DNA from: an uncultured Draconibacterium sp.
Lineage (GTDB): Bacteria; Bacteroidota; Bacteroidia; Bacteroidales; Prolixibacteraceae
Length of the DNA stretch: 64,000 nucleotides
Reading direction: 5' to 3'
Assembly: GCF_963675585.1 (NCBI RefSeq)
Contig: NZ_OY776414.1
Span: forward strand, 2,025,001-2,089,000
The number at the start of each line of letters is the position of its first letter. Position 1 is the first letter of the stretch. Of this stretch, positions 1-64,000 are shown in pieces. Position numbers and translations under genes: made by a program. The notes under the pieces are model-generated. The model ran no database searches. It saw nothing but the letters and a program-made list of their open reading frames with translations, and was not told the DNA's origin.

Positions 1-1987
1 CTCTAAAAACCACATTGAGCTCCTGATTTTGCGCCTGTTTTTTCGACTCGTTAAACGAAATAAGTCCGTTATTTCCACCAAAGTAAATGTTTCCATTTTT
101 GTCTTTGTAGGATGCTCTGAAATTGAACTGCTCAAACGGAAGGTCAGAATCTCGGTTATACAATACAATTTCATTTGTTTCAGGAATCAACTTTACCAAA
201 CCTTTGTCGCCACTTACCCACACTGAATTATCGTCGCCTTCCTCCATACTAAATACCCACGAAAAAGGGAATCCATTTTTTTCGTTGTAAATACGCGTTG
301 AATCGTGTTCTGTATCGTAACAACATAAACCGTGTCGGTAATCGCCAATCCAAACTCTGCTTTTCGAATCAACCTTTACAAAATTTATATTCTTCAGAAA
401 TGGAAACTTATCAAATTTTTGAAACGAATGATCGGTTTTGGATAATGAAAAAACCCCGATTTGCGAGGAGAACCAAATGTCATTTTCACCTTCAAACATA
501 TATTCCACCTGAACTCCTTCAAAAATATCCTTCTGGAAAGAAGACATTTTTCGGTTTTGTAAATTAAATACTGACACACCATTTGAAGTGGATATAAAAA
601 TAGAATCGCCTGATTTTGTCAGGTGGTAAATATCATCGGAAGGCAGATAGGGATGAGTTTGCCGGTTAATGTATTCAAAAGTGTTGTTTTTAATGTTCAG
701 AATATTTATTCCCCCGGTATAGGTACCAATCCATAATTTCTCATCGTTTTCAAAAAGTAAACTGTGCACATTATTAAAAGAGAGGCCCTTTTTCCCTGTC
801 TCGGTATTAAATTTCAGAATTTCTCCGGTTTGAGCGTTAATTTTATTTACTCCCATGTCTTCCATACCAATCCAGATATTCCCTTCCTTGTCTTCGTTAA
901 TGCAGCTAACTGCGTTACCGCCAATATGATAACTACTGGTTCCGGCTTGCCAAACTTCGAAAAATGTATTGCTGTTGCTCCAAAAATTTAAGCCTCCGAA
1001 ATAAGTTCCAAGCCACATGTTTCCATCCCTGTCGCGAAAAATATTGTATAAAGGATTGGTATTTAAACCCTGAGGATTGTGCAAATCGTACTGGTAATAT
1101 GTAAACGACTCGGTATAAGGCGACCACAAACACAAACCGTTTTCGGTACCAATCCATATTCTCCCCAACAAATCTTCATTTATAGAATGAACCAGATTGT
1201 GTAACAAATGGTTTTTACCCGTTTGTTTTGATGAAAACCGTGTTGATGATCCGTTGGCAAGGTTAATCCGGTACAAACCTTCGCTAACTGCTCCAATCCA
1301 TACATTGTTGTGACTGTCGAGATAAAAAATGGTAACATTTTGCGGCGACAAATCATCGGGCAACACGAATTTTCGCTGATGGTTGGTTTCCTTATTTAAT
1401 ATCAATAAGTTATTTTGGTCGGTAAGTGCAACCAGCAAATTATCTTTCTCTCGAAGGTTAAGAACTTTTGAATCGTGATCCAGAATTGCAAAATCAATTT
1501 TTTCTCTGAAATCCAGCAATTGGCTAGTTTTCTTGTTTAGAAACGACAAATTCCCGGCACTTAATATCCACATTCCATCTGTCGAGGGCAGCAGATCGTA
1601 AACCTCTCCCAAATCGTTTATTTGCTTGCAGGCGTTAAATCGTTCAAACGCAAAGTCGAAGGAATAGTATTTGTTGTCGGTAGTTTGAGCAATTAATTCG
1701 GAATTACCTGTAACATAGAATTTTTTACACCAAAGATCGTAAGCTTGTCCTTCCCCATCGTAAGCCTGAAAGGTTTTAAATTCATTCCCGTCGAAACGGC
1801 AAACGGAACTCCGGGTTGCCAACCAAATAAATCCATACTGATCCTGGGAGATGCTTTTTACATACGACGACGGCAATCCATCTTCGTTGGTGTAATGGCT
1901 GAATTTTAGTCTTTCAGAATTTGCGAATGCAAGAAATGTTTGGAGGATTAAGATTATGAATACTACTATTTTGCTACTTACTTTCAT
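1..1987 (-). CDS. Two-component-regulator-propeller sensor, probably hybrid (HTCS), N-terminal part
   Basis: Reading the minus strand from an ATG at 1987 gives 662 codons without a stop up to the window edge, so this is a real gene cut off at position 1. A signal peptide (MKVSSKIVVFIILILQTFLA) is followed by repeated propeller blades. The first blade has the typical GLPSSYVKSISQDQYGFIWL; later blades carry WIGAVSEGLY, WIGTENGLC, WLGTYFGGL, WIGMEDMGV, WIGTYTGGI and WIGDYRHGL. The end reaches the expected start of the Y_Y_Y domain. In the known family this periplasmic propeller binds an oligosaccharide and signals through a histidine kinase, usually fused to a receiver and an AraC-type DNA-binding domain. 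Those parts lie outside the window, so the hybrid nature is inferred. It lies downstream of the first susCD pair and probably senses a pectic oligosaccharide. Confidence 0.9.
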   Translation of the reverse strand, partial: MKVSSKIVVFIILILQTFLAFANSERLKFSHYTNEDGLPSSYVKSISQDQYGFIWLATRSSVCRFDGNEFKTFQAYDGEGQAYDLWCKKFYVTGNSELIAQTTDNKYYSFDFAFERFNACKQINDLGEVYDLLPSTDGMWILSAGNLSFLNKKTSQLLDFREKIDFAILDHDSKVLNLREKDNLLVALTDQNNLLILNKETNHQRKFVLPDDLSPQNVTIFYLDSHNNVWIGAVSEGLYRINLANGSSTRFSSKQTGKNHLLHNLVHSINEDLLGRIWIGTENGLCLWSPYTESFTYYQYDLHNPQGLNTNPLYNIFRDRDGNMWLGTYFGGLNFWSNSNTFFEVWQAGTSSYHIGGNAVSCINEDKEGNIWIGMEDMGVNKINAQTGEILKFNTETGKKGLSFNNVHSLLFENDEKLWIGTYTGGINILNIKNNTFEYINRQTHPYLPSDDIYHLTKSGDSIFISTSNGVSVFNLQNRKMSSFQKDIFEGVQVEYMFEGENDIWFSSQIGVFSLSKTDHSFQKFDKFPFLKNINFVKVDSKSRVWIGDYRHGLCCYDTEHDSTRIYNEKNGFPFSWVFSMEEGDDNSVWVSGDKGLVKLIPETNEIVLYNRDSDLPFEQFNFRASYKDKNGNIYFGGNNGLISFNESKKQAQNQELNVVFR

Positions 1988-2394
1988 TTAACTTTGGTCC
2001 TCACAAATTACAACGATGTTTCAAAAATAGGCATACATCGAGTAAATCCTTTCACAAATGTCTTGTAAACTTGCACTATTATCTTTTTTTTTCGAAAAAC
2101 ATTTTCTCATGTGGTTAAACCATGGAGAAGCGAAGTGTAAAAAAGATACGAATGGTTAGTAAATCGGCGTGTTTGTAAAGCGCGGAGAATAACTGAAGCC
2201 GCTATAAGTTCTACTAAACCAAAAAATAGAGAGACCGTTGTAAAGTATCTGTAAGTTATTGAACAAAACATTCCTTCAAAATTTTAAAACGATTAAACTG
2301 GCAAAAAAAATTCAGAAGTGTTTTGTTAAAATTACGTTTACCTCAACAACGATCTCTGCTGTATTTCTATAAAAAAACTAAACTTTTATTTTTT
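1988..2394. other. Intergenic region between sensor gene and susD
   Basis: This stretch of 407 bases has no convincing ORF. A minus-strand TAnnTTTG-type box (CAAAAATA on the plus strand at 2022-2029) lies about 35 bases upstream of the sensor start, and a TTTG-like partner lies at 2055-2058. Their spacing (25 bases) is longer than the usual Bacteroidota promoter, so the promoter call is weak. No strong terminator for the susCD operon is visible. Short palindromes such as TGGTTAAACCA near 2111 are present but unassigned. Confidence 0.4.
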
Positions 2395-3996
2395 CTATTT
2401 GTATCCCGGGTTTTGAGTCAGATTTGAATTTGTATTTAATTCAGACTCTCCTATCGGGAACAAAATTGTATGATTGCCTTGTGGCGTATGGTTGTACCAG
2501 CTTTTGGATTGATAAACGCCAAACCGAATCATATCAGTACGACGACGGAACTCTGCAGCAAACTCCCAACCCAATTCATCAAGGAAACGACCATACTGAA
2601 CCGGTGTTTGATCGCCCGGATCATCAATGCTACCATCTTCGGCCAGCGTTCCGTACTGAACGGTAGTGTTTCCTTCCAGTTCGGCGCCGGTTACAGCTGC
2701 TTTTGCTGGATCTTCGAACGAACGCGCGCGAACTTCCGATACCAGTGTGGCAGCCTCATCGCTTTTTCCGGTACGAAGTAAACATTCCGCTTTCATCATT
2801 AAAACATCGGTGTAGCGAAAATAAGGAAGGTCGTTTTTCATATTTGACTGACATCCAATTTCAATCTCATATTTCTGACAACGATATCCTTGTTCAAATT
2901 CGCAGTAATAAATACTGGGCATTTCGTTTACCAGTGTCATTATCACGCTTCCGTCCGAAGCGCTTATCTGGTCACCAATCAACCAACTATCTTCCAAACG
3001 CTTATCATTTTCGTCGTAACTGTTTATAAATTGTGGGTTGCAGCTTGACCCTCCCCACGGCTGAGAACTCATGTTAAAAACATAACGGTGGTTTGGCAGC
3101 AACATTTTCATGTGTGCATTCCAGCCTGTTCCATAAATATTATCGTAAGGAACCGAAAAAACAATCTCGGGCGATCCCTCATTGTTGGCGCTAAAGATAT
3201 TTCGGTAATTCGAATCAAGCGTATATTTTTTGCTGTTGATAATCTGAGTACAAGCATCGATACATTTATTCCATTCAGCACTTCCTTTATAAACTTCAGC
3301 ATTTAAATAAACACGCGCCAGCAATTGCAAAGCACCCCACTTGGTCAATCGTCCGTAAGTTGATTGGTCAACATTCTCCGATAATTGTGGAATTACTTCA
3401 TTTAACTCAGAAACAATAAACTCATAAATTTCGCTTCTGCTTTTTTGCTCCGGAATTTCGTCGCTAAACTTTGTTATTAACGGTACATTTCCGTGCGTAT
3501 CAACTAAAATAGAATACCAAAGTGCGCGCAATGCTCTCATTTCTGCAATAATTGGTTCGGCCTGTCCCTCTTCCAATGGCAACGATCCCGATTCTATTTG
3601 CAGAATTACACGGTTTACGTTATTAATACCATCGTAACAATTAATCCAAGTATTACGTGGCTGCCATTGCAAATTGTTCCAGGTATGAAAATGCATTCTT
3701 TTGTAGGTACCACCATCGTCCCAACCGTTTGGTCGTGTTGGTGTAACAAACATATCGGCAGGTTCTTCCTGTACATCAAACAAACCCTGCCAGCCCATAA
3801 TGTATCTCAGAGGTGTATATCCCGAGGCCATTAAGGCTACAATATCAGATTCCGAAGCAGTAAAGGATTCTTCGGTAATTTCTGAAAAAACTTCTTCGTC
3901 AAGATTGAAACATCCCCCTGTAGATAACAAGGCTAAAATCCCAACCACAGAAACAGTATATCCTGCTATTCGTCTTATATAGTTTTTGAAATTCAT
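2395..3996 (-). CDS. SusD/RagB-family outer-membrane glycan-binding lipoprotein (module 1)
   Basis: This 533-residue protein has a lipoprotein signal ending LLSTGGC (Cys29), so it should be anchored at the cell surface. The mature start FNLDEEVFSEIT, the SusD-like tetratricopeptide helices (for example RALWYSILVDTHGNVPL) and the C-terminal LFPIGESELNTNSNLTQNPGYK are typical of SusD/RagB. SusD proteins cap the SusC channel and bind the oligosaccharide for import. The gene lies 34 bases after the susC stop and is the last gene of the sigma-fecR-susC-susD unit. It resembles the second SusD at 51531-53063 in its N-terminal NLDEEV motif, tryptophan-rich segments and ending. The arabinan or pectin ligand is inferred from the enzymes upstream. 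Confidence 0.95.
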   Translation of the reverse strand: MNFKNYIRRIAGYTVSVVGILALLSTGGCFNLDEEVFSEITEESFTASESDIVALMASGYTPLRYIMGWQGLFDVQEEPADMFVTPTRPNGWDDGGTYKRMHFHTWNNLQWQPRNTWINCYDGINNVNRVILQIESGSLPLEEGQAEPIIAEMRALRALWYSILVDTHGNVPLITKFSDEIPEQKSRSEIYEFIVSELNEVIPQLSENVDQSTYGRLTKWGALQLLARVYLNAEVYKGSAEWNKCIDACTQIINSKKYTLDSNYRNIFSANNEGSPEIVFSVPYDNIYGTGWNAHMKMLLPNHRYVFNMSSQPWGGSSCNPQFINSYDENDKRLEDSWLIGDQISASDGSVIMTLVNEMPSIYYCEFEQGYRCQKYEIEIGCQSNMKNDLPYFRYTDVLMMKAECLLRTGKSDEAATLVSEVRARSFEDPAKAAVTGAELEGNTTVQYGTLAEDGSIDDPGDQTPVQYGRFLDELGWEFAAEFRRRTDMIRFGVYQSKSWYNHTPQGNHTILFPIGESELNTNSNLTQNPGYK

Positions 3997-4030
3997 TTTT
4001 CCTGTTTTTATAGTTTACAACTCCGAATAA

Positions 4031-7000
4031 TTAGAAGGTTACATTAACACCAAATGTGTAAGTCCTCGTTGTTGGATACTGATCTCTATCGTCGTTACCC
4101 GGCGATAAACCAATGCGGTTAACTTCAGGATCAATTCCTTTGTAACTTGTAATAGTAGCCAGATTCATTCCAGAAGCGTAAACACGCAGGTTTTTGAATA
4201 CTTTACTGTTTTTAACATTAAAGTTGTAACTCAAAGTAACGTTGTCGAGTTTTATAAAGTCGCCATCCTCAACATAGTAACTTACAAAACGCTGCACATC
4301 AGACAGCACTGCTTTTCCGTAAACTTTATCGTAGGCTGAATCGAGTGTATTGTAACCAATGGTTGGGTTTTCGTAGAACATACGCTGGAAGTTCAGAATC
4401 TGATATCCAAACGCTCCTCTTAAGTTCATATTTAGCTCCCAGTTTTTATATCTGAAACTGTTATTCCAGCTCATGTAATGTTTTGGCAATCCATTACCCA
4501 GCACCTGACGGTCGGCAGTCGACGACTCGGTGGCAGGTATAATATCTCCCTCGGGAGTTTCAATTAACCAGATTCCATCTTCTGTAATATCAACACTTCT
4601 TAAACCATAGAAATTACCAATTTCATCGCCGATTTCAAGGCGGTGTGTTTCAATCTGGATTGGTTCGCCGGTGTACCCTGCATAAAAGAAATCGTTGGTC
4701 GTCTGAAACTGGTCGTTAGATAACGAAACCAGTTTGTTTGAATTGGTAGAATAGGTAAGATTTGCGCTCCATTCAAAATTCTGAGTTTGAACAGGAACTA
4801 CGTTAATAAGCGCCTCGAAACCTTTGTTCTGGATAACACCAACATTAGCCATAATACTGCCATATAAGTACGGAGGCACAGGAACATCATAGTTCCAAAG
4901 TGCATCTTTTGTTTTACGGTTATAATAATCCAGTGCACCGCCAATACGTCCGCCAAACAAATCAAAATCAAGACCGATATTGAATTCTTCTTTTTTCTCC
5001 CATCTTAAATCGGGATTGGCATTACGGGCAGGAATCAATTCTCTCAACCAATTACCATTGTAAAGGAAATAGCTATCGTAGTTCAAACTACTGAGCGATT
5101 GATAATTATTACCGGCATTAATACCAGTTACACCAAAACCGGCACGTAGTTTCAGATTATCAACCCAAGCCAGACCATCCATAAAACTTTCTTCGTTAAT
5201 ACGCCAACCTGCAGAAACCCCGGGAAAATAACCCCATTTGTGGTTTTCACCAAACCGAGAAGAACCTTCACGACGTAAACTGGCCATCAAAAGGTATTTA
5301 TCAGCGTAATTATAACCTACCCTGGCAAATAAAGCAATAAGTTTATCTGAATATTTTGAACTACCAATTCCGGCTTCGCCTTCAGGTAATCCCTGTCCAA
5401 TACCAATATTATTATAGGTGTACGAATCGCTTGGGAAGTATTTATTATTTACCCAAAAACCTTCATATACATTATCCTCGTAGTTATAGCCTGCCAAAGC
5501 AGTTACCCGATGATCTCCTATCGTTTTTTTATAATTGGCTGATATCTCAGCATAATTTCCAATATAGTCGTCAGTACCACGCGAAGCGTAACCATCTGAA
5601 CCATATTTGGTAGTTGAAACGTGATTATGTGTTTGGTAAAATCCGCGAATATTCGAATTCCCCTTTCTTGCATATAAACCTTTAATATCAAGGTTGGCAA
5701 TTGGAGAATATACCAAACTTCCTGTAAATCGCATATTCCGGTAACGGTTTTCACCCTGCGATTCTTTAATGTAAGCCACCGGATTGTCGTAAAAATACAC
5801 ATCTCTTTCAAACCAGGTTCCATCTTCATTCATAACCGGCTCAGTTGGATTACGAATGATGGCCTGACGATATACATAGTTGTTAAAACTGTAACCGTCA
5901 CCGCCCGTCCAGTATTTTTGCTCACTGGCAATAATACCAATATTCGCTTTTAGTTTGTTGTCGAACATACTGTGGTTAACATCAATCCTTCCTGTATATT
6001 TTTCATTGTCGGAATTCATGAAAATACCCTGATTATTTTTGTAGTTAAGCGATGCCGTAAGGTTCGTATTTTTATTACCACCTCTGAAAATTAAATTGTG
6101 TACATGGCTAACTGCATCCCTGGTAATCTCATCCAGCCAATCGGTATCTGATCCATAGTCTTGCAGATTTGCACCTGTAAACGAGTAACCTTCATTCCAT
6201 TTTTCTCTTAATTCTGTTGCATTAAGGAAGTCAAGTTTTTTACTGATTTGCGCCAATGATACATAACCTGAGTACTCAATAGTTGGCTCCATTTCGTTTG
6301 CGCCCGATTTGGTTGTAATAATAATTACACCATTTGTACCGCGAGTACCGTAAATTGCGGTTGCCGATCCGTCCTTTAAAACGTCAACCGACTCGATATC
6401 CTCCGGAGCAATGGTTTCCAGGTTGCCGGGAATCCCATCAATAAGAACCAGAGGTGCTGTTCCACCATTTAGCGAAGAAACACCACGCAGCATAATCTGA
6501 GCTCCCTGTGTTGGATCTCCGGTTGGTAATGAAACGGTTAAACCGGCCACTTTACCCTGTACCAATTGAGCCGCATCTTTTACTGCTCCTCTTATAAAAT
6601 CTTCCGATTTTACAGTTGATACAGCACTTGTAACATCTGCCTTTTTAACTGTACCGTAACCTATGGCAACCACTTCCTCAATTCCAATTGCATCAATAGC
6701 CATAGTAACATCAATTCTTGTTTGCTCGCCTACCAAAACCTCCTGGCTAACCATACCTACAAATGAGAATATTAATATCTCCTGAGGAAGAACGGATGGA
6801 ATACTATAGTTACCGTTTAAATCGGTTACGGTTCCCCGAGTAGTGCCCTTTACAACAACGGTTACACCGGGAAGCAATTCACCTCCTGCATCGGTAACCT
6901 TACCCGTTATCGAATTTTGTGGTTTATCGTTCATAAAAATGTCATCACTTTTCCGAACGATTATGTATCTGTCCACAACTTTATAGTCCAAATCAGTCCC

Positions 7001-7303
7001 TGATAAAACTTCGTCTAATACCTCGCTTACATTTGCATTTTCTTTTATTACCGAAACTTTGTCAAGTCCTTCTAATTCTTCTTTATTAAAGAAAAAGTAA
7101 AACTCACTTTTTTGTTCTATTTGTCTAAATACTTCAAGAATGCTGTTGTTTTTAAGTGAGATATCCAGTCGTGCATTTTGGGAATAAGTTGATGCACTTA
7201 CTGATATTAATCCAAACAGCAAGAGTGTAAATGTTAATTTCATCTTCTTCCAAATTTGTTTCAACGATGGATATTTACCCATCGTATCTAATAGATTTTT
7301 CAT
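4031..7303 (-). CDS. SusC/RagA-family TonB-dependent transporter with STN domain (module 1)
   Basis: This 1090-residue outer-membrane transporter imports glycan fragments with SusD using TonB energy. In order it has a signal segment (about 21-41, LTFTLLLFGLISVSAS), an STN domain (about 45-118, with FRQIEQKSEFYFFFNKEEL), a carboxypeptidase-regulatory-like domain (about 132-205, ITGKVTDAGGELLPGVTV), a plug with EEVVAIGYGTVKKADVTSAV and a barrel ending in YTFGVNVTF. The STN domain is the part that in FecA-like systems signals to a FecR anti-sigma factor, matching the upstream fecR and sigma genes. An antisense promoter-like box overlaps its start codon and a hairpin lies in its leader, both described separately. 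The first ATG is used; ATGs at residues 8 and 21 are possible but would shorten the usual leader. Confidence 0.96.
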   Translation of the reverse strand: MKNLLDTMGKYPSLKQIWKKMKLTFTLLLFGLISVSASTYSQNARLDISLKNNSILEVFRQIEQKSEFYFFFNKEELEGLDKVSVIKENANVSEVLDEVLSGTDLDYKVVDRYIIVRKSDDIFMNDKPQNSITGKVTDAGGELLPGVTVVVKGTTRGTVTDLNGNYSIPSVLPQEILIFSFVGMVSQEVLVGEQTRIDVTMAIDAIGIEEVVAIGYGTVKKADVTSAVSTVKSEDFIRGAVKDAAQLVQGKVAGLTVSLPTGDPTQGAQIMLRGVSSLNGGTAPLVLIDGIPGNLETIAPEDIESVDVLKDGSATAIYGTRGTNGVIIITTKSGANEMEPTIEYSGYVSLAQISKKLDFLNATELREKWNEGYSFTGANLQDYGSDTDWLDEITRDAVSHVHNLIFRGGNKNTNLTASLNYKNNQGIFMNSDNEKYTGRIDVNHSMFDNKLKANIGIIASEQKYWTGGDGYSFNNYVYRQAIIRNPTEPVMNEDGTWFERDVYFYDNPVAYIKESQGENRYRNMRFTGSLVYSPIANLDIKGLYARKGNSNIRGFYQTHNHVSTTKYGSDGYASRGTDDYIGNYAEISANYKKTIGDHRVTALAGYNYEDNVYEGFWVNNKYFPSDSYTYNNIGIGQGLPEGEAGIGSSKYSDKLIALFARVGYNYADKYLLMASLRREGSSRFGENHKWGYFPGVSAGWRINEESFMDGLAWVDNLKLRAGFGVTGINAGNNYQSLSSLNYDSYFLYNGNWLRELIPARNANPDLRWEKKEEFNIGLDFDLFGGRIGGALDYYNRKTKDALWNYDVPVPPYLYGSIMANVGVIQNKGFEALINVVPVQTQNFEWSANLTYSTNSNKLVSLSNDQFQTTNDFFYAGYTGEPIQIETHRLEIGDEIGNFYGLRSVDITEDGIWLIETPEGDIIPATESSTADRQVLGNGLPKHYMSWNNSFRYKNWELNMNLRGAFGYQILNFQRMFYENPTIGYNTLDSAYDKVYGKAVLSDVQRFVSYYVEDGDFIKLDNVTLSYNFNVKNSKVFKNLRVYASGMNLATITSYKGIDPEVNRIGLSPGNDDRDQYPTTRTYTFGVNVTF

Positions 7304-7310
7304 ACATTTG
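7303..7310 (+). promoter_or_regulatory. Candidate antisense promoter (-7 box) at the susC start, module 1
   Basis: TACATTTG on the plus strand matches the Bacteroidota -7 consensus TAnnTTTG and touches the susC start codon on the other strand. No clear TTTG -33 element is seen at the expected distance. The same arrangement (TAAATTTG) occurs at the second susC. An alternative reading is an A-rich translation-initiation context (CAAANNTATG on the susC sense strand). Confidence 0.45.
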
Positions 7311-7316
7311 ATTAGT

Positions 7317-7385
7317 TTAAATTACTACTGAGTTTTTTAAATTATTGACGGTAGTGATGTGCCAGCATCATTGCCGTTTTTTTTT
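7317..7385 (+). ncRNA. Candidate antisense RNA opposite the susC leader (module 1)
   Basis: Starting 7 bases after the TACATTTG box and ending in the T-tract at 7385 gives an RNA of about 69 nt, transcribed away from and complementary to the susC 5' leader. Bacteroides fragilis is known to encode DonS-type cis-antisense RNAs of similar size between anti-sigma and susC genes, repressing such loci. The position, size and terminator agree here, and the second module repeats the arrangement. There is no expression evidence, so the ends are predictions. Confidence 0.45.
7348..7385 (+). terminator. Rho-independent terminator on the antisense strand, module 1
   Basis: A 12-bp stem (ACGGTAGTGATG with CATCATTGCCGT) closes a six-base loop and runs into nine T residues on the plus strand. 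Two pairs are G-U on the plus-strand RNA but would be A-C mismatches on the minus-strand RNA. The hairpin is therefore built for transcription opposite to fecR and susC. Confidence 0.65.
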
Positions 7386-7422
7386 ATTGTGTTTAGTTTG
7401 AGTTAGTTTTTTATCATAGGCA

Positions 7423-8415
7423 CTACTTTTTTGAAATGAATACTATGTCCTTTGCTCCAGGCACATGCGTATATTTTATTTTAATTGGCAGCAATATTTC
7501 GAACGCTTTTATGATTTGATCAAATGGTTTGTTTTTTAATATTGTTCCTGAAAAATCGAGTGCTGTAATCGAGTCATCTTCAAACTGAATATCAACATTA
7601 TACCAGCGTTCCAGTTTTTTTGAAATCTCCGATAGTTTTTCCTGTTCAAAAACAATTTTTCCTTCTGTCCACGAAACATAAAAATTAGTTTCTACCAACT
7701 CTATGTTCGCTTTTTGAGTTTGTTCATCAATATTTATTTGTTGTGAAGGCTGCAGTTGTGCAATAATGTTCCCGTTACCCGCATTTAAATTCACTTTACC
7801 TTCAACTAAAGTTACCTGACTAATATTTTCATCCGGATAGGCAACTATATTAAATCGGGTACCTAAAACTTCCACCTCTTTATTCCTGAACATAACTTTA
7901 AAAGATGAACCGGTTTTTGCAACATCAAAGAATGCTTCTCCTTCAAGAGCAACAAAACGTTCTTTTATTCCAAAATCATTGTTGTATCGGAGTGTTGTTC
8001 CGGAGTTTAGCCACACTCTTGTACCATCGTACAAAGTAAGTTCTGTCATTTGTCCAAGAGGAACTCTTACTTCAGCAAAACCACTAACGGTGTTCGTTTT
8101 GTTAAATTTATTTGTTAAAACATTTCCGAGCAAAAAGGCCAGTACAATTATTGCAGCATATTTTACAACGTTTGCAATTAGCCTTAGTGATTCGCTTCTC
8201 AACTCACGTTTTATTCTTTGCCATGAACGAATACTTGAAACCGACTTCAAATTACCGGCAATCTGCAAATCAGTATTTAATTCCTGCATCTGCAAATAAA
8301 TCTTTTTGTATTCCTCGTTCTTAAGGAACAAATCAAACTCAATCAACTCACTACCATCCAACTCATTGTGCATTTTAGCAGTCAGCAACACCCAAAATCT
8401 GTCTTTCTCAGTCAT
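7423..8415 (-). CDS. FecR-family anti-sigma factor (module 1)
   Basis: This 330-residue protein has a cytoplasmic N-terminal region (about 1-80), one membrane segment (about 83-104, VVKYAAIIVLAFLLGNVLTN) and a periplasmic FecR domain with VPLGQMTELTLYDGTRVWLN, GEAFFDVAK and GTRFNIVAYPDENISQVTLVEG. A C-terminal STN-interacting region (DUF4974 type) with LSEISKKLERWYNVDIQFED follows. FecR proteins hold an ECF sigma factor at the membrane and release it when the SusC STN domain signals substrate. It sits between the sigma gene and susC, and its paralogue at 47216-48193 has the same architecture. Confidence 0.95.
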   Translation of the reverse strand: MTEKDRFWVLLTAKMHNELDGSELIEFDLFLKNEEYKKIYLQMQELNTDLQIAGNLKSVSSIRSWQRIKRELRSESLRLIANVVKYAAIIVLAFLLGNVLTNKFNKTNTVSGFAEVRVPLGQMTELTLYDGTRVWLNSGTTLRYNNDFGIKERFVALEGEAFFDVAKTGSSFKVMFRNKEVEVLGTRFNIVAYPDENISQVTLVEGKVNLNAGNGNIIAQLQPSQQINIDEQTQKANIELVETNFYVSWTEGKIVFEQEKLSEISKKLERWYNVDIQFEDDSITALDFSGTILKNKPFDQIIKAFEILLPIKIKYTHVPGAKDIVFISKK

Positions 8416-8553
8416 GACATTTTTTCAATAAAAGAACAGCCGAAAAAACTGTTCTTTTAAAACAAATAATTTAATTCTTATTCAATAGCAAAACAGCTAT
8501 TTAATACATGACGTAAAATGGCAACAGGCGGGGTGACAAAGATTTCAACTTTT

Positions 8554-9102
8554 TTATTTTTTCTTAAAAAAACAGAAGAAATAAAAATCCTGAGGATCAA
8601 GGATTTCTTTTAGAAAGCGGTATGAACGTGCGATCTGAGTTTTGACTGAGTTTCTTGAGATATTTAATTTATCGGCGATTTGCTGATAAGTGAGTGAATC
8701 GAAAATGGCCAATTCAAGTATTTTCCTTCTTTTATCAGGCAAACGTGATATTGCCTGATATAATTTAACATATTTCTGTTGCTCATCAAACTCTGCTTCA
8801 GTTACTATTTCAGGTAAAACAGCTGTGAAATCAGTTAAATCCTCTCTTTTCCGATAAAAGTCGATTATCTGATTTCTTAAAATTTGAAATAAATAAGACT
8901 TTAAAGATGATTTTATTTCTATAGTTTTTCGGTTTTCCCAAAGTTTCAAGAAACAGTCAGAAACAATTAGTTCCACTTGCTGGCTATCACGAATCGATTT
9001 TAAGGCAAACAAACACATTTGATGAAAATATTCAGAGTGAAGCCTGCCTAAGGTTTTCACATCTCCATCTTTTATGTTTTGCCAAATTTCTAATTCGTTC
9101 AC
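8554..9102 (-). CDS. ECF RNA polymerase sigma-70 factor (module 1)
   Basis: This 182-residue ECF sigma factor has region 2 at about 20-85 (FHQMCLFALKSIRDSQQVELIVSD, then LKSYLFQILRNQIIDFYRKRE). Region 4 at about 115-170 carries ISRLPDKRRKILELAIFDSLTYQQIADKLNISRNSVKTQIARSYRFL, given here in outline, with a helix-turn-helix. Such Bacteroidota sigma factors are released by the neighbouring FecR and activate the adjacent susCD operon. It is the first gene of the module, 138 bases before fecR and 151 bases after the double GH43 gene. The C-terminus FFCFFKKK is short and basic. Confidence 0.93.
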   Translation of the reverse strand: MNELEIWQNIKDGDVKTLGRLHSEYFHQMCLFALKSIRDSQQVELIVSDCFLKLWENRKTIEIKSSLKSYLFQILRNQIIDFYRKREDLTDFTAVLPEIVTEAEFDEQQKYVKLYQAISRLPDKRRKILELAIFDSLTYQQIADKLNISRNSVKTQIARSYRFLKEILDPQDFYFFCFFKKK

Positions 9103-9253
9103 TTATATCAATTTTTCAAAACTATTGCCTAATGCAAATTTTAATAACAGGGTGCAAAATAAGTGTTTTAAACTTGAGGAAAGGAAACATAAGTTATACT
9201 TCTAAAAACTTTCCGTTGAATGTTTTTCCCAACTATTATTATCTCAACCAATA

Positions 9254-11401
9254 TTACTGCAATCCCTCCAAAGTTGGTTTTACTTCAATAATATTTCCAT
9301 CAGCATCAAACTCCAGTTTATCGATACAAACCTCGCGGTTAAAACCTGCCGAGCGTCCCATGTATTTTCCCTTCGGATATGTAAAACGGTGGTACACCAA
9401 ATACCACTCATCTTTTCCGGGAACCTGTATGGCCGAATTATGTCCGGTTGCCATTATTTCCTGCGCATCATCGCGCTGGATAACAATATTATTTTCGGGT
9501 ATGGTAAGTTCTCCAAGCGGCGATTTTGAAGTGGCATAACGCACCTTGTAATTGGGGCTGCGTGTATCATCTTCCGACCACATAAAGTAATACGTATCAT
9601 TCCGATAAATCACGTACACACCTTCCCTGAATGTTTTATCAGGAGTCATCACTTTCAGCGTATTCATTTTAAGCGAGGTCATGTCGTCGTTTAATTCGAC
9701 ACCTGCCATATAACCATTTCCCCAGTACAAGTAACTTTTTCCTGTTTTTGGGTCGGTAAAAACATCTGGATCAATTTCCTGTCCGCCTTTTATTCCATCG
9801 GGTTTCCAATTTATCAAAGGTTTTCCGCTGTCAACAAATGGTCCTTCGGGATTATCGGCAACAGCTACACCAATTTTTTGTTTTCCGCAGAAATAAAAGA
9901 AATACTTGTATTCGCCGGCAATTTTCTTTTCGATAATACAAGGCGCCCAGGCATTGTCGTTTGCCCACGAAACATCTCCTCGTAAATTCAGAATAATACC
10001 CTCGTCTTTCCAATCAATTAAATTTTCAGATGAAAATGTTTTAAAATAATACCCACCCCAATTGTGAAAACCATCGGAAGTTGGATAGATGTAGTATTTT
10101 CCCGTTTTCTCGGCGTACAAAATATCCGGATCGGCATACAAACCATCCAGAACCGGATTATGATCTTCTGATGCAGTTGCTTTATATATCTGGTCGCCTT
10201 TGCCTTCCATACTTACCGTATATTCAACCGGTCCTTGGGAGAAATCCTGAGGGCCAAGCGGAGTTACTGTTGTACCTGAAAACGATGTAAACTGCGGATC
10301 GAAAGAAGAAATATCGACACCCTTTTTTACAGGAAAACGCATGATTCCCCGGGCGCCGCTTATTACAACATTTTGCTTTTTCAGAAGCTCCGAATTTGCT
10401 TCAATCAGCGGATCGTCCAAACTTCCCCATTTGTCCAACAATCGTTGCAATTCTTCTTTTGTAATTGGCATTACGGTTCCGTGCCGTGGTTTAAAGTTCA
10501 TCGAAACAGCCTCATCAATAACAGTGAAATGTTCGAGGTCAGTACTTTTTGTAAACTGGTAACGACCAAGGCCATACACATCGTACATTAAAATCCACTC
10601 GTCCGAATTATTCAGTTTAAAAACTCCCGAACCTTCCACATTTTCCTTTTCGCAATCCACTCTTTCCAAATTGGGATATTCGTAACCTTCGGTTAGTTTG
10701 TCAGAAATTGCCAGTTTTATTCCGGGCGCTCCACTCTCCGATTTGTGGAAGAAATAATACTTATTGTCTTTTTTTATGATATCGCCATCGATACAAGCAT
10801 TGTTGGTTGGATTATACAACAATTGTTTAGGGGCTTCTTCAAAGCCGGTAAAGTCTTCGTTGGCATAAGCATAATAAATGATATCCGGGCCTTCGCCCTG
10901 TACCATCGAAAAATAAACCATGTATTTTCCCACTTCCTCATCGTAAATGGTTTGAGGTGCCCAAACACGCCACACATCGCCAAACTGCTCGGGAAATGCC
11001 TTTGGAATATTAACAACCGACGATTCCCAATGAATTAAATCAGTTGATTTTAACATCACCATTGCATAATTTTTCCAGCCCATTTCGGGTACATACAAAT
11101 CGGTGGCAACCATGTAAAAAGTTTTACCATCGGCACTTCGCAAAATATGCGGATCGCGTACGCCACCCGTCTCGCAAATTTCGTCGTTGCTTAGCACAGG
11201 TTGATTGTTGTTCAAAGCCCTGTAATTGTAGCCATCTTCGCTCACTGCAAAACGAATGGCTTCTTCTCCGGGTGCATTCCCTGTAAAATAGGTGAATAGG
11301 TAGGCTTCGTATTTCTCACTCTTGTTGCAGCTTGTGAAGAAAAAAGTGCTGGCAACAAATGCCATTAAAACTACTAAAATCGTTTTTTTGCCCAAATTCA
11401 T
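9254..11401 (-). CDS. Lipoprotein with two tandem GH43 domains (putative arabinanase/arabinofuranosidase)
   Basis: This 715-residue protein has a lipobox (FFTSC, Cys25) and two five-bladed GH43-type propellers. The first (about 30-335) shows GGVRDPHI, CIDGDII, VEGSGVF and PRHGTVM, which fit the Asp/Asp/Glu triad plus metal-coordinating His. The second (about 420-710) shows GLYADPDILY, EIDPDVFTD, FREGVYVIY and TGHNSAI, again a complete set. GH43 enzymes cleave alpha-L-arabinofuranosyl or xylosyl links by inversion. With two GH51 genes directly upstream in the same operon, an arabinan target is likely. The two domains differ strongly, so this is not a recent duplication and they may have different linkage specificities. 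Confidence 0.9.
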   Translation of the reverse strand: MNLGKKTILVVLMAFVASTFFFTSCNKSEKYEAYLFTYFTGNAPGEEAIRFAVSEDGYNYRALNNNQPVLSNDEICETGGVRDPHILRSADGKTFYMVATDLYVPEMGWKNYAMVMLKSTDLIHWESSVVNIPKAFPEQFGDVWRVWAPQTIYDEEVGKYMVYFSMVQGEGPDIIYYAYANEDFTGFEEAPKQLLYNPTNNACIDGDIIKKDNKYYFFHKSESGAPGIKLAISDKLTEGYEYPNLERVDCEKENVEGSGVFKLNNSDEWILMYDVYGLGRYQFTKSTDLEHFTVIDEAVSMNFKPRHGTVMPITKEELQRLLDKWGSLDDPLIEANSELLKKQNVVISGARGIMRFPVKKGVDISSFDPQFTSFSGTTVTPLGPQDFSQGPVEYTVSMEGKGDQIYKATASEDHNPVLDGLYADPDILYAEKTGKYYIYPTSDGFHNWGGYYFKTFSSENLIDWKDEGIILNLRGDVSWANDNAWAPCIIEKKIAGEYKYFFYFCGKQKIGVAVADNPEGPFVDSGKPLINWKPDGIKGGQEIDPDVFTDPKTGKSYLYWGNGYMAGVELNDDMTSLKMNTLKVMTPDKTFREGVYVIYRNDTYYFMWSEDDTRSPNYKVRYATSKSPLGELTIPENNIVIQRDDAQEIMATGHNSAIQVPGKDEWYLVYHRFTYPKGKYMGRSAGFNREVCIDKLEFDADGNIIEVKPTLEGLQ

Positions 11402-11435
11402 ATTTGTTGTATTATAAAAGTTCTTTTCTTATAAC

Positions 11436-11470
11436 TAGTCATACGCTCACTTTGAGTGAGAGTATGACTA
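11436..11470. repeat. Hairpin between GH51 and double-GH43 genes
   Basis: Two 16-base arms (TAGTCATACGCTCACT and AGTGAGAGTATGACTA) around TTG pair with a single mismatch. The hairpin lies 5 bases after the upstream GH51 stop in transcription order and has no T-tract after it. It may be an RNA-processing or stability element, or a weak attenuator, rather than a full terminator. Confidence 0.6.
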
Positions 11471-11474
11471 ATTA

Positions 11475-13415
11475 CTATTTCGAAATTTTTAGTTTGCAAA
11501 CGTAGAATGCATTTCCCAGTGCTTTTATACGAAAACCTTTCTCATCGGCGGTCGTTGAAAACCGGCCGGGAACAATGGTATTTGGTGCTTCCAAAGTATT
11601 AATTGCTTCAGGCAAATTGTTATGTAAGTAGCATACCTCAACATTATTGTTTTTAGCTGTCACTTTCAGGCCTTTCAAATCAATGGTCAGGTCGTGAACT
11701 TTATCGCCGGCATTTACAATTTTAACAATAACTTCCGAACTGTTTTTATCAATTACGGCACTGGCATACAGGCTGTCTTGCCCCGTAATGTTTGCACCAT
11801 CCATCGTAATGGGTAAAACATTTGTTCCCACATTATTGGCATACATTTTTTGCACATAGTAGTTTGGGGTGCGAACCACCGAAAAATTATCGAACCAAAT
11901 CATATCAGGTTTCCACTGCCAGGCATCAACATGAGCAAAAAGAGGTGCGTACGTCGCCAAAGTTACGATGTCTGCGTTGCGTTCAAGTCCGGTCATAAAA
12001 GCGGCTTCCGAAATGGCAGCACGCATATTATTATTGCGGCTTTTATGATGCGAAGCAAATTCACCGGCAAACACTTTTGGTCCATTTCTATCATACGAAT
12101 CATAACGTTCGGCATTGTCCAGAAACCATTCCGGACTGCGGTAGTAATGTTCGTCCACCAAATCAACTTTTAATTCCTTCATTTTTGGCCACAGGTAGTC
12201 AAATTTTTCACCATCGGGTGTTGGGCCTGCAGTTCCTATAATTTTTATTTCAGGATACTTTTTATTCAGGGCCTCCATAAAAGGAATCAAACGTTCGACA
12301 TAACCTTCGCCCCACTGCTCGTTTCCAACTGCCAGATATTTTAAATTAAACGGTTCCGGGTGTCCCATTTCAGCACGAACCTTTCCCCATTTCGAATTCA
12401 CCGGACCGTTTGCAAATTCAACCAAATCAACCGCATCGTCAATATAGGGTTGCAAGTCGCCCACTGCCACACATTCGGTACTTTCGTACTGACAAGCCAA
12501 ACCACAACTAATAACTGGCAGCGGTTCTGCTCCCAGGTCTTCGCTCAGCAAAAAGAATTCGTAAAAACCCAAACCATACGTTTGATAATAATCAGGAAAA
12601 AAGCGGTAATCAAAAGTATAGTTCCAACGGTTTTCATTTATGGGCCGATTTTCAACCGGACCAACACTATTTTTCCATTGATAGCGGGTTTCCAGCGTAT
12701 TTCCTTCAATAATACAACCACCGGGGAAACGAAAAACTCCCGGGTTTAATTCGTACAATGCTTCCACCAAATCTTTTCTTAATCCATTTTCTCTGTTTTT
12801 CCAGGTTTCGGCCGGAAATAGAGAAATGTGATCCAGATCAACTACGCCTGCGGTTTGCAGAATTAGACGAACCTTTCCTTTTGCAGAAGTGGCTGTGGCT
12901 TTAATTTGAATAGAATATTTTTTCCATTCTTTGCCTGAAACCTGAATTTCGGCAATCCCAATATTTTCGTTTTCGGCACTCACTAAAATCACTTTAAAAG
13001 TCATTTCACTTTCAGCAAGAGAACGCGCATAAAAAGAAAAGTTATAATTGTCGTTTTGTTTAAATCCAATGCCGGTGAATCCAACATTTTCTAAACCAGT
13101 TCCACGTCGTAATCCTTTTTCGTTTAATCGTACATAGTTTGGATTCCGGTCGAAACAAGGCGATTCATTCAGCACTTGTACGTCACCAAAAGGTGTCCAT
13201 CCCACAAAAGGTTGGTGAAAATCGAATGAACGGTTTTTAATTAATTCGGCGTACAATCCGCCATCGGCTCCAAAATTGATATCTTCGAAAAAAACACCGT
13301 ACATATCGGGTTGAATGTCAGAACCCACTTTCTGTACATCTACCACAAATTTTTCCTGAGCCTGCAAAAACTGAAAAGAAAGAACAAAAGTTAAAATAAT
13401 TCCAAAATGCTTCAT
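11475..13415 (-). CDS. GH51 alpha-L-arabinofuranosidase
   Basis: This 646-residue secreted enzyme (signal peptide ending FQFLQAQ) removes alpha-L-arabinofuranosyl units from arabinan side chains with retention. The N-terminus has the GH51 hallmark YGVFFEDINFGADGGLYAEL. A carbohydrate-binding-like beta domain occupies about 70-205. The barrel carries FRFPGGC (about 229-234), the acid/base Glu366 in AVGNEQW and the nucleophile Glu452 in VFAGEFASH. It lies only 7 bases downstream of a second GH51 gene, and the two share all these motifs, so they are tandem paralogues in one operon. Confidence 0.96.
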   Translation of the reverse strand: MKHFGIILTFVLSFQFLQAQEKFVVDVQKVGSDIQPDMYGVFFEDINFGADGGLYAELIKNRSFDFHQPFVGWTPFGDVQVLNESPCFDRNPNYVRLNEKGLRRGTGLENVGFTGIGFKQNDNYNFSFYARSLAESEMTFKVILVSAENENIGIAEIQVSGKEWKKYSIQIKATATSAKGKVRLILQTAGVVDLDHISLFPAETWKNRENGLRKDLVEALYELNPGVFRFPGGCIIEGNTLETRYQWKNSVGPVENRPINENRWNYTFDYRFFPDYYQTYGLGFYEFFLLSEDLGAEPLPVISCGLACQYESTECVAVGDLQPYIDDAVDLVEFANGPVNSKWGKVRAEMGHPEPFNLKYLAVGNEQWGEGYVERLIPFMEALNKKYPEIKIIGTAGPTPDGEKFDYLWPKMKELKVDLVDEHYYRSPEWFLDNAERYDSYDRNGPKVFAGEFASHHKSRNNNMRAAISEAAFMTGLERNADIVTLATYAPLFAHVDAWQWKPDMIWFDNFSVVRTPNYYVQKMYANNVGTNVLPITMDGANITGQDSLYASAVIDKNSSEVIVKIVNAGDKVHDLTIDLKGLKVTAKNNNVEVCYLHNNLPEAINTLEAPNTIVPGRFSTTADEKGFRIKALGNAFYVCKLKISK

Positions 13416-13422
13416 TGTATTT

Positions 13423-16014
13423 TTAGTTGTTGGTTTTTAATCTAATTACAGAAAATGAGTATGCCGGTAACTGATACTTGAGATTGTCGGAAACCTGGAG
13501 TTTGCGACTTTGGGGAATGGCAGTTTTGTCATCCGGAGTGCCGGAGAGAACGGACAGAACAGCATCAGAATCAGCAATATTCAGTTTCGTCAAATCTATT
13601 CCTGCTTCAACTTCGGCAGGTAAAAGATTTACTAATTTTATTATTATATCCTTGCTTTCAGCATCCTGAACAACCGACATAGCTACTCGTTTTTTTAAGT
13701 CTTCACTGTTATCCGAAAGCTGAATAGTTCCGGGAATGTAAGTTTCTCCTGCATTCTGACCAAACAGTTTTTGCACGTGGTACCCAACGGTGGGTTTTAC
13801 TTCGTTGTTGTTAAAATAAATCAGATCAGGAGTCCACTGTGTGTTGCCTTCTTTTGCCAATAATGGTGCATACGATGTCATTTCCACAACATCTCCATTT
13901 CGTTCAAGCGAAGTCATGTACAAGGCTTCCGATAAGGCTGTTTCAATGTTATTCGGCCTGCCCGGCAAATGAGCTGCATATTCGCCCAAATATACTTTTG
14001 ATTTGCTGCGGTCGTAACGATCGTAAAAATCCTGGTTGTGAATAAACCAGCCCGGTGGTTGGTAATAATGTTCGTCAACCATTGGCACTTCCAGTTTTGT
14101 AGCCAATTCCCATCCTTCCTCGTAATCGGTTCCCATGTAAAACGGGCCCACTGTTCCAATTACCGTAATTTCGGGATGTTTCTCTTGTACCGCCTTAAAA
14201 ATCATTGTAAAACGTTCCTCAAAAATATCGGTAATCAAATCTTCGTTACCAATTCCAATGTATTTTAAATGAAATGGTTCAGAATGTCCGGCCTTGGCAC
14301 GTACTTTCCCCCATTTTGTAGTTGCATCGCCATTGGCCCATTCAATTAAATCGAGCACCTCCTGAATGTATTCATCCATGTCGCACAATGGGATTCCTCC
14401 CTGTTGGCCGTGTCCGCAGGTTGCTGAATTCTGACAAGGAACACCGGCTGCCAAAACCGGAATCGGTTCTGCATTTATATCCTCACAAAACTGGAAATAC
14501 TCAAAATAACCCAGGCCCACCGACTGATGATAATTCCAGATATTACGCTGTGGTACACGTGCTTCCAAAGGTCCCACAGTCCGGCTCCAACGGTACATAT
14601 TTGCCAGTCCGTCACCGTGTGCCACGCATCCACCCGGAAATCGTACAAACTTTGGATGAATGTCGGCAATGGTTTGAGCCAGATCGGCACGCAGGCCGTT
14701 TTTATGTCCTTTAAATGTATTCTGTGGAAACAAGGATATCATATCCAAAGCCACTTCCCCTGTAACTTGCGGAATTACCACAATTTTTGCTTTCTCGGAA
14801 GCTGCATTTGCTTCCAGCACTGTTTCGTATTTTTTCCACTTTCCGCTAATCGTTCCTGTTTTCGATTCGGCAATTACCTTCTTATTTTCATCAATTAATT
14901 GTACAAGCAGCCTTCCGTTGTTATCACCCAGAGATTTTGCAAAAACAGAGAAATCATATTTTTCACCAATTTTAACCGGAATTCCGTCGAATCCTTCGTT
15001 TGCCAAACCTGAACCTGTTTTGTCAACTTTCAGTACTGCAAAGTGCTTATTATTAACATGAACGGGCTCTGTAGTATCGATTGAAAAAGTAGCATCAGAA
15101 CCTTCTATACTCCACGATTTATAACTGTTCCAGGTACTGTCGCGGTTTTTTCTGTCGCTCAGTGCATATTCAAATCCCCTGTTTTGAACCAATTCAGCGT
15201 ACAAACCGCCATCGGCTGCATAGTTTATATCTTCAAAGAATATTCCTACAAGTTTATCGCTGATTTTTTTTCTCTTTTCAGGCTGAACGGAAATTGCAGC
15301 TTTCACGCTTTGCAGGTCTTTAAATCGTTCAGCATCCAAACTTGTGTTATCCGCCCTTTCCTGATTATGAAAAAGACTCCATTCGTGCCATTTAATTATC
15401 CCATCAATTCGTTTCCACGACACTTTTACTATCGAACCGCTTTGCTCTTCATCATCCAAAACAATTGTACTACGCAGGTTAAGCCTTTCGTTTTTCGTGA
15501 TTTCCTGTGTTTCATCGTAATTTTTAAAATCGACGGTTGTGGTTTTAAACCACTTTTTTTGTTCTTGCTTTTCACTTAACCAGGTGATGAGATATTGTTT
15601 GCTCGCCTTGTCATACGAAACTTCCAAATCCAATACATTCCCTTCTTCAGTTACTTCGGGATACGACTGACGTTTCCAGTTGAATAAATCGTCTGAAGCT
15701 GCATGGGCAAACTGTCCAACTTCATTATTCAATGTCCAGATACAGTGTTTCAAACCGGTTTCATCTTCGAATAAAAAAGGTTGAATCATTTTCTTTTGGG
15801 CACCCCATGTACCAAAATCACTGGCTAAAAAGCGCCATTCAGGACCAATTGTATGCCAGTTTTCTTTATCAACACTCCATGCATAATGTAACCCTGCGGT
15901 ATTGTTGTTTTTGTTTGTTGAATAAGCAAAAACATATGCGGAATCGGGTTCGTTGCAAAATGCGACCAAACCTTTAAAAATGAAGACAATACTTAGTAAA
16001 ATATATTTATTCAT
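13423..16014 (-). CDS. GH51 alpha-L-arabinofuranosidase with N-terminal propeller-like extension
   Basis: This 863-residue protein has a signal peptide (to about 20), then some 215 residues resembling GH43/GH32-type propeller blades (AYVFAYSTNKN, HYAWSVDKENWHTIGPEWRF, FAHAASDDLFNWKRQSYPEV). A complete GH51 enzyme follows, starting at about 245 (KLVGIFFEDINYAADGGLYAEL). Acid/base is Glu591 (GIGNEDL) and nucleophile Glu678 (YLGEYAAH). The N-terminal part lacks an obvious Asp/Asp/Glu catalytic set, so it may be a binding module; that is inference. It sits between GH27 and the second GH51 with gaps of 14 and 7 bases, clearly in one operon. Confidence 0.92.
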   Translation of the reverse strand: MNKYILLSIVFIFKGLVAFCNEPDSAYVFAYSTNKNNNTAGLHYAWSVDKENWHTIGPEWRFLASDFGTWGAQKKMIQPFLFEDETGLKHCIWTLNNEVGQFAHAASDDLFNWKRQSYPEVTEEGNVLDLEVSYDKASKQYLITWLSEKQEQKKWFKTTTVDFKNYDETQEITKNERLNLRSTIVLDDEEQSGSIVKVSWKRIDGIIKWHEWSLFHNQERADNTSLDAERFKDLQSVKAAISVQPEKRKKISDKLVGIFFEDINYAADGGLYAELVQNRGFEYALSDRKNRDSTWNSYKSWSIEGSDATFSIDTTEPVHVNNKHFAVLKVDKTGSGLANEGFDGIPVKIGEKYDFSVFAKSLGDNNGRLLVQLIDENKKVIAESKTGTISGKWKKYETVLEANAASEKAKIVVIPQVTGEVALDMISLFPQNTFKGHKNGLRADLAQTIADIHPKFVRFPGGCVAHGDGLANMYRWSRTVGPLEARVPQRNIWNYHQSVGLGYFEYFQFCEDINAEPIPVLAAGVPCQNSATCGHGQQGGIPLCDMDEYIQEVLDLIEWANGDATTKWGKVRAKAGHSEPFHLKYIGIGNEDLITDIFEERFTMIFKAVQEKHPEITVIGTVGPFYMGTDYEEGWELATKLEVPMVDEHYYQPPGWFIHNQDFYDRYDRSKSKVYLGEYAAHLPGRPNNIETALSEALYMTSLERNGDVVEMTSYAPLLAKEGNTQWTPDLIYFNNNEVKPTVGYHVQKLFGQNAGETYIPGTIQLSDNSEDLKKRVAMSVVQDAESKDIIIKLVNLLPAEVEAGIDLTKLNIADSDAVLSVLSGTPDDKTAIPQSRKLQVSDNLKYQLPAYSFSVIRLKTNN

Positions 16015-16028
16015 GCTATGGAAACTAA

Positions 16029-17396
16029 CTATTTACGAATGATGTATAAACCGCTGGCGTGGGCAGCCAAATCACGTGAAAATTCACCAGCAAAATTTCC
16101 TACATTTTCACCTGTCCACATATTTGTCACAGTACATTCTCCTTCAATTCCCAAATCGTTCAAACTAACAGAAAGTTGAAGTGGCGCCTCATCGTCTGAA
16201 ATATTAAACAACGCCAGGTAAACGTCACCGTTATTTGGATTTGAGGAAGTTATAGCCACTTTCCCATCTTCCTGAAAAAGCTGTTTAACTCCGGTACTCT
16301 CGCTGTGCATTTTTAGTACTTCCTTATTTGTAAGGAGCGAAAGTGTAAAAGCGTCGTTACTTGGCAAATCGCCTCCAAACATAAGTGGTGACCGGAAAAT
16401 TGTAAAAAGGGTCATTAAAGTATATTGCTCGTCAGGAGTAAGACGAGTCATTCTGTCTTTTCCCCGCTCACCACGAATTGAAATTCTTCCCAATGGAATC
16501 ATATCACAATCGGGCCAGGTTCCCGAAGCGATATAAGGATACCATTTCTGACAAATATCCATCAAATGAGTAATGTGTGGCCAGGTGTCCCAAACGTCGT
16601 CAACCATACGCCACATATTGGCATGCTCGGAAACATGACCGGCTGCTTCAATTGGTGTTTCGCCTGGCGATGTACTTAAAACAATGGGGCGGCCACAATT
16701 ATCAATGGCATTCCTGATTAGCTCAATTTCTCCCTGATGATAAGGTCGCGACAAGTCGTCGATTTTTATAAAATCGATTCCCCAACCGGCATACAATTCA
16801 AAAATGGAGTTGTAATATTCCTGTGCACCGGGCTTGTCTGCCACAATGGTATAATTATCACGCAACCAGGGACATTGCAATTCAGTTGAATAAATCTGAT
16901 CAGCAGTAATTCCATCGGTTCCTTTTATCGGCAATTTATTTTCAACGGCAACTTTAGGAATTCCGCGCATGATATGTATTCCAAATTTCAAGCCTTTGCT
17001 ATGCACATAGTCGGCCAGATCTTTAAATCCATTTTCGTCTTTTGCTGAAGGGAAACGGTTAACGGCGGGTTGGTAGCGCCCATATTCATCAATTACATAA
17101 CGCGGATCAGTCTGGTTGTATCCACCTGCTTTGTCGTTTTCTACAAACCATCTGATATCAACAACAATGTATTCCCAACCAAAGGCTTTCAAATTATCAG
17201 CCATGTAGTCGGCGTTGGCTTTTACTTCGTGTTCTTCAACTGTTGGACCGTAACAATCCCAGCTGTTCCACCCCATTGGCGGAGTTTGAGCCCATGTTTT
17301 GAATTCGCCTTTTGCGAATGGTTGCGGCTGTTGTTTACTCGAACAAGACAGTAAAATGGATAATAAAAGGAATGTGAAAAGATTTAGTTTCTTCAT
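16029..17396 (-). CDS. GH27 lipoprotein, alpha-galactosidase or beta-L-arabinopyranosidase
   Basis: This 455-residue protein has a lipobox (LLSC, Cys18) and then a GH27 barrel starting PPMGWNSWDCYG. The nucleophile is Asp213 in FIKIDDLS, where classical alpha-galactosidases have a K-Y-D motif. The acid/base lies in WRMVDDVWD (Asp266 or 267). The C-terminal beta domain ends AHASGLYIIRK. GH27 includes alpha-galactosidases and beta-L-arabinopyranosidases. The arabinan-degrading neighbours and the altered nucleophile motif make the second activity plausible, but this is inference. It is the first gene after a 315-base gap that carries a perfect palindrome. Confidence 0.88.
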   Translation of the reverse strand: MKKLNLFTFLLLSILLSCSSKQQPQPFAKGEFKTWAQTPPMGWNSWDCYGPTVEEHEVKANADYMADNLKAFGWEYIVVDIRWFVENDKAGGYNQTDPRYVIDEYGRYQPAVNRFPSAKDENGFKDLADYVHSKGLKFGIHIMRGIPKVAVENKLPIKGTDGITADQIYSTELQCPWLRDNYTIVADKPGAQEYYNSIFELYAGWGIDFIKIDDLSRPYHQGEIELIRNAIDNCGRPIVLSTSPGETPIEAAGHVSEHANMWRMVDDVWDTWPHITHLMDICQKWYPYIASGTWPDCDMIPLGRISIRGERGKDRMTRLTPDEQYTLMTLFTIFRSPLMFGGDLPSNDAFTLSLLTNKEVLKMHSESTGVKQLFQEDGKVAITSSNPNNGDVYLALFNISDDEAPLQLSVSLNDLGIEGECTVTNMWTGENVGNFAGEFSRDLAAHASGLYIIRK

Positions 17397-17711
17397 GGTT
17401 AAGTATAATTAGCAAGTGAATGAAAAACAAATGTATAATAAACACTTTATATTTATAGATACTTTTTTTAAAATTTTATGGACATGATTTTTAATTAATG
17501 TAGCATTAATTAAAAATCACATAAAAAAAGGTATTGCCAAGACAAACAAAGTCTGTTAAAAACTTTATTTATTTAGGATAAAATATGTTGTTGTGTGGAA
17601 AGAAGCACCTCTAGTCAATTAAACGACCAAGCAGTAACGCCTAAAAAATTAAGTATTTATCTTGAAAAATAACGAGCTAATATTTATCAACTCAGTGAAA
17701 GAAACTTGCAT
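17397..17711. other. Intergenic region upstream of GH27
   Basis: This AT-rich stretch of 315 bases contains no credible gene. Its one clear structure is the perfect inverted repeat at 17485-17519, listed separately. It separates the GH43/PL10 group from the GH27/GH51/GH43 group and probably holds the promoter of the latter, though no convincing -7/-33 pair was found. Confidence 0.5.
17485..17519. repeat. Perfect 16-base inverted repeat upstream of GH27
   Basis: TGATTTTTAATTAATG and its exact complement are separated by TAG, about 90 bases upstream of the GH27 start. There is no T-tract beyond it, and its AT-richness makes it a poor terminator. A dimeric-regulator operator is a reasonable guess. 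Confidence 0.65.
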
Positions 17712-18671
17712 CTATTTCTTTCCTGCCAATCCCTCTTCACTTCTTGTTACTTTCGAAATAGTACCATCGGCGTTAAACGAAATGTATTCGGCGCAAACGT
17801 GTCGTTGTTTTCCGCATTTCGAGTCTATATCAAGCCAGCGGTGATAAAATAATATCCATTCTCCATTGTACTCTACGATTGAATGATGGTTGTTATTTTC
17901 TCCTTCGCGTTCCATAAAAACGCCTTTGTATTTCCATGGCCCTTTGGGAGAGTCGGCCATATAATAGGCTAATTCGCGATTGTTTTCGGGCATGGTAAAA
18001 TAATACTTTCCATTTCTTTTAAACACCCATGGACCTTCCATTTTAGGCTCGTAACCTCCCATATCCATTTTATAAAACTCGCCTTTTACACTGCGCATGT
18101 CCTCTGCCATTTCAGCAACCAAATAATCGTCGCCTCCATGAAAATAAACAAATGCTTTTCCATCGTCGTCAACAAAAAGACAAGGATCGTTGGCATATGG
18201 AACAGACCAAAGCGGTGCCCCGATTTTATCTACAAAAGGACCGGTGGGAGAATCACTTTCTGCAATTCCGATTCCCATCCACTTGGTACTTTTTTCAGGA
18301 TTTACGCGATCTTTGTGGCCGTTTCCTGCCGGGAAACAGAAATAATATTTGCCGTTTTTATAGGCACAGTCGGGTGCCCAGGCATAATTATCGGCCCATG
18401 TCAATTTATCAACCGATAAAATTGGTCCGTGGTTGGTCCATTTAACCAAGTCTTCTGACGAAAAAACATACCAGTCTTTCATCCAAAAATCTTCCTGACA
18501 CTCCTCGTCGTGTGAAGTGTAAACATATATTCTGCCATCGTCCCAAACATGTGCTGAAGGATCGGCAGTGCGTAAATTACTTCCAAAATTTAACGGATTC
18601 TGTGCCAAACAAACACTCGAAAATAATGTAAGGACAAAAAGAATAATTGTATTTTTTGATTGTTTCATCAT
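17712..18671 (-). CDS. GH43 glycoside hydrolase (arabinofuranosidase/xylosidase type)
   Basis: This 319-residue secreted single-domain GH43 enzyme has a signal peptide ending SSVCLAQ. The inverting triad is visible: Asp37 in RTADPSA, Asp162 in YANDPCLF and Glu212 in KMEGPWVF. The metal-coordinating His of the propeller centre is in NNNHHSIVEY. The length matches single-domain exo-acting arabinofuranosidases of GH43. It lies 42 bases after the PL10 gene and is probably co-transcribed with it. The arabinose-releasing role is inferred from context, and xylosidase or galactanase activity cannot be excluded. Confidence 0.92.
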   Translation of the reverse strand: MMKQSKNTIILFVLTLFSSVCLAQNPLNFGSNLRTADPSAHVWDDGRIYVYTSHDEECQEDFWMKDWYVFSSEDLVKWTNHGPILSVDKLTWADNYAWAPDCAYKNGKYYFCFPAGNGHKDRVNPEKSTKWMGIGIAESDSPTGPFVDKIGAPLWSVPYANDPCLFVDDDGKAFVYFHGGDDYLVAEMAEDMRSVKGEFYKMDMGGYEPKMEGPWVFKRNGKYYFTMPENNRELAYYMADSPKGPWKYKGVFMEREGENNNHHSIVEYNGEWILFYHRWLDIDSKCGKQRHVCAEYISFNADGTISKVTRSEEGLAGKK

Positions 18672-18713
18672 CGTTCAGGTTAATAAATGTTTTTAATCTG
18701 TTTTAATTTTAAT

Positions 18714-19838
18714 CTATTGTATACTTGCCAACCACTCCGGATATTTGTCAATTAAAATTTGAGGAGCTTCGGTGTACCATCCATAACCGTTTCGTCGTTC
18801 GTATCCTATTTCAGCAAGCGAATTTTTCTTAATTCCATCGCGGTCGCAGAAAAATATTTTATTCGTTTCCAAATCGTAAAAGCGTCCCCATAAAGCCGAA
18901 GCATTTTTATCTTCAACCACTATTCTGTTTCTTTTTCCATCGGCAAGAATTTCTCTGTCGATACGTATTCCTTCAATTTTATGATTTTCAAACCAGTTAA
19001 CCGCTCCTTTAACTGAGCTGATCACCCTTTCAGACGGATGCTCGATATCCATTAACAACATAACAATTCCAACCGATTCGGAACCACTAAATGATGCCAG
19101 CTCATAACTTCGTGCATTTGCAGGTGCCAATGTTACTTCGTGGTGTTGAGCACACCAAACTGTTGGTTTACCATCAACAATAATTTGAGTATTCAGAATA
19201 CACTCAATCCCTTTGTCAAAAGCAATTTTTGCCTGTTCCTTCCATTTTTCATTCAAGCCAAAAACTGCAAATTCCTTCGAATTGGTAAAAATTCCCTTTA
19301 AAAGCGACATGATATTTACCATCGCATTATCGTTGTAGGTAATGTGCATTGAATAGGGTTGAGTATGATCTACAAGAACTTCATCTTCCGCCTTTTTAAC
19401 CGGATAATACTGCGGCCAGCCACCATTTTCATATTGGGCCTGCAAAATATAATTCACACCTTTTTCGAAAGCTGATTTATAGCGTTCGTCGGGTATTGGC
19501 GCGTATATTTTTGCCAGAAATTTTAACTCGGTTATGGTCGATCCATTGTCAAAAGTACCGCCAATTTCCAACTTCCCGTTTTTGTAACTTTCAATTTCTT
19601 CGGGTGAAAACACATGATGATAGGGTTTATTTTTAGCCCAGCCACCTATTTCTTTTTGACTGAGTAAAACATTTTCTGCAACTGATTTGGCTTCCTCCGA
19701 TCCGTACCATTCTACAGGCATTCGGGTAGCTACATAACCCCACCTCATTTTTAAATAATCAGACGAACGGTTTTGTGCAGAACTACTATTTAGCGCTAAG
19801 AAAAAAACGAGAATTGGAATAAAAAGAGTTGGTTTCAT
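18714..19838 (-). CDS. PL10 pectate lyase (PelA family)
   Basis: This 374-residue secreted enzyme (signal peptide ending NSSSAQ) belongs to the alpha/alpha-toroid PL10 pectate lyases, which cut unesterified homogalacturonan by beta-elimination with Ca2+. Typical motifs are LLSQKEIGGWAKN (about 59-71), GGTFDNGSTITELKFLAK (about 93-110), NGGWPQYYP (about 138-146) and HITYNDNAMVNIM (about 164-176). A conserved Arg-rich strand IEGIRIDREILADGKRNR follows. It is the only polysaccharide lyase in the window and the best evidence that the substrate is pectin. Confidence 0.92.
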   Translation of the reverse strand: MKPTLFIPILVFFLALNSSSAQNRSSDYLKMRWGYVATRMPVEWYGSEEAKSVAENVLLSQKEIGGWAKNKPYHHVFSPEEIESYKNGKLEIGGTFDNGSTITELKFLAKIYAPIPDERYKSAFEKGVNYILQAQYENGGWPQYYPVKKAEDEVLVDHTQPYSMHITYNDNAMVNIMSLLKGIFTNSKEFAVFGLNEKWKEQAKIAFDKGIECILNTQIIVDGKPTVWCAQHHEVTLAPANARSYELASFSGSESVGIVMLLMDIEHPSERVISSVKGAVNWFENHKIEGIRIDREILADGKRNRIVVEDKNASALWGRFYDLETNKIFFCDRDGIKKNSLAEIGYERRNGYGWYTEAPQILIDKYPEWLASIQ

Positions 19839-20067
19839 GGTTTATGGTTATTGGTTTATTTAAACAAGATTTTTGTTTTTATTACAACCTTGTTTTTGTT
19901 TGCAATATCCCAATTATTTCGAAATCCCGTGATTCATGAAGTACCAAAAAGCAAGGTCAAATTTCCCTAAACAACCCAATTTTGCAAATAAACCATGTTA
20001 CAAAATCCCAAACGAAGAATACTGTTAAACCCAAACCTTTGAAAAAGTTATTCGATGCTTGTTGGTT

Positions 20068-21702
20068 TTAGTTTTTTAGAATCAGCACCCAGTCGCTAGT
20101 GGTTGACGGAGCATTAAAAACCACCTTTTTTGTTTCGTCACTGATATTGATTTTACCGGCCGATTTTTCATTCCCGTTTTTTGCATCAATCCATTTAACC
20201 GTTGAATAGTTCCCTTTTTCAATTTCAAGCGTAAAAGCTTTTCCATCGGGAGAGAAAACCAAATATTGTTTGCCTGGCTCAGCAAGCGCATAAACTTCAA
20301 GCATCGGACAAGCAGACAGCAATTCATCATGTGGTTTCATGTTGTAAAATTGTATCTCATTGTTCATTACTTCTGCCAAAATGCCAATTTGCTTTTCAGA
20401 AAGAGAATATGGATTTTCGTCGTTAAAAGGCAAACCTTCAGAACCTGATGCAAACAAGGCTTCTTCTCCGGCATGACCACACCATGTAAAACTGGCTCCA
20501 GCTGTGGCACAGGCCCAGGCCGATTTTCGCAGCTCGTCCTGAGTTGCATGTGTAAGTTTTTGCCAGAATCTTCTCCAAAGCGCATTCCCTTCGCTCATAA
20601 ATACAGGTTTTCCAACATATGCAACTTTGCATGCCATATGATGAGTCCAAGGCTCTTTCCAGTACACACGGTCCATATTACGATCTTTGGAAGTAATCTC
20701 GTGGTTTTCAACTATGGCAAACGAGTACTCATTCCTGTGAAATTCATTGTCGCGGGGAAACTCATCTTCATACGAACACAAATGCTTAAAAATATCGTAT
20801 TTGCAAATCAGCCGGGCAAAACCAAGTTCTGCTTCTTCCCTGTTCCCCGGAACTTCCCACACATAATTCCAACCGGCTACGTTTGCATACGGCGCCAACC
20901 TTGCCACCATGTATTTTACAAACCAGTCTTTTTCTTCAATACTTAATTTCGACCAGTCGGGGCCATCATTTTTACTGCCGTCAACACCTAAAAACATATG
21001 CACTGCCACATCCTTCTCGTTCAACCATCCCAAATGTTTTTCCATACGTTTCCACACATCAAGGTTCATTGTTCCAAACAAGTCACCTTCCTCGTACAAG
21101 GTTAAATCCTGAGTTTCGGGTTTTGGGCCATCTTTGTAGTACTGCTCAGAACAACACAAGGACAATAACCAGTTTACCTGCAAATGATTGTACCCCGCCT
21201 CAATTAAAGGAGTATAAACATTGCTTTTAATCCAATCAAAATCCTGGGCAATTGAGCTGTGTCCGGTTTCGTAATACGACTTTAACCAAACCGGATCCGT
21301 TTCGTTGTAGGCAAACCAATGTGGATTTTTTGCATAGGGTTTTAATATCCCTTTCCCAGCCCCTTCCTCAACACATTCAAAAGTGCCGTTGCCACCTTTG
21401 GTTCCATCCGACCAGGAGTAAGTATAAGTCCAGGTTCCCACTTCATTTGGCATAAAACGAATTTTCCAGATGGTTCCTTCCGATCCTCCTTTTCCGTCTC
21501 CATCGTAAAAACCATAAAAATTATAAAGTAAACCTGATGGTGACCTGTACTGAACTTTTAAATCAACATCCTTGAATTTATTGGAATATTCTGAATTGTT
21601 TACAAGCTGGTGTTCGAAAACACGGTATTGTGGAACATTTACTGAATTTGCAAAGAACACTCTCAGTAAAAGCACAGCAAGAAAACTAAGTTTTAGGTTC
21701 AT
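20068..21702 (-). CDS. DUF5060-domain protein, putative glycoside hydrolase
   Basis: From the Met at 21702 the protein has 544 residues with a signal peptide (NLKLSFLAVLLLRVFFANS). An upstream ATG at 21774 would add 24 residues before the signal, so the later start is preferred. An N-terminal Ig-like DUF5060 domain (about 25-120, RFMPNEVGTWTYTYSW) precedes a TIM-barrel-like region with HWFAYNETDPVWLKSYYETG, VAGWNYVWEVPGNREEAELG, FMSEGNALWRRFW and SFTWCGHAGEEALF. DUF5060 proteins in pectin-degrading loci include GH-like enzymes. The Glu residues in VWEVPGN and SEGNALW are candidate catalytic residues, by inference only. It may begin the enzyme operon that continues into PL10. Confidence 0.8.
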   Translation of the reverse strand: MNLKLSFLAVLLLRVFFANSVNVPQYRVFEHQLVNNSEYSNKFKDVDLKVQYRSPSGLLYNFYGFYDGDGKGGSEGTIWKIRFMPNEVGTWTYTYSWSDGTKGGNGTFECVEEGAGKGILKPYAKNPHWFAYNETDPVWLKSYYETGHSSIAQDFDWIKSNVYTPLIEAGYNHLQVNWLLSLCCSEQYYKDGPKPETQDLTLYEEGDLFGTMNLDVWKRMEKHLGWLNEKDVAVHMFLGVDGSKNDGPDWSKLSIEEKDWFVKYMVARLAPYANVAGWNYVWEVPGNREEAELGFARLICKYDIFKHLCSYEDEFPRDNEFHRNEYSFAIVENHEITSKDRNMDRVYWKEPWTHHMACKVAYVGKPVFMSEGNALWRRFWQKLTHATQDELRKSAWACATAGASFTWCGHAGEEALFASGSEGLPFNDENPYSLSEKQIGILAEVMNNEIQFYNMKPHDELLSACPMLEVYALAEPGKQYLVFSPDGKAFTLEIEKGNYSTVKWIDAKNGNEKSAGKINISDETKKVVFNAPSTTSDWVLILKN

Positions 21703-21789
21703 CAGTGAGTATTTTGTTAAAAAAAAGGCCAAATCAAATATTTTGGTATTAATAGAGATACACCTGAAACACAATTCTCCCCTATGTCT

Positions 21790-22425
21790 TTAGATTTTAA
21801 ATCGATAATCGATGCCAATAATGTTTATCGAATTTGATTCGCCGGAATAATAATGTTGCAGGCGATAGTAGATTCCAACACGATGTAAATCTCCCATTTT
21901 ACGGGTAAATCCAACATCAAATCTGCCACCGGTAAATTCGTTATTTACAAGATCGCGGTACGTTTCGTAACGTGTATACGGCTCAATTTTTGAACCTTTA
22001 ATGTCGTACTCTATTTTTATACGCGGGCGGATCACACTAACCCGTTCCCCATCCACATCATTGTATGTTACAAACCGGGTTCGGAACGAAGGAGTAAATC
22101 TACCGACATCGGTTTTCAAGGTGGCGTCCAATACCAATCGATGCGTTACTTCGTTTTCCTTATTTTTTACGTTGGTTTTTATGCGGTAGGCAGCGGCCAC
22201 TTCCAAAAAATCGAGAGGTGTGTAGCCTAACCTTGCATCGAACTGGTATTTATCCAGCGAAAAATCGTCTTGAAATCTAAAATCCGGGATAATACTAAAT
22301 TCGAACCGTTTTAAAAACTCCTTTGTAAATTCAAGTTCAATCCAGGTTCCAAAGTTTTCCGTTTTAGCCGAAACCTTACCAAAACTAAGTACTGCTACTA
22401 CTATTAATATGCTTATTTTCTTCAT
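21790..22425 (-). CDS. DUF2490 beta-barrel protein
   Basis: Starting at the Met at 22425 gives 211 residues with a signal peptide (KKISILIVVAVLSFGKVSA). An ATG at 22446 would overlap the upstream gene by 17 bases and is less likely. The rest alternates in amphipathic strands and ends in an aromatic-rich outer-membrane signature (YYRLQHYYSGESNSINIIGI). DUF2490 proteins are predicted outer-membrane barrels of unknown function. It is the last gene of a three-gene unit with DUF4956 and VTC proteins, suggesting an envelope-associated role with them. Confidence 0.82.
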   Translation of the reverse strand: MKKISILIVVAVLSFGKVSAKTENFGTWIELEFTKEFLKRFEFSIIPDFRFQDDFSLDKYQFDARLGYTPLDFLEVAAAYRIKTNVKNKENEVTHRLVLDATLKTDVGRFTPSFRTRFVTYNDVDGERVSVIRPRIKIEYDIKGSKIEPYTRYETYRDLVNNEFTGGRFDVGFTRKMGDLHRVGIYYRLQHYYSGESNSINIIGIDYRFKI

Positions 22426-22429
22426 TGAA

Positions 22430-23044
22430 TTAAACTTTAAACTCACGTTTTGTATTTTGTTCGGTTACATCAAAAAATATGGTTATCCGCGCAACATCGC
22501 GTAAAAAATCTATCTTCTCAATCTGATATCTTTTAATCTTAATTCCGGTTCGGAGTTCCAAATCGGCAATCAACTCCTTTTCCCGGTCCTGGTGCAGGTT
22601 TTCAATGTTTTCGTAAACCACCGATAAGGAATCAACCTGACGTAACATTAAGGCCTTTTCGAGTACCCAGAGTGTTCCAACAAGCAGTAAATCAACAAGT
22701 GTAAGTTCAATGTAACCAAAGTAATTTTTTGATAAAGCGTTAATTACCGACACAGCAATAATCACAAAAAGGTAGGTCATTTCTTTGGGAGGAATAGCAT
22801 CGGTGCGGTACCTTATAATACCAAAAATTGCAAATAATCCCAGTGCAAAACCCAGTTCCATCTCCACATTTTCGAGCAGATAGACCAATAGAAAAACAGC
22901 CACACTAATGGCAAAATAGCTAAAATAGAATTCCTTTTTCCGACTAATTCGGGCATACAAAACCACCACTAAAAAAGTAGTGACCAGATTAAAAAGAAAG
23001 CGGATGGCCAAAAAAGTAAAGTTCTCAAGTTGTAAAAAGTCCAT
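22430..23044 (-). CDS. DUF4956 membrane protein
   Basis: This 204-residue protein has four or five predicted membrane segments in its first 130 residues (LAIRFLFNLVTTFLVVVLY, FAISVAVFLLVYLL, LGFALGLFAIFGIIRYRT, YLFVIIAVSVINAL, TLVDLLLVGTLWVL) and a soluble C-terminal region with RTGIKIKRYQIEKIDFLRD. DUF4956 genes are known to sit beside VTC-domain genes. The gene follows the VTC gene by 15 bases, so a joint membrane complex is likely. The biochemical role is unknown. Confidence 0.88.
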   Translation of the reverse strand: MDFLQLENFTFLAIRFLFNLVTTFLVVVLYARISRKKEFYFSYFAISVAVFLLVYLLENVEMELGFALGLFAIFGIIRYRTDAIPPKEMTYLFVIIAVSVINALSKNYFGYIELTLVDLLLVGTLWVLEKALMLRQVDSLSVVYENIENLHQDREKELIADLELRTGIKIKRYQIEKIDFLRDVARITIFFDVTEQNTKREFKV

Positions 23045-23059
23045 AATTAAATTATCAGG

Positions 23060-23812
23060 TTAGTTTAGTATTTGTCTTTCGATATAACGAAGACGTGGTT
23101 TAAATGCATTACGTTTTAACTCCGGATCTAAAAATGCACGTCCGGTGCAGTATTTTGAGAGACCGCGCTGACGTACTTTCAATTTTTTCAGAATATCTGT
23201 CATAGGCGAATTCTTCAAACTACGCCCTTTTTTTAATTCGAAAATCACCAGGTTCTTAAATTGTATTTCACCTTTATCGTTCCAAAATTTAGGTTGAATA
23301 TCAATGGTACACCTGTCGAGTTTCTTTTTATGAATTAGTGTAATTCTATAAAACCTGTTATTAAGACTGTTTGTTAATTCCTGCCCCTTAAACGGCGTAG
23401 CTTCATCAAGAAAACTGTTTTCAGACGAAACCAATTCGTTAGTTTCATAGTTGGTCTGAATACGTTGTTTTATCGTTCTGCGTTTATTGGTTTTGAATTT
23501 AACCTCAAAAAAATCGTCGTTGGTTGATAAATAGGTTCTGCGCCTGACTTTATATCGGTTCAGTTTTTTATTGTGGTGTTTCAGGTACATGTAATTATCA
23601 TCGGTATCAAAATAAGCTGACTGATATTTCATCAAACGATTTTCGTCGATTTCAAGTACATCGTAATCATGAACCACTTCTTCCAATAATTTTTCGAGCA
23701 CTGAAATATGAAACCAATACTTTCGGTCAATTCGATTCATTAGTTTCACTTCATCAATTTCGTGTAGCGAAACAGGATTAAACTGTTGTAATATGGTTTC
23801 GAGTTCTTTCAA
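23060..23812 (-). CDS. VTC-domain polyphosphate-polymerase-like protein
   Basis: This 250-residue protein is a triphosphate-tunnel VTC domain. Typical tunnel motifs are RKYWFH near 30, YFDTDDNYMYLKHHNKK (about 67-83), RYKVRRRTY, FFEVKFKTNKRRTIKQR and FELKKGRS, with alternating Lys/Arg and Glu residues that bind phosphate chains and metal. In yeast VTC the domain makes polyphosphate from ATP. Bacterial single-domain versions are annotated as polyphosphate polymerase domain proteins, but many are untested. It heads an operon with DUF4956 and DUF2490 between pectin genes on the same strand, without obvious link to sugar degradation. Confidence 0.88.
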   Translation of the reverse strand: MKELETILQQFNPVSLHEIDEVKLMNRIDRKYWFHISVLEKLLEEVVHDYDVLEIDENRLMKYQSAYFDTDDNYMYLKHHNKKLNRYKVRRRTYLSTNDDFFEVKFKTNKRRTIKQRIQTNYETNELVSSENSFLDEATPFKGQELTNSLNNRFYRITLIHKKKLDRCTIDIQPKFWNDKGEIQFKNLVIFELKKGRSLKNSPMTDILKKLKVRQRGLSKYCTGRAFLDPELKRNAFKPRLRYIERQILN

Positions 23813-23998
23813 AATATGCTTTTCCTTTTATTTCGATGCTATTTAACTTAAAAAGTAGCATTTCACAAAATTAGAGTATTGCCTCACATTTCCTAGTACA
23901 AATGTTTTACATGCTTGTACCATTGAACACTTTGCGGTTTATTTGTGTCAAAAATGCATAGTTTGTTACCACCTGATACAACAAGCACAATATTCGTA

Positions 23999-26779
23999 TT
24001 ATTTATGAACCTTAAACGTATAATTTCCGGAACCTACTTTTAGACTAACTTTTCCATTTAATTGTTCCGCGTTAAAACCTGCTGCAGAAACCGGTGCTCC
24101 ATTTTCAGTTACATTTACAATGTTTTTGGTTGGCAATATAATTACAGCATTTGAATTTACAGGAACCTCAACATCCAGGCTAAAAAACTCCTCCGAATCA
24201 TTCCACGAACTTGAAATCGTTCCGTATGGAGATTCGTACTTTGCCTTTGCTGATTGAATTCCGCCAACCGGTTTTGGTTCAATTTTAACGACTTTGTATG
24301 CCAACGATTCTTCCGTCTGGCCAATGCCTCCCAATCCTTTGTAAAACCACTCCATTAAATGTCCCAGCATTAAATGATTGTTTGATACAACTTCCAGGGC
24401 AGGCCACGATTCGGTTAATGCAGTGGCTCCTTTTTTCAGCTGATAACCATAACCCGGAACATCATCGCGGGCATTCATTTTATACAATAATTCGTTTTGT
24501 CCGTTACTTTCCAAAGCCTTTACCAGGTAATTAAAACCAACATCGCCGGCTGTTAATTCGTATTTCGAATTTGAAATGGATTCGACCAAAGTTTGTACTA
24601 CCTCTTCACGGTTTTCTTCGTCTACCAAACCAACTACCAGTGGCATTGAAATGGCAGTCTGGCTTCCGGTGGAATAAATCTTGGTTTCCGGATCGAAAAA
24701 CTTGGTATTAAATGCCGTTTTTATCTCCTCCGACCAGGCAGAATATTTCCCGGTATCAGAATCCTTACCAATAAAACCGGCAATCTCCGACATCAGTTTT
24801 ACATCGTAAAAATAGATGGCAGTGGCTGTTAAAGCTTTTGGCGTTAACTGCGCATATCCGGGTCGTTCAGGGCCAAGGTCGTACCAATCGCCCAAACCGT
24901 AATCAATAATATGATTTTCGGATTTGCCTTTCAAATACTGCACATATTTTTCCATCATCGGCCAGGCTTTTTTCATGGGTTCAATGTCGCCGTACCATTT
25001 ATAAATCAGCCAGGGCACAATAACTGCAGCACTTCCCCACTCCGGCGAATCTCTGAAATCCTGCCAAAATTCAACATATTCAGGTGCGATATCCGGAACA
25101 AGTCCGTCGGCTGTTTGTGCCGCAATCATATCGTCCACAATTTTTACGTAAAGCCCGTAAACATCGTAATTAAAATGAACACCTTCGCCCATTAAAAAGG
25201 CTTGCTCCAGCCAGCCCAGTTTTTCGCGATGAGGACAATCGGTAAGCACACTCTGAAAATTACTTTTTATGGCCCATTTAATGAGTGTATCAATCCGGTT
25301 AAACAGTTCGAATGAGGTTGAAAATTCGCCCACTTCGGGAGATGCGTTCCGGTTATGAATCATTTTTAAGCCTACAATTTCAGGAACGCCGGCAAGCTGC
25401 TTTTCCGTTGACGGTGTTCCTCCATCAAGCTGAATGTAACGAAAACCATAGTAAGTAAATTTGGGTTGCCAGGTTTCCACCCCGTCACCTTTTAAAACGT
25501 AGGTGTAAAAGTGCGAACGTCCGGTTGCCCGTTGGTTGGCATGTCCGTTTTCATCCAGCAATTCTGCGGGTGTAATTGTAATCGAGTCACCCCGGTTTCC
25601 TTTAACCGACAATTCAAAGGTTCCGGAGGCATTCTGTCCAAAATCGTACAAATACGAATTCTCCAGGTCTTCAATCTTTGCAATGGATTTTAGCGGAATC
25701 GTCTCTTTTAATTCAACCGGGTAATCTTTTTCAGGAAGAAGTTCTTCACACGGACTATCGACCACCATCACATTTTGCCAGTTTGAATCGTCAAATTCTG
25801 GGTTGTCCCAACCGTTTTGTTCGAGCGTGGCATTATAGGTTTCGCCGGCGTAAATACTAGAATAAGCAACCGGCCCGGGAGCAGTGTGCCACGATTCATC
25901 AGAAACAACAATTTCAGAGCTGCCGTCGGAATATTCCAACTGCATTTTCAGAATCATCATCGGATTTCCATAAGCCGTCATTACTTTTCGGTAACGGTTA
26001 TTGGGCACAATAAAAAATCCGTTACCCAATGTAAGCCCAATGGCATTTACGCCCAATTCCAACATTTCGGTCACATCGTAGGTATTGTACAAAACAGTTT
26101 TATCGTAGTGCGTCCAGCCGGGCGCCATAAACCGATTTCCAACTTTTTCACCGTTAATATTCATTTCGTAATGCCCCAATCCCGACACGAAAACCAAGGC
26201 CTGTTTCAGCTCCTTCTTTAACTGAAATTCTTTTCTAAACAGCGGAAGTTTATGAAATCCAAGGTCTTTGCCACTGTAACTTTTACCCGGAAGATGAATT
26301 CCCGGCACCAAACGGTTTTCAGGAGCCAGTTCATCGAAGGCAATCCATTTCGCTCCCTGCCATTCTTTTTCGGAAAACAGTCCGGTAGTAAACTGGTTCA
26401 CTGCGCTCCAATCCGATTCGTTCCCATAATTATCGGTACTTTTTACTCGCCAAAAATAAGGTTGACCCGGCTCAGGTTTTGCTACCTTGTAATTAACAAG
26501 AATACTTTTTTCATCCTGAACAATTCCGGAATCCCAAATCAGATTATCTTCTGAAAAGTCGATGTTTTTTGAAACCTGTAGCTGGTAAGCCGTTTGTTTT
26601 ACTCCTCGCTCCAACGATTGCAATTTCCAGCTAAAAAAGAAACTTTCAGGGTTTATCCCCGTGGCTTCTTCCATGTTATCGACAGTGGTTGATACGATGC
26701 TAAAAGTGCTCTGTTGTTTGCAGGCAAAAAATGCAAGTAAAATCACTGCTAAAATGTAAGTAACTTTCTTCTGTGCCAT
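23999..26779 (-). CDS. GH78 alpha-L-rhamnosidase lipoprotein
   Basis: This 926-residue protein has a lipobox (LAFFAC, Cys20). In order it has fibronectin-like and N-terminal beta-sandwich domains (about 25-480, including a lectin-like segment LVFVSGLGHYEMNINGEKVG) and the (alpha/alpha)6 barrel with the GH78 signature TDCPHREKLGWLEQ (Asp514, Glu519, Glu525). The C-terminal domain follows ALTESWPALEVVSNNHLMLG. GH78 enzymes invert alpha-L-rhamnosides, as in rhamnogalacturonan backbones or decorations. It is monocistronic-looking, with gaps of 186 and 265 bases on the two sides. Confidence 0.94.
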   Translation of the reverse strand: MAQKKVTYILAVILLAFFACKQQSTFSIVSTTVDNMEEATGINPESFFFSWKLQSLERGVKQTAYQLQVSKNIDFSEDNLIWDSGIVQDEKSILVNYKVAKPEPGQPYFWRVKSTDNYGNESDWSAVNQFTTGLFSEKEWQGAKWIAFDELAPENRLVPGIHLPGKSYSGKDLGFHKLPLFRKEFQLKKELKQALVFVSGLGHYEMNINGEKVGNRFMAPGWTHYDKTVLYNTYDVTEMLELGVNAIGLTLGNGFFIVPNNRYRKVMTAYGNPMMILKMQLEYSDGSSEIVVSDESWHTAPGPVAYSSIYAGETYNATLEQNGWDNPEFDDSNWQNVMVVDSPCEELLPEKDYPVELKETIPLKSIAKIEDLENSYLYDFGQNASGTFELSVKGNRGDSITITPAELLDENGHANQRATGRSHFYTYVLKGDGVETWQPKFTYYGFRYIQLDGGTPSTEKQLAGVPEIVGLKMIHNRNASPEVGEFSTSFELFNRIDTLIKWAIKSNFQSVLTDCPHREKLGWLEQAFLMGEGVHFNYDVYGLYVKIVDDMIAAQTADGLVPDIAPEYVEFWQDFRDSPEWGSAAVIVPWLIYKWYGDIEPMKKAWPMMEKYVQYLKGKSENHIIDYGLGDWYDLGPERPGYAQLTPKALTATAIYFYDVKLMSEIAGFIGKDSDTGKYSAWSEEIKTAFNTKFFDPETKIYSTGSQTAISMPLVVGLVDEENREEVVQTLVESISNSKYELTAGDVGFNYLVKALESNGQNELLYKMNARDDVPGYGYQLKKGATALTESWPALEVVSNNHLMLGHLMEWFYKGLGGIGQTEESLAYKVVKIEPKPVGGIQSAKAKYESPYGTISSSWNDSEEFFSLDVEVPVNSNAVIILPTKNIVNVTENGAPVSAAGFNAEQLNGKVSLKVGSGNYTFKVHK

Positions 26780-26887
26780 ATCTTTACTTTTCTTATAAAC
26801 GATTATATTATAAATATGAAATCCAACTTTTTCAGTTCAAAAACTAAATTATAAGGTATGAAAGCAAGCTGAAAAAAACATATTTCC

Positions 26888-27044
26888 GTTTTCCATCTTC
26901 TGCCTTCTAACTTCTCTCTCTACCCCCTGTCTCAAAAATGTATCAGTCAAGCTGTTTCATTTTCTCAACTGTCCCCCTTCTGGAATGGGGACATTCCGTT
27001 CAAATCAAATTACACCGTTGCACTAAGCTATCGTCTTTCTTCTT
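26888..27044. repeat. Degenerate purine-rich GAAG repeat tract
   Basis: On the minus strand this gap reads as repeated variants of GAAGTTAGAAG interrupted by short unique sequence (26888-26930, and from about 27030 into the end of the transporter gene). A related tract (GGAAGATGGATGACGGAAG) occurs near 61287. A short CCCC/GGGG hairpin lies at about 26972-26990. Such low-complexity intergenic tracts are common in this phylum and have no assigned function. Confidence 0.4.
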
Positions 27045-28331
27045 CTAACTTTGTGCTTCTAACTTCGCGCTCTTCTTCCGCCAGTAATTTCCAAGTACCG
27101 AGCCCGAAATATTCATCCACGGACTAAATACAGCCGGTGCCAGTCCAAGAGTTGCCAGTTTTCCCATAACTCCGGCAAGTCCCGATGCCATTCCTCCGTT
27201 TTGCAAACCCACTTCCAGTGCCACTGTCCGGCACGAATCTTTGTCGAGTCCCAGTGCCCGACTGAACCAATAACCAAAAGTGTATCCCAGTGAATTATGC
27301 AAGATGGAAACCAGTAACATGAGTAAGCCCACGGCCAGAATATTTTCGCGGCTGGCAGCTGTCGTTACCAGTGTAAAATATACGATTCCAAACATCGAAA
27401 GTTTGGGCATAAACTGCTGTATTTTTTTCGAATACACCGTTGCATGATAATACAATTTGCCAACCACAACAGCACCACCTAAAAAGCTGATGAGTTCGAT
27501 GGCAGTCAACATTCCTGCAGAAAAATGCTGATCTAAAACAGACCAGAATCCAAATATCAGCGCAACAAACCATACCACAAAAACAATAAAAATCGCATTG
27601 ACTCTTGCTTTCCATACTTTTGAATCGCTTTTAAACAAGTCGACCAACATGGCCGCACCAATTGGAACAATTACAATTTTTATGATCTGAAAACACATAT
27701 CCAGGAATTTCACTTCAACATAAGTTCCCGCCAGTAATTTCATTAAAAGCGGTGTCATTACCGGAGCCAGCAAGGTTGCCACTGCCGTTAAAGTAACCGA
27801 TAAAGTGAGGTTTGCACGCGCCAGATATACCATTACATTCGATGCCAGTCCGCTTGAACACGAACCGATCAGAATAATCCCGGCTGCAATTTCAGGTTCG
27901 AAATGAAAAACACGGGTTAACGAGAATCCCACCAGCGGCATGATCGAAAACTGGCAAAGAATGCCCACAAGTACACCTTTCCCCATGGTTTTTATGTTTG
28001 TAAAATCGCGGAAACTCATTTGAGTTCCCATGCCAAACATAACCAGCTGAACAATAATCAGGATGACCCATTTGTCGCGCAAATCGAAGTCTCCCCATTT
28101 TAAAAAGGCCGACGGATAAAGCATGCCACATACAATTGCGACAATAATCCAGGCCGTATACCGGTAGTTTTTTAAGGAATTTACTGAGCCCAATCCAATG
28201 GTAATTGAAATGGCCGTAAAAACTGCCAGTGGCGATTTCCAACCATCCGCATCCATAAAAAGTGACGCAATCAGAATCACCAAAGCCAGTAATCCAACCC
28301 ACAACGCTATTTTATTAATCTTTTCCTTCAT
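27045..28331 (-). CDS. BASS-family sodium-dependent transporter
   Basis: This 428-residue membrane protein has about ten predicted helices and the bile-acid:sodium symporter fold signatures GSCSSGLASNVMVYLARANLTL (residues about 155-176, given in outline) and ALEVGLQNGGMASGLAG near the C-terminus. The family transports organic anions such as keto acids and pantoate as well as bile acids. Here a carboxylate from pectin breakdown is the likely cargo, by inference. Its start overlaps the stop of the racemase-like gene (TAATG), implying translational coupling, so the cargo may be the substrate or product of that protein. It has two more N-terminal helices than minimal family members. Confidence 0.87.
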   Translation of the reverse strand: MKEKINKIALWVGLLALVILIASLFMDADGWKSPLAVFTAISITIGLGSVNSLKNYRYTAWIIVAIVCGMLYPSAFLKWGDFDLRDKWVILIIVQLVMFGMGTQMSFRDFTNIKTMGKGVLVGILCQFSIMPLVGFSLTRVFHFEPEIAAGIILIGSCSSGLASNVMVYLARANLTLSVTLTAVATLLAPVMTPLLMKLLAGTYVEVKFLDMCFQIIKIVIVPIGAAMLVDLFKSDSKVWKARVNAIFIVFVVWFVALIFGFWSVLDQHFSAGMLTAIELISFLGGAVVVGKLYYHATVYSKKIQQFMPKLSMFGIVYFTLVTTAASRENILAVGLLMLLVSILHNSLGYTFGYWFSRALGLDKDSCRTVALEVGLQNGGMASGLAGVMGKLATLGLAPAVFSPWMNISGSVLGNYWRKKSAKLEAQS

Positions 28332-28993
28332 TATAAAATAGCTGCAAGGTGTTGCATTGCCAGTTCAGGACTTGTTAAAATAGGTACCTTTTTATCTTCT
28401 TCAGAAAGTTGATCGACAACACGCGCCATTGATGCCTGTGCCAATACAATAACATCAACTTGTTGCGCCAGTTCTTTTAGGGCTGAAGCTACCGATTCGT
28501 CGTGAATTTCAGGTTTTCCGCCCATCAAGGCATCAAAAGCTCCCTCGCAAAGTTTCGAAGTCAGTTGAATTTCTTTTCCGGCCACAATTGCCCTTCGACG
28601 AACCAAATCGCTGGTAGGTTCCAGGGTTGTCGACAAAGTGGCTACCACACCAATTTTAGTTCCCATTTGTACCGCTTTGTCGGCCATTGGCTGATCGACA
28701 CGTAAAACCGGAACGCCGGTGAGTGACGCAGAACTTTCCACCGCTGCTCCAATCGACGAACAGGTTACCAGAATAAAATCGGCACCGGCAGCTTCGGCCG
28801 AGCCCACATAATCCACAACCCTTCGGGCAGTGTCGGGTGTCATTGCTCCACGTTCGATGGTATTTTTTATCAGACTGTCGTCAACAATATTGAATACTTT
28901 CAGGTTTTTATCGGAAAGATATTTATTGGTTAATTCCTGAAAAACAGGAACCAGAGTTGCTGAAGTGTGAATTAGTCCTAATGTTTTAGTCAT
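28331..28993 (-). CDS. Aspartate/glutamate-racemase superfamily protein
   Basis: This 220-residue cytoplasmic protein has the Asp/Glu racemase fold: GLIHTSATLVPVF at the start, the first catalytic cysteine Cys78 in VTCSSIGAAVESS, and a second half-domain with IGVVATLSTTLEPTSDL. Where the family usually has its second cysteine, the sequence reads VLAQASMARV (182-191) without Cys. Members lacking one cysteine can be isomerases or other enzymes, so racemase activity should not be assumed. It is coupled to the BASS transporter by a TAATG overlap. Confidence 0.85.
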   Translation of the reverse strand: MTKTLGLIHTSATLVPVFQELTNKYLSDKNLKVFNIVDDSLIKNTIERGAMTPDTARRVVDYVGSAEAAGADFILVTCSSIGAAVESSASLTGVPVLRVDQPMADKAVQMGTKIGVVATLSTTLEPTSDLVRRRAIVAGKEIQLTSKLCEGAFDALMGGKPEIHDESVASALKELAQQVDVIVLAQASMARVVDQLSEEDKKVPILTSPELAMQHLAAIL

Positions 28994-29078
28994 AGTATTT
29001 TGTTTTATTGATTTTCGTTATCAGTTTTCTGTCTCCAATCTTAAAGGCTAAAGCCTCTTCTGTATTCCACTTTTCAAC

Positions 29079-29166
29079 CACCGCGCTGAAGCCTCGGTGT
29101 AAAATTTTAATTTCTTATTTAATCTGTTTTAATTTGCCTCTTTTTACACCATGCTTTAGCTTGGTG
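29079..29166. repeat. Imperfect inverted repeat in intergenic region
   Basis: CACCGCGCTGAAGCCTCGGT at 29079 and its imperfect complement near 29142-29166 (ACACCATGCTTTAGCTTGGTG) flank about 40 bases. A small AGGCTAAAGCCT hairpin lies just before it at about 29045-29056. The whole 213-base gap between the DUF5703 and racemase-like genes is made of such elements. It could fold into a long hairpin RNA. The function is unknown. Confidence 0.5.
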
Positions 29167-29206
29167 ATCTTTAATTCGCTGTGCAAAATGGCTTTAGCAT
29201 TTAATT

Positions 29207-31525
29207 TTATTTCAATAATATCTCAACATCATCAAGGCGTTCTTCGGGAATCACATTAATTATTTTAGCTTCCCCATTTATCAATTCTGCTTCAACCACG
29301 GTATTTCCGGAGGCGTGTAATTTAAAATGCACATCCCAATCCTTTGGCCAGGCCGGGAAAAGATAAATTTTATCGCCATTTGTCTGAAGCAGCATTTCCT
29401 GCACCCCAATCATTCCCGAGCCTCCCCAGTTGTGATCGGGCACCCAATCGAAACCTGGTCCCCAAAAGGCAGGAAACCGTCGTCCCGAATCCTGCAATTT
29501 TAAAATCGTCTGTTGTTTGGCTTCCTCTGTTAAACCCAAGCGGGCAGCAAAAATGCCGTATTGTTTCCAACTTTCGTGGCCTTTAAAACGCTGAACATCC
29601 GGATCGAAGAGATAGGTATTTTTTGCAATTTCCAGATCAGGTTTGCCAACTCCGTAAACTCCCCACGGATAAACCGGATACAACTGCGGCACTTCGGTGT
29701 TATTAATTCGTTCCCATAATTTTGCGGGCGAAATCATTGTTTTTCCATCAATTTCTCTGAAACTCAAAGGCGGAACCCGATTCAGAAATTCGGTCCACTT
29801 TGCTTTGCTTGTTTCATCAATATATTTTTCGGGCAAATCGAGCAGAGCTTTTGTTACCGTTTCCAAAGCAGCAATGGTTGAACTTGCATTGTACGCCATT
29901 TTATAGGTCTCACACGCCGATCCCGGATATAAAACCAAATGACCGTTTTCGTCCAGTGTTTTTGCGCCCCTGTTTTTTGCCAGGTATTGGTAATGTTCGT
30001 CAAAAAATGTCAGGCAACTTTCAATCAACGGAATGTATTCAGAAATGTCAGTTTTGTTGTATTGATACAATTGAATCGCCATCCAGCAAAATTCAAGCGA
30101 AGTGTCCCACTGGTATTCGAGCCAGGCGTTGTAGGTCATTCCGGCATCGTATCCTTGCGGGCGTTTCCAACCGTATTCACTCGGATTTGGCAAGCCAAAA
30201 TTCTCAATTTGCTCATTAAAAGAAGCGCCTACGTGCCCCCAGTATTGTTGACTGCGCAATTCACCATTTTTCAGAATTCGTTTGTAAAAATCAAGTTGCG
30301 GTTTTATCAGCTCAAAATCACCCGATTTTAACATGGGGAAATACACCAAACGCTGGTTCTGTGCCGTAAATGTTCCACCACCCCAATTCCTGAAATCGGG
30401 AGAGAACGGACGTTCCGGATTTACAAACTGCGGATCGTAGATAAACAGGCCACCATTAAATTTTGTCGGATATTCTCCCCTGGCATTGCAGCCCAGCATA
30501 TAACGAAACAGCTGATAGTTGCGGCCAACCTGCCATTCCACCAGATTTTCGTTTTTACTTTCAGGCTGAATAGAAACAAAACTTCTGTTCCAGTATTCTT
30601 TCCACCAGTTTAAGGTTTCGCTGCGTGCCGTTTTTTTCTTTGCAGATCCGTTTTTTATTACTGATTCCAATACTGCATTCCAATCAGAAAGATTTTCATA
30701 CTGGCCGGTATGCAAATAAATTTCCAGACTTTGCTTTTTCGCCGCTGTTTTACTTTTTAAAGTCCAGGCTTTAAATTCACTATCAATGTATTTTCCGACG
30801 GAAGTACCATCAGCAATAAAATTTTCGCCCGCCATTTTCCCACCAAAAGTGAGGTTTTTAAGCGGGTCGAATAGTTGATCTTTTACGGCCTCCATCTGTT
30901 GCTGACGAACAACCACATCAAACATGGTTTCTCCCGTATTTCGGTGGTAAAACTCAACCGAGTTCTCCTTAAAGCTAATTTCATCTTTTTTGATTAGAAG
31001 TCCTTTGGGAGGCGCCCATTTGTATGAATTCCCAAAACTTTCAAATTTCTGAAGTTCACGATTCTCAAAACGCCAATTTTCATAAGTTGCTTCAACAGCT
31101 ATTTTTTGTGTGCTTTCAACATCCACATGAATTACAGGAGAAAAAACATCCACCCAAATCTCAATTTCCGTTGACTGATCTCCCTTTTCCCCGGTGATTT
31201 TAACGCTGCCACTCTGTAAATTCAGTTCCTGTTTAAAAGTGCCGTTATCGAACGGATTGGGTGATAACTTTAGACGAACACGGCCTAATTTTGGCATCCC
31301 GTTATTTTCGTCGAACGTACCGCTGCGTGCGATATAGAAAAAAACATCACCATTTTCAACCCATACATTTAAACCAATATCGCCACCTCCGCAAGGCATC
31401 GATTCGGATGAATTTTGGCTTTGCAAATCCCACACCTGATTGTAGGACTCCAATTCCGGATTTTGAGCGAATAAAGCTCCATGTATAATAATAAATAATA
31501 TGCCTATAATTTTATTCATTCTCAA
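29207..31525 (-). CDS. DUF5703-domain protein, GH95-like (alpha/alpha)6 fold, putative hydrolase
   Basis: This 772-residue secreted protein has a signal peptide ending HGALFAQ. The N-terminal DUF5703 beta domain (about 25-290) carries SESMPCGGGDIGLNVWVENGD, given in outline, and PKLGRVRLKLSPNPF. The C-terminal part is an (alpha/alpha)6 barrel resembling GH95/GH65-type enzymes (NRSFVSIQPES, NWGGGTFTAQNQRLVYFPML, YPGSACETYKMAYNAS, WGGSGMIGVQEMLLQ). DUF5703 proteins are frequent in pectin and rhamnogalacturonan loci. A glycosidase role is likely but the substrate is unknown. Glu in CETYK and Asp in DHNWGG are possible catalytic residues. Confidence 0.82.
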   Translation of the reverse strand: MRMNKIIGILFIIIHGALFAQNPELESYNQVWDLQSQNSSESMPCGGGDIGLNVWVENGDVFFYIARSGTFDENNGMPKLGRVRLKLSPNPFDNGTFKQELNLQSGSVKITGEKGDQSTEIEIWVDVFSPVIHVDVESTQKIAVEATYENWRFENRELQKFESFGNSYKWAPPKGLLIKKDEISFKENSVEFYHRNTGETMFDVVVRQQQMEAVKDQLFDPLKNLTFGGKMAGENFIADGTSVGKYIDSEFKAWTLKSKTAAKKQSLEIYLHTGQYENLSDWNAVLESVIKNGSAKKKTARSETLNWWKEYWNRSFVSIQPESKNENLVEWQVGRNYQLFRYMLGCNARGEYPTKFNGGLFIYDPQFVNPERPFSPDFRNWGGGTFTAQNQRLVYFPMLKSGDFELIKPQLDFYKRILKNGELRSQQYWGHVGASFNEQIENFGLPNPSEYGWKRPQGYDAGMTYNAWLEYQWDTSLEFCWMAIQLYQYNKTDISEYIPLIESCLTFFDEHYQYLAKNRGAKTLDENGHLVLYPGSACETYKMAYNASSTIAALETVTKALLDLPEKYIDETSKAKWTEFLNRVPPLSFREIDGKTMISPAKLWERINNTEVPQLYPVYPWGVYGVGKPDLEIAKNTYLFDPDVQRFKGHESWKQYGIFAARLGLTEEAKQQTILKLQDSGRRFPAFWGPGFDWVPDHNWGGSGMIGVQEMLLQTNGDKIYLFPAWPKDWDVHFKLHASGNTVVEAELINGEAKIINVIPEERLDDVEILLK

Positions 31526-31531
31526 TTATTT

Positions 31532-31571
31532 AACCGCAAGGGACGCGAAGAAGACGCAAAGTTTGCCACGG
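31532..31571. repeat. GCAAGG-type degenerate repeat (left of GxxExxY gene 1)
   Basis: The segment contains ACCGCAAGGGACGCGAAG and GACGCAAAG. Its reverse complement resembles the repeats at 31971-32112 and 41245-41330 (CTTTGTGTCCCTTGCG, CTTTGCGGTT). It directly abuts the 3' end of the small nuclease-fold gene. Confidence 0.55.
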
Positions 31572-31573
31572 AT

Positions 31574-31951
31574 TTAAAGATTATTTACTACGCGTTTAAT
31601 TCCATTTTTAATGAGTGTAACATTAAAATTTATAAGCATCCCCAGCTTACAGTCTGACAATTTCAAATAAGTTAAAATCTGTGCCAGATGTACATCATTC
31701 AATGCTTCAACAGACTTAACTTCAATTATAACTTTCTCTTCAACCATTAAATCAATTCTATAACCAATATCGAGTTTAACTTCCTCATAAATTAAAGGAA
31801 GAGCTTTTTGCTTATCAACTTTCAATCCGGCATTTCTCAGTTCGTATAAAAGACATTCCTCGTAAGCGCTTTCGAGCAATCCCGGTCCTAAAGCTTTGTG
31901 AACCTTCAATGCACCTTCAAAGATTATTTTGGAAATCTCATTCTCGTTCAT
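31574..31951 (-). CDS. GxxExxY protein, PD-(D/E)XK nuclease fold
   Basis: This 125-residue protein has the name-giving motif GLLESAY (about 24-30) and a PD-(D/E)XK-like core: Asp in YRIDLMVEE followed by IIEVKSVEAL and a QILTYLK helix, the Q-x-x-x-Y arrangement of RecB-like nucleases. No cellular function is established for this family. The gene lies inside a degenerate repeat (type with GCAAGG), present on both sides. A second family member at 37245 lies inside a different repeat type. Nuclease activity is inferred from the fold. Confidence 0.88.
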   Translation of the reverse strand: MNENEISKIIFEGALKVHKALGPGLLESAYEECLLYELRNAGLKVDKQKALPLIYEEVKLDIGYRIDLMVEEKVIIEVKSVEALNDVHLAQILTYLKLSDCKLGMLINFNVTLIKNGIKRVVNNL

Positions 31952-31970
31952 GATTATATCTTTTATTTAT

Positions 31971-32112
31971 CATTGCAACCTTTGCGGTTAGATTTTCTTT
32001 TAGTTAAACCGCGAGGAGCGCTAAGTTATCGCAACGTTCGCCATGTTTTTACTATCTACCTAAAATTACTTTGTGTCCCTTGCGAAATCCTTTGCGTACT
32101 TTGCGGTTAGAT
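31971..32112. repeat. GCAAGG-type degenerate repeat (right of GxxExxY gene 1)
   Basis: Alternating direct and inverted copies of ACCTTTGCGGTTAG, AACCGCGAGGAGCGCTA and TTTGTGTCCCTTGCG fill the gap between the GxxExxY gene and the aminotransferase gene. A solo copy without a gene is at 41245-41330. Confidence 0.6.
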
Positions 32113-32135
32113 TTTTTGCAAAAAACGCATAAACA

Positions 32136-33383
32136 CTAGGATTTTCTTTTATACACTTTTGCCACGCGCTGAAAACCTTCTTCTATTTTTGCTTTGTCGT
32201 AAACAAGCGGACCAAAGGAAATGCGGATTCCATTTTTTAATGAAGCGCCAAAACCGCCACCCGGTACAAACACCACACCCGTTTTTTTAAGGATATCGGC
32301 AACAAACTCATCGCCATCCATTCCCACATCAACCACAGAATACAAGCCACCTTCAGGTACTGTATAGCGCGATGACAAATATTTTTCGATGCAGTAACAC
32401 AAAAATTCCGAAGCTCTTTGGTAATCGTCATTTATGCGTTTTATATAATCCTTCAACGATCCATCTTTTAAACCCTTGTTGATGTAGTTCGTCAAGGTCA
32501 TCTGGTGGATGGTATCCGGACAAAGCACCACACTTTGCTGAACCACTTTTAACGATTCAACTATATTTTCAGCAGCTTCGAGCCAGCCCAAACGACGGCC
32601 AAGTCCGCGGCACCATTTTGAATTTGAATATAATTTGATCAGGTTTGGATAGTCCTCCACCGAGTAAGTAAAATATTCAGGTTGCTCTTTCCCGTAAATG
32701 AATGTATTGTAGGCAAAATCGATGGTTACGTAACAATCGTATTTTAATGCCGTTTCCAACATCCTTTTTACAAATAAGTCGGGCAACATTTTGCCGGTGG
32801 GATTATCAGGACTGGAAAACAGCACCAACTTTGGTTTCTCCCTTTCCATAAAAAGTTCGAATTCGGATGCCAGCTTTTCTTCGTCTTCAGCAAACGTCCA
32901 TTTTTCGGCATCAAACACCGGAAAATGAACTGTTTCGCAATTGACTCCCATTTCAATCTGCTCCGGATAATTTGCATAAGCAGGATCCAGCAAAGCAATC
33001 TTATCATCCGGGTTTAGCAGAACTTTAAACAGCGAGTATGCCAACTGCGTAGAATTTGCGCCAATGATAATATTTTCCTCCTTTGATTTGGTGCCAAAAA
33101 GTTCGGCATTAAAATCAACCAGTGCTTTTTTTAACTCGGGACTACCATCGGAAGGACTGTAAGCACCTGTTTTATGAAACAGATCAGCGTCCTGCGCAAT
33201 GGCAATGTATTCCTGACGCAATTCTTCGGGTGCCCGGTGATTAACCCAGCCTCCGGCAAATGAAATTACATCGTTAGGATCGAGGCCCATTTTCACCAGA
33301 TTGGCAGGGCTCGCCATTTCCATAATTCGCCGGATGGGCGATGAAGTGACTCCGTTTTTAAATGAATCGGCTAATGTCAACAT
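32136..33383 (-). CDS. PLP-dependent aminotransferase class I/II
   Basis: This 415-residue fold-type-I enzyme shows the PLP Lys256 in YSNSKWCRGLGRRLGW, Asp222 in VTIDFAYN, DNPTG at 193-197, and the substrate-carboxylate Arg in GIRISFGP near the end. FAGGWVNHRAPEEL and TGAYSPSDGSPELKKAL place it with the aminoadipate/GntR-associated-type aminotransferases rather than with classical aspartate aminotransferase. The amino acceptor is not identifiable. On the same strand, after a repeat-filled gap, it follows a split transketolase and may process a keto compound formed by it; this link is conjecture. Confidence 0.9.
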   Translation of the reverse strand: MLTLADSFKNGVTSSPIRRIMEMASPANLVKMGLDPNDVISFAGGWVNHRAPEELRQEYIAIAQDADLFHKTGAYSPSDGSPELKKALVDFNAELFGTKSKEENIIIGANSTQLAYSLFKVLLNPDDKIALLDPAYANYPEQIEMGVNCETVHFPVFDAEKWTFAEDEEKLASEFELFMEREKPKLVLFSSPDNPTGKMLPDLFVKRMLETALKYDCYVTIDFAYNTFIYGKEQPEYFTYSVEDYPNLIKLYSNSKWCRGLGRRLGWLEAAENIVESLKVVQQSVVLCPDTIHQMTLTNYINKGLKDGSLKDYIKRINDDYQRASEFLCYCIEKYLSSRYTVPEGGLYSVVDVGMDGDEFVADILKKTGVVFVPGGGFGASLKNGIRISFGPLVYDKAKIEEGFQRVAKVYKRKS

Positions 33384-33455
33384 ATTTTGTTTTTTTAGTT
33401 TCGAGATACAAGCTGCGAGTAGTTAGTTACAAGCATCAAGAATCTTTTCATTTTA

Positions 33456-33547
33456 TCCACGAATTGCACGAATTACACGAATTCATTATCACAATACTGA
33501 TTTTTTACACCTACAGAATTCGATTAATCTGTGGAATTCGTGGACAT
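33456..33547. repeat. CACGAATT-type degenerate repeat, solo copy
   Basis: The segment contains tandem CACGAATTGCACGAATTAC and, inverted, CTGTGGAATTCGTGGACA. The same type flanks the second GxxExxY gene (37174-37236 and 37644-37712). Here no gene is enclosed. Next to it, 33405-33445, lies a degenerate GAGATACAAGCTGCGAG tract. Confidence 0.6.
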
Positions 33548-33636
33548 ATTTTCCTCTTTTCTATTCGATTTACTTTCTTACTTATAATGAGTTACGAATT
33601 TTAAGTATTCACAATGATTACAATAATTCAAAACTT

Positions 33637-34590
33637 TCACTCCTTAACTTTCCTTGCAATCGTTGCTTCGGCTGCTCTTATAATGTCATCCACACTCATT
33701 TCGTAATAATCGAGTAATTCCTGAGGCAATCCTGATCCGGGGAATGTATCCCTGAGTCCAATTCGTGCAATCGGGACCGGACAATTTTCGGCAGCAGTTT
33801 CCATTATCGCACTTCCCAAACCACCCATAATTGTATGGTCCTCGGCAGTAACGGCAGCTCCACATTTTTTTAATACAGCGGTCACGCCTTCCATATCGAG
33901 CGGTTTTACCGTGTGCACTTCCACCAGAGTAACTCCAATTCCTTTTGAGGCAAGAATTTCGCTGGCTTCCATTAAACGAGGCAATAAAATGCCATTTCCA
34001 AAAAGTGCTATATCAGTCCCATTTTCTTGCAGAACATTGATTTTAAAAGGTACAAAAGGTGTATCTTTTTCAAAAACCACAGGATCGCGGCCGCTTCCCA
34101 AACGAATGTAAACCGGCCCGGGAATTGATGCTGCTGCAATACAAGCTTGTCGCGCCTGATCGGCATCGGCCGGAACTAAAATGGTCATATTCGGTATGGT
34201 CCGCAAAATGCCAATATCCTCAAAAAACTGGTGAGTTGTTCCTTCGCGCTCGCCACCGGCAATACCGCCGTTTACTCCGGCCAGCTTTACATTCAAATTC
34301 GGATACGCAATGAATGTACGAATCTGCTCGCAGGCACGCATGGTAATAAATCCGGCGTAGGTAGCAAAAAACGGGATCATTCCTTCCAGCGCCAATCCGG
34401 CAGAAGTGGCTGCAGCATTCTGCTCAGCTATGCCAATTTCAACGTACTGGTCCGGATATTTCTCTACAAACTCAGTGGCACGCATCGCCAATAAACTGTC
34501 GGCGCAAACCAACATCACTTTATCATCTTTTTCAGCCAGAGTTTCCAAGCCCTGCATGAAACCTATTCGGGTGCTTTCTATTTTATTCAA
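33637..34590 (-). CDS. Transketolase, C-terminal (pyrimidine-binding) subunit
   Basis: This 317-residue protein matches the C-terminal half of transketolase. The ThDP-activating Glu56 is in EIGIAEQNAA, followed by FFATYAGFITMRACEQIR, GGIAGGEREGTTHQFFEDIGIL, given in outline, and a C-terminal domain with VTAEDHTIMGGLGSAI. Its start overlaps the stop of the N-terminal subunit gene by 8 bases, so the subunits are made together. Split transketolases include unusual enzymes of apulose-phosphate and sulfosugar pathways as well as uncharacterised ones. The position in a pectin locus suggests a specialised ketose phosphate, but no matching kinase or isomerase is present. Confidence 0.93.
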   Translation of the reverse strand: MNKIESTRIGFMQGLETLAEKDDKVMLVCADSLLAMRATEFVEKYPDQYVEIGIAEQNAAATSAGLALEGMIPFFATYAGFITMRACEQIRTFIAYPNLNVKLAGVNGGIAGGEREGTTHQFFEDIGILRTIPNMTILVPADADQARQACIAAASIPGPVYIRLGSGRDPVVFEKDTPFVPFKINVLQENGTDIALFGNGILLPRLMEASEILASKGIGVTLVEVHTVKPLDMEGVTAVLKKCGAAVTAEDHTIMGGLGSAIMETAAENCPVPIARIGLRDTFPGSGLPQELLDYYEMSVDDIIRAAEATIARKVKE

Positions 34591-35476
34591 GATCTTTTCC
34601 TCCTAAAATTGACATTGCTAATTCACGTTCTTCATCGGTTGGGACTCTTTTGTGCCAGGCATTGTTGCCCTCCATATACGGCACGCCTTTGCCCTTAACC
34701 GTTTTTGCTATAAATATCACCGGTTGATCGGGATTTGGAGCAGGCATTCCGGGAAGAATGGTCATTCCTTCCCTTTCCTCGCGTGATGCACGTCCACGTT
34801 TGGCAGCATTTTCAAGTGCCAGTGTCAGCAATTCGATATCGTGTCCATCTATTTCAACGGTATACCAGCCAAAAGCTCTCCATTTCTCAGGCAGATTATA
34901 CAAACCACTTATGTCTTCCACTGTTCCGCCGCTCTGCTTGCCGTTATTGTCGATAATGGCAATTAAGTTGTGCAGTTTGTACTTGGCAATATTCATGGCG
35001 GCCTCCCAAACCAAACCTTCGTTTAATTCTCCGTCGCCGGTTAAAACAAATGTTAGCGTATCGTCACCGCGACGACGGGCAGCCAATGCCATTCCACATC
35101 CTTGCGGTAAGCCGTGCCCCAACGAGCCGGAAGTTGCATCTACTCCGGGAGTTAATTTCTGAACCGGGTGCCCCTGCAAACGCGAATTCAGCGAACGCAG
35201 CGTTTTTAATTCAGCCGGAGGAAGATAACCGCGCCGCGCAAGTGCGGCATAATAAACCGGGCAGGCATGTCCTTTCGACAATATAAAACGATCGCGGCCT
35301 ACCCATTTGGGATTTTCAGGATCTAATTTCAAAATGTCGAAATAAAGTACTGCGAGAATATCCGCAATCGACATGCAGGGCCCGGGATGTCCATCGCCGG
35401 CGTAGTACACCGTATTTACCACATCGCGTCGCAATTGCGTTGCCATTGCAGTTATATGTTCTGTTCTTTTTGTCAT
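34583..35476 (-). CDS. Transketolase, N-terminal (diphosphate-binding) subunit
   Basis: This 297-residue protein matches the N-terminal half of transketolase. GHPGPCMSIADILAVLYF, KGHACPVYYAALA and the ThDP/Mg motif GDGELNEG through IAIIDNNGKQSGG are complete. It forms the active site with the C-terminal subunit encoded immediately downstream. A conventional single-chain transketolase would serve central metabolism, so this split copy beside pectin genes probably has a dedicated substrate (inference). Confidence 0.93.
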   Translation of the reverse strand: MTKRTEHITAMATQLRRDVVNTVYYAGDGHPGPCMSIADILAVLYFDILKLDPENPKWVGRDRFILSKGHACPVYYAALARRGYLPPAELKTLRSLNSRLQGHPVQKLTPGVDATSGSLGHGLPQGCGMALAARRRGDDTLTFVLTGDGELNEGLVWEAAMNIAKYKLHNLIAIIDNNGKQSGGTVEDISGLYNLPEKWRAFGWYTVEIDGHDIELLTLALENAAKRGRASREEREGMTILPGMPAPNPDQPVIFIAKTVKGKGVPYMEGNNAWHKRVPTDEERELAMSILGGKDLE

Positions 35477-35504
35477 ATTTTTTTCTCTTTTCTTTCTTAT
35501 TTCT

Positions 35505-35672
35505 TCGAATAGATTCCTCGCTTCACTCGGAATGACTTAGCTTGTATAAGTTCCGGTTTGGCGAGTGATTGGTTGGGCGAAAATGCCCAACCAATCACTC
35601 GCCAAACTACCTTTAACCCAACACTCAGTCATTCTGAGCTCATCCGTCAGCTGACAGAGAAGCGAAAGAATC
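35505..35672. repeat. Palindromic intergenic element with perfect 23-base hairpin
   Basis: The centre is a perfect inverted repeat of 23 bases per arm (35556-35578 and 35585-35607) around the loop GAAAAT. The outer parts are imperfectly complementary (ACTCGGAATGACT near 35525, AGTCATTCTGAGCT near 35628), so the whole region can fold as one long hairpin. The GGAATGAC/GTCATTC ends resemble the element at 63851-63918. It fills the gap between transketolase and the esterase gene, and may act as a terminator or be a small non-autonomous mobile element. Confidence 0.7.
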
Positions 35673-35701
35673 CGTTCTATTTCTGTAACTCATCTATCTT
35701 T

Positions 35702-37132
35702 TTACCAATCATCAGATCGAAACGAAGAAACCGGCAAACCGTCGGTTCCAAACAAGGTTCCTACTATAAAATCGTTAAAAGCGTAACGAACCGCCACAGG
35801 TTTTTCCACGCGAGGTGACGAAACAATTACCGACTTGGACCGCAAAAAAGTACTGGCCGGATAAAAAACTTTGTCATCACCCGCAATTTCAAAGCCGGTC
35901 AGCTCTTTGCCAAAGGTTGTCAAACCGTTACTGGCATTGTTAAACGAAACTATCAGTTGTCCGCCTTTTACCTCAATTGCATTAAATGCCGGACTTTTAT
36001 AGCTAAAATCGCGGATTCCGTAGGTTTTTCCCAAAGCCCACAAAGCCAGTCTTTCGCCACCTTCTTTTTTGTGCATCGGATGAATACTTTTTTCCTCTCC
36101 AATATCCATTAAAACCGCCATTCCGCTGTTTGGAATTTTATCCATGGCTTTTAACTGCGCTTCTCTTAAATATGCCGAATTGGCTTTGGCTTTGTTTGGT
36201 TTGAATACCGCATAATCGAAGGGGGCAATCTGTGCATAATAAAACGGAAATTCACCAATATTCCACAAACTTCTCCACTCTTTAACCATTTTTGGAAACA
36301 GTTCGACATACGCCTCAGGCTCCTGATAATTGGTCTCGCCCTGGTACCAAATGGCGCCTTTAATTCCGTAACCGATGACAGGATTTAACATGCCGTTAAA
36401 AAGAACTGTTGGAGTACGATTTACCACAGGAATTGAATCCCCGGGCGCCGGAACCATGTTGTCTTCAAACGGAACTGCAGTTTCGCTGCTCATCCAGGCC
36501 TGAATACACGAACCTCCGTAACTCACTTCGATAAGTCCGATGGGAACATCCAGCATTTCGTACAACAGTTTTCCAAAGTGATAACCGGTGGCACTAAAAT
36601 TACGAATGGCAGCCGGGTCGGCAACTTTCCATTTGGCTTCGAAATTATCTTGCGGAACGGTTTGCGAATTTCGGGGAACGGTAATCACACGAATCTGGTT
36701 GTTATCCGATTTCAAAATATCCATATTTGAACCAATCACCGGTTGCCCCGGATAACCTTTCATCGGCATTTCCATATTCGACTGGCCTGCACAAATCCAG
36801 ACTTCGCCAATCATTACATTTTTCAGGGTAATTGTTTCCTCATCGCTGATCGTTAAATCGTACGGGCCACCTGCATGCGGCGTTTGGAGCATTACTTTCC
36901 ATTTTCCTTCTTTGTCCGATTTTACCGAAACACTTTCCGCGCTCCACGAGCCGGACACATGTACCTCTGTTTTTGGTAAACTCCACCCCCACACAGCCAC
37001 TTTTGTCTGCTGCTGCAATACCATATTATCGGCAAACAAAGCCGGAAGTTTTACTTTTGCCTCCGACTGAAATCCTACTGCCACCAATAATACCAATAGC
37101 GTCAAAACTTGTATTTTTCTAACCATATTCAT
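35702..37132 (-). CDS. Sialate-O-acetylesterase-like (SASA/SGNH) esterase
   Basis: From the Met at 37132 the protein has 476 residues and a signal peptide (VRKIQVLTLLVLLVAVG). An ATG at 37183 would place the start inside a repeat element, so it is rejected. Motifs are LFADNMVLQQ, the nucleophile block CAGQSNMEMPM, IWYQGETNY and the catalytic Asp/His region IHPMHKKEGGERLALWALG. Proteins of this family remove acetyl groups from sugars. In pectin loci they are thought to act on acetylated rhamnogalacturonan rather than sialic acid, which is the likely role here. Confidence 0.9.
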   Translation of the reverse strand: MNMVRKIQVLTLLVLLVAVGFQSEAKVKLPALFADNMVLQQQTKVAVWGWSLPKTEVHVSGSWSAESVSVKSDKEGKWKVMLQTPHAGGPYDLTISDEETITLKNVMIGEVWICAGQSNMEMPMKGYPGQPVIGSNMDILKSDNNQIRVITVPRNSQTVPQDNFEAKWKVADPAAIRNFSATGYHFGKLLYEMLDVPIGLIEVSYGGSCIQAWMSSETAVPFEDNMVPAPGDSIPVVNRTPTVLFNGMLNPVIGYGIKGAIWYQGETNYQEPEAYVELFPKMVKEWRSLWNIGEFPFYYAQIAPFDYAVFKPNKAKANSAYLREAQLKAMDKIPNSGMAVLMDIGEEKSIHPMHKKEGGERLALWALGKTYGIRDFSYKSPAFNAIEVKGGQLIVSFNNASNGLTTFGKELTGFEIAGDDKVFYPASTFLRSKSVIVSSPRVEKPVAVRYAFNDFIVGTLFGTDGLPVSSFRSDDW

Positions 37133-37173
37133 TCTTATAATCTCTATCATTTTAACTTCTATTTTTTCATCCT

Positions 37174-37236
37174 CAAATTGCACGAATTACACTAATTCTT
37201 CGCTATTCGTGTGATTAGCGTAATTAGTGGACATTT
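37174..37236. repeat. CACGAATT-type degenerate repeat (left of GxxExxY gene 2)
   Basis: ATTGCACGAATTACACTAATTC followed, inverted, by ATTCGTGTGATTAGCG and TTAGTGGACATTTTC (shortened here). The same type occurs at 33456-33547 and 37644-37712. Confidence 0.6.
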
Positions 37237-37244
37237 TCTTTACT

Positions 37245-37631
37245 TTAAACAACCACTCTTTTATACTCCAAACTGGATTTGCCAAAGTTTACAAGCAATC
37301 CAAGATCGAAATCTGTAATTTTTAAATAATTTAAAGTCTGTGCCAGATGTTCCGGTGCTAATTTGCTTAAAGCTTTTACTTCGATGATAATTTTATCGTA
37401 ACACACAAAATCAGCAACATACTCCTTTTTCAAAATTTTTCCTTTGTATTCAATTTGTAATCTTTTTTCTTGTTCATAAGGAATCTTTCTATTCTCAAAT
37501 TCAATGGCGAGAGCTTCCTGATAAACCGCTTCAAGAAAACCACATCCTAACTGTTTGTGAACTTCCATGCACGCTCCAATTATTTCGTAGCTTTCTTCCT
37601 TGTAAACTATTCCTTCTTTTAACAAATCCAT
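37245..37631 (-). CDS. GxxExxY protein, PD-(D/E)XK nuclease fold (second copy)
   Basis: From the Met at 37631 it has 128 residues. An ATG at 37667 would start inside the flanking repeat and add residues without family support. The motif is GFLEAVY (GxxExxY), then [19 protein letters not shown] with the Asp...Glu-x-Lys nuclease core and LAQTLNYLK. It differs considerably from the copy at 31574, so it is not a recent duplicate. It lies between two CACGAATT-type repeats, while the other copy lies between GCAAGG-type repeats. The function is unknown. Confidence 0.87.
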
Positions 37632-37643
37632 TATTCTTGGTTT

Positions 37644-37712
37644 ATGTCCACGATACTCGGATTTCACGAATTTTAAATTCTTTTCGTGAAATTCGTGAAA
37701 TTAGTGGACATT
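37644..37712. repeat. CACGAATT-type degenerate repeat (right of GxxExxY gene 2)
   Basis: TGTCCACGATACTCGGATTT, then TTCACGAATTTTAAATTC and TTTCGTGAAATTCGTGAAAT, ending TTAGTGGACATTTT. The arms are partly inverted relative to each other and to the copy at 37174, so the gene is bracketed by related sequence. Confidence 0.6.
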
Positions 37713-40700
37713 TTAATCTTTTTCATTCAATATTGTAACCGGCCCCAGCAAACCAGCTTTTAAAAGCGGCTGTCCTTCGAGTCGGTACGGTGCATTTGTC
37801 CAGGTTACTTGTTTTTCTTCCGGCAAATCATGATCGCCGATTAAGCGGTTTGCCCAGGTATTTGTCACGGCAATTTCAAGCTCGTTTGTACCCGATTTTA
37901 AAACCTCAGTAATCTCCACACGGAAAGGAGCTGTCCAGGCTACTCCACAATTAATACCATTTACAATTACTTCGGCCAGGTTATTTACTTCTCCCAAATC
38001 GAGGTATACCGGCCGTTTTATTTCTTCTTTCCATTCAAACAACTTTCGGTAAACCGCTGTTCCTGAGTAATATTTTATTCCATCAGTTTGGTTTAAACTC
38101 CAGTCGCTTAACTCTTCAAAAACAACCGGTTTTTCAGGTCCACCCAGCAAAGCATCGAACTCAAGTTCCCAATCCCCCTCTAAACTTGTTACCGTAAGTA
38201 AATCGGCTTTGTCCTCTCCTGTTTTCGAAACGGTTTCAGAAATAGCCTTTTCAAAAATGACAAAAACCGATTCGTTATTTTCAAACTGAAATGGAATAAT
38301 TGTTCGGCCTTTTTCTATCCGCCAATCGTTGCAATCTGTTGTCTTTCCTGAAACCGGGTAATACAATTGCGGTTGTTTTCCAGTCACTCTGAAAGACATC
38401 TGCAAATCCCGTTGATAATCTTCCTGATTCGATATAAAGTAAATTTCCTTTTGATTATCAGTTCGGTGATTCCATGCGATTTTAGAAGCCGGTATTCCCT
38501 CATTTTCAAAAGCGTAAAAATCTTTCTCAACACCCAGAAAAACAAAATCAGTCTGGTCGTATTTTCCGGTTAAAACCTGCCCTTTTCCAATTTTAAGGCT
38601 ATCTAAATTCTCAGAAATAGTTGTAGCATTTTCGTTTGAAAACAATTCATTTATTACGGCTTCAAATTCTTTTTTATCTGTTTCCGGCCCTAAACATTTG
38701 GTAGGTTTTTCCTGAAAATAAATGGTTGCTCCGTCTTTCACCAGTTTTAAAATTTGCTTGGCAACTTCAAGGCTCATTCCCGCTTCAGGATTCATTTTTC
38801 TTTTTCCGGGAATCACAAGCAACGCGTAGCTTGCACCGCCCGGAAGTTCAATTCGCCCATTTTTTACTTTGGCACGATTCACCAACACATCCTTGTTAAA
38901 CGAATCGTAGGCATAACCATTTAAAGGATCAATCCAGTCGAGCGGGTCGGCCAGATTTTTCAAGGTTGTTACTCCTTTGGGTTGTTGATGAAATGGCTGA
39001 CCTGTATTCTCCAGTCGTTGTTTTTCTGCTTCAACTTTTTCGTCTCCAAAAATACCGGGTAAAACCGGCACCAAACGATCGGGCAAAATCGCACGACGCG
39101 GAATTTCTTCACCCGTAAAAACGGCAATATCAACGACCGGAGCTCCCTTTTGTAAAAGTGTCTGGCAATTCTCGATGTATTTAACCCAGGCTTTTCCGGG
39201 CTTCCACCACGTTTGATTGGGTTGAAAAAACTGGCCAACAACTCCAACGGTTTTACCCGGTTTGCGTGTTATCCATGGATCGTGAGCAAATACATGGAAA
39301 ATTATTTTGTTGATACCGATCGCAAAATTCCGGTCGAATAATGTTTTTAAAATACCGGGATGCTCGTCCCAATCCAAACGGATTTCGGTACCAGCTTCAG
39401 CACGTGCCAGTTTTTTCCCGTAAATGTGCGCTCCGGATACAGCATCCAACACATCGTTGGGCTTGTCGTGCGACGGGCTTCGGAACCAGAATTCGCCGGT
39501 TGGTGCATCCGTAAATTTGTAGTGCAACATTCCATCGCTAACAAAAACAGGAGCAATGCACTCTGCACTGTAACGACATCCTTTTTCGTGCGCCAGTTTT
39601 TTCATGGTATCGTGATAATTGTCCACAAGTACCTCGGCAATTGTTTCCCTGATATCGTATAAAACCTGCTCCGACGATTCTACATTTTTAAGAGGAACAC
39701 CAGCCATTACAGGCAAGTAAGCCATTAAATCGTATCCTCTTCTTTTTTGGAATTCATCCGGAAAAACGGGCGACCAGTTTTGGCTGCCGCACTCCCAACT
39801 ATCGTTGTACAGTTCTTCAATTACATTTTTGGCCACCTTAGTATCAACATGATTGTAAATGGTATCGAACCAATTTTCAAACTGAATTTTTACTGCGGCG
39901 GGATTAAGTTTGTCGCATTCCAGGCCCACAGCTCCACCACCCACATAATTGGTCAATCCGGTAGAAGTATGTCCCATTCGAAGGATCACCCAGTTCCCCT
40001 CGGGAACATCCCAAGTTAGTATTCCCTCCTCATCTAAAAATGCAGTTAGATTGATTAACTTTTCCGGATCGACACAGGCAGTTACTGGCAAAAAAGTCTC
40101 ATAAGAACTTTTGCTGATTCTCCAAACTGCACCAGATTTTCCTTCAAACTGATGAATTTTAGCTTCGCCTGACAATTCAATTCCCGATACTTTTAACCGG
40201 GGTTTCCATTTGGCATCGTCAAGGTCTTCCGCCCCCGGTTCAGTTCCAGCCGGATCAAAAACAAAGCGGAAATAGTTTGCAGTTAAAGGTTCTATTAAAT
40301 GAGTAACAGATTCACCCCGGTCGTCCCAGCCATGCCGGTACTCATCCAGTCTTCCATGCCGTTTAAAAGTCTTTCCGTCGTTGCTGGTTTTAATAATCAA
40401 ACGATTGGCCTGGTAGTTATTCCAACCTGATTGCAAGGTAACAGAACGACAAGTAAACGGTTCCTCAAAGTGGTATTGAATCCAGCATTCTTCCTTGCTG
40501 GTAAAATCCTTTGTATTTCCTTTCACTACCAGAAAAGATGCTTCTTTCCCTGCAATACTCGAACTAACATCAGGAATTGTTGTGTAGGAACTGATCCCAA
40601 AACCTTCCGGTGCGGGGTAAGCAAAAGTGGCGATGTCTTTGTAATAATTTTCCACTTTTTCGGGCTCCGGAAGAACGTTTTCAAAATGCTGATTTCCGGG

Positions 40701-41228
40701 TACAAGCGTGTCGGCCCAGACTACTTTTTGCATCGAAAGTTCGGGAGTTATCCACGGACCTCCGGCTGCAGTAAAACCATCGCAGGCATGAATACCCAAT
40801 TTTAAACCCAAACGATTTGCTTCAGTGATGGCATATTTCATCAGATCCCACCATTCGGGCGTTAACTGAACCGTAGTTGGTTCGTACAACGAAGGATTGG
40901 CGGCACCTCTGATCGTAAACAAATAGGCACCTCCGATTCCATTCTCTTTCATGGCTTCCAAATCAGTGGTAATTCCTTTTTCAGAAATGCTGGCATCGGT
41001 TAAAAACCAGTACACCCAGGGTAAGGTATCATCCGTTTTAATAGTAAACGAGGAATCATCCAATACCTGCGGTTGATGGCTTCCACAGGCAAGCAGGAAA
41101 ATAAAAAACAATGGAATAACATATTTTATAGATTGAATATGAAGTACTCCAAAATCCACTGAAGGGGACTTTTTCGCAATCCATCTCCACATTAATCTTA
41201 CGAAATTATATCTTGTTAAAATATTCAT
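37713..41228 (-). CDS. GH106-like alpha-L-rhamnosidase lipoprotein
   Basis: This 1171-residue protein begins, after an unusual 34-residue lead, with a lipoprotein signal (KYVIPLFFIFLLAC, Cys48). The start resembles GH106 enzymes: YWFLTDASISEKGITTDLEAMKENGIGGAYLF in outline, LGLKLGIHACDGFTAAGGPW, then EELYNDSWECGSQNW with candidate Glu residues, and a C-terminal GH2-like sugar-binding domain (YLDLGEVNNLAEVIVNGINCG). GH106 enzymes remove alpha-L-rhamnose from rhamnogalacturonan by inversion with Ca2+. It lies downstream of the GH2 and rhamnose uptake genes. The long N-terminus suggests the true start may be a non-ATG codon closer to the signal. Confidence 0.9.
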   Translation of the reverse strand: MNILTRYNFVRLMWRWIAKKSPSVDFGVLHIQSIKYVIPLFFIFLLACGSHQPQVLDDSSFTIKTDDTLPWVYWFLTDASISEKGITTDLEAMKENGIGGAYLFTIRGAANPSLYEPTTVQLTPEWWDLMKYAITEANRLGLKLGIHACDGFTAAGGPWITPELSMQKVVWADTLVPGNQHFENVLPEPEKVENYYKDIATFAYPAPEGFGISSYTTIPDVSSSIAGKEASFLVVKGNTKDFTSKEECWIQYHFEEPFTCRSVTLQSGWNNYQANRLIIKTSNDGKTFKRHGRLDEYRHGWDDRGESVTHLIEPLTANYFRFVFDPAGTEPGAEDLDDAKWKPRLKVSGIELSGEAKIHQFEGKSGAVWRISKSSYETFLPVTACVDPEKLINLTAFLDEEGILTWDVPEGNWVILRMGHTSTGLTNYVGGGAVGLECDKLNPAAVKIQFENWFDTIYNHVDTKVAKNVIEELYNDSWECGSQNWSPVFPDEFQKRRGYDLMAYLPVMAGVPLKNVESSEQVLYDIRETIAEVLVDNYHDTMKKLAHEKGCRYSAECIAPVFVSDGMLHYKFTDAPTGEFWFRSPSHDKPNDVLDAVSGAHIYGKKLARAEAGTEIRLDWDEHPGILKTLFDRNFAIGINKIIFHVFAHDPWITRKPGKTVGVVGQFFQPNQTWWKPGKAWVKYIENCQTLLQKGAPVVDIAVFTGEEIPRRAILPDRLVPVLPGIFGDEKVEAEKQRLENTGQPFHQQPKGVTTLKNLADPLDWIDPLNGYAYDSFNKDVLVNRAKVKNGRIELPGGASYALLVIPGKRKMNPEAGMSLEVAKQILKLVKDGATIYFQEKPTKCLGPETDKKEFEAVINELFSNENATTISENLDSLKIGKGQVLTGKYDQTDFVFLGVEKDFYAFENEGIPASKIAWNHRTDNQKEIYFISNQEDYQRDLQMSFRVTGKQPQLYYPVSGKTTDCNDWRIEKGRTIIPFQFENNESVFVIFEKAISETVSKTGEDKADLLTVTSLEGDWELEFDALLGGPEKPVVFEELSDWSLNQTDGIKYYSGTAVYRKLFEWKEEIKRPVYLDLGEVNNLAEVIVNGINCGVAWTAPFRVEITEVLKSGTNELEIAVTNTWANRLIGDHDLPEEKQVTWTNAPYRLEGQPLLKAGLLGPVTILNEKD

Positions 41229-41244
41229 TTGTTTGCTTTACATT

Positions 41245-41330
41245 TTCTTTGTGTCCTTTGCGGATTTCCTTGCGTATCGTTTTTCTAACCGCAAGGTTCG
41301 CTATGTTTCCGCAAGGAGCGCTATGTTTTG
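41245..41330. repeat. GCAAGG-type degenerate repeat, solo copy
   Basis: TTTCTTTGTGTCCTTTGCGG, CTAACCGCAAGGTTCGCTAT and CCGCAAGGAGCGCTATG lie between the GH106 and GH2 genes. The same type flanks the GxxExxY gene at 31574. No gene is enclosed here. Confidence 0.6.
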
Positions 41331-41347
41331 TTTGCTGTTCTACTTTA

Positions 41348-45665
<4,318 letters not shown>

Positions 45666-45699
45666 AAAATAGTTTAAGTTTTAAGTTCAAAAATTCGTT

Positions 45700-46023
45700 T
45701 TATTCCAAATGAAAAATTTCCTCCATATCGGCCCAGAATTCGTCTGAAGTTGCAGAGTCAATAGGTTGCATTAATGGTTTTACCACATCCCACCAGCGCT
45801 GTGTTTCTTCGTGAGCCGCCATTTTTTTCATATCGGCATCAAAATCTTTGCCGGTATATTCGAAGTAAGCAAACAAAATAGTATCTCTCACGAAGATGGA
45901 ATAATTGGACAGATTACATTCTTTGATTTTTGCAAGCACACCCGGCCAAACAGCTGCGTGATGTTTTATATATTCAGCAGCCCCATCGGGTTTCAGTTTT
46001 ATGGTTTGTCCAAAACGTTTCAT
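45700..46023 (-). CDS. rhaM: L-rhamnose mutarotase
   Basis: This 107-residue protein has the complete mutarotase family pattern: MKRFGQTIKLKPDGAAEYIK, then HHAAVWP with the catalytic His22, NYSIFVRDTILFAYFEY and RWWDVVKPLMQPI. It interconverts alpha- and beta-L-rhamnose so that the isomerase-preferred anomer is available. The length equals the family norm. As the first gene of the rhaM-rhaT-GH2-GH106 series it follows a 443-base divergent region with two LacI-type operators. Confidence 0.96.
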   Translation of the reverse strand: MKRFGQTIKLKPDGAAEYIKHHAAVWPGVLAKIKECNLSNYSIFVRDTILFAYFEYTGKDFDADMKKMAAHEETQRWWDVVKPLMQPIDSATSDEFWADMEEIFHLE

Positions 46024-46121
46024 TTGTTTTAAGTTAGTTCTTTCTTTATGCTAGTACAACCCAATTAGGTAGTACACGTAATTCAAATTCATATAAAATA
46101 CGATTTACAGCTTCGAATAAA

Positions 46122-46136
46122 ATGTAAACGATTACA
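46122..46136. promoter_or_regulatory. LacI-family-type operator (site 1)
   Basis: ATGTAAACGATTACA matches the cre-like consensus WTGNAANCGNWNNCW at every fixed position. It lies about 100 bases upstream of rhaM. No lacI-type gene is in the window, so the regulator would be encoded elsewhere. Confidence 0.55.
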
Positions 46137-46284
46137 CTCTTCATCCTGTAGAAACCTGTATAGTATAATCAAACCTTCGATCTCGTCAATAAAAACAAAC
46201 AATTCGAGCAATTAATCTATCTAAAAACAGGAGCTCTCATAATTTTCATAATTGAAAACAAAACACCTTCATGCTGCTAAGATA

Positions 46285-46299
46285 ATGAAAACGTTTACA
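46285..46299. promoter_or_regulatory. LacI-family-type operator (site 2)
   Basis: ATGAAAACGTTTACA matches the same consensus with no mismatch in the fixed positions, 163 bases from site 1. It is closer to the plus-strand sigma gene (about 170 bases upstream). The two sites could allow DNA looping or control both directions. Confidence 0.55.
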
Positions 46300-46466
46300 C
46301 TTAATGCATTTCAAATTACGATTTATCATTTTATTCAAACAAAAAAACTACCGTTTAAACCTTGTTTTAGCATAATATCTGTTTCTAAGAAGACGTTTTT
46401 CCAAATGTTTCTTATATTCGTTTCTAACTAACATTTCCTTACTAAAAAATTATAAACTATTCCGCG

Positions 46467-47054
46467 ATGCAGGTTATTGGAGGAATTCCTGAAAATGTAT
46501 TGATAGACCGCATAAAACAGGGCGACCAAACTGCGTTCGAGCTCCTTTTTAAATTCTATTATCCGGGGCTTGTGGTTTTTGCTTCGCATTTTGGAATTGA
46601 TCAGGCAGACTCGGAGGAAATTGTTCAGGATTTTTTTGTACGTATCTGGCAGCACCGCCATAAAATTAATCAGTCGGATTCGTTAAAAGCCTATTTTTTC
46701 ACATCCATAAAAAACAAGTCGCTAAATGTTCTAAAGCAAAAAAAGCGAAATGATAAGTTAATAAAGAAGTTAATACTGGTTTCGGAAGAAAGTCATTCAT
46801 ACAATTACGATATTTTTATTGAGTCGGAATTACAAACGAAAATCAGAACCAGTTTTAACCTCATTCCTCCCCGCTCGAAGGAAGTATTTTTTTTAAGCCG
46901 GGTTACCGGGATATCAAATGATGAAATCGCAAAAAGACTGGATATTTCAAAACGAACAGTGGAAACACATATTTCCAATGCCCTAAAAATTCTAAAAACA
47001 GAGCTTAAAGAATTTCTTACGCTTTTAATTCTGATCGATATTCTATTAAAATAA
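46467..47054 (+). CDS. ECF RNA polymerase sigma-70 factor (module 2)
   Basis: This 195-residue ECF sigma factor has region 2 with FELLFKFYYPGLVVFASHFG and DSEEIVQDFFVRIWQHR, and region 4 with FNLIPPRSKEVFFLSRVTG, NDEIAKRLDISKRTVETHIS and an HTH. The start is the ATG at 46467, since the upstream codons lead into the regulatory gap. It activates the downstream fecR-susC-susD genes, by family analogy. It is a paralogue of the sigma factor at 8554-9102 but clearly diverged in sequence. Confidence 0.93.
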   Translation: MQVIGGIPENVLIDRIKQGDQTAFELLFKFYYPGLVVFASHFGIDQADSEEIVQDFFVRIWQHRHKINQSDSLKAYFFTSIKNKSLNVLKQKKRNDKLIKKLILVSEESHSYNYDIFIESELQTKIRTSFNLIPPRSKEVFFLSRVTGISNDEIAKRLDISKRTVETHISNALKILKTELKEFLTLLILIDILLK

Positions 47055-47215
47055 TCTTAAAATTTATTTCGTTGCACTACGTGTTTGCACAATCGGTGTT
47101 GTAATATACATGTATTGAGTGTTTGAATTTGCCATTTAAAACTTACAAACGGCAACAATAAACAGCTAACAAGCTTATTTTATTAGCGATACAAAATATT
47201 TTTGAAAAGAAAAAC

Positions 47216-48193
47216 ATGAATGATAAAAACGCCAGTTCGAGAAAAATAAAAATTCAGAATGAAGACCAGCTTCACGCGAAGATAATTACCGATCCGGAAG
47301 AACAAAAACTGGAAGCAGCATTTCTGATTCAAAAAATCGATTCGGTTGATATCGAAAAGGGATTCAAAAATGTGAGCCGCCGTATTGAGAAAAAGGCGCG
47401 GTTTATACATAACATTAATATTATTTCAAGAGTTGCAGCAATTTTGCTCATTCCTGTACTATTTCTATCGGTTTGGTATAACGTAATAAACAAACAAAAC
47501 AATCAGATTGAAACAACTTACCACACCGTAAACTGCCCCGTTGGAATTAAAACACAGTTGTCGCTTCCCGACGGATCTTTAGTTTGGTTAAATTCGGGAA
47601 CAACAGTAAAATATCAACTCCCCTTTACTAACAAAACCCGCAAGATTGAAATGGATGGTGAAGCTTTTTTTGAGATAAAAAAAGATCGTATTCCTTTTAT
47701 TGTAAATACCGGCAATACGAAAGTTAAAGTATACGGAACCGAATTTAATGTAAAAGCATATAGCAGCGACAATCAGATTGAAGTGGCACTTAAAGAAGGA
47801 AGTATCGGGTTTACCGCCACAAATAATATGGATGAAAAAAGGTTGTCGCCAAACGATTTTCTCACCTTTAATAAAACGACCAATGCAGTTGAAACCATAA
47901 ACCAAAACATAAATAAATACATTGCCTGGCGTAACAACCAATTGGTTTTTGATGAAACTCCACTTTCAGAAATGGCTTTGATGCTGGAACGCTGGTACGG
48001 TATTCAGGTTGAAATAAAAGACGATGATCTTTTGAGATATAAGTTTACAACCACATTCGAAAACGAACCTCTTTTACAGGTTATAGAACTGCTGGAACTA
48101 AGTTCGCCCATAAAAATCAAATACATTCCAACTAAAATAGACGACCAATCGAATGTTATTAGCAAAGCAAAAATAGTAATCAATAAAAAATAA
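47216..48193 (+). CDS. FecR-family anti-sigma factor (module 2)
   Basis: This 325-residue protein has a charged cytoplasmic N-terminus (about 1-65), one membrane helix (about 73-92, VAAILLIPVLFLSVWYNVI), the FecR periplasmic domain (CPVGIKTQLSLPDGSLVWLN, MDGEAFFEIKK, VYGTEFNVKAYSSDN) and a C-terminal DUF4974-type region (LSEMALMLERWYGIQVEIKD). It should restrain the sigma factor encoded 161 bases upstream until the SusC STN domain signals. The layout is the same as in module 1. Confidence 0.94.
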   Translation: MNDKNASSRKIKIQNEDQLHAKIITDPEEQKLEAAFLIQKIDSVDIEKGFKNVSRRIEKKARFIHNINIISRVAAILLIPVLFLSVWYNVINKQNNQIETTYHTVNCPVGIKTQLSLPDGSLVWLNSGTTVKYQLPFTNKTRKIEMDGEAFFEIKKDRIPFIVNTGNTKVKVYGTEFNVKAYSSDNQIEVALKEGSIGFTATNNMDEKRLSPNDFLTFNKTTNAVETINQNINKYIAWRNNQLVFDETPLSEMALMLERWYGIQVEIKDDDLLRYKFTTTFENEPLLQVIELLELSSPIKIKYIPTKIDDQSNVISKAKIVINKK

Positions 48194-48211
48194 ACTGAAT
48201 CGAGTATGAAG

Positions 48212-48241
48212 AAAAAAGGGAAGGTGCAGCAACACCCTCCC
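48212..48241 (-). terminator. Rho-independent terminator on the antisense strand, module 2
   Basis: On the minus strand GGGAGGGTG pairs with CACCTTCCC around the loop TTGCTG and is followed by six T residues. One pair is G-U on the minus-strand RNA but an A-C mismatch on the plus-strand RNA. The hairpin therefore favours transcription opposite to fecR and susC, as in module 1. Confidence 0.65.
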
Positions 48242-48274
48242 CAATAACAACTAAATAATTTTAGTCATTTACAA
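48212..48274 (-). ncRNA. Candidate antisense RNA opposite the susC leader (module 2)
   Basis: An RNA starting 7 bases after the TAAATTTG box and ending in the T-tract would be about 63 nt and complementary to the leader of the second susC. Size, position and terminator design match the candidate at 7317-7385 and the known DonS-type antisense RNAs of Bacteroides fragilis. The stem sequences differ, so each would act on its own susC in cis. The ends are predictions. Confidence 0.45.
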
Positions 48275-48280
48275 AACGAT

Positions 48281-48288
48281 CAAATTTA
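48281..48288 (-). promoter_or_regulatory. Candidate antisense promoter (-7 box) at the susC start, module 2
   Basis: TAAATTTG on the minus strand matches TAnnTTTG and overlaps the first base of the susC ATG. No clear -33 element is visible upstream. It has the same offset from the start codon as the box at 7303-7310. Confidence 0.45.
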
Positions 48289-51200
48289 TGAAAAAAAACT
48301 TTGAAATTTTGTGTCTCTACAGGCGACACAGAAAAAAACTTATGATTATGCGTAATGCACTTTTAATTGTGTTGATTAGCAGTTTTCAGATTTTTGCGAA
48401 CAACAGCTATTCACAAACAAAAAAACTAAATCTGAACCTCCGCGATGTAACGATTAAGGAAGTTCTGAATGAAATTGAAAACCAAAGTGAATTCTATTTT
48501 TTGTACAACAGCGAATTAATTGATGTTTCAAAAAATGTAAACATTTCGGTTGAAGACAGAAAAATTGAAGATGTACTTGCCAGCTTGTTTCCGGGAGACG
48601 AGGTAAATGTGTTGGTTAAAGACAGACACATTATTCTAACCCCAGGTTACGAATCCACCGATCAGCAAAAATCGATTAGCGGGAAAGTAACCAGCCTCGA
48701 TGGTTTTCCGCTACCGGGAGTTACCATTTTAATAAAAGGAACTACCACCGGGACCGTTACTCAGGCCGACGGAACTTTCAGTGTTGATAATATTGACAGT
48801 GGAAGTACGCTGGTATTTTCATTTATCGGTATGAAAAGCCAGGAAGTGGTGGTAGGAAACCAAAGCACTTTAAATATAAGCATGGAAGAAGAAGCCATTG
48901 GTTTGGAAGAAGTAGTTGCCATTGGTTACGGTACGGTAAAAAAGAGAGAACTTACCGGGTCGGTTGCTTCAGTTAAAGCCGACGATTTTAACGAAGTAGC
49001 GTCATCGGATGCCATGCAACTGATACAAGGTAAGGTAGCCGGTTTAAGTATTACCCGCACCAATGGTGGCGATCCAACAAAAGGTTTTGAGATACGTTTA
49101 CGCGGATCATCAAGTATCAGTGCCAGCCAGGAACCACTTGTTGTGGTGGATGGTATTCCGGGCGGAAACCTGAATTCCATTGCTCCAGAAGATATTGAAT
49201 CGATGGATATTCTTAAGGACGGTTCGGCGGCTGCAATTTATGGAACACGCGGTACTAACGGTGTTATTCTGGTAACCACAAAAAGAGGAAAACAAGGCAG
49301 TATGCAAGTTGAATTTTCATCGAAATTTACTACACAAAGTATTTTGAAAACGGTTGAGGTTTTAAATGCCGATGAATACCGTACGATGAAAACAAAATTA
49401 TCTTCTACTCATCCTGAAGTTGCAGCCGGAATGGTAGATTATGGCTACGATACAGATTGGTTTGACGAAATTACACGTACCCCGTTTAGTCATGTTCAGC
49501 ACTTGTCGCTAAGTGGTGGCATGAATAAAACCACATACCGTTTATCCATGTATTATACCGATCAGGAAGGTGTTATGCTTAATTCGAGTATGGAAGAATA
49601 CCGGGCAAATTTAAACCTTAGGCAAATGGCTTTGAATGATAAACTTCAGTTTAGCGTTCAGCTGGGATTGTCTGATCGTGCAGAAAATCCGGTTAATTAC
49701 GATGCTTTCCGCCAGGCCATTAAAAGAAATCCTACCGAACCCGTTTATAACGAAGACGGTAGTTTATTCGAAATTGACGGCTGGCAATATGAAAATCCTG
49801 TAGGTCTTCTTCAGGAAAGATTCCGCGATGATAGTTCATCTCATCTGTTTGCCAATTTAGGAACTGATTTATTTATTACCGATTGGTTAAAAGCCGGTGT
49901 TGTTGCCGGTATTCAAAAATACCGCTCGTTAAACGGTTATTACGAACCCAGTTACGCACATACACAGGAAGTAGCCGGCACATCAGGTAGCGCAAGTCGT
50001 GTGGCCTCAGCAACCGATACCAAAACGCTTGAAACAACCATCGATTTTAACAAATCAATCAATAAACATACGATAAGTGCCACCGCAGGTTATTCGTTTC
50101 AGGAGTTTGTGAATGAAGGTTTTGAGGCTGAAAACACAAATTTCATTTCGGATGATTTGTTGTACAATAACTTGGGCTCGGGTACAAAATTACGCAGTGG
50201 CGATGCCGACATGAGTTCGTATAAAACTCAAAACCGTTTGGTTGGTTTCTTTGCCCGTGCATCGTACAATTACGAGGGAAAATATTTTGTATCGGCAAGT
50301 GTACGCCGCGAAGGTTCTTCAAAATTTGGAGCCAATAATAAATGGGGCACATTCCCTGCAGTTTCTGCAGGTTGGGACCTTACCAAAGAAAGCTTCCTGA
50401 GTGATTCAAACTTCGATCTCTTAAAAGTTCGTGCGGGTTATGGTGTAACCGGTAACCAGGGAATCGATCCTTACCTTTCTTTATCACGAATGGCTGAATC
50501 GGGCTATTTCTTCTACAATGGTAGTTTTATTCCGGGTTACGGACCAGACAGCAATCCAAATCCAAACTTAAAATGGGAAACCAAACACGAATATAACTTC
50601 GGTTTAGACTGGTCTTTAAACCAGGGACGTATTGGTGGTACTGTTGATTATTACGTGCGAGACACCAAAGATTTACTTCATTTGTATGACGTACCGGTTC
50701 CTCCAAACCTTTACAGTGAAACAATGGCAAACGTGGGATCAATGCGTAATTCGGGTATCGAATTTACAATCAGTGCCATTCCTGTTCAGACATCTGATTT
50801 CCAATGGAATATTGATTTTAATGCCGATTTCAGAAAAAATAAATTGTTATCGCTGTCAAACGACTATTATTCGTTGGAATATCGTAACGTAGGTGAAATA
50901 GGATCGCCGGGTGTTTCGGCGTGGACACACCGTTATTACGAAGGTGGATCAATCGGAAACATTCATGGGTTTGTGTATGAAGGATTAACCGAAGACGGGA
51001 AATGGATTTTTAAAGATACCGATGGAGTTGAAGGAATTACAGTAGAAGACCGTACTGACATTGGAAATGGTATTCCTGATTTTTATGCAGGTTTAACCAA
51101 CTCGTTCCGTTACAAAAACTGGGATATGTCAATTATGTTCCGCGGAATGTTTGGCCACCAAATTATTAACCACAAACGTATTTTCTACGAAAACCCAATT

Positions 51201-51518
51201 ATGCTGCCCTTAAACATTATGAAATCGGCAATGGACTCACAGATTTGGGATACACAAAATTTCTCGGATTACTATGTTGAAAATGGCGATTTTGTAAAAT
51301 TGGATAACCTTACATTTGGATACAACATCCCATTGAAAAGCACAAAATGGTTAAAATCAGGCAGAGTATTCTTTACCGGCACAAATTTACTTTGTATAAC
51401 CGGCTACGAAGGAATTGATCCGGAAGGTTCTATTGGCGGACTGACTCCGGGAGTTGATTCCAGAGGAGACTACCCAAGTACGCGAACTTATACTTTTGGT
51501 TTTAACATTAAATTTTAA
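48288..51518 (+). CDS. SusC/RagA-family TonB-dependent transporter with STN domain (module 2)
   Basis: This 1076-residue transporter has a signal segment (about 22-42, RNALLIVLISSFQIF), an STN domain (about 48-118, VLNEIENQSEFYFLYNSEL), a carboxypeptidase-regulatory-like domain (about 130-200, ISGKVTSLDGFPLPGVTI), a plug with LEEVVAIGYGTVKKRELTG, and a barrel ending PSTRTYTFGFNIKF. It is clearly paralogous to the transporter at 4031-7303 (shared NPTEPVYNEDGSLFE-type, NKWGTFPAVSAGW and DVPVPP segments). It would import a pectic oligosaccharide, with specificity different from module 1 given the divergence of both SusC and SusD. Confidence 0.96.
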   Translation: MKKNFEILCLYRRHRKKLMIMRNALLIVLISSFQIFANNSYSQTKKLNLNLRDVTIKEVLNEIENQSEFYFLYNSELIDVSKNVNISVEDRKIEDVLASLFPGDEVNVLVKDRHIILTPGYESTDQQKSISGKVTSLDGFPLPGVTILIKGTTTGTVTQADGTFSVDNIDSGSTLVFSFIGMKSQEVVVGNQSTLNISMEEEAIGLEEVVAIGYGTVKKRELTGSVASVKADDFNEVASSDAMQLIQGKVAGLSITRTNGGDPTKGFEIRLRGSSSISASQEPLVVVDGIPGGNLNSIAPEDIESMDILKDGSAAAIYGTRGTNGVILVTTKRGKQGSMQVEFSSKFTTQSILKTVEVLNADEYRTMKTKLSSTHPEVAAGMVDYGYDTDWFDEITRTPFSHVQHLSLSGGMNKTTYRLSMYYTDQEGVMLNSSMEEYRANLNLRQMALNDKLQFSVQLGLSDRAENPVNYDAFRQAIKRNPTEPVYNEDGSLFEIDGWQYENPVGLLQERFRDDSSSHLFANLGTDLFITDWLKAGVVAGIQKYRSLNGYYEPSYAHTQEVAGTSGSASRVASATDTKTLETTIDFNKSINKHTISATAGYSFQEFVNEGFEAENTNFISDDLLYNNLGSGTKLRSGDADMSSYKTQNRLVGFFARASYNYEGKYFVSASVRREGSSKFGANNKWGTFPAVSAGWDLTKESFLSDSNFDLLKVRAGYGVTGNQGIDPYLSLSRMAESGYFFYNGSFIPGYGPDSNPNPNLKWETKHEYNFGLDWSLNQGRIGGTVDYYVRDTKDLLHLYDVPVPPNLYSETMANVGSMRNSGIEFTISAIPVQTSDFQWNIDFNADFRKNKLLSLSNDYYSLEYRNVGEIGSPGVSAWTHRYYEGGSIGNIHGFVYEGLTEDGKWIFKDTDGVEGITVEDRTDIGNGIPDFYAGLTNSFRYKNWDMSIMFRGMFGHQIINHKRIFYENPIMLPLNIMKSAMDSQIWDTQNFSDYYVENGDFVKLDNLTFGYNIPLKSTKWLKSGRVFFTGTNLLCITGYEGIDPEGSIGGLTPGVDSRGDYPSTRTYTFGFNIKF

Positions 51519-51530
51519 AAAACACGGATC

Positions 51531-53063
51531 ATGAAAAAATTATTAATATTATTTACGCTATTCGGTTTCTGGTCGTGTACGAATCTTGACGAGGAAGTTT
51601 ACGATACCATTGTTAACGAAAATTTTTATCAAACAGAGAAACAGGTTCTGGCAGCAGCCGGCCCTGCATACAACGAACTCAGAGGCTATGTTCAGGTTGG
51701 GGCGCTTTGGGGAATCAATAGTTTATCAACCGATGAAGCCGTTTTGCCAACACGTGGAATTCACTGGGACAATGGTGGAATTTACCGACGTTTAGCTTTG
51801 CACTCGTGGACCTCGGAAGAAGGTTACTTTAACGATTCGTGGAAATTTATCTACAATACCGCTTCCAATTGTAACCGTATGTTATACCAGTTCGATTTAA
51901 TTGAAGACAAAAGCGATGCACTTATAAGCATAATGAACGAGATGAAAGCCGTTCGTGCCTTTGCCTATTTTGTTGGATTAGACGATTTTGGAAACATTCC
52001 TATTGTTGAAAGTTTTGATGTTCCTGAAGGTTTTGCTCCGGCAAACAGCAGCCGTCAAGAGGTATTTGAATTTGTAAAAAATGATTTGGAAGGCAGCTTG
52101 AACGTGTTAAGTAAAAGCACCGATATGACTACTTACGGAAGAATGCATTATTATGCGGCGCAGTCCTTGTTGGCAAAGCTCTATTTAAATGCCGAAGTAT
52201 ATACAGGACAGGCAATGAACGACCAATGTATAGCAGCCTGTGATGCCATTATCAACTCAGAAGAATATTCGTTATCATCTGATTATTTCTCAAATTTTGC
52301 CATTAAAAATGAAGGTTCATCCGAGAATATTTTTGTAATCCCGTTCGACGACACGTATACAAAGTCATGGGGATATATGAATCAGTTTCAATACTGGACG
52401 CTACATTTTACGGCCAATAAAACCTATGGAATGGAAGCAGGTGGCTGGAATGGTTTCTGTGCCATGCCGTCGTTTTACAGATCGTATGACGAAACCGATT
52501 TAAGAAGAAATATTTGGGTGGTTGGCCCTCAATATTCGAAAACAGGTGAAGTAGTTTACTGCAACCAGGAATTGGCAGGTAAGCCTCTGTCCTATTCAAT
52601 TGATTTAACATCGTTGGAAGGTTCGTTTGAAGACGAAGGTGCCAGACTTGCCAAATACGATTATACAGGTGCAAAGAACTGGACAGTTTCGTGCGATTTT
52701 GCCGTAATCAGATATGCTGACATTCTTCTCATGAAAGCCGAAGCTTTGATGCGTAAAAATGGTGGTGTTGCGACTGCCGATGCGGTTGATTTGGTTAACC
52801 AGGTACGAAGTCGTGCCTTTGAAGATACCGCCGATAAACTATACACCACTTCAACATTAACAATGGAAGCTTTATTGGCGGAACGTGGTTGGGAATTTGC
52901 AGGTGAAGGTTGGAGACGTAACGATCAAATTCGTTTTGGCAATTTCACCAAAGGTAGATGGACTTTCCAGGAAAGTGATTCTCCGGAATTCAGAAACTTA
53001 TATCCGATTCCACAAAAACAAATCAATGCCAATCCAAACCTTGTTCAGAATACAGGTTATTAG
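51531..53063 (+). CDS. SusD/RagB-family outer-membrane glycan-binding lipoprotein (module 2)
   Basis: This 510-residue protein starts with a short lipoprotein signal ending FGFWSC (Cys16) and the mature TNLDEEVYDTIVNENFY. SusD helices follow (MKAVRAFAYFVGLDDFGNIP, YAAQSLLAKLYLNAEVY, RYADILLMKAEALMRKNGG), with the usual C-terminal ERGWEFAGEGWRRNDQIRFG and LYPIPQKQINANPNLVQNTGY. It is the surface partner of the SusC encoded 12 bases upstream. It ends the plus-strand operon, just before a strong terminator. Confidence 0.95.
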   Translation: MKKLLILFTLFGFWSCTNLDEEVYDTIVNENFYQTEKQVLAAAGPAYNELRGYVQVGALWGINSLSTDEAVLPTRGIHWDNGGIYRRLALHSWTSEEGYFNDSWKFIYNTASNCNRMLYQFDLIEDKSDALISIMNEMKAVRAFAYFVGLDDFGNIPIVESFDVPEGFAPANSSRQEVFEFVKNDLEGSLNVLSKSTDMTTYGRMHYYAAQSLLAKLYLNAEVYTGQAMNDQCIAACDAIINSEEYSLSSDYFSNFAIKNEGSSENIFVIPFDDTYTKSWGYMNQFQYWTLHFTANKTYGMEAGGWNGFCAMPSFYRSYDETDLRRNIWVVGPQYSKTGEVVYCNQELAGKPLSYSIDLTSLEGSFEDEGARLAKYDYTGAKNWTVSCDFAVIRYADILLMKAEALMRKNGGVATADAVDLVNQVRSRAFEDTADKLYTTSTLTMEALLAERGWEFAGEGWRRNDQIRFGNFTKGRWTFQESDSPEFRNLYPIPQKQINANPNLVQNTGY

Positions 53064-53066
53064 TAA

Positions 53067-53101
53067 AAATAGGTCTGTAAGTAATACGAACAGACCTATT
53101 T
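53067..53101. repeat. 12-bp hairpin after susD
   Basis: AAATAGGTCTGT and its exact complement flank an 11-base loop, starting 4 bases after the susD stop. Only three T residues follow, so it is more likely an RNA-stabilising or weak termination element preceding the stronger terminator at 53131. Confidence 0.55.
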
Positions 53102-53130
53102 CCCAAATTCATAAGTAATAGTTTTGGTAA

Positions 53131-53160
53131 AAGGAGGTTCAGAAATGAGCCTCTTTTTTT
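53131..53160 (+). terminator. Rho-independent terminator of the module 2 operon
   Basis: An 11-bp stem (AAGGAGGTTCA with TGAGCCTCTTT, including G-U pairs) closes a GAAA tetraloop and ends in a run of T residues. It lies 68 bases after the susD stop on the plus strand. Confidence 0.8.
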
Positions 53161-53192
53161 GTAAGTCCACTTAGATGTGGTTTACCTAAATT

Positions 53193-53228
53193 AAAATGAT
53201 CCGATATTTTAAAATATCGGATCATTTT
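53193..53228. terminator. Perfect 36-base palindrome between convergent genes
   Basis: AAAATGATCCGATATTTT is followed directly by its exact complement. It lies between the ends of the plus-strand susD operon and the minus-strand URO-D operon, and has A/T runs at both ends, so it can terminate in both directions. For the minus-strand operon it is the only terminator candidate. Confidence 0.65.
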
Positions 53229-53239
53229 GTATTCAAGAT

Positions 53240-54286
53240 TTATTTTGTGTTAACAGCTTTAAACAATGCTTCAATATTTTCGGGAGCAATATCGGGTAAT
53301 ACCGCTTCGTGACTGGGTGAAATAATCAGCCCTGTAGGGAATATTTTTTTCACTTCATTTACCCGTTTTTCGATTTCAACGGGAGTGCCTTTTACAAGCA
53401 AATACTGTGCATCAATTCCGCCGCAAAAGGCAGTTTTACCGGCAAAGTGTTTGTGCACATTTTCCACGCTCATATCGGCAGCCAGCGCTTGTATCGGATG
53501 AATAATATCAGCGCCGGTCTCAACCAAATCCTCCACAATTGGAAAAATTGAACCGCACGAATGATGCATCACTTTTAAACCGTAACTTTTAGCCTGATCG
53601 ATAAGTTGTTTGGTTCCCGGAAGAACCATCTGCCGTATTAAATCCGGGTCGAGCATTAAACCGGTTTGGCTGCCAAAATCGTTGCCAATCAGCACAACAT
53701 CCAAATATCCTTTGGTTGCTTCGTAAAAAATCTCATTTGCTTTTAGGTAAAATTCGGTAATACGATCGATCACCGCCTGAAACATGTCCGGATTCATCAA
53801 CATAGTCATAAGAGCATGTTCCATACCAAAAGCCGAGCAAGCATCCTGAAAATGAGCACTCCACATAATTCCCATACGTGCGTAATTTTCATCTATCGCT
53901 TTTGCCCTTCGCTTTGCCTCTACCCTGTCGAGGTATTTTGCCGGATCGGGCCAGTTAAATTTATCCACGTCCGCCGGATTTTCGTAATCTTCAAAAAATC
54001 CGGGTGCCGTTAATGTTCGTTCATCGGGCGTATCCAAATGGCTGACTTTTGCAAAATCGAATGCGCAGGCAATGTGATTTGAAGGAGCATAATTATAAGG
54101 GACCTCAATTGGATAAATGTCATCGTCGATCACTTTTTTCAGCTCGTCAATTGAACTAACTCCAAAGTATTTTTTTAATGCGGGTTCAGCTGCCGGTACC
54201 GGTAATCCTAACCACGATGCAGGCCGGTCAACCGGAGCATTTTCTATCGTTGCAAAAAATCGGTCTTTGTGTTTCATGGTATTCAT
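53240..54286 (-). CDS. Uroporphyrinogen-decarboxylase-superfamily protein 1 (methyltransferase-like)
   Basis: From the Met at 54286 the protein has 348 residues. An ATG at 54319 would overlap the symporter gene and is less likely. It is a URO-D/MtaA-type TIM barrel with VMHHSCGSIFPIVEDLVETG (His242, Cys244) and a second cysteine Cys288 in TAFCGGID. Corrinoid methyltransferases MtaA/MtbA/CmuA use an H-x-C...C zinc site. Here the final canonical Cys position reads SPSHE (His326), so the zinc site may be H-C-H. A true heme-pathway decarboxylase is unlikely because of context and sequence. Substrate unknown; methyl transfer from a methylated sugar is a hypothesis. It is the last gene of the seven-gene operon. 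Confidence 0.85.
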   Translation of the reverse strand: MNTMKHKDRFFATIENAPVDRPASWLGLPVPAAEPALKKYFGVSSIDELKKVIDDDIYPIEVPYNYAPSNHIACAFDFAKVSHLDTPDERTLTAPGFFEDYENPADVDKFNWPDPAKYLDRVEAKRRAKAIDENYARMGIMWSAHFQDACSAFGMEHALMTMLMNPDMFQAVIDRITEFYLKANEIFYEATKGYLDVVLIGNDFGSQTGLMLDPDLIRQMVLPGTKQLIDQAKSYGLKVMHHSCGSIFPIVEDLVETGADIIHPIQALAADMSVENVHKHFAGKTAFCGGIDAQYLLVKGTPVEIEKRVNEVKKIFPTGLIISPSHEAVLPDIAPENIEALFKAVNTK

Positions 54287-54287
54287 A

Positions 54288-55871
54288 TTAATGCCCGTTA
54301 AAGATAATATACATTCCAACCATTACTATAATAAGCAAAATCCAAAGCGCCCAAACCTTTTTGTCTGGTTTTGGAAGATCAACAAATTTCATTGTATTCG
54401 CGCTTTCTGCTTTCGAGTTTTTATCAAGTACCACAATCAGCCAGGTTAAAATCGCAAGAATCACAAAAATGATAAATGATAACAATAAGAAATGCGGCCA
54501 TTTCTCCCAGCCCGGAAACACAAATAGATAAATAATGCCAGTTCCCATACTAAAAATAGTACCAAAAGAAAGCGCAAAGTTTGCTGCTCTCGTAGTAGTC
54601 CGTTTCCACAAAACACCGAATAAAAACACGACCGACATGGGCGGTGCAATAAAACCAAGCACGGCTTGAAATACATCAAAAAGATTTAATCCTTTAATAC
54701 TGTCGATGGCCAATGTCATAAATATGGCAAGTGTAGCACCAATTACTGTCACAATCCTGCCAATTTTTACAATTTGTTTTTGAGAGGCTTCAGGTTTGTA
54801 TTTTTTCACGTAAATATCCATGGTAAAAACGGTACTCAGGGAATTCAATGCGGAATCGATTGTACTAACCAGTGCAGCAATTAATACAGCCATAACCAGC
54901 CCCGTCATTCCTGCCGGAAAAAGTCGGGTTACCATTGTCATGTATGCTTCATCGGGATTATCCAAACCCGGAAAAAGAATAAAACAAACGATACCGGGAA
55001 TAATAAAAAGCGCTACATCCAGAATTTTCAACCAACCGGTAAAATTGGCGCCCAACTGACCTTGTTTTAAACTTTTTGCCCCCAAAACCGATTGTACCAT
55101 GGATTGATCGGTACACCAAAACCACACTCCCATTATTGGATAACCTAAAACAATCGCCAACCACGGATAATTCGGATCGTCCATGGGGCGTAATAAATTC
55201 CAAAAACCGGAAGGTGTATTTTCATAAACGGCCATCACTCCTCCTGCTTTATTTACACCAACAACAGTGAGTGCCAGCGAAACACCAATCAACAACAACA
55301 TTTGAAAGACGTTGGTATATGCAATGGCTTCCAAGCCACCGGCAATCGTAAAAAAAGCAGCAATAACAACCAGAACGATAACCGAAAGCCACATTGGTAA
55401 ATTCAAAATCTGTCCAACCAAAATTCCTCCGGCAAAGAGCGTTAATGCCAACCACGAAATAAGTACAGTTGCCATTGTATACCAGGCCAGTATATTTCGT
55501 GTAGATTGCCCGAAACGTTTTCCCATAAATTCGGGAAGCGTTTGTACTTTGGCATCGAGGTAACGTGGAGCAAAAACGACAGCCAACAGGAAAATAAATA
55601 CAAAAGCATACCAGGCAAAATTACCTGCCACAAGTCCGGTTGTATATCCAATGCTTGCCGAAGCTATCAGCATCGACGGCCCCACATTGGTTCCCCACAT
55701 GGTTAAACCAATACTACTCCATCCCAATGAATGTCCGGCCAAAAACAAATTCTCACCTTTCTTCCTGGTTTTAACAAAACTCACATAATACCCTATCCCA
55801 ATTAATATAATCAGGTAGGCTACAACAATTATAAAATCAATGGGCTTTAAAAAGCTGTAAATATTTTCCAT
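54288..55871 (-). CDS. Sodium:solute symporter (SSS) family transporter
   Basis: This 527-residue membrane protein has about 13-14 predicted helices, the N-terminal FIIVVAYLIILIGIGYYVS, the SSS motif region GGLEAIAYTNVFQMLLLIG and the inner core ALVSTIDSALNSLSTVFTMDIY with conserved Ser residues for sodium binding. The family imports sugars or organic acids with Na+. It ends one base before the start of URO-D protein 1 and lies 28 bases after the oxidoreductase gene, so its cargo is probably the substrate of these cytoplasmic enzymes (inference). Confidence 0.93.
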   Translation of the reverse strand: MENIYSFLKPIDFIIVVAYLIILIGIGYYVSFVKTRKKGENLFLAGHSLGWSSIGLTMWGTNVGPSMLIASASIGYTTGLVAGNFAWYAFVFIFLLAVVFAPRYLDAKVQTLPEFMGKRFGQSTRNILAWYTMATVLISWLALTLFAGGILVGQILNLPMWLSVIVLVVIAAFFTIAGGLEAIAYTNVFQMLLLIGVSLALTVVGVNKAGGVMAVYENTPSGFWNLLRPMDDPNYPWLAIVLGYPIMGVWFWCTDQSMVQSVLGAKSLKQGQLGANFTGWLKILDVALFIIPGIVCFILFPGLDNPDEAYMTMVTRLFPAGMTGLVMAVLIAALVSTIDSALNSLSTVFTMDIYVKKYKPEASQKQIVKIGRIVTVIGATLAIFMTLAIDSIKGLNLFDVFQAVLGFIAPPMSVVFLFGVLWKRTTTRAANFALSFGTIFSMGTGIIYLFVFPGWEKWPHFLLLSFIIFVILAILTWLIVVLDKNSKAESANTMKFVDLPKPDKKVWALWILLIIVMVGMYIIFNGH

Positions 55872-55899
55872 AGTTTAGTTTTCGATTAGTTCCTCTGTT

Positions 55900-56961
55900 T
55901 TATAGTTTAAATTCTTTCAGTATATTTTTTATTTTGACAGGCTTACCTGTTTCAAGCGACCTTTCCATTGCATTCAATAAAGCAATTGTCCCAATGCCTT
56001 CCTTTAAATCGGGGTATGCGGTTTCCCCGGTTTCAATACAACGCGCAAAATACTCGAGGTAATTCTGGTACTCTCCTGCATGATGCGATCTTCCTTCGAA
56101 ACGGAAATAATATTTTTCTTTATTCTCAAATGAGATTAGTTTTTCTTCTCCCGAATTATCGGTAATGGCATAATTTAAGTTGGGGTAATCGCCCTGGCTG
56201 CACCCGTCGGTTCCGCGAAGAATACAAGTCATTTGGCTGTCTCTGACTGCAGGTTGCACCGGCGATGAATACGTACCACTGACACTGGCAATTCGTCCGT
56301 CGTCGGCTTTAAAAATGAAGTGCATGGTATCCGGGTTTTTCAAACCGCCTTTTTTCCCGTTTGGACTCAACATGCCATAGCCCATAACTTCTTCGATATT
56401 TGGCAAATACCAGCGAATAAAATCTACCGGGTGACTTAAACCTCCAAACAACCATTTAAAGCTTTTTTCAAGCGACCAGCCTTTTCCCAAAAACCAGCGG
56501 TGATCAGCGTTGTAATTCGATTCGATGGTAACCAACTCGCCAATTAAACCAGCTTCGTAATCCAAACGTTGTCTTTTCATGGGTTCAAAAAAGCGCGAAC
56601 TTTGCCCAACAAAAACCGATTTCCCTGTTTTTTCCTGCAAGTCCAGCAAAGCTTTTGCTTCCGACAAATCGTTCAATAAAGGTTTGGTGCACACCACATG
56701 TTTTCCGTGTTGCAGCGCGAGTTTTATATGGCTTGCATGCAAAAAATCCGGGGTGTAAATTCCAATGGCATCAATTTCCGGATCTTTCAACATGGTTGAA
56801 TAATCGGTGGTGTAATTTTCAAACTGAAATTCTTTTGCCCTGGCCTTACACAAATCAATATTCAGGTCGCAAATGGTTTTTAGCTCCCACAACTCACTGG
56901 CCAAAGCTGCCGACATGGTGCTCCGCCCTTCTCCTATTCCTAAAATCCCTAGCTTTAACAT
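55900..56961 (-). CDS. Gfo/Idh/MocA-family oxidoreductase
   Basis: From the Met at 56961 it has 353 residues. An ATG at 56985 would overlap the preceding gene by 20 bases. The Rossmann start is LKLGILGIGEGRS. The usual E-K-P dinucleotide-binding motif reads CTKPLL (in KHVVCTKPLLNDL). The C-terminal GFO_IDH_MocA domain has GGLSHPVDFIRWYLP, and HSSHA-like SHHAGEYQNYLEYFARC. The enzyme oxidises or reduces a sugar or inositol-type hydroxyl with NAD(P). It is part of the URO-D operon and may convert a sugar moiety before or after the URO-D step. Confidence 0.9.
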   Translation of the reverse strand: MLKLGILGIGEGRSTMSAALASELWELKTICDLNIDLCKARAKEFQFENYTTDYSTMLKDPEIDAIGIYTPDFLHASHIKLALQHGKHVVCTKPLLNDLSEAKALLDLQEKTGKSVFVGQSSRFFEPMKRQRLDYEAGLIGELVTIESNYNADHRWFLGKGWSLEKSFKWLFGGLSHPVDFIRWYLPNIEEVMGYGMLSPNGKKGGLKNPDTMHFIFKADDGRIASVSGTYSSPVQPAVRDSQMTCILRGTDGCSQGDYPNLNYAITDNSGEEKLISFENKEKYYFRFEGRSHHAGEYQNYLEYFARCIETGETAYPDLKEGIGTIALLNAMERSLETGKPVKIKNILKEFKL

Positions 56962-56965
56962 ATTC

Positions 56966-58030
56966 TTATCTGTATTTTTCAACAATTTTTAGTGCTGTTT
57001 CAATATCTTTTTCCGATTTAAAATCGATGTTTATGTGCAAACCCTGATTCCCAACATTGTCTAAAAGTGGCTGCAATTCATCCAATGTTATCCAGTTTGC
57101 CATGATTGATTTTCCTCCGGCTAAAATTCGTTTGTATAAATCGTACCAGCGAGGATCGCCTCCCTGTGGTTCGCCCACTCCGGGTGTCCATTGAACAGCG
57201 TTTAACTCCTCTATTTCAAGTATCGCATCCACATGACGCATGGCATCTACTCCATCGAGATGATAAAGTGTATAATCAATTTTTTGTGCCTGCTCGCGAA
57301 GATAAGGCAAAGCAAATCTTCGAAAATCGTCTTCCGAGATCATAAGAGAAATATCGCTTTGAAGTTTGGCTACTTTACCCGGCCCCCAAATGGAAAAATA
57401 ACAAAATGCCATTTCATCTCCTTCGCGAATGATGTCGTAAATCCGGTCGAAAACATCGAAATAAAGATCGTTGACCTTTTGCAGTTCTTCTTCCAGCACT
57501 TCAGGCTGCATCATCATATCCATTAAAACATTGTCGGTTCCTTTCAGACTTGCCAGGGTATCCAAACCTTCTATTAAATCGGGGCATCCCACAAAATACC
57601 TTCCGTGCGAGTACTTTTTACAGGCTCTTAGTAGGTTTTGGTGCAACTGCCACCATTTATTGTCTTCAAGCAATTCAATGCTTCCATCAAAAGTCGCCAT
57701 TTCTTTTATCCAGATGGTATCTTCTCCTCCGTCCAATTCGGCACCCAAACACGCTGCCAGCGAACCCGGTCCAAGATGCGTATTTGCAACCGGTAATATA
57801 TCGGCCTTAAACGAACTTTTCGAAAGCTGGTAATGCAGATTCTGTGCACGCCATTCCGGATCGAACCATTGCTGATCCAGATTTTTTGCAGGCTGAGGTG
57901 CTTTTATTAATTCGTGTGGTCTGCCATCTTTTCCCAGATGCTCCCACATTGAAATTATTACACCTTTGTTGTTCCACCAGTCGATGTATCGTTTTTTCGA
58001 TTCTTCCCAATTCGTTTTCCAGGTATTCAT
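56966..58030 (-). CDS. Uroporphyrinogen-decarboxylase-superfamily protein 2
   Basis: This 354-residue TIM-barrel protein starts NTWKTNWEESKKRYIDWWNN. It has HLGPGSLAACLGAELDGGED, KYSHGRYFVGCPDLIEGLDT and TLYHLDGVDAMRHVDAILEI. At the position where protein 1 has H-S-C-G, this one has H-L-D-G, so the zinc ligand Cys is replaced by Asp. The two URO-D proteins are therefore clearly different and probably have distinct roles (for example methyl-group transfer and acceptance, as a hypothesis). The family also contains uncharacterised members in sugar-catabolic operons. The stop lies 4 bases before the oxidoreductase start. Confidence 0.83.
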   Translation of the reverse strand: MNTWKTNWEESKKRYIDWWNNKGVIISMWEHLGKDGRPHELIKAPQPAKNLDQQWFDPEWRAQNLHYQLSKSSFKADILPVANTHLGPGSLAACLGAELDGGEDTIWIKEMATFDGSIELLEDNKWWQLHQNLLRACKKYSHGRYFVGCPDLIEGLDTLASLKGTDNVLMDMMMQPEVLEEELQKVNDLYFDVFDRIYDIIREGDEMAFCYFSIWGPGKVAKLQSDISLMISEDDFRRFALPYLREQAQKIDYTLYHLDGVDAMRHVDAILEIEELNAVQWTPGVGEPQGGDPRWYDLYKRILAGGKSIMANWITLDELQPLLDNVGNQGLHINIDFKSEKDIETALKIVEKYR

Positions 58031-58069
58031 ATTTTATAATCTTGATTGTACTTTGGTATTTTTTTAAGT

Positions 58070-58999
58070 TCAATTGTTGTCCGGATACAAATCCATCATC
58101 CAATTGAAAAAACTATCCTTCCAGTCTGCAACCGAATTACCGTTTTCGTAGGCCAAACCAAAACCGTGTTTGCCTTTGTTGTAAACATGTAATTCCGATT
58201 TTTCAACATTTAAAACAATTGCGGTCAGGTACGGAATAATCTCATCAACAGGAAGTTTTTCATCGTCGCGGGCAATTGCCATAAAGAGTGGAGGCAAATG
58301 TTTAATTTCATCCACATTCTTTGCATTTTTAGGCGAACTTCCATGGTAAATAAATCCGGCAAAATCGGGCATCCACTGTGGTTTCTCAGCTCCGTATTTT
58401 CCCATTTTCTTTACTGTTATACGTTCGGTCAACCAGCCGCCTGCAGAAAAACCTATCATTCCCACTTTATCCTCGTCGAAATTGTATTTATCGGAAAACG
58501 AACGCATTAATTTAACTGCTTGTTTCGCGTCTTTCTCCGCCTCCGAAACATACATTCCGAAATCCAGTTGCCACTTTCCGTTGTCGAGCCGGTGATTTAC
58601 CCTGTATTTTAAAACCATACAGCTAATCCCCATTTTACTTAAATAAAGGGCAATATCAGTTCCTTCTTTATCCAGCCAAACATTACGCAAACCACCGCCG
58701 GGAGCTATTATTAAACCAATGTGTTTGTTCTGTTGCTCATTGGCAGGATAAATAGAAATGGTCGGTTCTGAAACGTAACTATACACCCTGTTTTGCCCCG
58801 AGAGAGAGGCTGAACTAACCATCGAATCGACATACGACTCTACACTGCTAAAATGTATCGGATTGTCAGTAATTCCTTCCGGATAAAGTGCCTCTTCTTC
58901 AACTTGTGCCAGTGCAAGATTTGAAAAGGCCAAAGCAAAAAACAAAATTGAAAATCCCACTATTGTTTTTCGGATGTCTGATTTGATCGTTAAATTCAT
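58070..58999 (-). CDS. Secreted alpha/beta hydrolase, acetylxylan-esterase-like
   Basis: This 309-residue protein has a signal peptide ending SNLALAQ and an alpha/beta-hydrolase catalytic triad: Ser185 in IGFSAGGW, Asp245 or 246 in AIARDDEKLP and His278 in KGKHGFGL. The oxyanion region is IIAPGGGLRNVW. The family includes sugar O-acetyl esterases acting on plant polysaccharides. The gene lies between GH31 and URO-D protein 2 in the same operon, consistent with removal of an acetyl or similar ester before glycoside cleavage. The substrate is not determined. Confidence 0.88.
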   Translation of the reverse strand: MNLTIKSDIRKTIVGFSILFFALAFSNLALAQVEEEALYPEGITDNPIHFSSVESYVDSMVSSASLSGQNRVYSYVSEPTISIYPANEQQNKHIGLIIAPGGGLRNVWLDKEGTDIALYLSKMGISCMVLKYRVNHRLDNGKWQLDFGMYVSEAEKDAKQAVKLMRSFSDKYNFDEDKVGMIGFSAGGWLTERITVKKMGKYGAEKPQWMPDFAGFIYHGSSPKNAKNVDEIKHLPPLFMAIARDDEKLPVDEIIPYLTAIVLNVEKSELHVYNKGKHGFGLAYENGNSVADWKDSFFNWMMDLYPDNN

Positions 59000-59011
59000 T
59001 TTATTGTAATC

Positions 59012-61276
59012 TTAGGTTAATAATTCATTTAAAATACTTTTCCCAAGTCCTTCATAATACTCATCAAAAACGATGGTTTCTGATTTCGAGAAATCAAGAT
59101 CGTCGGTACTTTTTACAGGATACGGATACACCGAAATTTGAGCTCCCTCTTTTACCCACACCGGCATTTCTTCGAGCGGCACCTTTACATCGTACAACCA
59201 CTGATTTCCCTCCTTTTTCTCACCGGTGAAAAGATTTACCCAATTCCCTTCAGGAAGATAAATGTCTCTGCAATTTTCATCGTTCATTACAGGAGCCACC
59301 AACATGTCGTCGCCAAAGAAATACTGATCGTCGATGTGCCAACAAATTTTATCTTCAGGATAATGTGCCAACATGGCTCGCAACATTGGAAAACCACTTA
59401 ACGTTGTTTTTTTAGCCTGCTCCAAAATGTAAGGTAAAAGTGCATAACGCAACTTTAACCACTTCCGCACAATTCCGGCAATGGCCGGGTATTCGTAGGG
59501 TTCGCGTTTTGACGTACCGTGGTAGCGCAAGTGCGATGAAAATACACCAAACTGAGTCCAGCGCACATACAAATTATCGGGTACTACCGAATTCATAAAA
59601 TTAGGCAGACTATGAAATCCGGGGACATCGTGACTCCAAAAACCAAAACCAGAAAGTCCCAAATGCAAACCGCCTTTTAACGATCCGGCCATTCCATCCC
59701 AGGTACAGGCAGCATCGCCGCCCCAATGCAAGGGATACCGCTGACAACCTGCCCAGCCGGCGCGTGCCCATACAATACCATCGCCCGTGCTCTCTTTGGT
59801 TATTTCAAAAGCCGCTTTCTGATAGAGCAAAGCATACAAATTGTTTAGTTTTTCGGGAGATAAAGATTGGTAATCGGCTTCCATGTGAATCTCTTCTCCA
59901 AAGTCGGTTTTTATACAAACCACTCCCATATCGAGCAATTCTTTTAACAAACCTTTGTACCAATCCGTAGCTTTCGGACTTGTAAAATCAATGGTTCCGG
60001 CATAATCCAAAGCACTAAAATTTGATCCACCCTGCTTTTTCGATTCCCGCAATGGTGCGATGTAATTATTCGCTTTTGCTTCGTCCAATTGTTCTGCTTC
60101 GGCAGCCACATAAGGCATTTGCCACAAACTAACTTTGTAACCATCGTTTCTTAAATCCTGAATAAACTTTTTCGGATCGGGGAAACGTTCCGGATTAAAT
60201 TTCCATTCGCAAAGCCAGTCGGTACGAAACCAACCGGTGTCTAAATGTATTACATCGCATGGATAATCTTCTTCTCTGAGACGTTTGCAAATGGTATTCA
60301 CTTCATCTGCCGAAAAGTAAGTCATTCGGCTCATCCAGGTTCCGTAACTCCACAACGGGAGCTGTGTTGGAAATCCTGTAACCTGACGATAACCATATAA
60401 AATCTCTTCAACAGAATCTCCACCAAAAAGAAACAGGTCGATGCCTGGTTCTTCAATTAGTATTTGCACCGAACGTGACGAATGATCGGCCAGTGAAATT
60501 TTACCATACGCCGAAGTGTGCATAAACACACCATACATTTTACTCGACAGGTAAAACGGAATATTTTTGTAGGTACGGCGGTTATTTACGCCCTGGCCAT
60601 CCTGATTTTTTAACTGAACTGTTCTTCCCGAAAGATCCATTTTTGTAAAACGTTCGCCGGTTCCGGCAAAACATTCGTTGGCCGCAGCTTTGAACGAAAT
60701 GGTACTGCGGTGGATTCCGTTTTCGTTTGCCACATAAGCCATGGCAAATGCATCGTGCCGCGCGGGAAAAAACTGGTCGTAAGCACTTATTTGAACTTTC
60801 TTTTCGCCATCGGGATAAAATGTAGCTACCAACGATTCCTGCGGTTCAGGTAAAAGATCGCTCCAAAAGTCAATTGGATCGGCGGCGCGATTAAATTCAG
60901 CACGAATGGTTCCTTTTTCATCTTTTACCAACCAACTTGTTTCATTTTTATCGACTGATAATTGACTGATTTGAAGTGCAGAATCCAATTCCAGCATAAT
61001 AGAATCCGGCATTGATTCACCTTCGAATGCAGTAGCTACACGAAGTATTTTATCGCCATAAGCACGAATTCGCAGCTGATAATGGTGCGGATCAGTTTCT
61101 GGCTCAGGTAGTATATCGATTGCATTTTGCTGTTTTTGAAAAGGCAGCGTGAGTACCACATCGGTTCCATCTACAAAAATATCGGTGGGTTTACCAACTT
61201 TCCACAGGCGTTCCGAACCGTTTAATTCGGGATCAAAATCAAGAAAGTCAATCAGTTGGTAATTTGTTTGTTTCAT
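59012..61276 (-). CDS. GH31 glycoside hydrolase, alpha-xylosidase-like
   Basis: From the Met at 61276 it has 754 residues without a signal peptide. An ATG at 61333 begins in repeat-like DNA and adds a stretch without family support. It has an N-terminal beta-sandwich, then a barrel with HLDTGWFRTDWLCEWKFNPERFPDP in outline, the nucleophile in VCIKTDFGEE (Asp458) and the acid region HWGGDAACTWDGMAGSL. K-T-D-F-G-E is the signature of YicI-type alpha-xylosidases. It would act in the cytoplasm on alpha-xylosyl residues, or on a related sugar of the pectic substrate. It follows the GH2 gene by 83 bases. Confidence 0.9.
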   Translation of the reverse strand: MKQTNYQLIDFLDFDPELNGSERLWKVGKPTDIFVDGTDVVLTLPFQKQQNAIDILPEPETDPHHYQLRIRAYGDKILRVATAFEGESMPDSIMLELDSALQISQLSVDKNETSWLVKDEKGTIRAEFNRAADPIDFWSDLLPEPQESLVATFYPDGEKKVQISAYDQFFPARHDAFAMAYVANENGIHRSTISFKAAANECFAGTGERFTKMDLSGRTVQLKNQDGQGVNNRRTYKNIPFYLSSKMYGVFMHTSAYGKISLADHSSRSVQILIEEPGIDLFLFGGDSVEEILYGYRQVTGFPTQLPLWSYGTWMSRMTYFSADEVNTICKRLREEDYPCDVIHLDTGWFRTDWLCEWKFNPERFPDPKKFIQDLRNDGYKVSLWQMPYVAAEAEQLDEAKANNYIAPLRESKKQGGSNFSALDYAGTIDFTSPKATDWYKGLLKELLDMGVVCIKTDFGEEIHMEADYQSLSPEKLNNLYALLYQKAAFEITKESTGDGIVWARAGWAGCQRYPLHWGGDAACTWDGMAGSLKGGLHLGLSGFGFWSHDVPGFHSLPNFMNSVVPDNLYVRWTQFGVFSSHLRYHGTSKREPYEYPAIAGIVRKWLKLRYALLPYILEQAKKTTLSGFPMLRAMLAHYPEDKICWHIDDQYFFGDDMLVAPVMNDENCRDIYLPEGNWVNLFTGEKKEGNQWLYDVKVPLEEMPVWVKEGAQISVYPYPVKSTDDLDFSKSETIVFDEYYEGLGKSILNELLT

Positions 61277-61359
61277 AGTTTTAAAAGTTGGAAGATGGAT
61301 GACGGAAGCACGAAGCCTGATATCCGAAATCAAAAGTCCGTTTTGTATTAATTATATTT

Positions 61360-63774
61360 CTACTTCTTTGTTACAATTTCAATTTCATCCGATTCAAGCC
61401 CTGCCGAAGTCGCTTTTAGTTTTATGGTTCCGCCTTCATTTTTAGCCTGAACAATGGCCAGACACATTCCGTTAAATGCTTTTCTTTCATCCGCCTTAAA
61501 CGGTTCGTGGCTTGCCTGGTAACCATTATCAACTCCGGCAATAAAACCGGATCCTTCAATTTCAAACTGAATAAGATTATCTGCATTTGGAACCATGTTG
61601 CCGTCTTTATCCAGTACTTTTACTGTTACAAACGAAAGGTCTTTTCCATCGGCACTAATCGTTGAACGATCGGCACTTAATTCAATTTTTGCAGCTGCAC
61701 CGGCAGTATTAATTTGCTTCTCAAGTACCGTTTCTCCATTTTTACGTGTTACGGCTTTTATATTCCCGGGCTGATAAGTTACGCGCCACATGGCATGCAA
61801 CTGATCCTCTGTTTTGGTTTGAACTCCCTGCGATTCACCATTCACAAACAATTCCACTTCATCGGCATTGTTATAATAGGCCCAAACATCAACGGTTTGC
61901 CCTTCTGTCCAGTTCCAATGCGGAAAAATATGTAACGTGGTTTTGTCTGTCCACTCGCTTTGGTAGAGGGAATAAACATCTTTTGGAAATCCACACAAAT
62001 CGATGACGCCGTAGTACGAACTTTTTGCCGGCCACGGATACGGAACCGGTTCGCCAATAAAATCGAAACCCGACCAGATAAACATTCCGGAAATAAAATC
62101 AAGACTTTTTACCATTTTCCAGGTTTCTTCGTGCGTAGCTCCCCAATACGCATGCACGTGATCGTAGGCCGAACAGGTAAAATCGGGATTAGGATTTTTT
62201 ATGGGAACGTTATACGCTTCCGGCCAAACCAACACACTGTCGGATGGGAAATTGTAGCTTCCGCGCGAGGCAAACGCCGACATATTTTCGCTGGCAATAA
62301 TGGCTTCTCCAGGGAAACGTTTCGGGAAAGTTGGATAATCTTTGTGTTTGTAGTTAAAACTCAAAACATCCAGAGCTTTACTCTGATAAATAAAGTTTTT
62401 ATCCGGAATATTTTCGGTTAAAGCACAGGTTACCGGACGTGAATCATCCAAAACTTTAACAGCATCGACCAATTCCCGCGTGATGGTTAAACCGGTGGAA
62501 TCGAATTGCTCCCGAATTTCGTTACCGATGCTCCACACCATCACCGATGGGTGATTTCGGTCACGTAATACCATGTCCTGCAAATCGCGAATGTGCCAGT
62601 CTTCCCAATCGTCGTTGTAATCGTGAGCCATTTTCTTTTTTGCCCACACATCAAAGGCTTCATCCATTACAAAAAAGCCCATTTGGTCGCATAAATCAAG
62701 TAATTCAGGTGCCGGAGGATTGTGTGCCATACGTATGGCGTTACAGCCCATCTCTTTTAAAATTTCCAGCTGGCGCTCTGCAGCCCGCGTATTAAAAGCA
62801 GCACCAAGTGCTCCTAAATCGTGGTGTTGATTGACACCTTTTAACTTTATGTTTTCCCCGTTCAGAAAAAATCCCTTTTTTGCATCAAACGAAAAATCCC
62901 GAACTCCAAAAGGAGTTTCGTAGACATCTATTTTTTTATTCCTGCTGTAAATCTCCACTTTAGCAGAGTACATATTGGGCGATTCAAAAGACCAGATTTG
63001 AGGGAATGCAACTACAAAATTGTATTCATCAATATAAGGTTCAGACCCAATTTCAATTTCCCGTTCCTCTTCTTCAACAATAAAATCCTGGTCATTCATA
63101 ACAAATACCTTCACCTTTACTTTTTCGGGTGCAGGAGTGCTGTTTTTTACCTGAATCTGAACTTTTACACGTGCTTCGTTGTGTTCAATATCGCTTGTTG
63201 TTACAAACGTCCCCCAATGATCGACATGCACTTTGCCGGTACTTACAAGCCACACATTCCGGTAAATTCCGGAGCCGGTGTACCAGCGCGAATTGGGCTG
63301 AACACTGTTATCTACTTTAACGGCAATAACATTTGCCTCTTCACCAAAATTCAGATAAGGAGTAAGTTCATATCTGAATCCGATGTAACCAAAGGGGCGT
63401 TTGCCAAGGTAATGACCATTTATCCAAACCTCGCTGTTTCGGTAAACGCCGTCAAAATCAACGTAAAATGCCTTGTCCTTTTTGCGCTCATCAATTTTGA
63501 ATGATTTTCGGTACCAGCCAATTCCTGCAGGTAATCCGCCTCCATCCTGTTGCGTTGAATGTTCTTCGCTGAATTCACCTTCAATGCTCCAGTCATGGGG
63601 TAATTTTAGCTCGCGCCAATCAGCATCGTTAAAAGTGGGTTGAAAAGCCAGTGAGTCGTCACCGAGGAAAAACTTCCAATCTGCGTTAAAATCGGCTTTA
63701 TTTCTTGCAGGTTCTTTTTTAGAACATGCTACCAACAAAAACAAACTTAAAAGGAATGGTATGTAATTTTTCAT
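61360..63774 (-). CDS. GH2 beta-galactosidase-like lipoprotein
   Basis: This 804-residue protein has a lipobox (FLLVAC, Cys17). It has an N-terminal sugar-binding domain (about 25-190, WKFFLGDDSLAFQPTFNDADW in outline, DGVYRNSEVWINGHYLGKRPFG), an immunoglobulin-like domain, and a barrel with LKGVNQHHDLGALGAAFNTR, acid/base Glu419 (VWSIGNEIRE) and nucleophile Glu496 (AIIASENMSA). C-terminal DUF4982 and Ig-like domains follow. It differs from the LacZ-like frameshifted GH2 at 41348-44610. GH2 covers galactosidases, mannosidases and glucuronidases; galactosidase is the most likely from the sequence, but the substrate is not proven. It is the first gene of the seven-gene operon. Confidence 0.93.
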   Translation of the reverse strand: MKNYIPFLLSLFLLVACSKKEPARNKADFNADWKFFLGDDSLAFQPTFNDADWRELKLPHDWSIEGEFSEEHSTQQDGGGLPAGIGWYRKSFKIDERKKDKAFYVDFDGVYRNSEVWINGHYLGKRPFGYIGFRYELTPYLNFGEEANVIAVKVDNSVQPNSRWYTGSGIYRNVWLVSTGKVHVDHWGTFVTTSDIEHNEARVKVQIQVKNSTPAPEKVKVKVFVMNDQDFIVEEEEREIEIGSEPYIDEYNFVVAFPQIWSFESPNMYSAKVEIYSRNKKIDVYETPFGVRDFSFDAKKGFFLNGENIKLKGVNQHHDLGALGAAFNTRAAERQLEILKEMGCNAIRMAHNPPAPELLDLCDQMGFFVMDEAFDVWAKKKMAHDYNDDWEDWHIRDLQDMVLRDRNHPSVMVWSIGNEIREQFDSTGLTITRELVDAVKVLDDSRPVTCALTENIPDKNFIYQSKALDVLSFNYKHKDYPTFPKRFPGEAIIASENMSAFASRGSYNFPSDSVLVWPEAYNVPIKNPNPDFTCSAYDHVHAYWGATHEETWKMVKSLDFISGMFIWSGFDFIGEPVPYPWPAKSSYYGVIDLCGFPKDVYSLYQSEWTDKTTLHIFPHWNWTEGQTVDVWAYYNNADEVELFVNGESQGVQTKTEDQLHAMWRVTYQPGNIKAVTRKNGETVLEKQINTAGAAAKIELSADRSTISADGKDLSFVTVKVLDKDGNMVPNADNLIQFEIEGSGFIAGVDNGYQASHEPFKADERKAFNGMCLAIVQAKNEGGTIKLKATSAGLESDEIEIVTKK

Positions 63775-63850
63775 TGGGCTTATATTTTTTTTTTATTTTC
63801 CACTATTTTTTTGATTACACTTTTTAAAAGTCAAGATTTTTTATCGTGTC

Positions 63851-63918
63851 CGTCATTCCGAATTCATTTCGGAATCCTTTCGTTATCAAACAGATGCTGA
63901 AATAAATTCAGCATGACG
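63851..63918. repeat. Cloverleaf-like intergenic repeat (GTCATTCCG type)
   Basis: Outer arms CGTCAT and ATGACG enclose two perfect 8-bp hairpins: ATTCCGAA with TTCGGAAT (63855-63875) and ATGCTGAA with TTCAGCAT (63894-63914). This is a recognisable dispersed Bacteroidota-type repeat, and its GTCATTC/GAATGAC ends resemble those at 35525 and 35628. It lies upstream of the GH2 operon. The rest of 63775-64000 shows no gene. Confidence 0.6.
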
Positions 63919-64000
63919 AAGCGACTGAACAATTTCGACTTGTCATTATTTAATTCTGTTTCTGCTTTATTAATTTTCATCTCTCTTTCGTGCAATCTGC

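Follow-up and report, generated by a model that had tools for sequence, protein, structure and literature searches.

A putative cis-antisense RNA gene of the DonS kind between fecR and susC in Draconibacterium and other genera

The gap between fecR and susC in a SusC/SusD module of an uncultured Draconibacterium sp. very probably holds, on the opposite strand, a gene for a cis-antisense small RNA of the DonS kind, about 65 nt long and predicted from the sequence to act on the leader of its own susC. The feature is real and under selection: a box of the promoter consensus, a terminator-type hairpin, a selected strand, a link to FecR and a spread over other genomes are all established. The stretch analysed (the window) is 64,000 nucleotides long (contig NZ_OY776414.1, positions 2,025,001 to 2,089,000), and the genome that bears it measures 6.03 Mb and belongs to the class Bacteroidia, family Prolixibacteraceae. 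DonS is described as a member of a cis-antisense RNA family, 78-128 nt in length, that lies divergent to susC homologues and reduces their expression (PMC7366714).

The module concerned, the second in the window, runs in one direction, with the genes for an ECF sigma factor, FecR, SusC and SusD assigned by Pfam matches. The ECF sigma factor gene (46467..47054, plus strand) matches Sigma70_r2, Sigma70_r4_2 and Sigma70_ECF, and the FecR-type anti-sigma gene that follows it (47216..48193, plus strand) matches FecR and FecR_C. Then comes susC (48288..51518, plus strand), a TonB-dependent receptor gene with matches to Plug, CarbopepD_reg_2, the TonB barrel and TIGR04056 and with an STN match below the Pfam cut-off, whose product is 98% identical to the SusC of D. 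aestuarii; susD (51531..53063, plus strand; SusD_RagB, SusD-like_3) comes last. The gap between fecR and susC is 94 bases long and houses the whole minus-strand set of box, hairpin and T6 tract. At the gathering score, none of 4227 Rfam families matched in the window.

The predicted -7 promoter box of the antisense RNA (48281..48288, minus strand) agrees with the consensus TAnnTTTG and overlaps the A of the susC ATG: the sense strand reads CAAATTTATG, from the C at 48281 to the A of the start codon at 48288, and the minus strand, from 48288 to 48281, reads TAAATTTG. On that strand a hairpin and a run of six T occupy the interval 39-69 bases past the box. The hairpin, GGGAGGGTG-TTGCTG-CACCTTCCC (48241-48218), has 9 pairs, one of them G.U, and the fold gives 11; as the predicted intrinsic terminator of the antisense RNA (48217..48242, minus strand; locus L057) it scores -18.7 kcal/mol in the antisense against -12.1 in the sense direction, and the T6 tract (TTTTTT) lies at 48212..48217 on the minus strand. 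With its start set about 5 nt past the box, as we assume, the predicted RNA would cover about 65 nt (48212..48275, minus strand), for which the folding energy is -25.1 kcal/mol (z -5.6). The antisense strand of the gap also reaches -25.1 kcal/mol (z -5.0), with none of 200 shuffles as good, and the sense strand folds more weakly (-15.3 kcal/mol, z -4.1).

The first-pass annotation had placed an antisense box on the susC ATG, together with a 9-bp hairpin and six T (48281-48288; 48241-48212), and all of these elements are there. Its claim of a like arrangement in module 1 of the window holds too. There the predicted antisense -7 box TACATTTG (7303..7310, plus strand) overlaps the susC ATG at the same offset as in module 2, and an antisense terminator hairpin (7347-7378) with its T tract follows (7347..7385 in all, plus strand; -19.7 antisense against -8.8 sense; L041). 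The hairpin sequences of the two modules differ and their layout is equal.

Another element, GC[CTG][AT]ATGA, was seen at 7414-7422 on the minus strand, directly past the fecR stop of module 1, and has copies in further leaders of the same genome (for example L005, L006, L033, L039, L043 and L047). Among own leaders in which the fecR stop lies at least 20 bases from the antisense terminator, 10/19 carry it in that interval (0.2% when shuffled), as do 5/78 leaders of other genomes (0.5% when shuffled). The string ATG-X-stop, that is, a start, one codon and a stop, is present in 10/19 own and 12/78 other leaders, with 8% in shuffled sequence. These strings may be a minimal upstream reading frame, or a piece of the susC sense promoter.

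The genome has 56 TIGR04056 matches, which yielded 55 scorable susC genes, split by FecR_C matches into 24 FecR-linked genes and 31 others; L056, a broken susC, was omitted from the 55, and L031 was scored as L057. Starts were taken as the first ATG of the open frame, except at L009, where the start was placed by hand, and an antisense terminator was called strong at -12 kcal/mol or better within 220 bases. An exact TAnnTTTG sits on the start codon of 16 of the 24 FecR-linked genes, L009 being one of them, and of none of the 31 others (Fisher p 2.5e-8). Strong antisense terminators are equally one-sided, with 19/24 against 0/31 (Fisher p 1.5e-10), and relaxing the threshold to -6 gives 20/24 and 6/31. 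Dinucleotide shuffles of the 24 leaders gave terminators in 5/480 and boxes in 11/480 cases. Our results show that the recurrence is beyond chance, as the annotation had supposed, and answer its caveat that susC genes without FecR might have the pattern equally often: in this genome they have neither box nor strong terminator.

DonS-type RNAs belong to PULs that are controlled by an ECF sigma factor and its anti-sigma factor. The FecR linkage of the terminators agrees with this, the sigma gene itself being confirmed at the two window modules and the set of 24 loci being defined by FecR.

Five more FecR-linked genes have a box with one mismatch at the usual offset (TTTA at L019, L020, L039 and L054, TTCG at L047), and at L001 and L007 a hairpin is present with a T run that begins 3-4 bases late, which leaves them below the cut-off. 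Neither box nor terminator was found at three of the 24, L010, L027 and L034; of these, L010 is interrupted by a stop and uncertain in its start, and its alternative ATG is likewise featureless. A control list of 90 gene starts, drawn from the same stretches of DNA, included L056 and also L009 with a miscalled start, and these gave the sole box (L056) and the sole strong terminator (L009) of the list. The 88 true controls held no box and no strong terminator. We infer that L056 marks where a FecR-linked susC gene, now broken, begins.

FecR-linked susC genes are interrupted or truncated at three loci of the genome, L010, L039 and L056, and at the last of these a box, CAAATCTATG, is retained at the apparent lost start along with a weak antisense hairpin (-8.1). 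The genome-wide count of the bare pattern CAAANNTATGAA was set aside as evidence, being uninformative by itself: 54 matches against 53 for the reversed control, that is, no enrichment. The box is non-random in its placing only.

For the selected strand, the difference in folding energy between the two strands was dropped as proof, since 46 ordinary terminators from the same scan favour their own strand too (35 more stable, 5 less). Because picking by energy favours the picked strand, we adopted a strand-neutral wobble count, in which Watson-Crick pairs are scored and G.U and A.C are treated alike. In the 24 own FecR-linked leaders (repeat in 21), G.U pairs number 32 on the antisense side and 2 on the sense side (p 7e-8); the 31 non-FecR susC (repeat in 18) have 12 and 19, and 99 leaders of other genomes, D. 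aestuarii omitted (repeat in 81), have 96 and 25 (p 5e-11). This demonstrates that the wobble pairs are maintained for the benefit of the antisense RNA, and what had been noticed in the window, a wobble that stabilises the antisense RNA only, turns out to be general. The same count weighs against a reading in which the hairpin would act within the susC mRNA itself, as a leader attenuator or a ribosome-access element, rather than as an antisense terminator. Every antisense hairpin has its mirror image in the leader of the sense transcript, and the sense strand of the window gap does beat its own shuffles; yet the T tract is found on the antisense side only, and sense terminators (-11 or better) occur in just 2 of the 114 gaps of at least 60 bases in relatives. 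We consider a sense-leader function most unlikely.

As genes for antisense RNAs, which is the reading that we prefer, the 19 own loci would yield transcripts of 65-126 nt, the window's being 65 nt, and 36 loci of other genomes a median of 88 nt (67-160), in each case with the start assumed (5 bases past the box in the own set). On that assumed start the window's RNA falls below the 78-128 nt stated for the DonS family. The median common run among the 19 predicted RNAs is 7 bases (6 when shuffled) and the maximum 15; stems differ from locus to locus and spacer length varies. With a median common run of 7 bases, each RNA should therefore act on its own leader, and the earlier suggestion of cis-specific control fits these predicted sequences.

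An apical motif, UGU-n3-5-GCA or UGC-n3-5-ACA (in DNA, TGT/GCA or TGC/ACA), recurs in 13/19 of the own antisense terminator hairpins, for example that of the window at 48217-48242, and in 0/46 ordinary terminators. Since it was first spotted in the own set, only the other genomes offer an independent test, and there it is present in 17/59 hairpins (p 2e-5, with own-genome terminators as the control). This motif is left unexplained if the terminator is an insulator that blocks stray antisense transcription from susC ahead of fecR and the sigma gene, with no regulatory RNA involved, and so is the fixed position of a promoter box on the start codon. An insulator would be strand-specific likewise, and chance promoters are described as able to drive antisense transcription in low G+C genomes (PMC7366714). 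We regard this explanation as unlikely.

The antisense RNA gene that we favour would have its promoter in the box. TAnnTTTG is the -7 consensus of Sigma-ABfr, the main sigma factor of Bacteroidota (PMC7366714), and the predicted promoter has it in exact form in the window and at the FecR-linked genes counted above. Sigma-ABfr promoters thus share the -7 box with the present loci, but their TTTG at -33 was not found here: no TTTG or TTG recurs near -33 in a set of 20 own loci that have TTT[GA] in the box. According to the same source (PMC7366714), no -33 element could be recognised in Flavobacterium johnsoniae either.

From other genomes we scored 151 gaps between FecR and the next gene, a non-random sample composed of the best FecR_C matches and hand-picked loci; genomes with any FecR_C match number 18/60 in the class and 18/26 in the order. 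At L121, L147, L175 and L226 the next gene could not be scored, L277 is a duplicate of L201, and L116, L134 and L145 are repeats of the own genome. The near relative D. aestuarii (G060), which supplies 15 of the 114 long gaps and 11 of their 70 terminators, does not enter the sets of 99, 78, 59 and 77 loci. Among the 114 gaps of at least 60 bases, 70 have an antisense terminator, 59 a TTT[GA] box and 48 both, with the box on the start codon, and the 44 gaps with no scored terminator count against our reading. The 37 gaps shorter than 60 bases, where little room is available, hold no antisense terminator, no box and one sense terminator.

In other genomes the first 45 bases from the start contain an exact TAnnTTTG at 36/59 loci with a terminator and at 9/77 loci without one (p 1e-9; 5.7% in shuffles); the 23/59 terminator loci with no exact box in that range again count against the antisense RNA gene. 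This co-occurrence is relevant to an alternative raised in the first-pass annotation, namely that CAAANNTATG merely serves translation initiation at susC; the hairpin would then have no connection with it. A T at -1 and A-rich sequence at about -12 to -14 do occur in non-FecR susC as well, and the bare pattern lacks genome-wide enrichment. Against this, the box is absent from the 31 other susC and from the 88 other starts, the single box among the 90 control starts being that of L056, and elsewhere it tracks the terminator. Displacement of the exact box by 1-6 bases from its usual place at 8/36 terminator loci argues in the same direction; the point is weak because 4 of these 8 keep TTTA in place and 3/9 boxes at loci without terminator are shifted too. 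A translation-initiation context is in our view very unlikely.

The layout of box and antisense terminator recurs in other genera, which fits the annotation's notion of a conserved design. Both are present in at least one gap of D. aestuarii, Mangrovibacterium, Sunxiuqinia, Maribellus and Prolixibacteraceae JC049, the first four of which we take to belong to the same family as the last, and also in Chitinophaga hostae, Dyadobacter soli, Sphingobacterium B16 and Maribacter luteus. Mucilaginibacter E4BP6 has terminators in 2/3 gaps, with the box shifted one base from its usual place, and Parapedobacter has a terminator in 1/2 gaps, with no box at the usual place. The class genomes G031 (5 gaps of at least 60 bases), G014 (2), G047 (2) and G058 (1) showed neither feature in these gaps, and at every locus of G001, G013 and G046 the gap is shorter than 60 bases. 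In the Mangrovibacterium orthologue, whose SusC is 76% identical, box, hairpin and T tract are kept with a different stem sequence, the hairpin (-10.7) being slightly short of the cut-offs; in that of Sunxiuqinia one can see a box and, following a run of A, an inverted repeat, and the scan scored no terminator. Outside all counts, L202 of Maribacter luteus has a box and a terminator (-14.4), and of two Alistipes muris loci L203 has a terminator (-20.2) and no box, and L191 neither.

At two loci of Tannerella MAGs, L110 (near 1238) and L112 (near 1931), strong antisense terminators lie upstream of susC at a distance of about 120 bases from its start, with no TAnnTTTG on the start codon. The geometry is therefore not universal, and in the Tannerella group the antisense promoter may be located elsewhere.

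From the example of DonS in Bacteroides fragilis, we infer antisense transcription, its start site, and repression together with its mechanism. RNA polymerase carrying the main sigma factor would initiate at the TAnnTTTG box on the susC start codon, transcribe the susC leader backwards and halt at the intrinsic terminator close past fecR, giving an RNA whose complement is the stretch of the susC mRNA leader between about -13 and about -76. In the absence of the glycan susC would most likely be held low, through pairing with the leader at the ribosome-loading site, through convergent transcription, or through both. Once the ECF sigma factor is released by FecR, the sense transcript would be sufficient to overrun the antisense RNA.

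DonS reduces the expression of its PUL, and RNAs of DonS orientation are reported on northern blots in Bacteroides (PMC7366714, PMC10994844, PMC11697453). For B. thetaiotaomicron, ten more RNAs of DonS-like orientation are described, five of them validated by northern blot, and 52% of the cis-antisense RNA candidates carry a main-sigma promoter (PMC7366714); another account raises the number of DonS-like RNAs to 32, with correlations both negative and positive (PMC10994844). Since the correlation with the PUL is positive for some of the B. thetaiotaomicron RNAs, repression may not apply to all. Antisense RNAs are also reported for 15 B. fragilis PULs in a paper whose own list is a flavobacterial starting point (PMC9723704), and a 2025 paper states that DonS represses its PUL and gives the mechanism as unknown (PMC11697453).

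The Bacteroides PUL antisense RNAs of Cao et al. 2016, as described in PMC7366714, PMC10994844 and PMC9723704, are likewise short, antisense, divergent to a PUL susC and one per locus, and the predicted box and terminator would give just such a cis-antisense RNA divergent to a susC homologue. The present case differs in lying in Draconibacterium and other genera, in a predicted RNA that is somewhat shorter, and in a predicted promoter box that overlaps the susC start codon, DonS being set beside it by its published description rather than through a Bacteroides genome. FopS of B. thetaiotaomicron is likewise among the small RNAs of a paper on PUL regulation, where 4/14 are antisense (PMC11697453); by its description its members are paralogues of one another, in contrast to the 19 predicted RNAs, which have little sequence in common. 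The kind of gene is already known from PUL antisense RNAs of the DonS class. Three points appear to be new, in that we did not find them in the openly accessible literature (titles and abstract openings, with subscription journals mostly outside): such RNAs in genera other than Bacteroides, the placing of their promoter box on the susC start codon and, for the same mostly non-subscription literature, the recurrent terminator-loop motif.

A wider reading, which we hold tentatively and find slightly more doubtful than probable, is that the ECF sigma/FecR/SusC module has long included the antisense RNA gene as a fixed component across much of Bacteroidia, with its promoter on the susC start codon and an apical motif that either binds a protein or initiates pairing with the complementary loop of the leader; the modules would thus each have a sequence-private brake built on one plan. 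Units of the DonS kind at 19 of 24 FecR-linked susC genes of a Draconibacterium and in other genera would change the status of these RNAs from a Bacteroides feature to a general part of FecR-linked susC modules, and they would provide a comparative set in which the promoter, the selected strand and the loop motif are directly readable and testable. With this breadth, the tie to FecR and the common plan, the mechanism would become testable.
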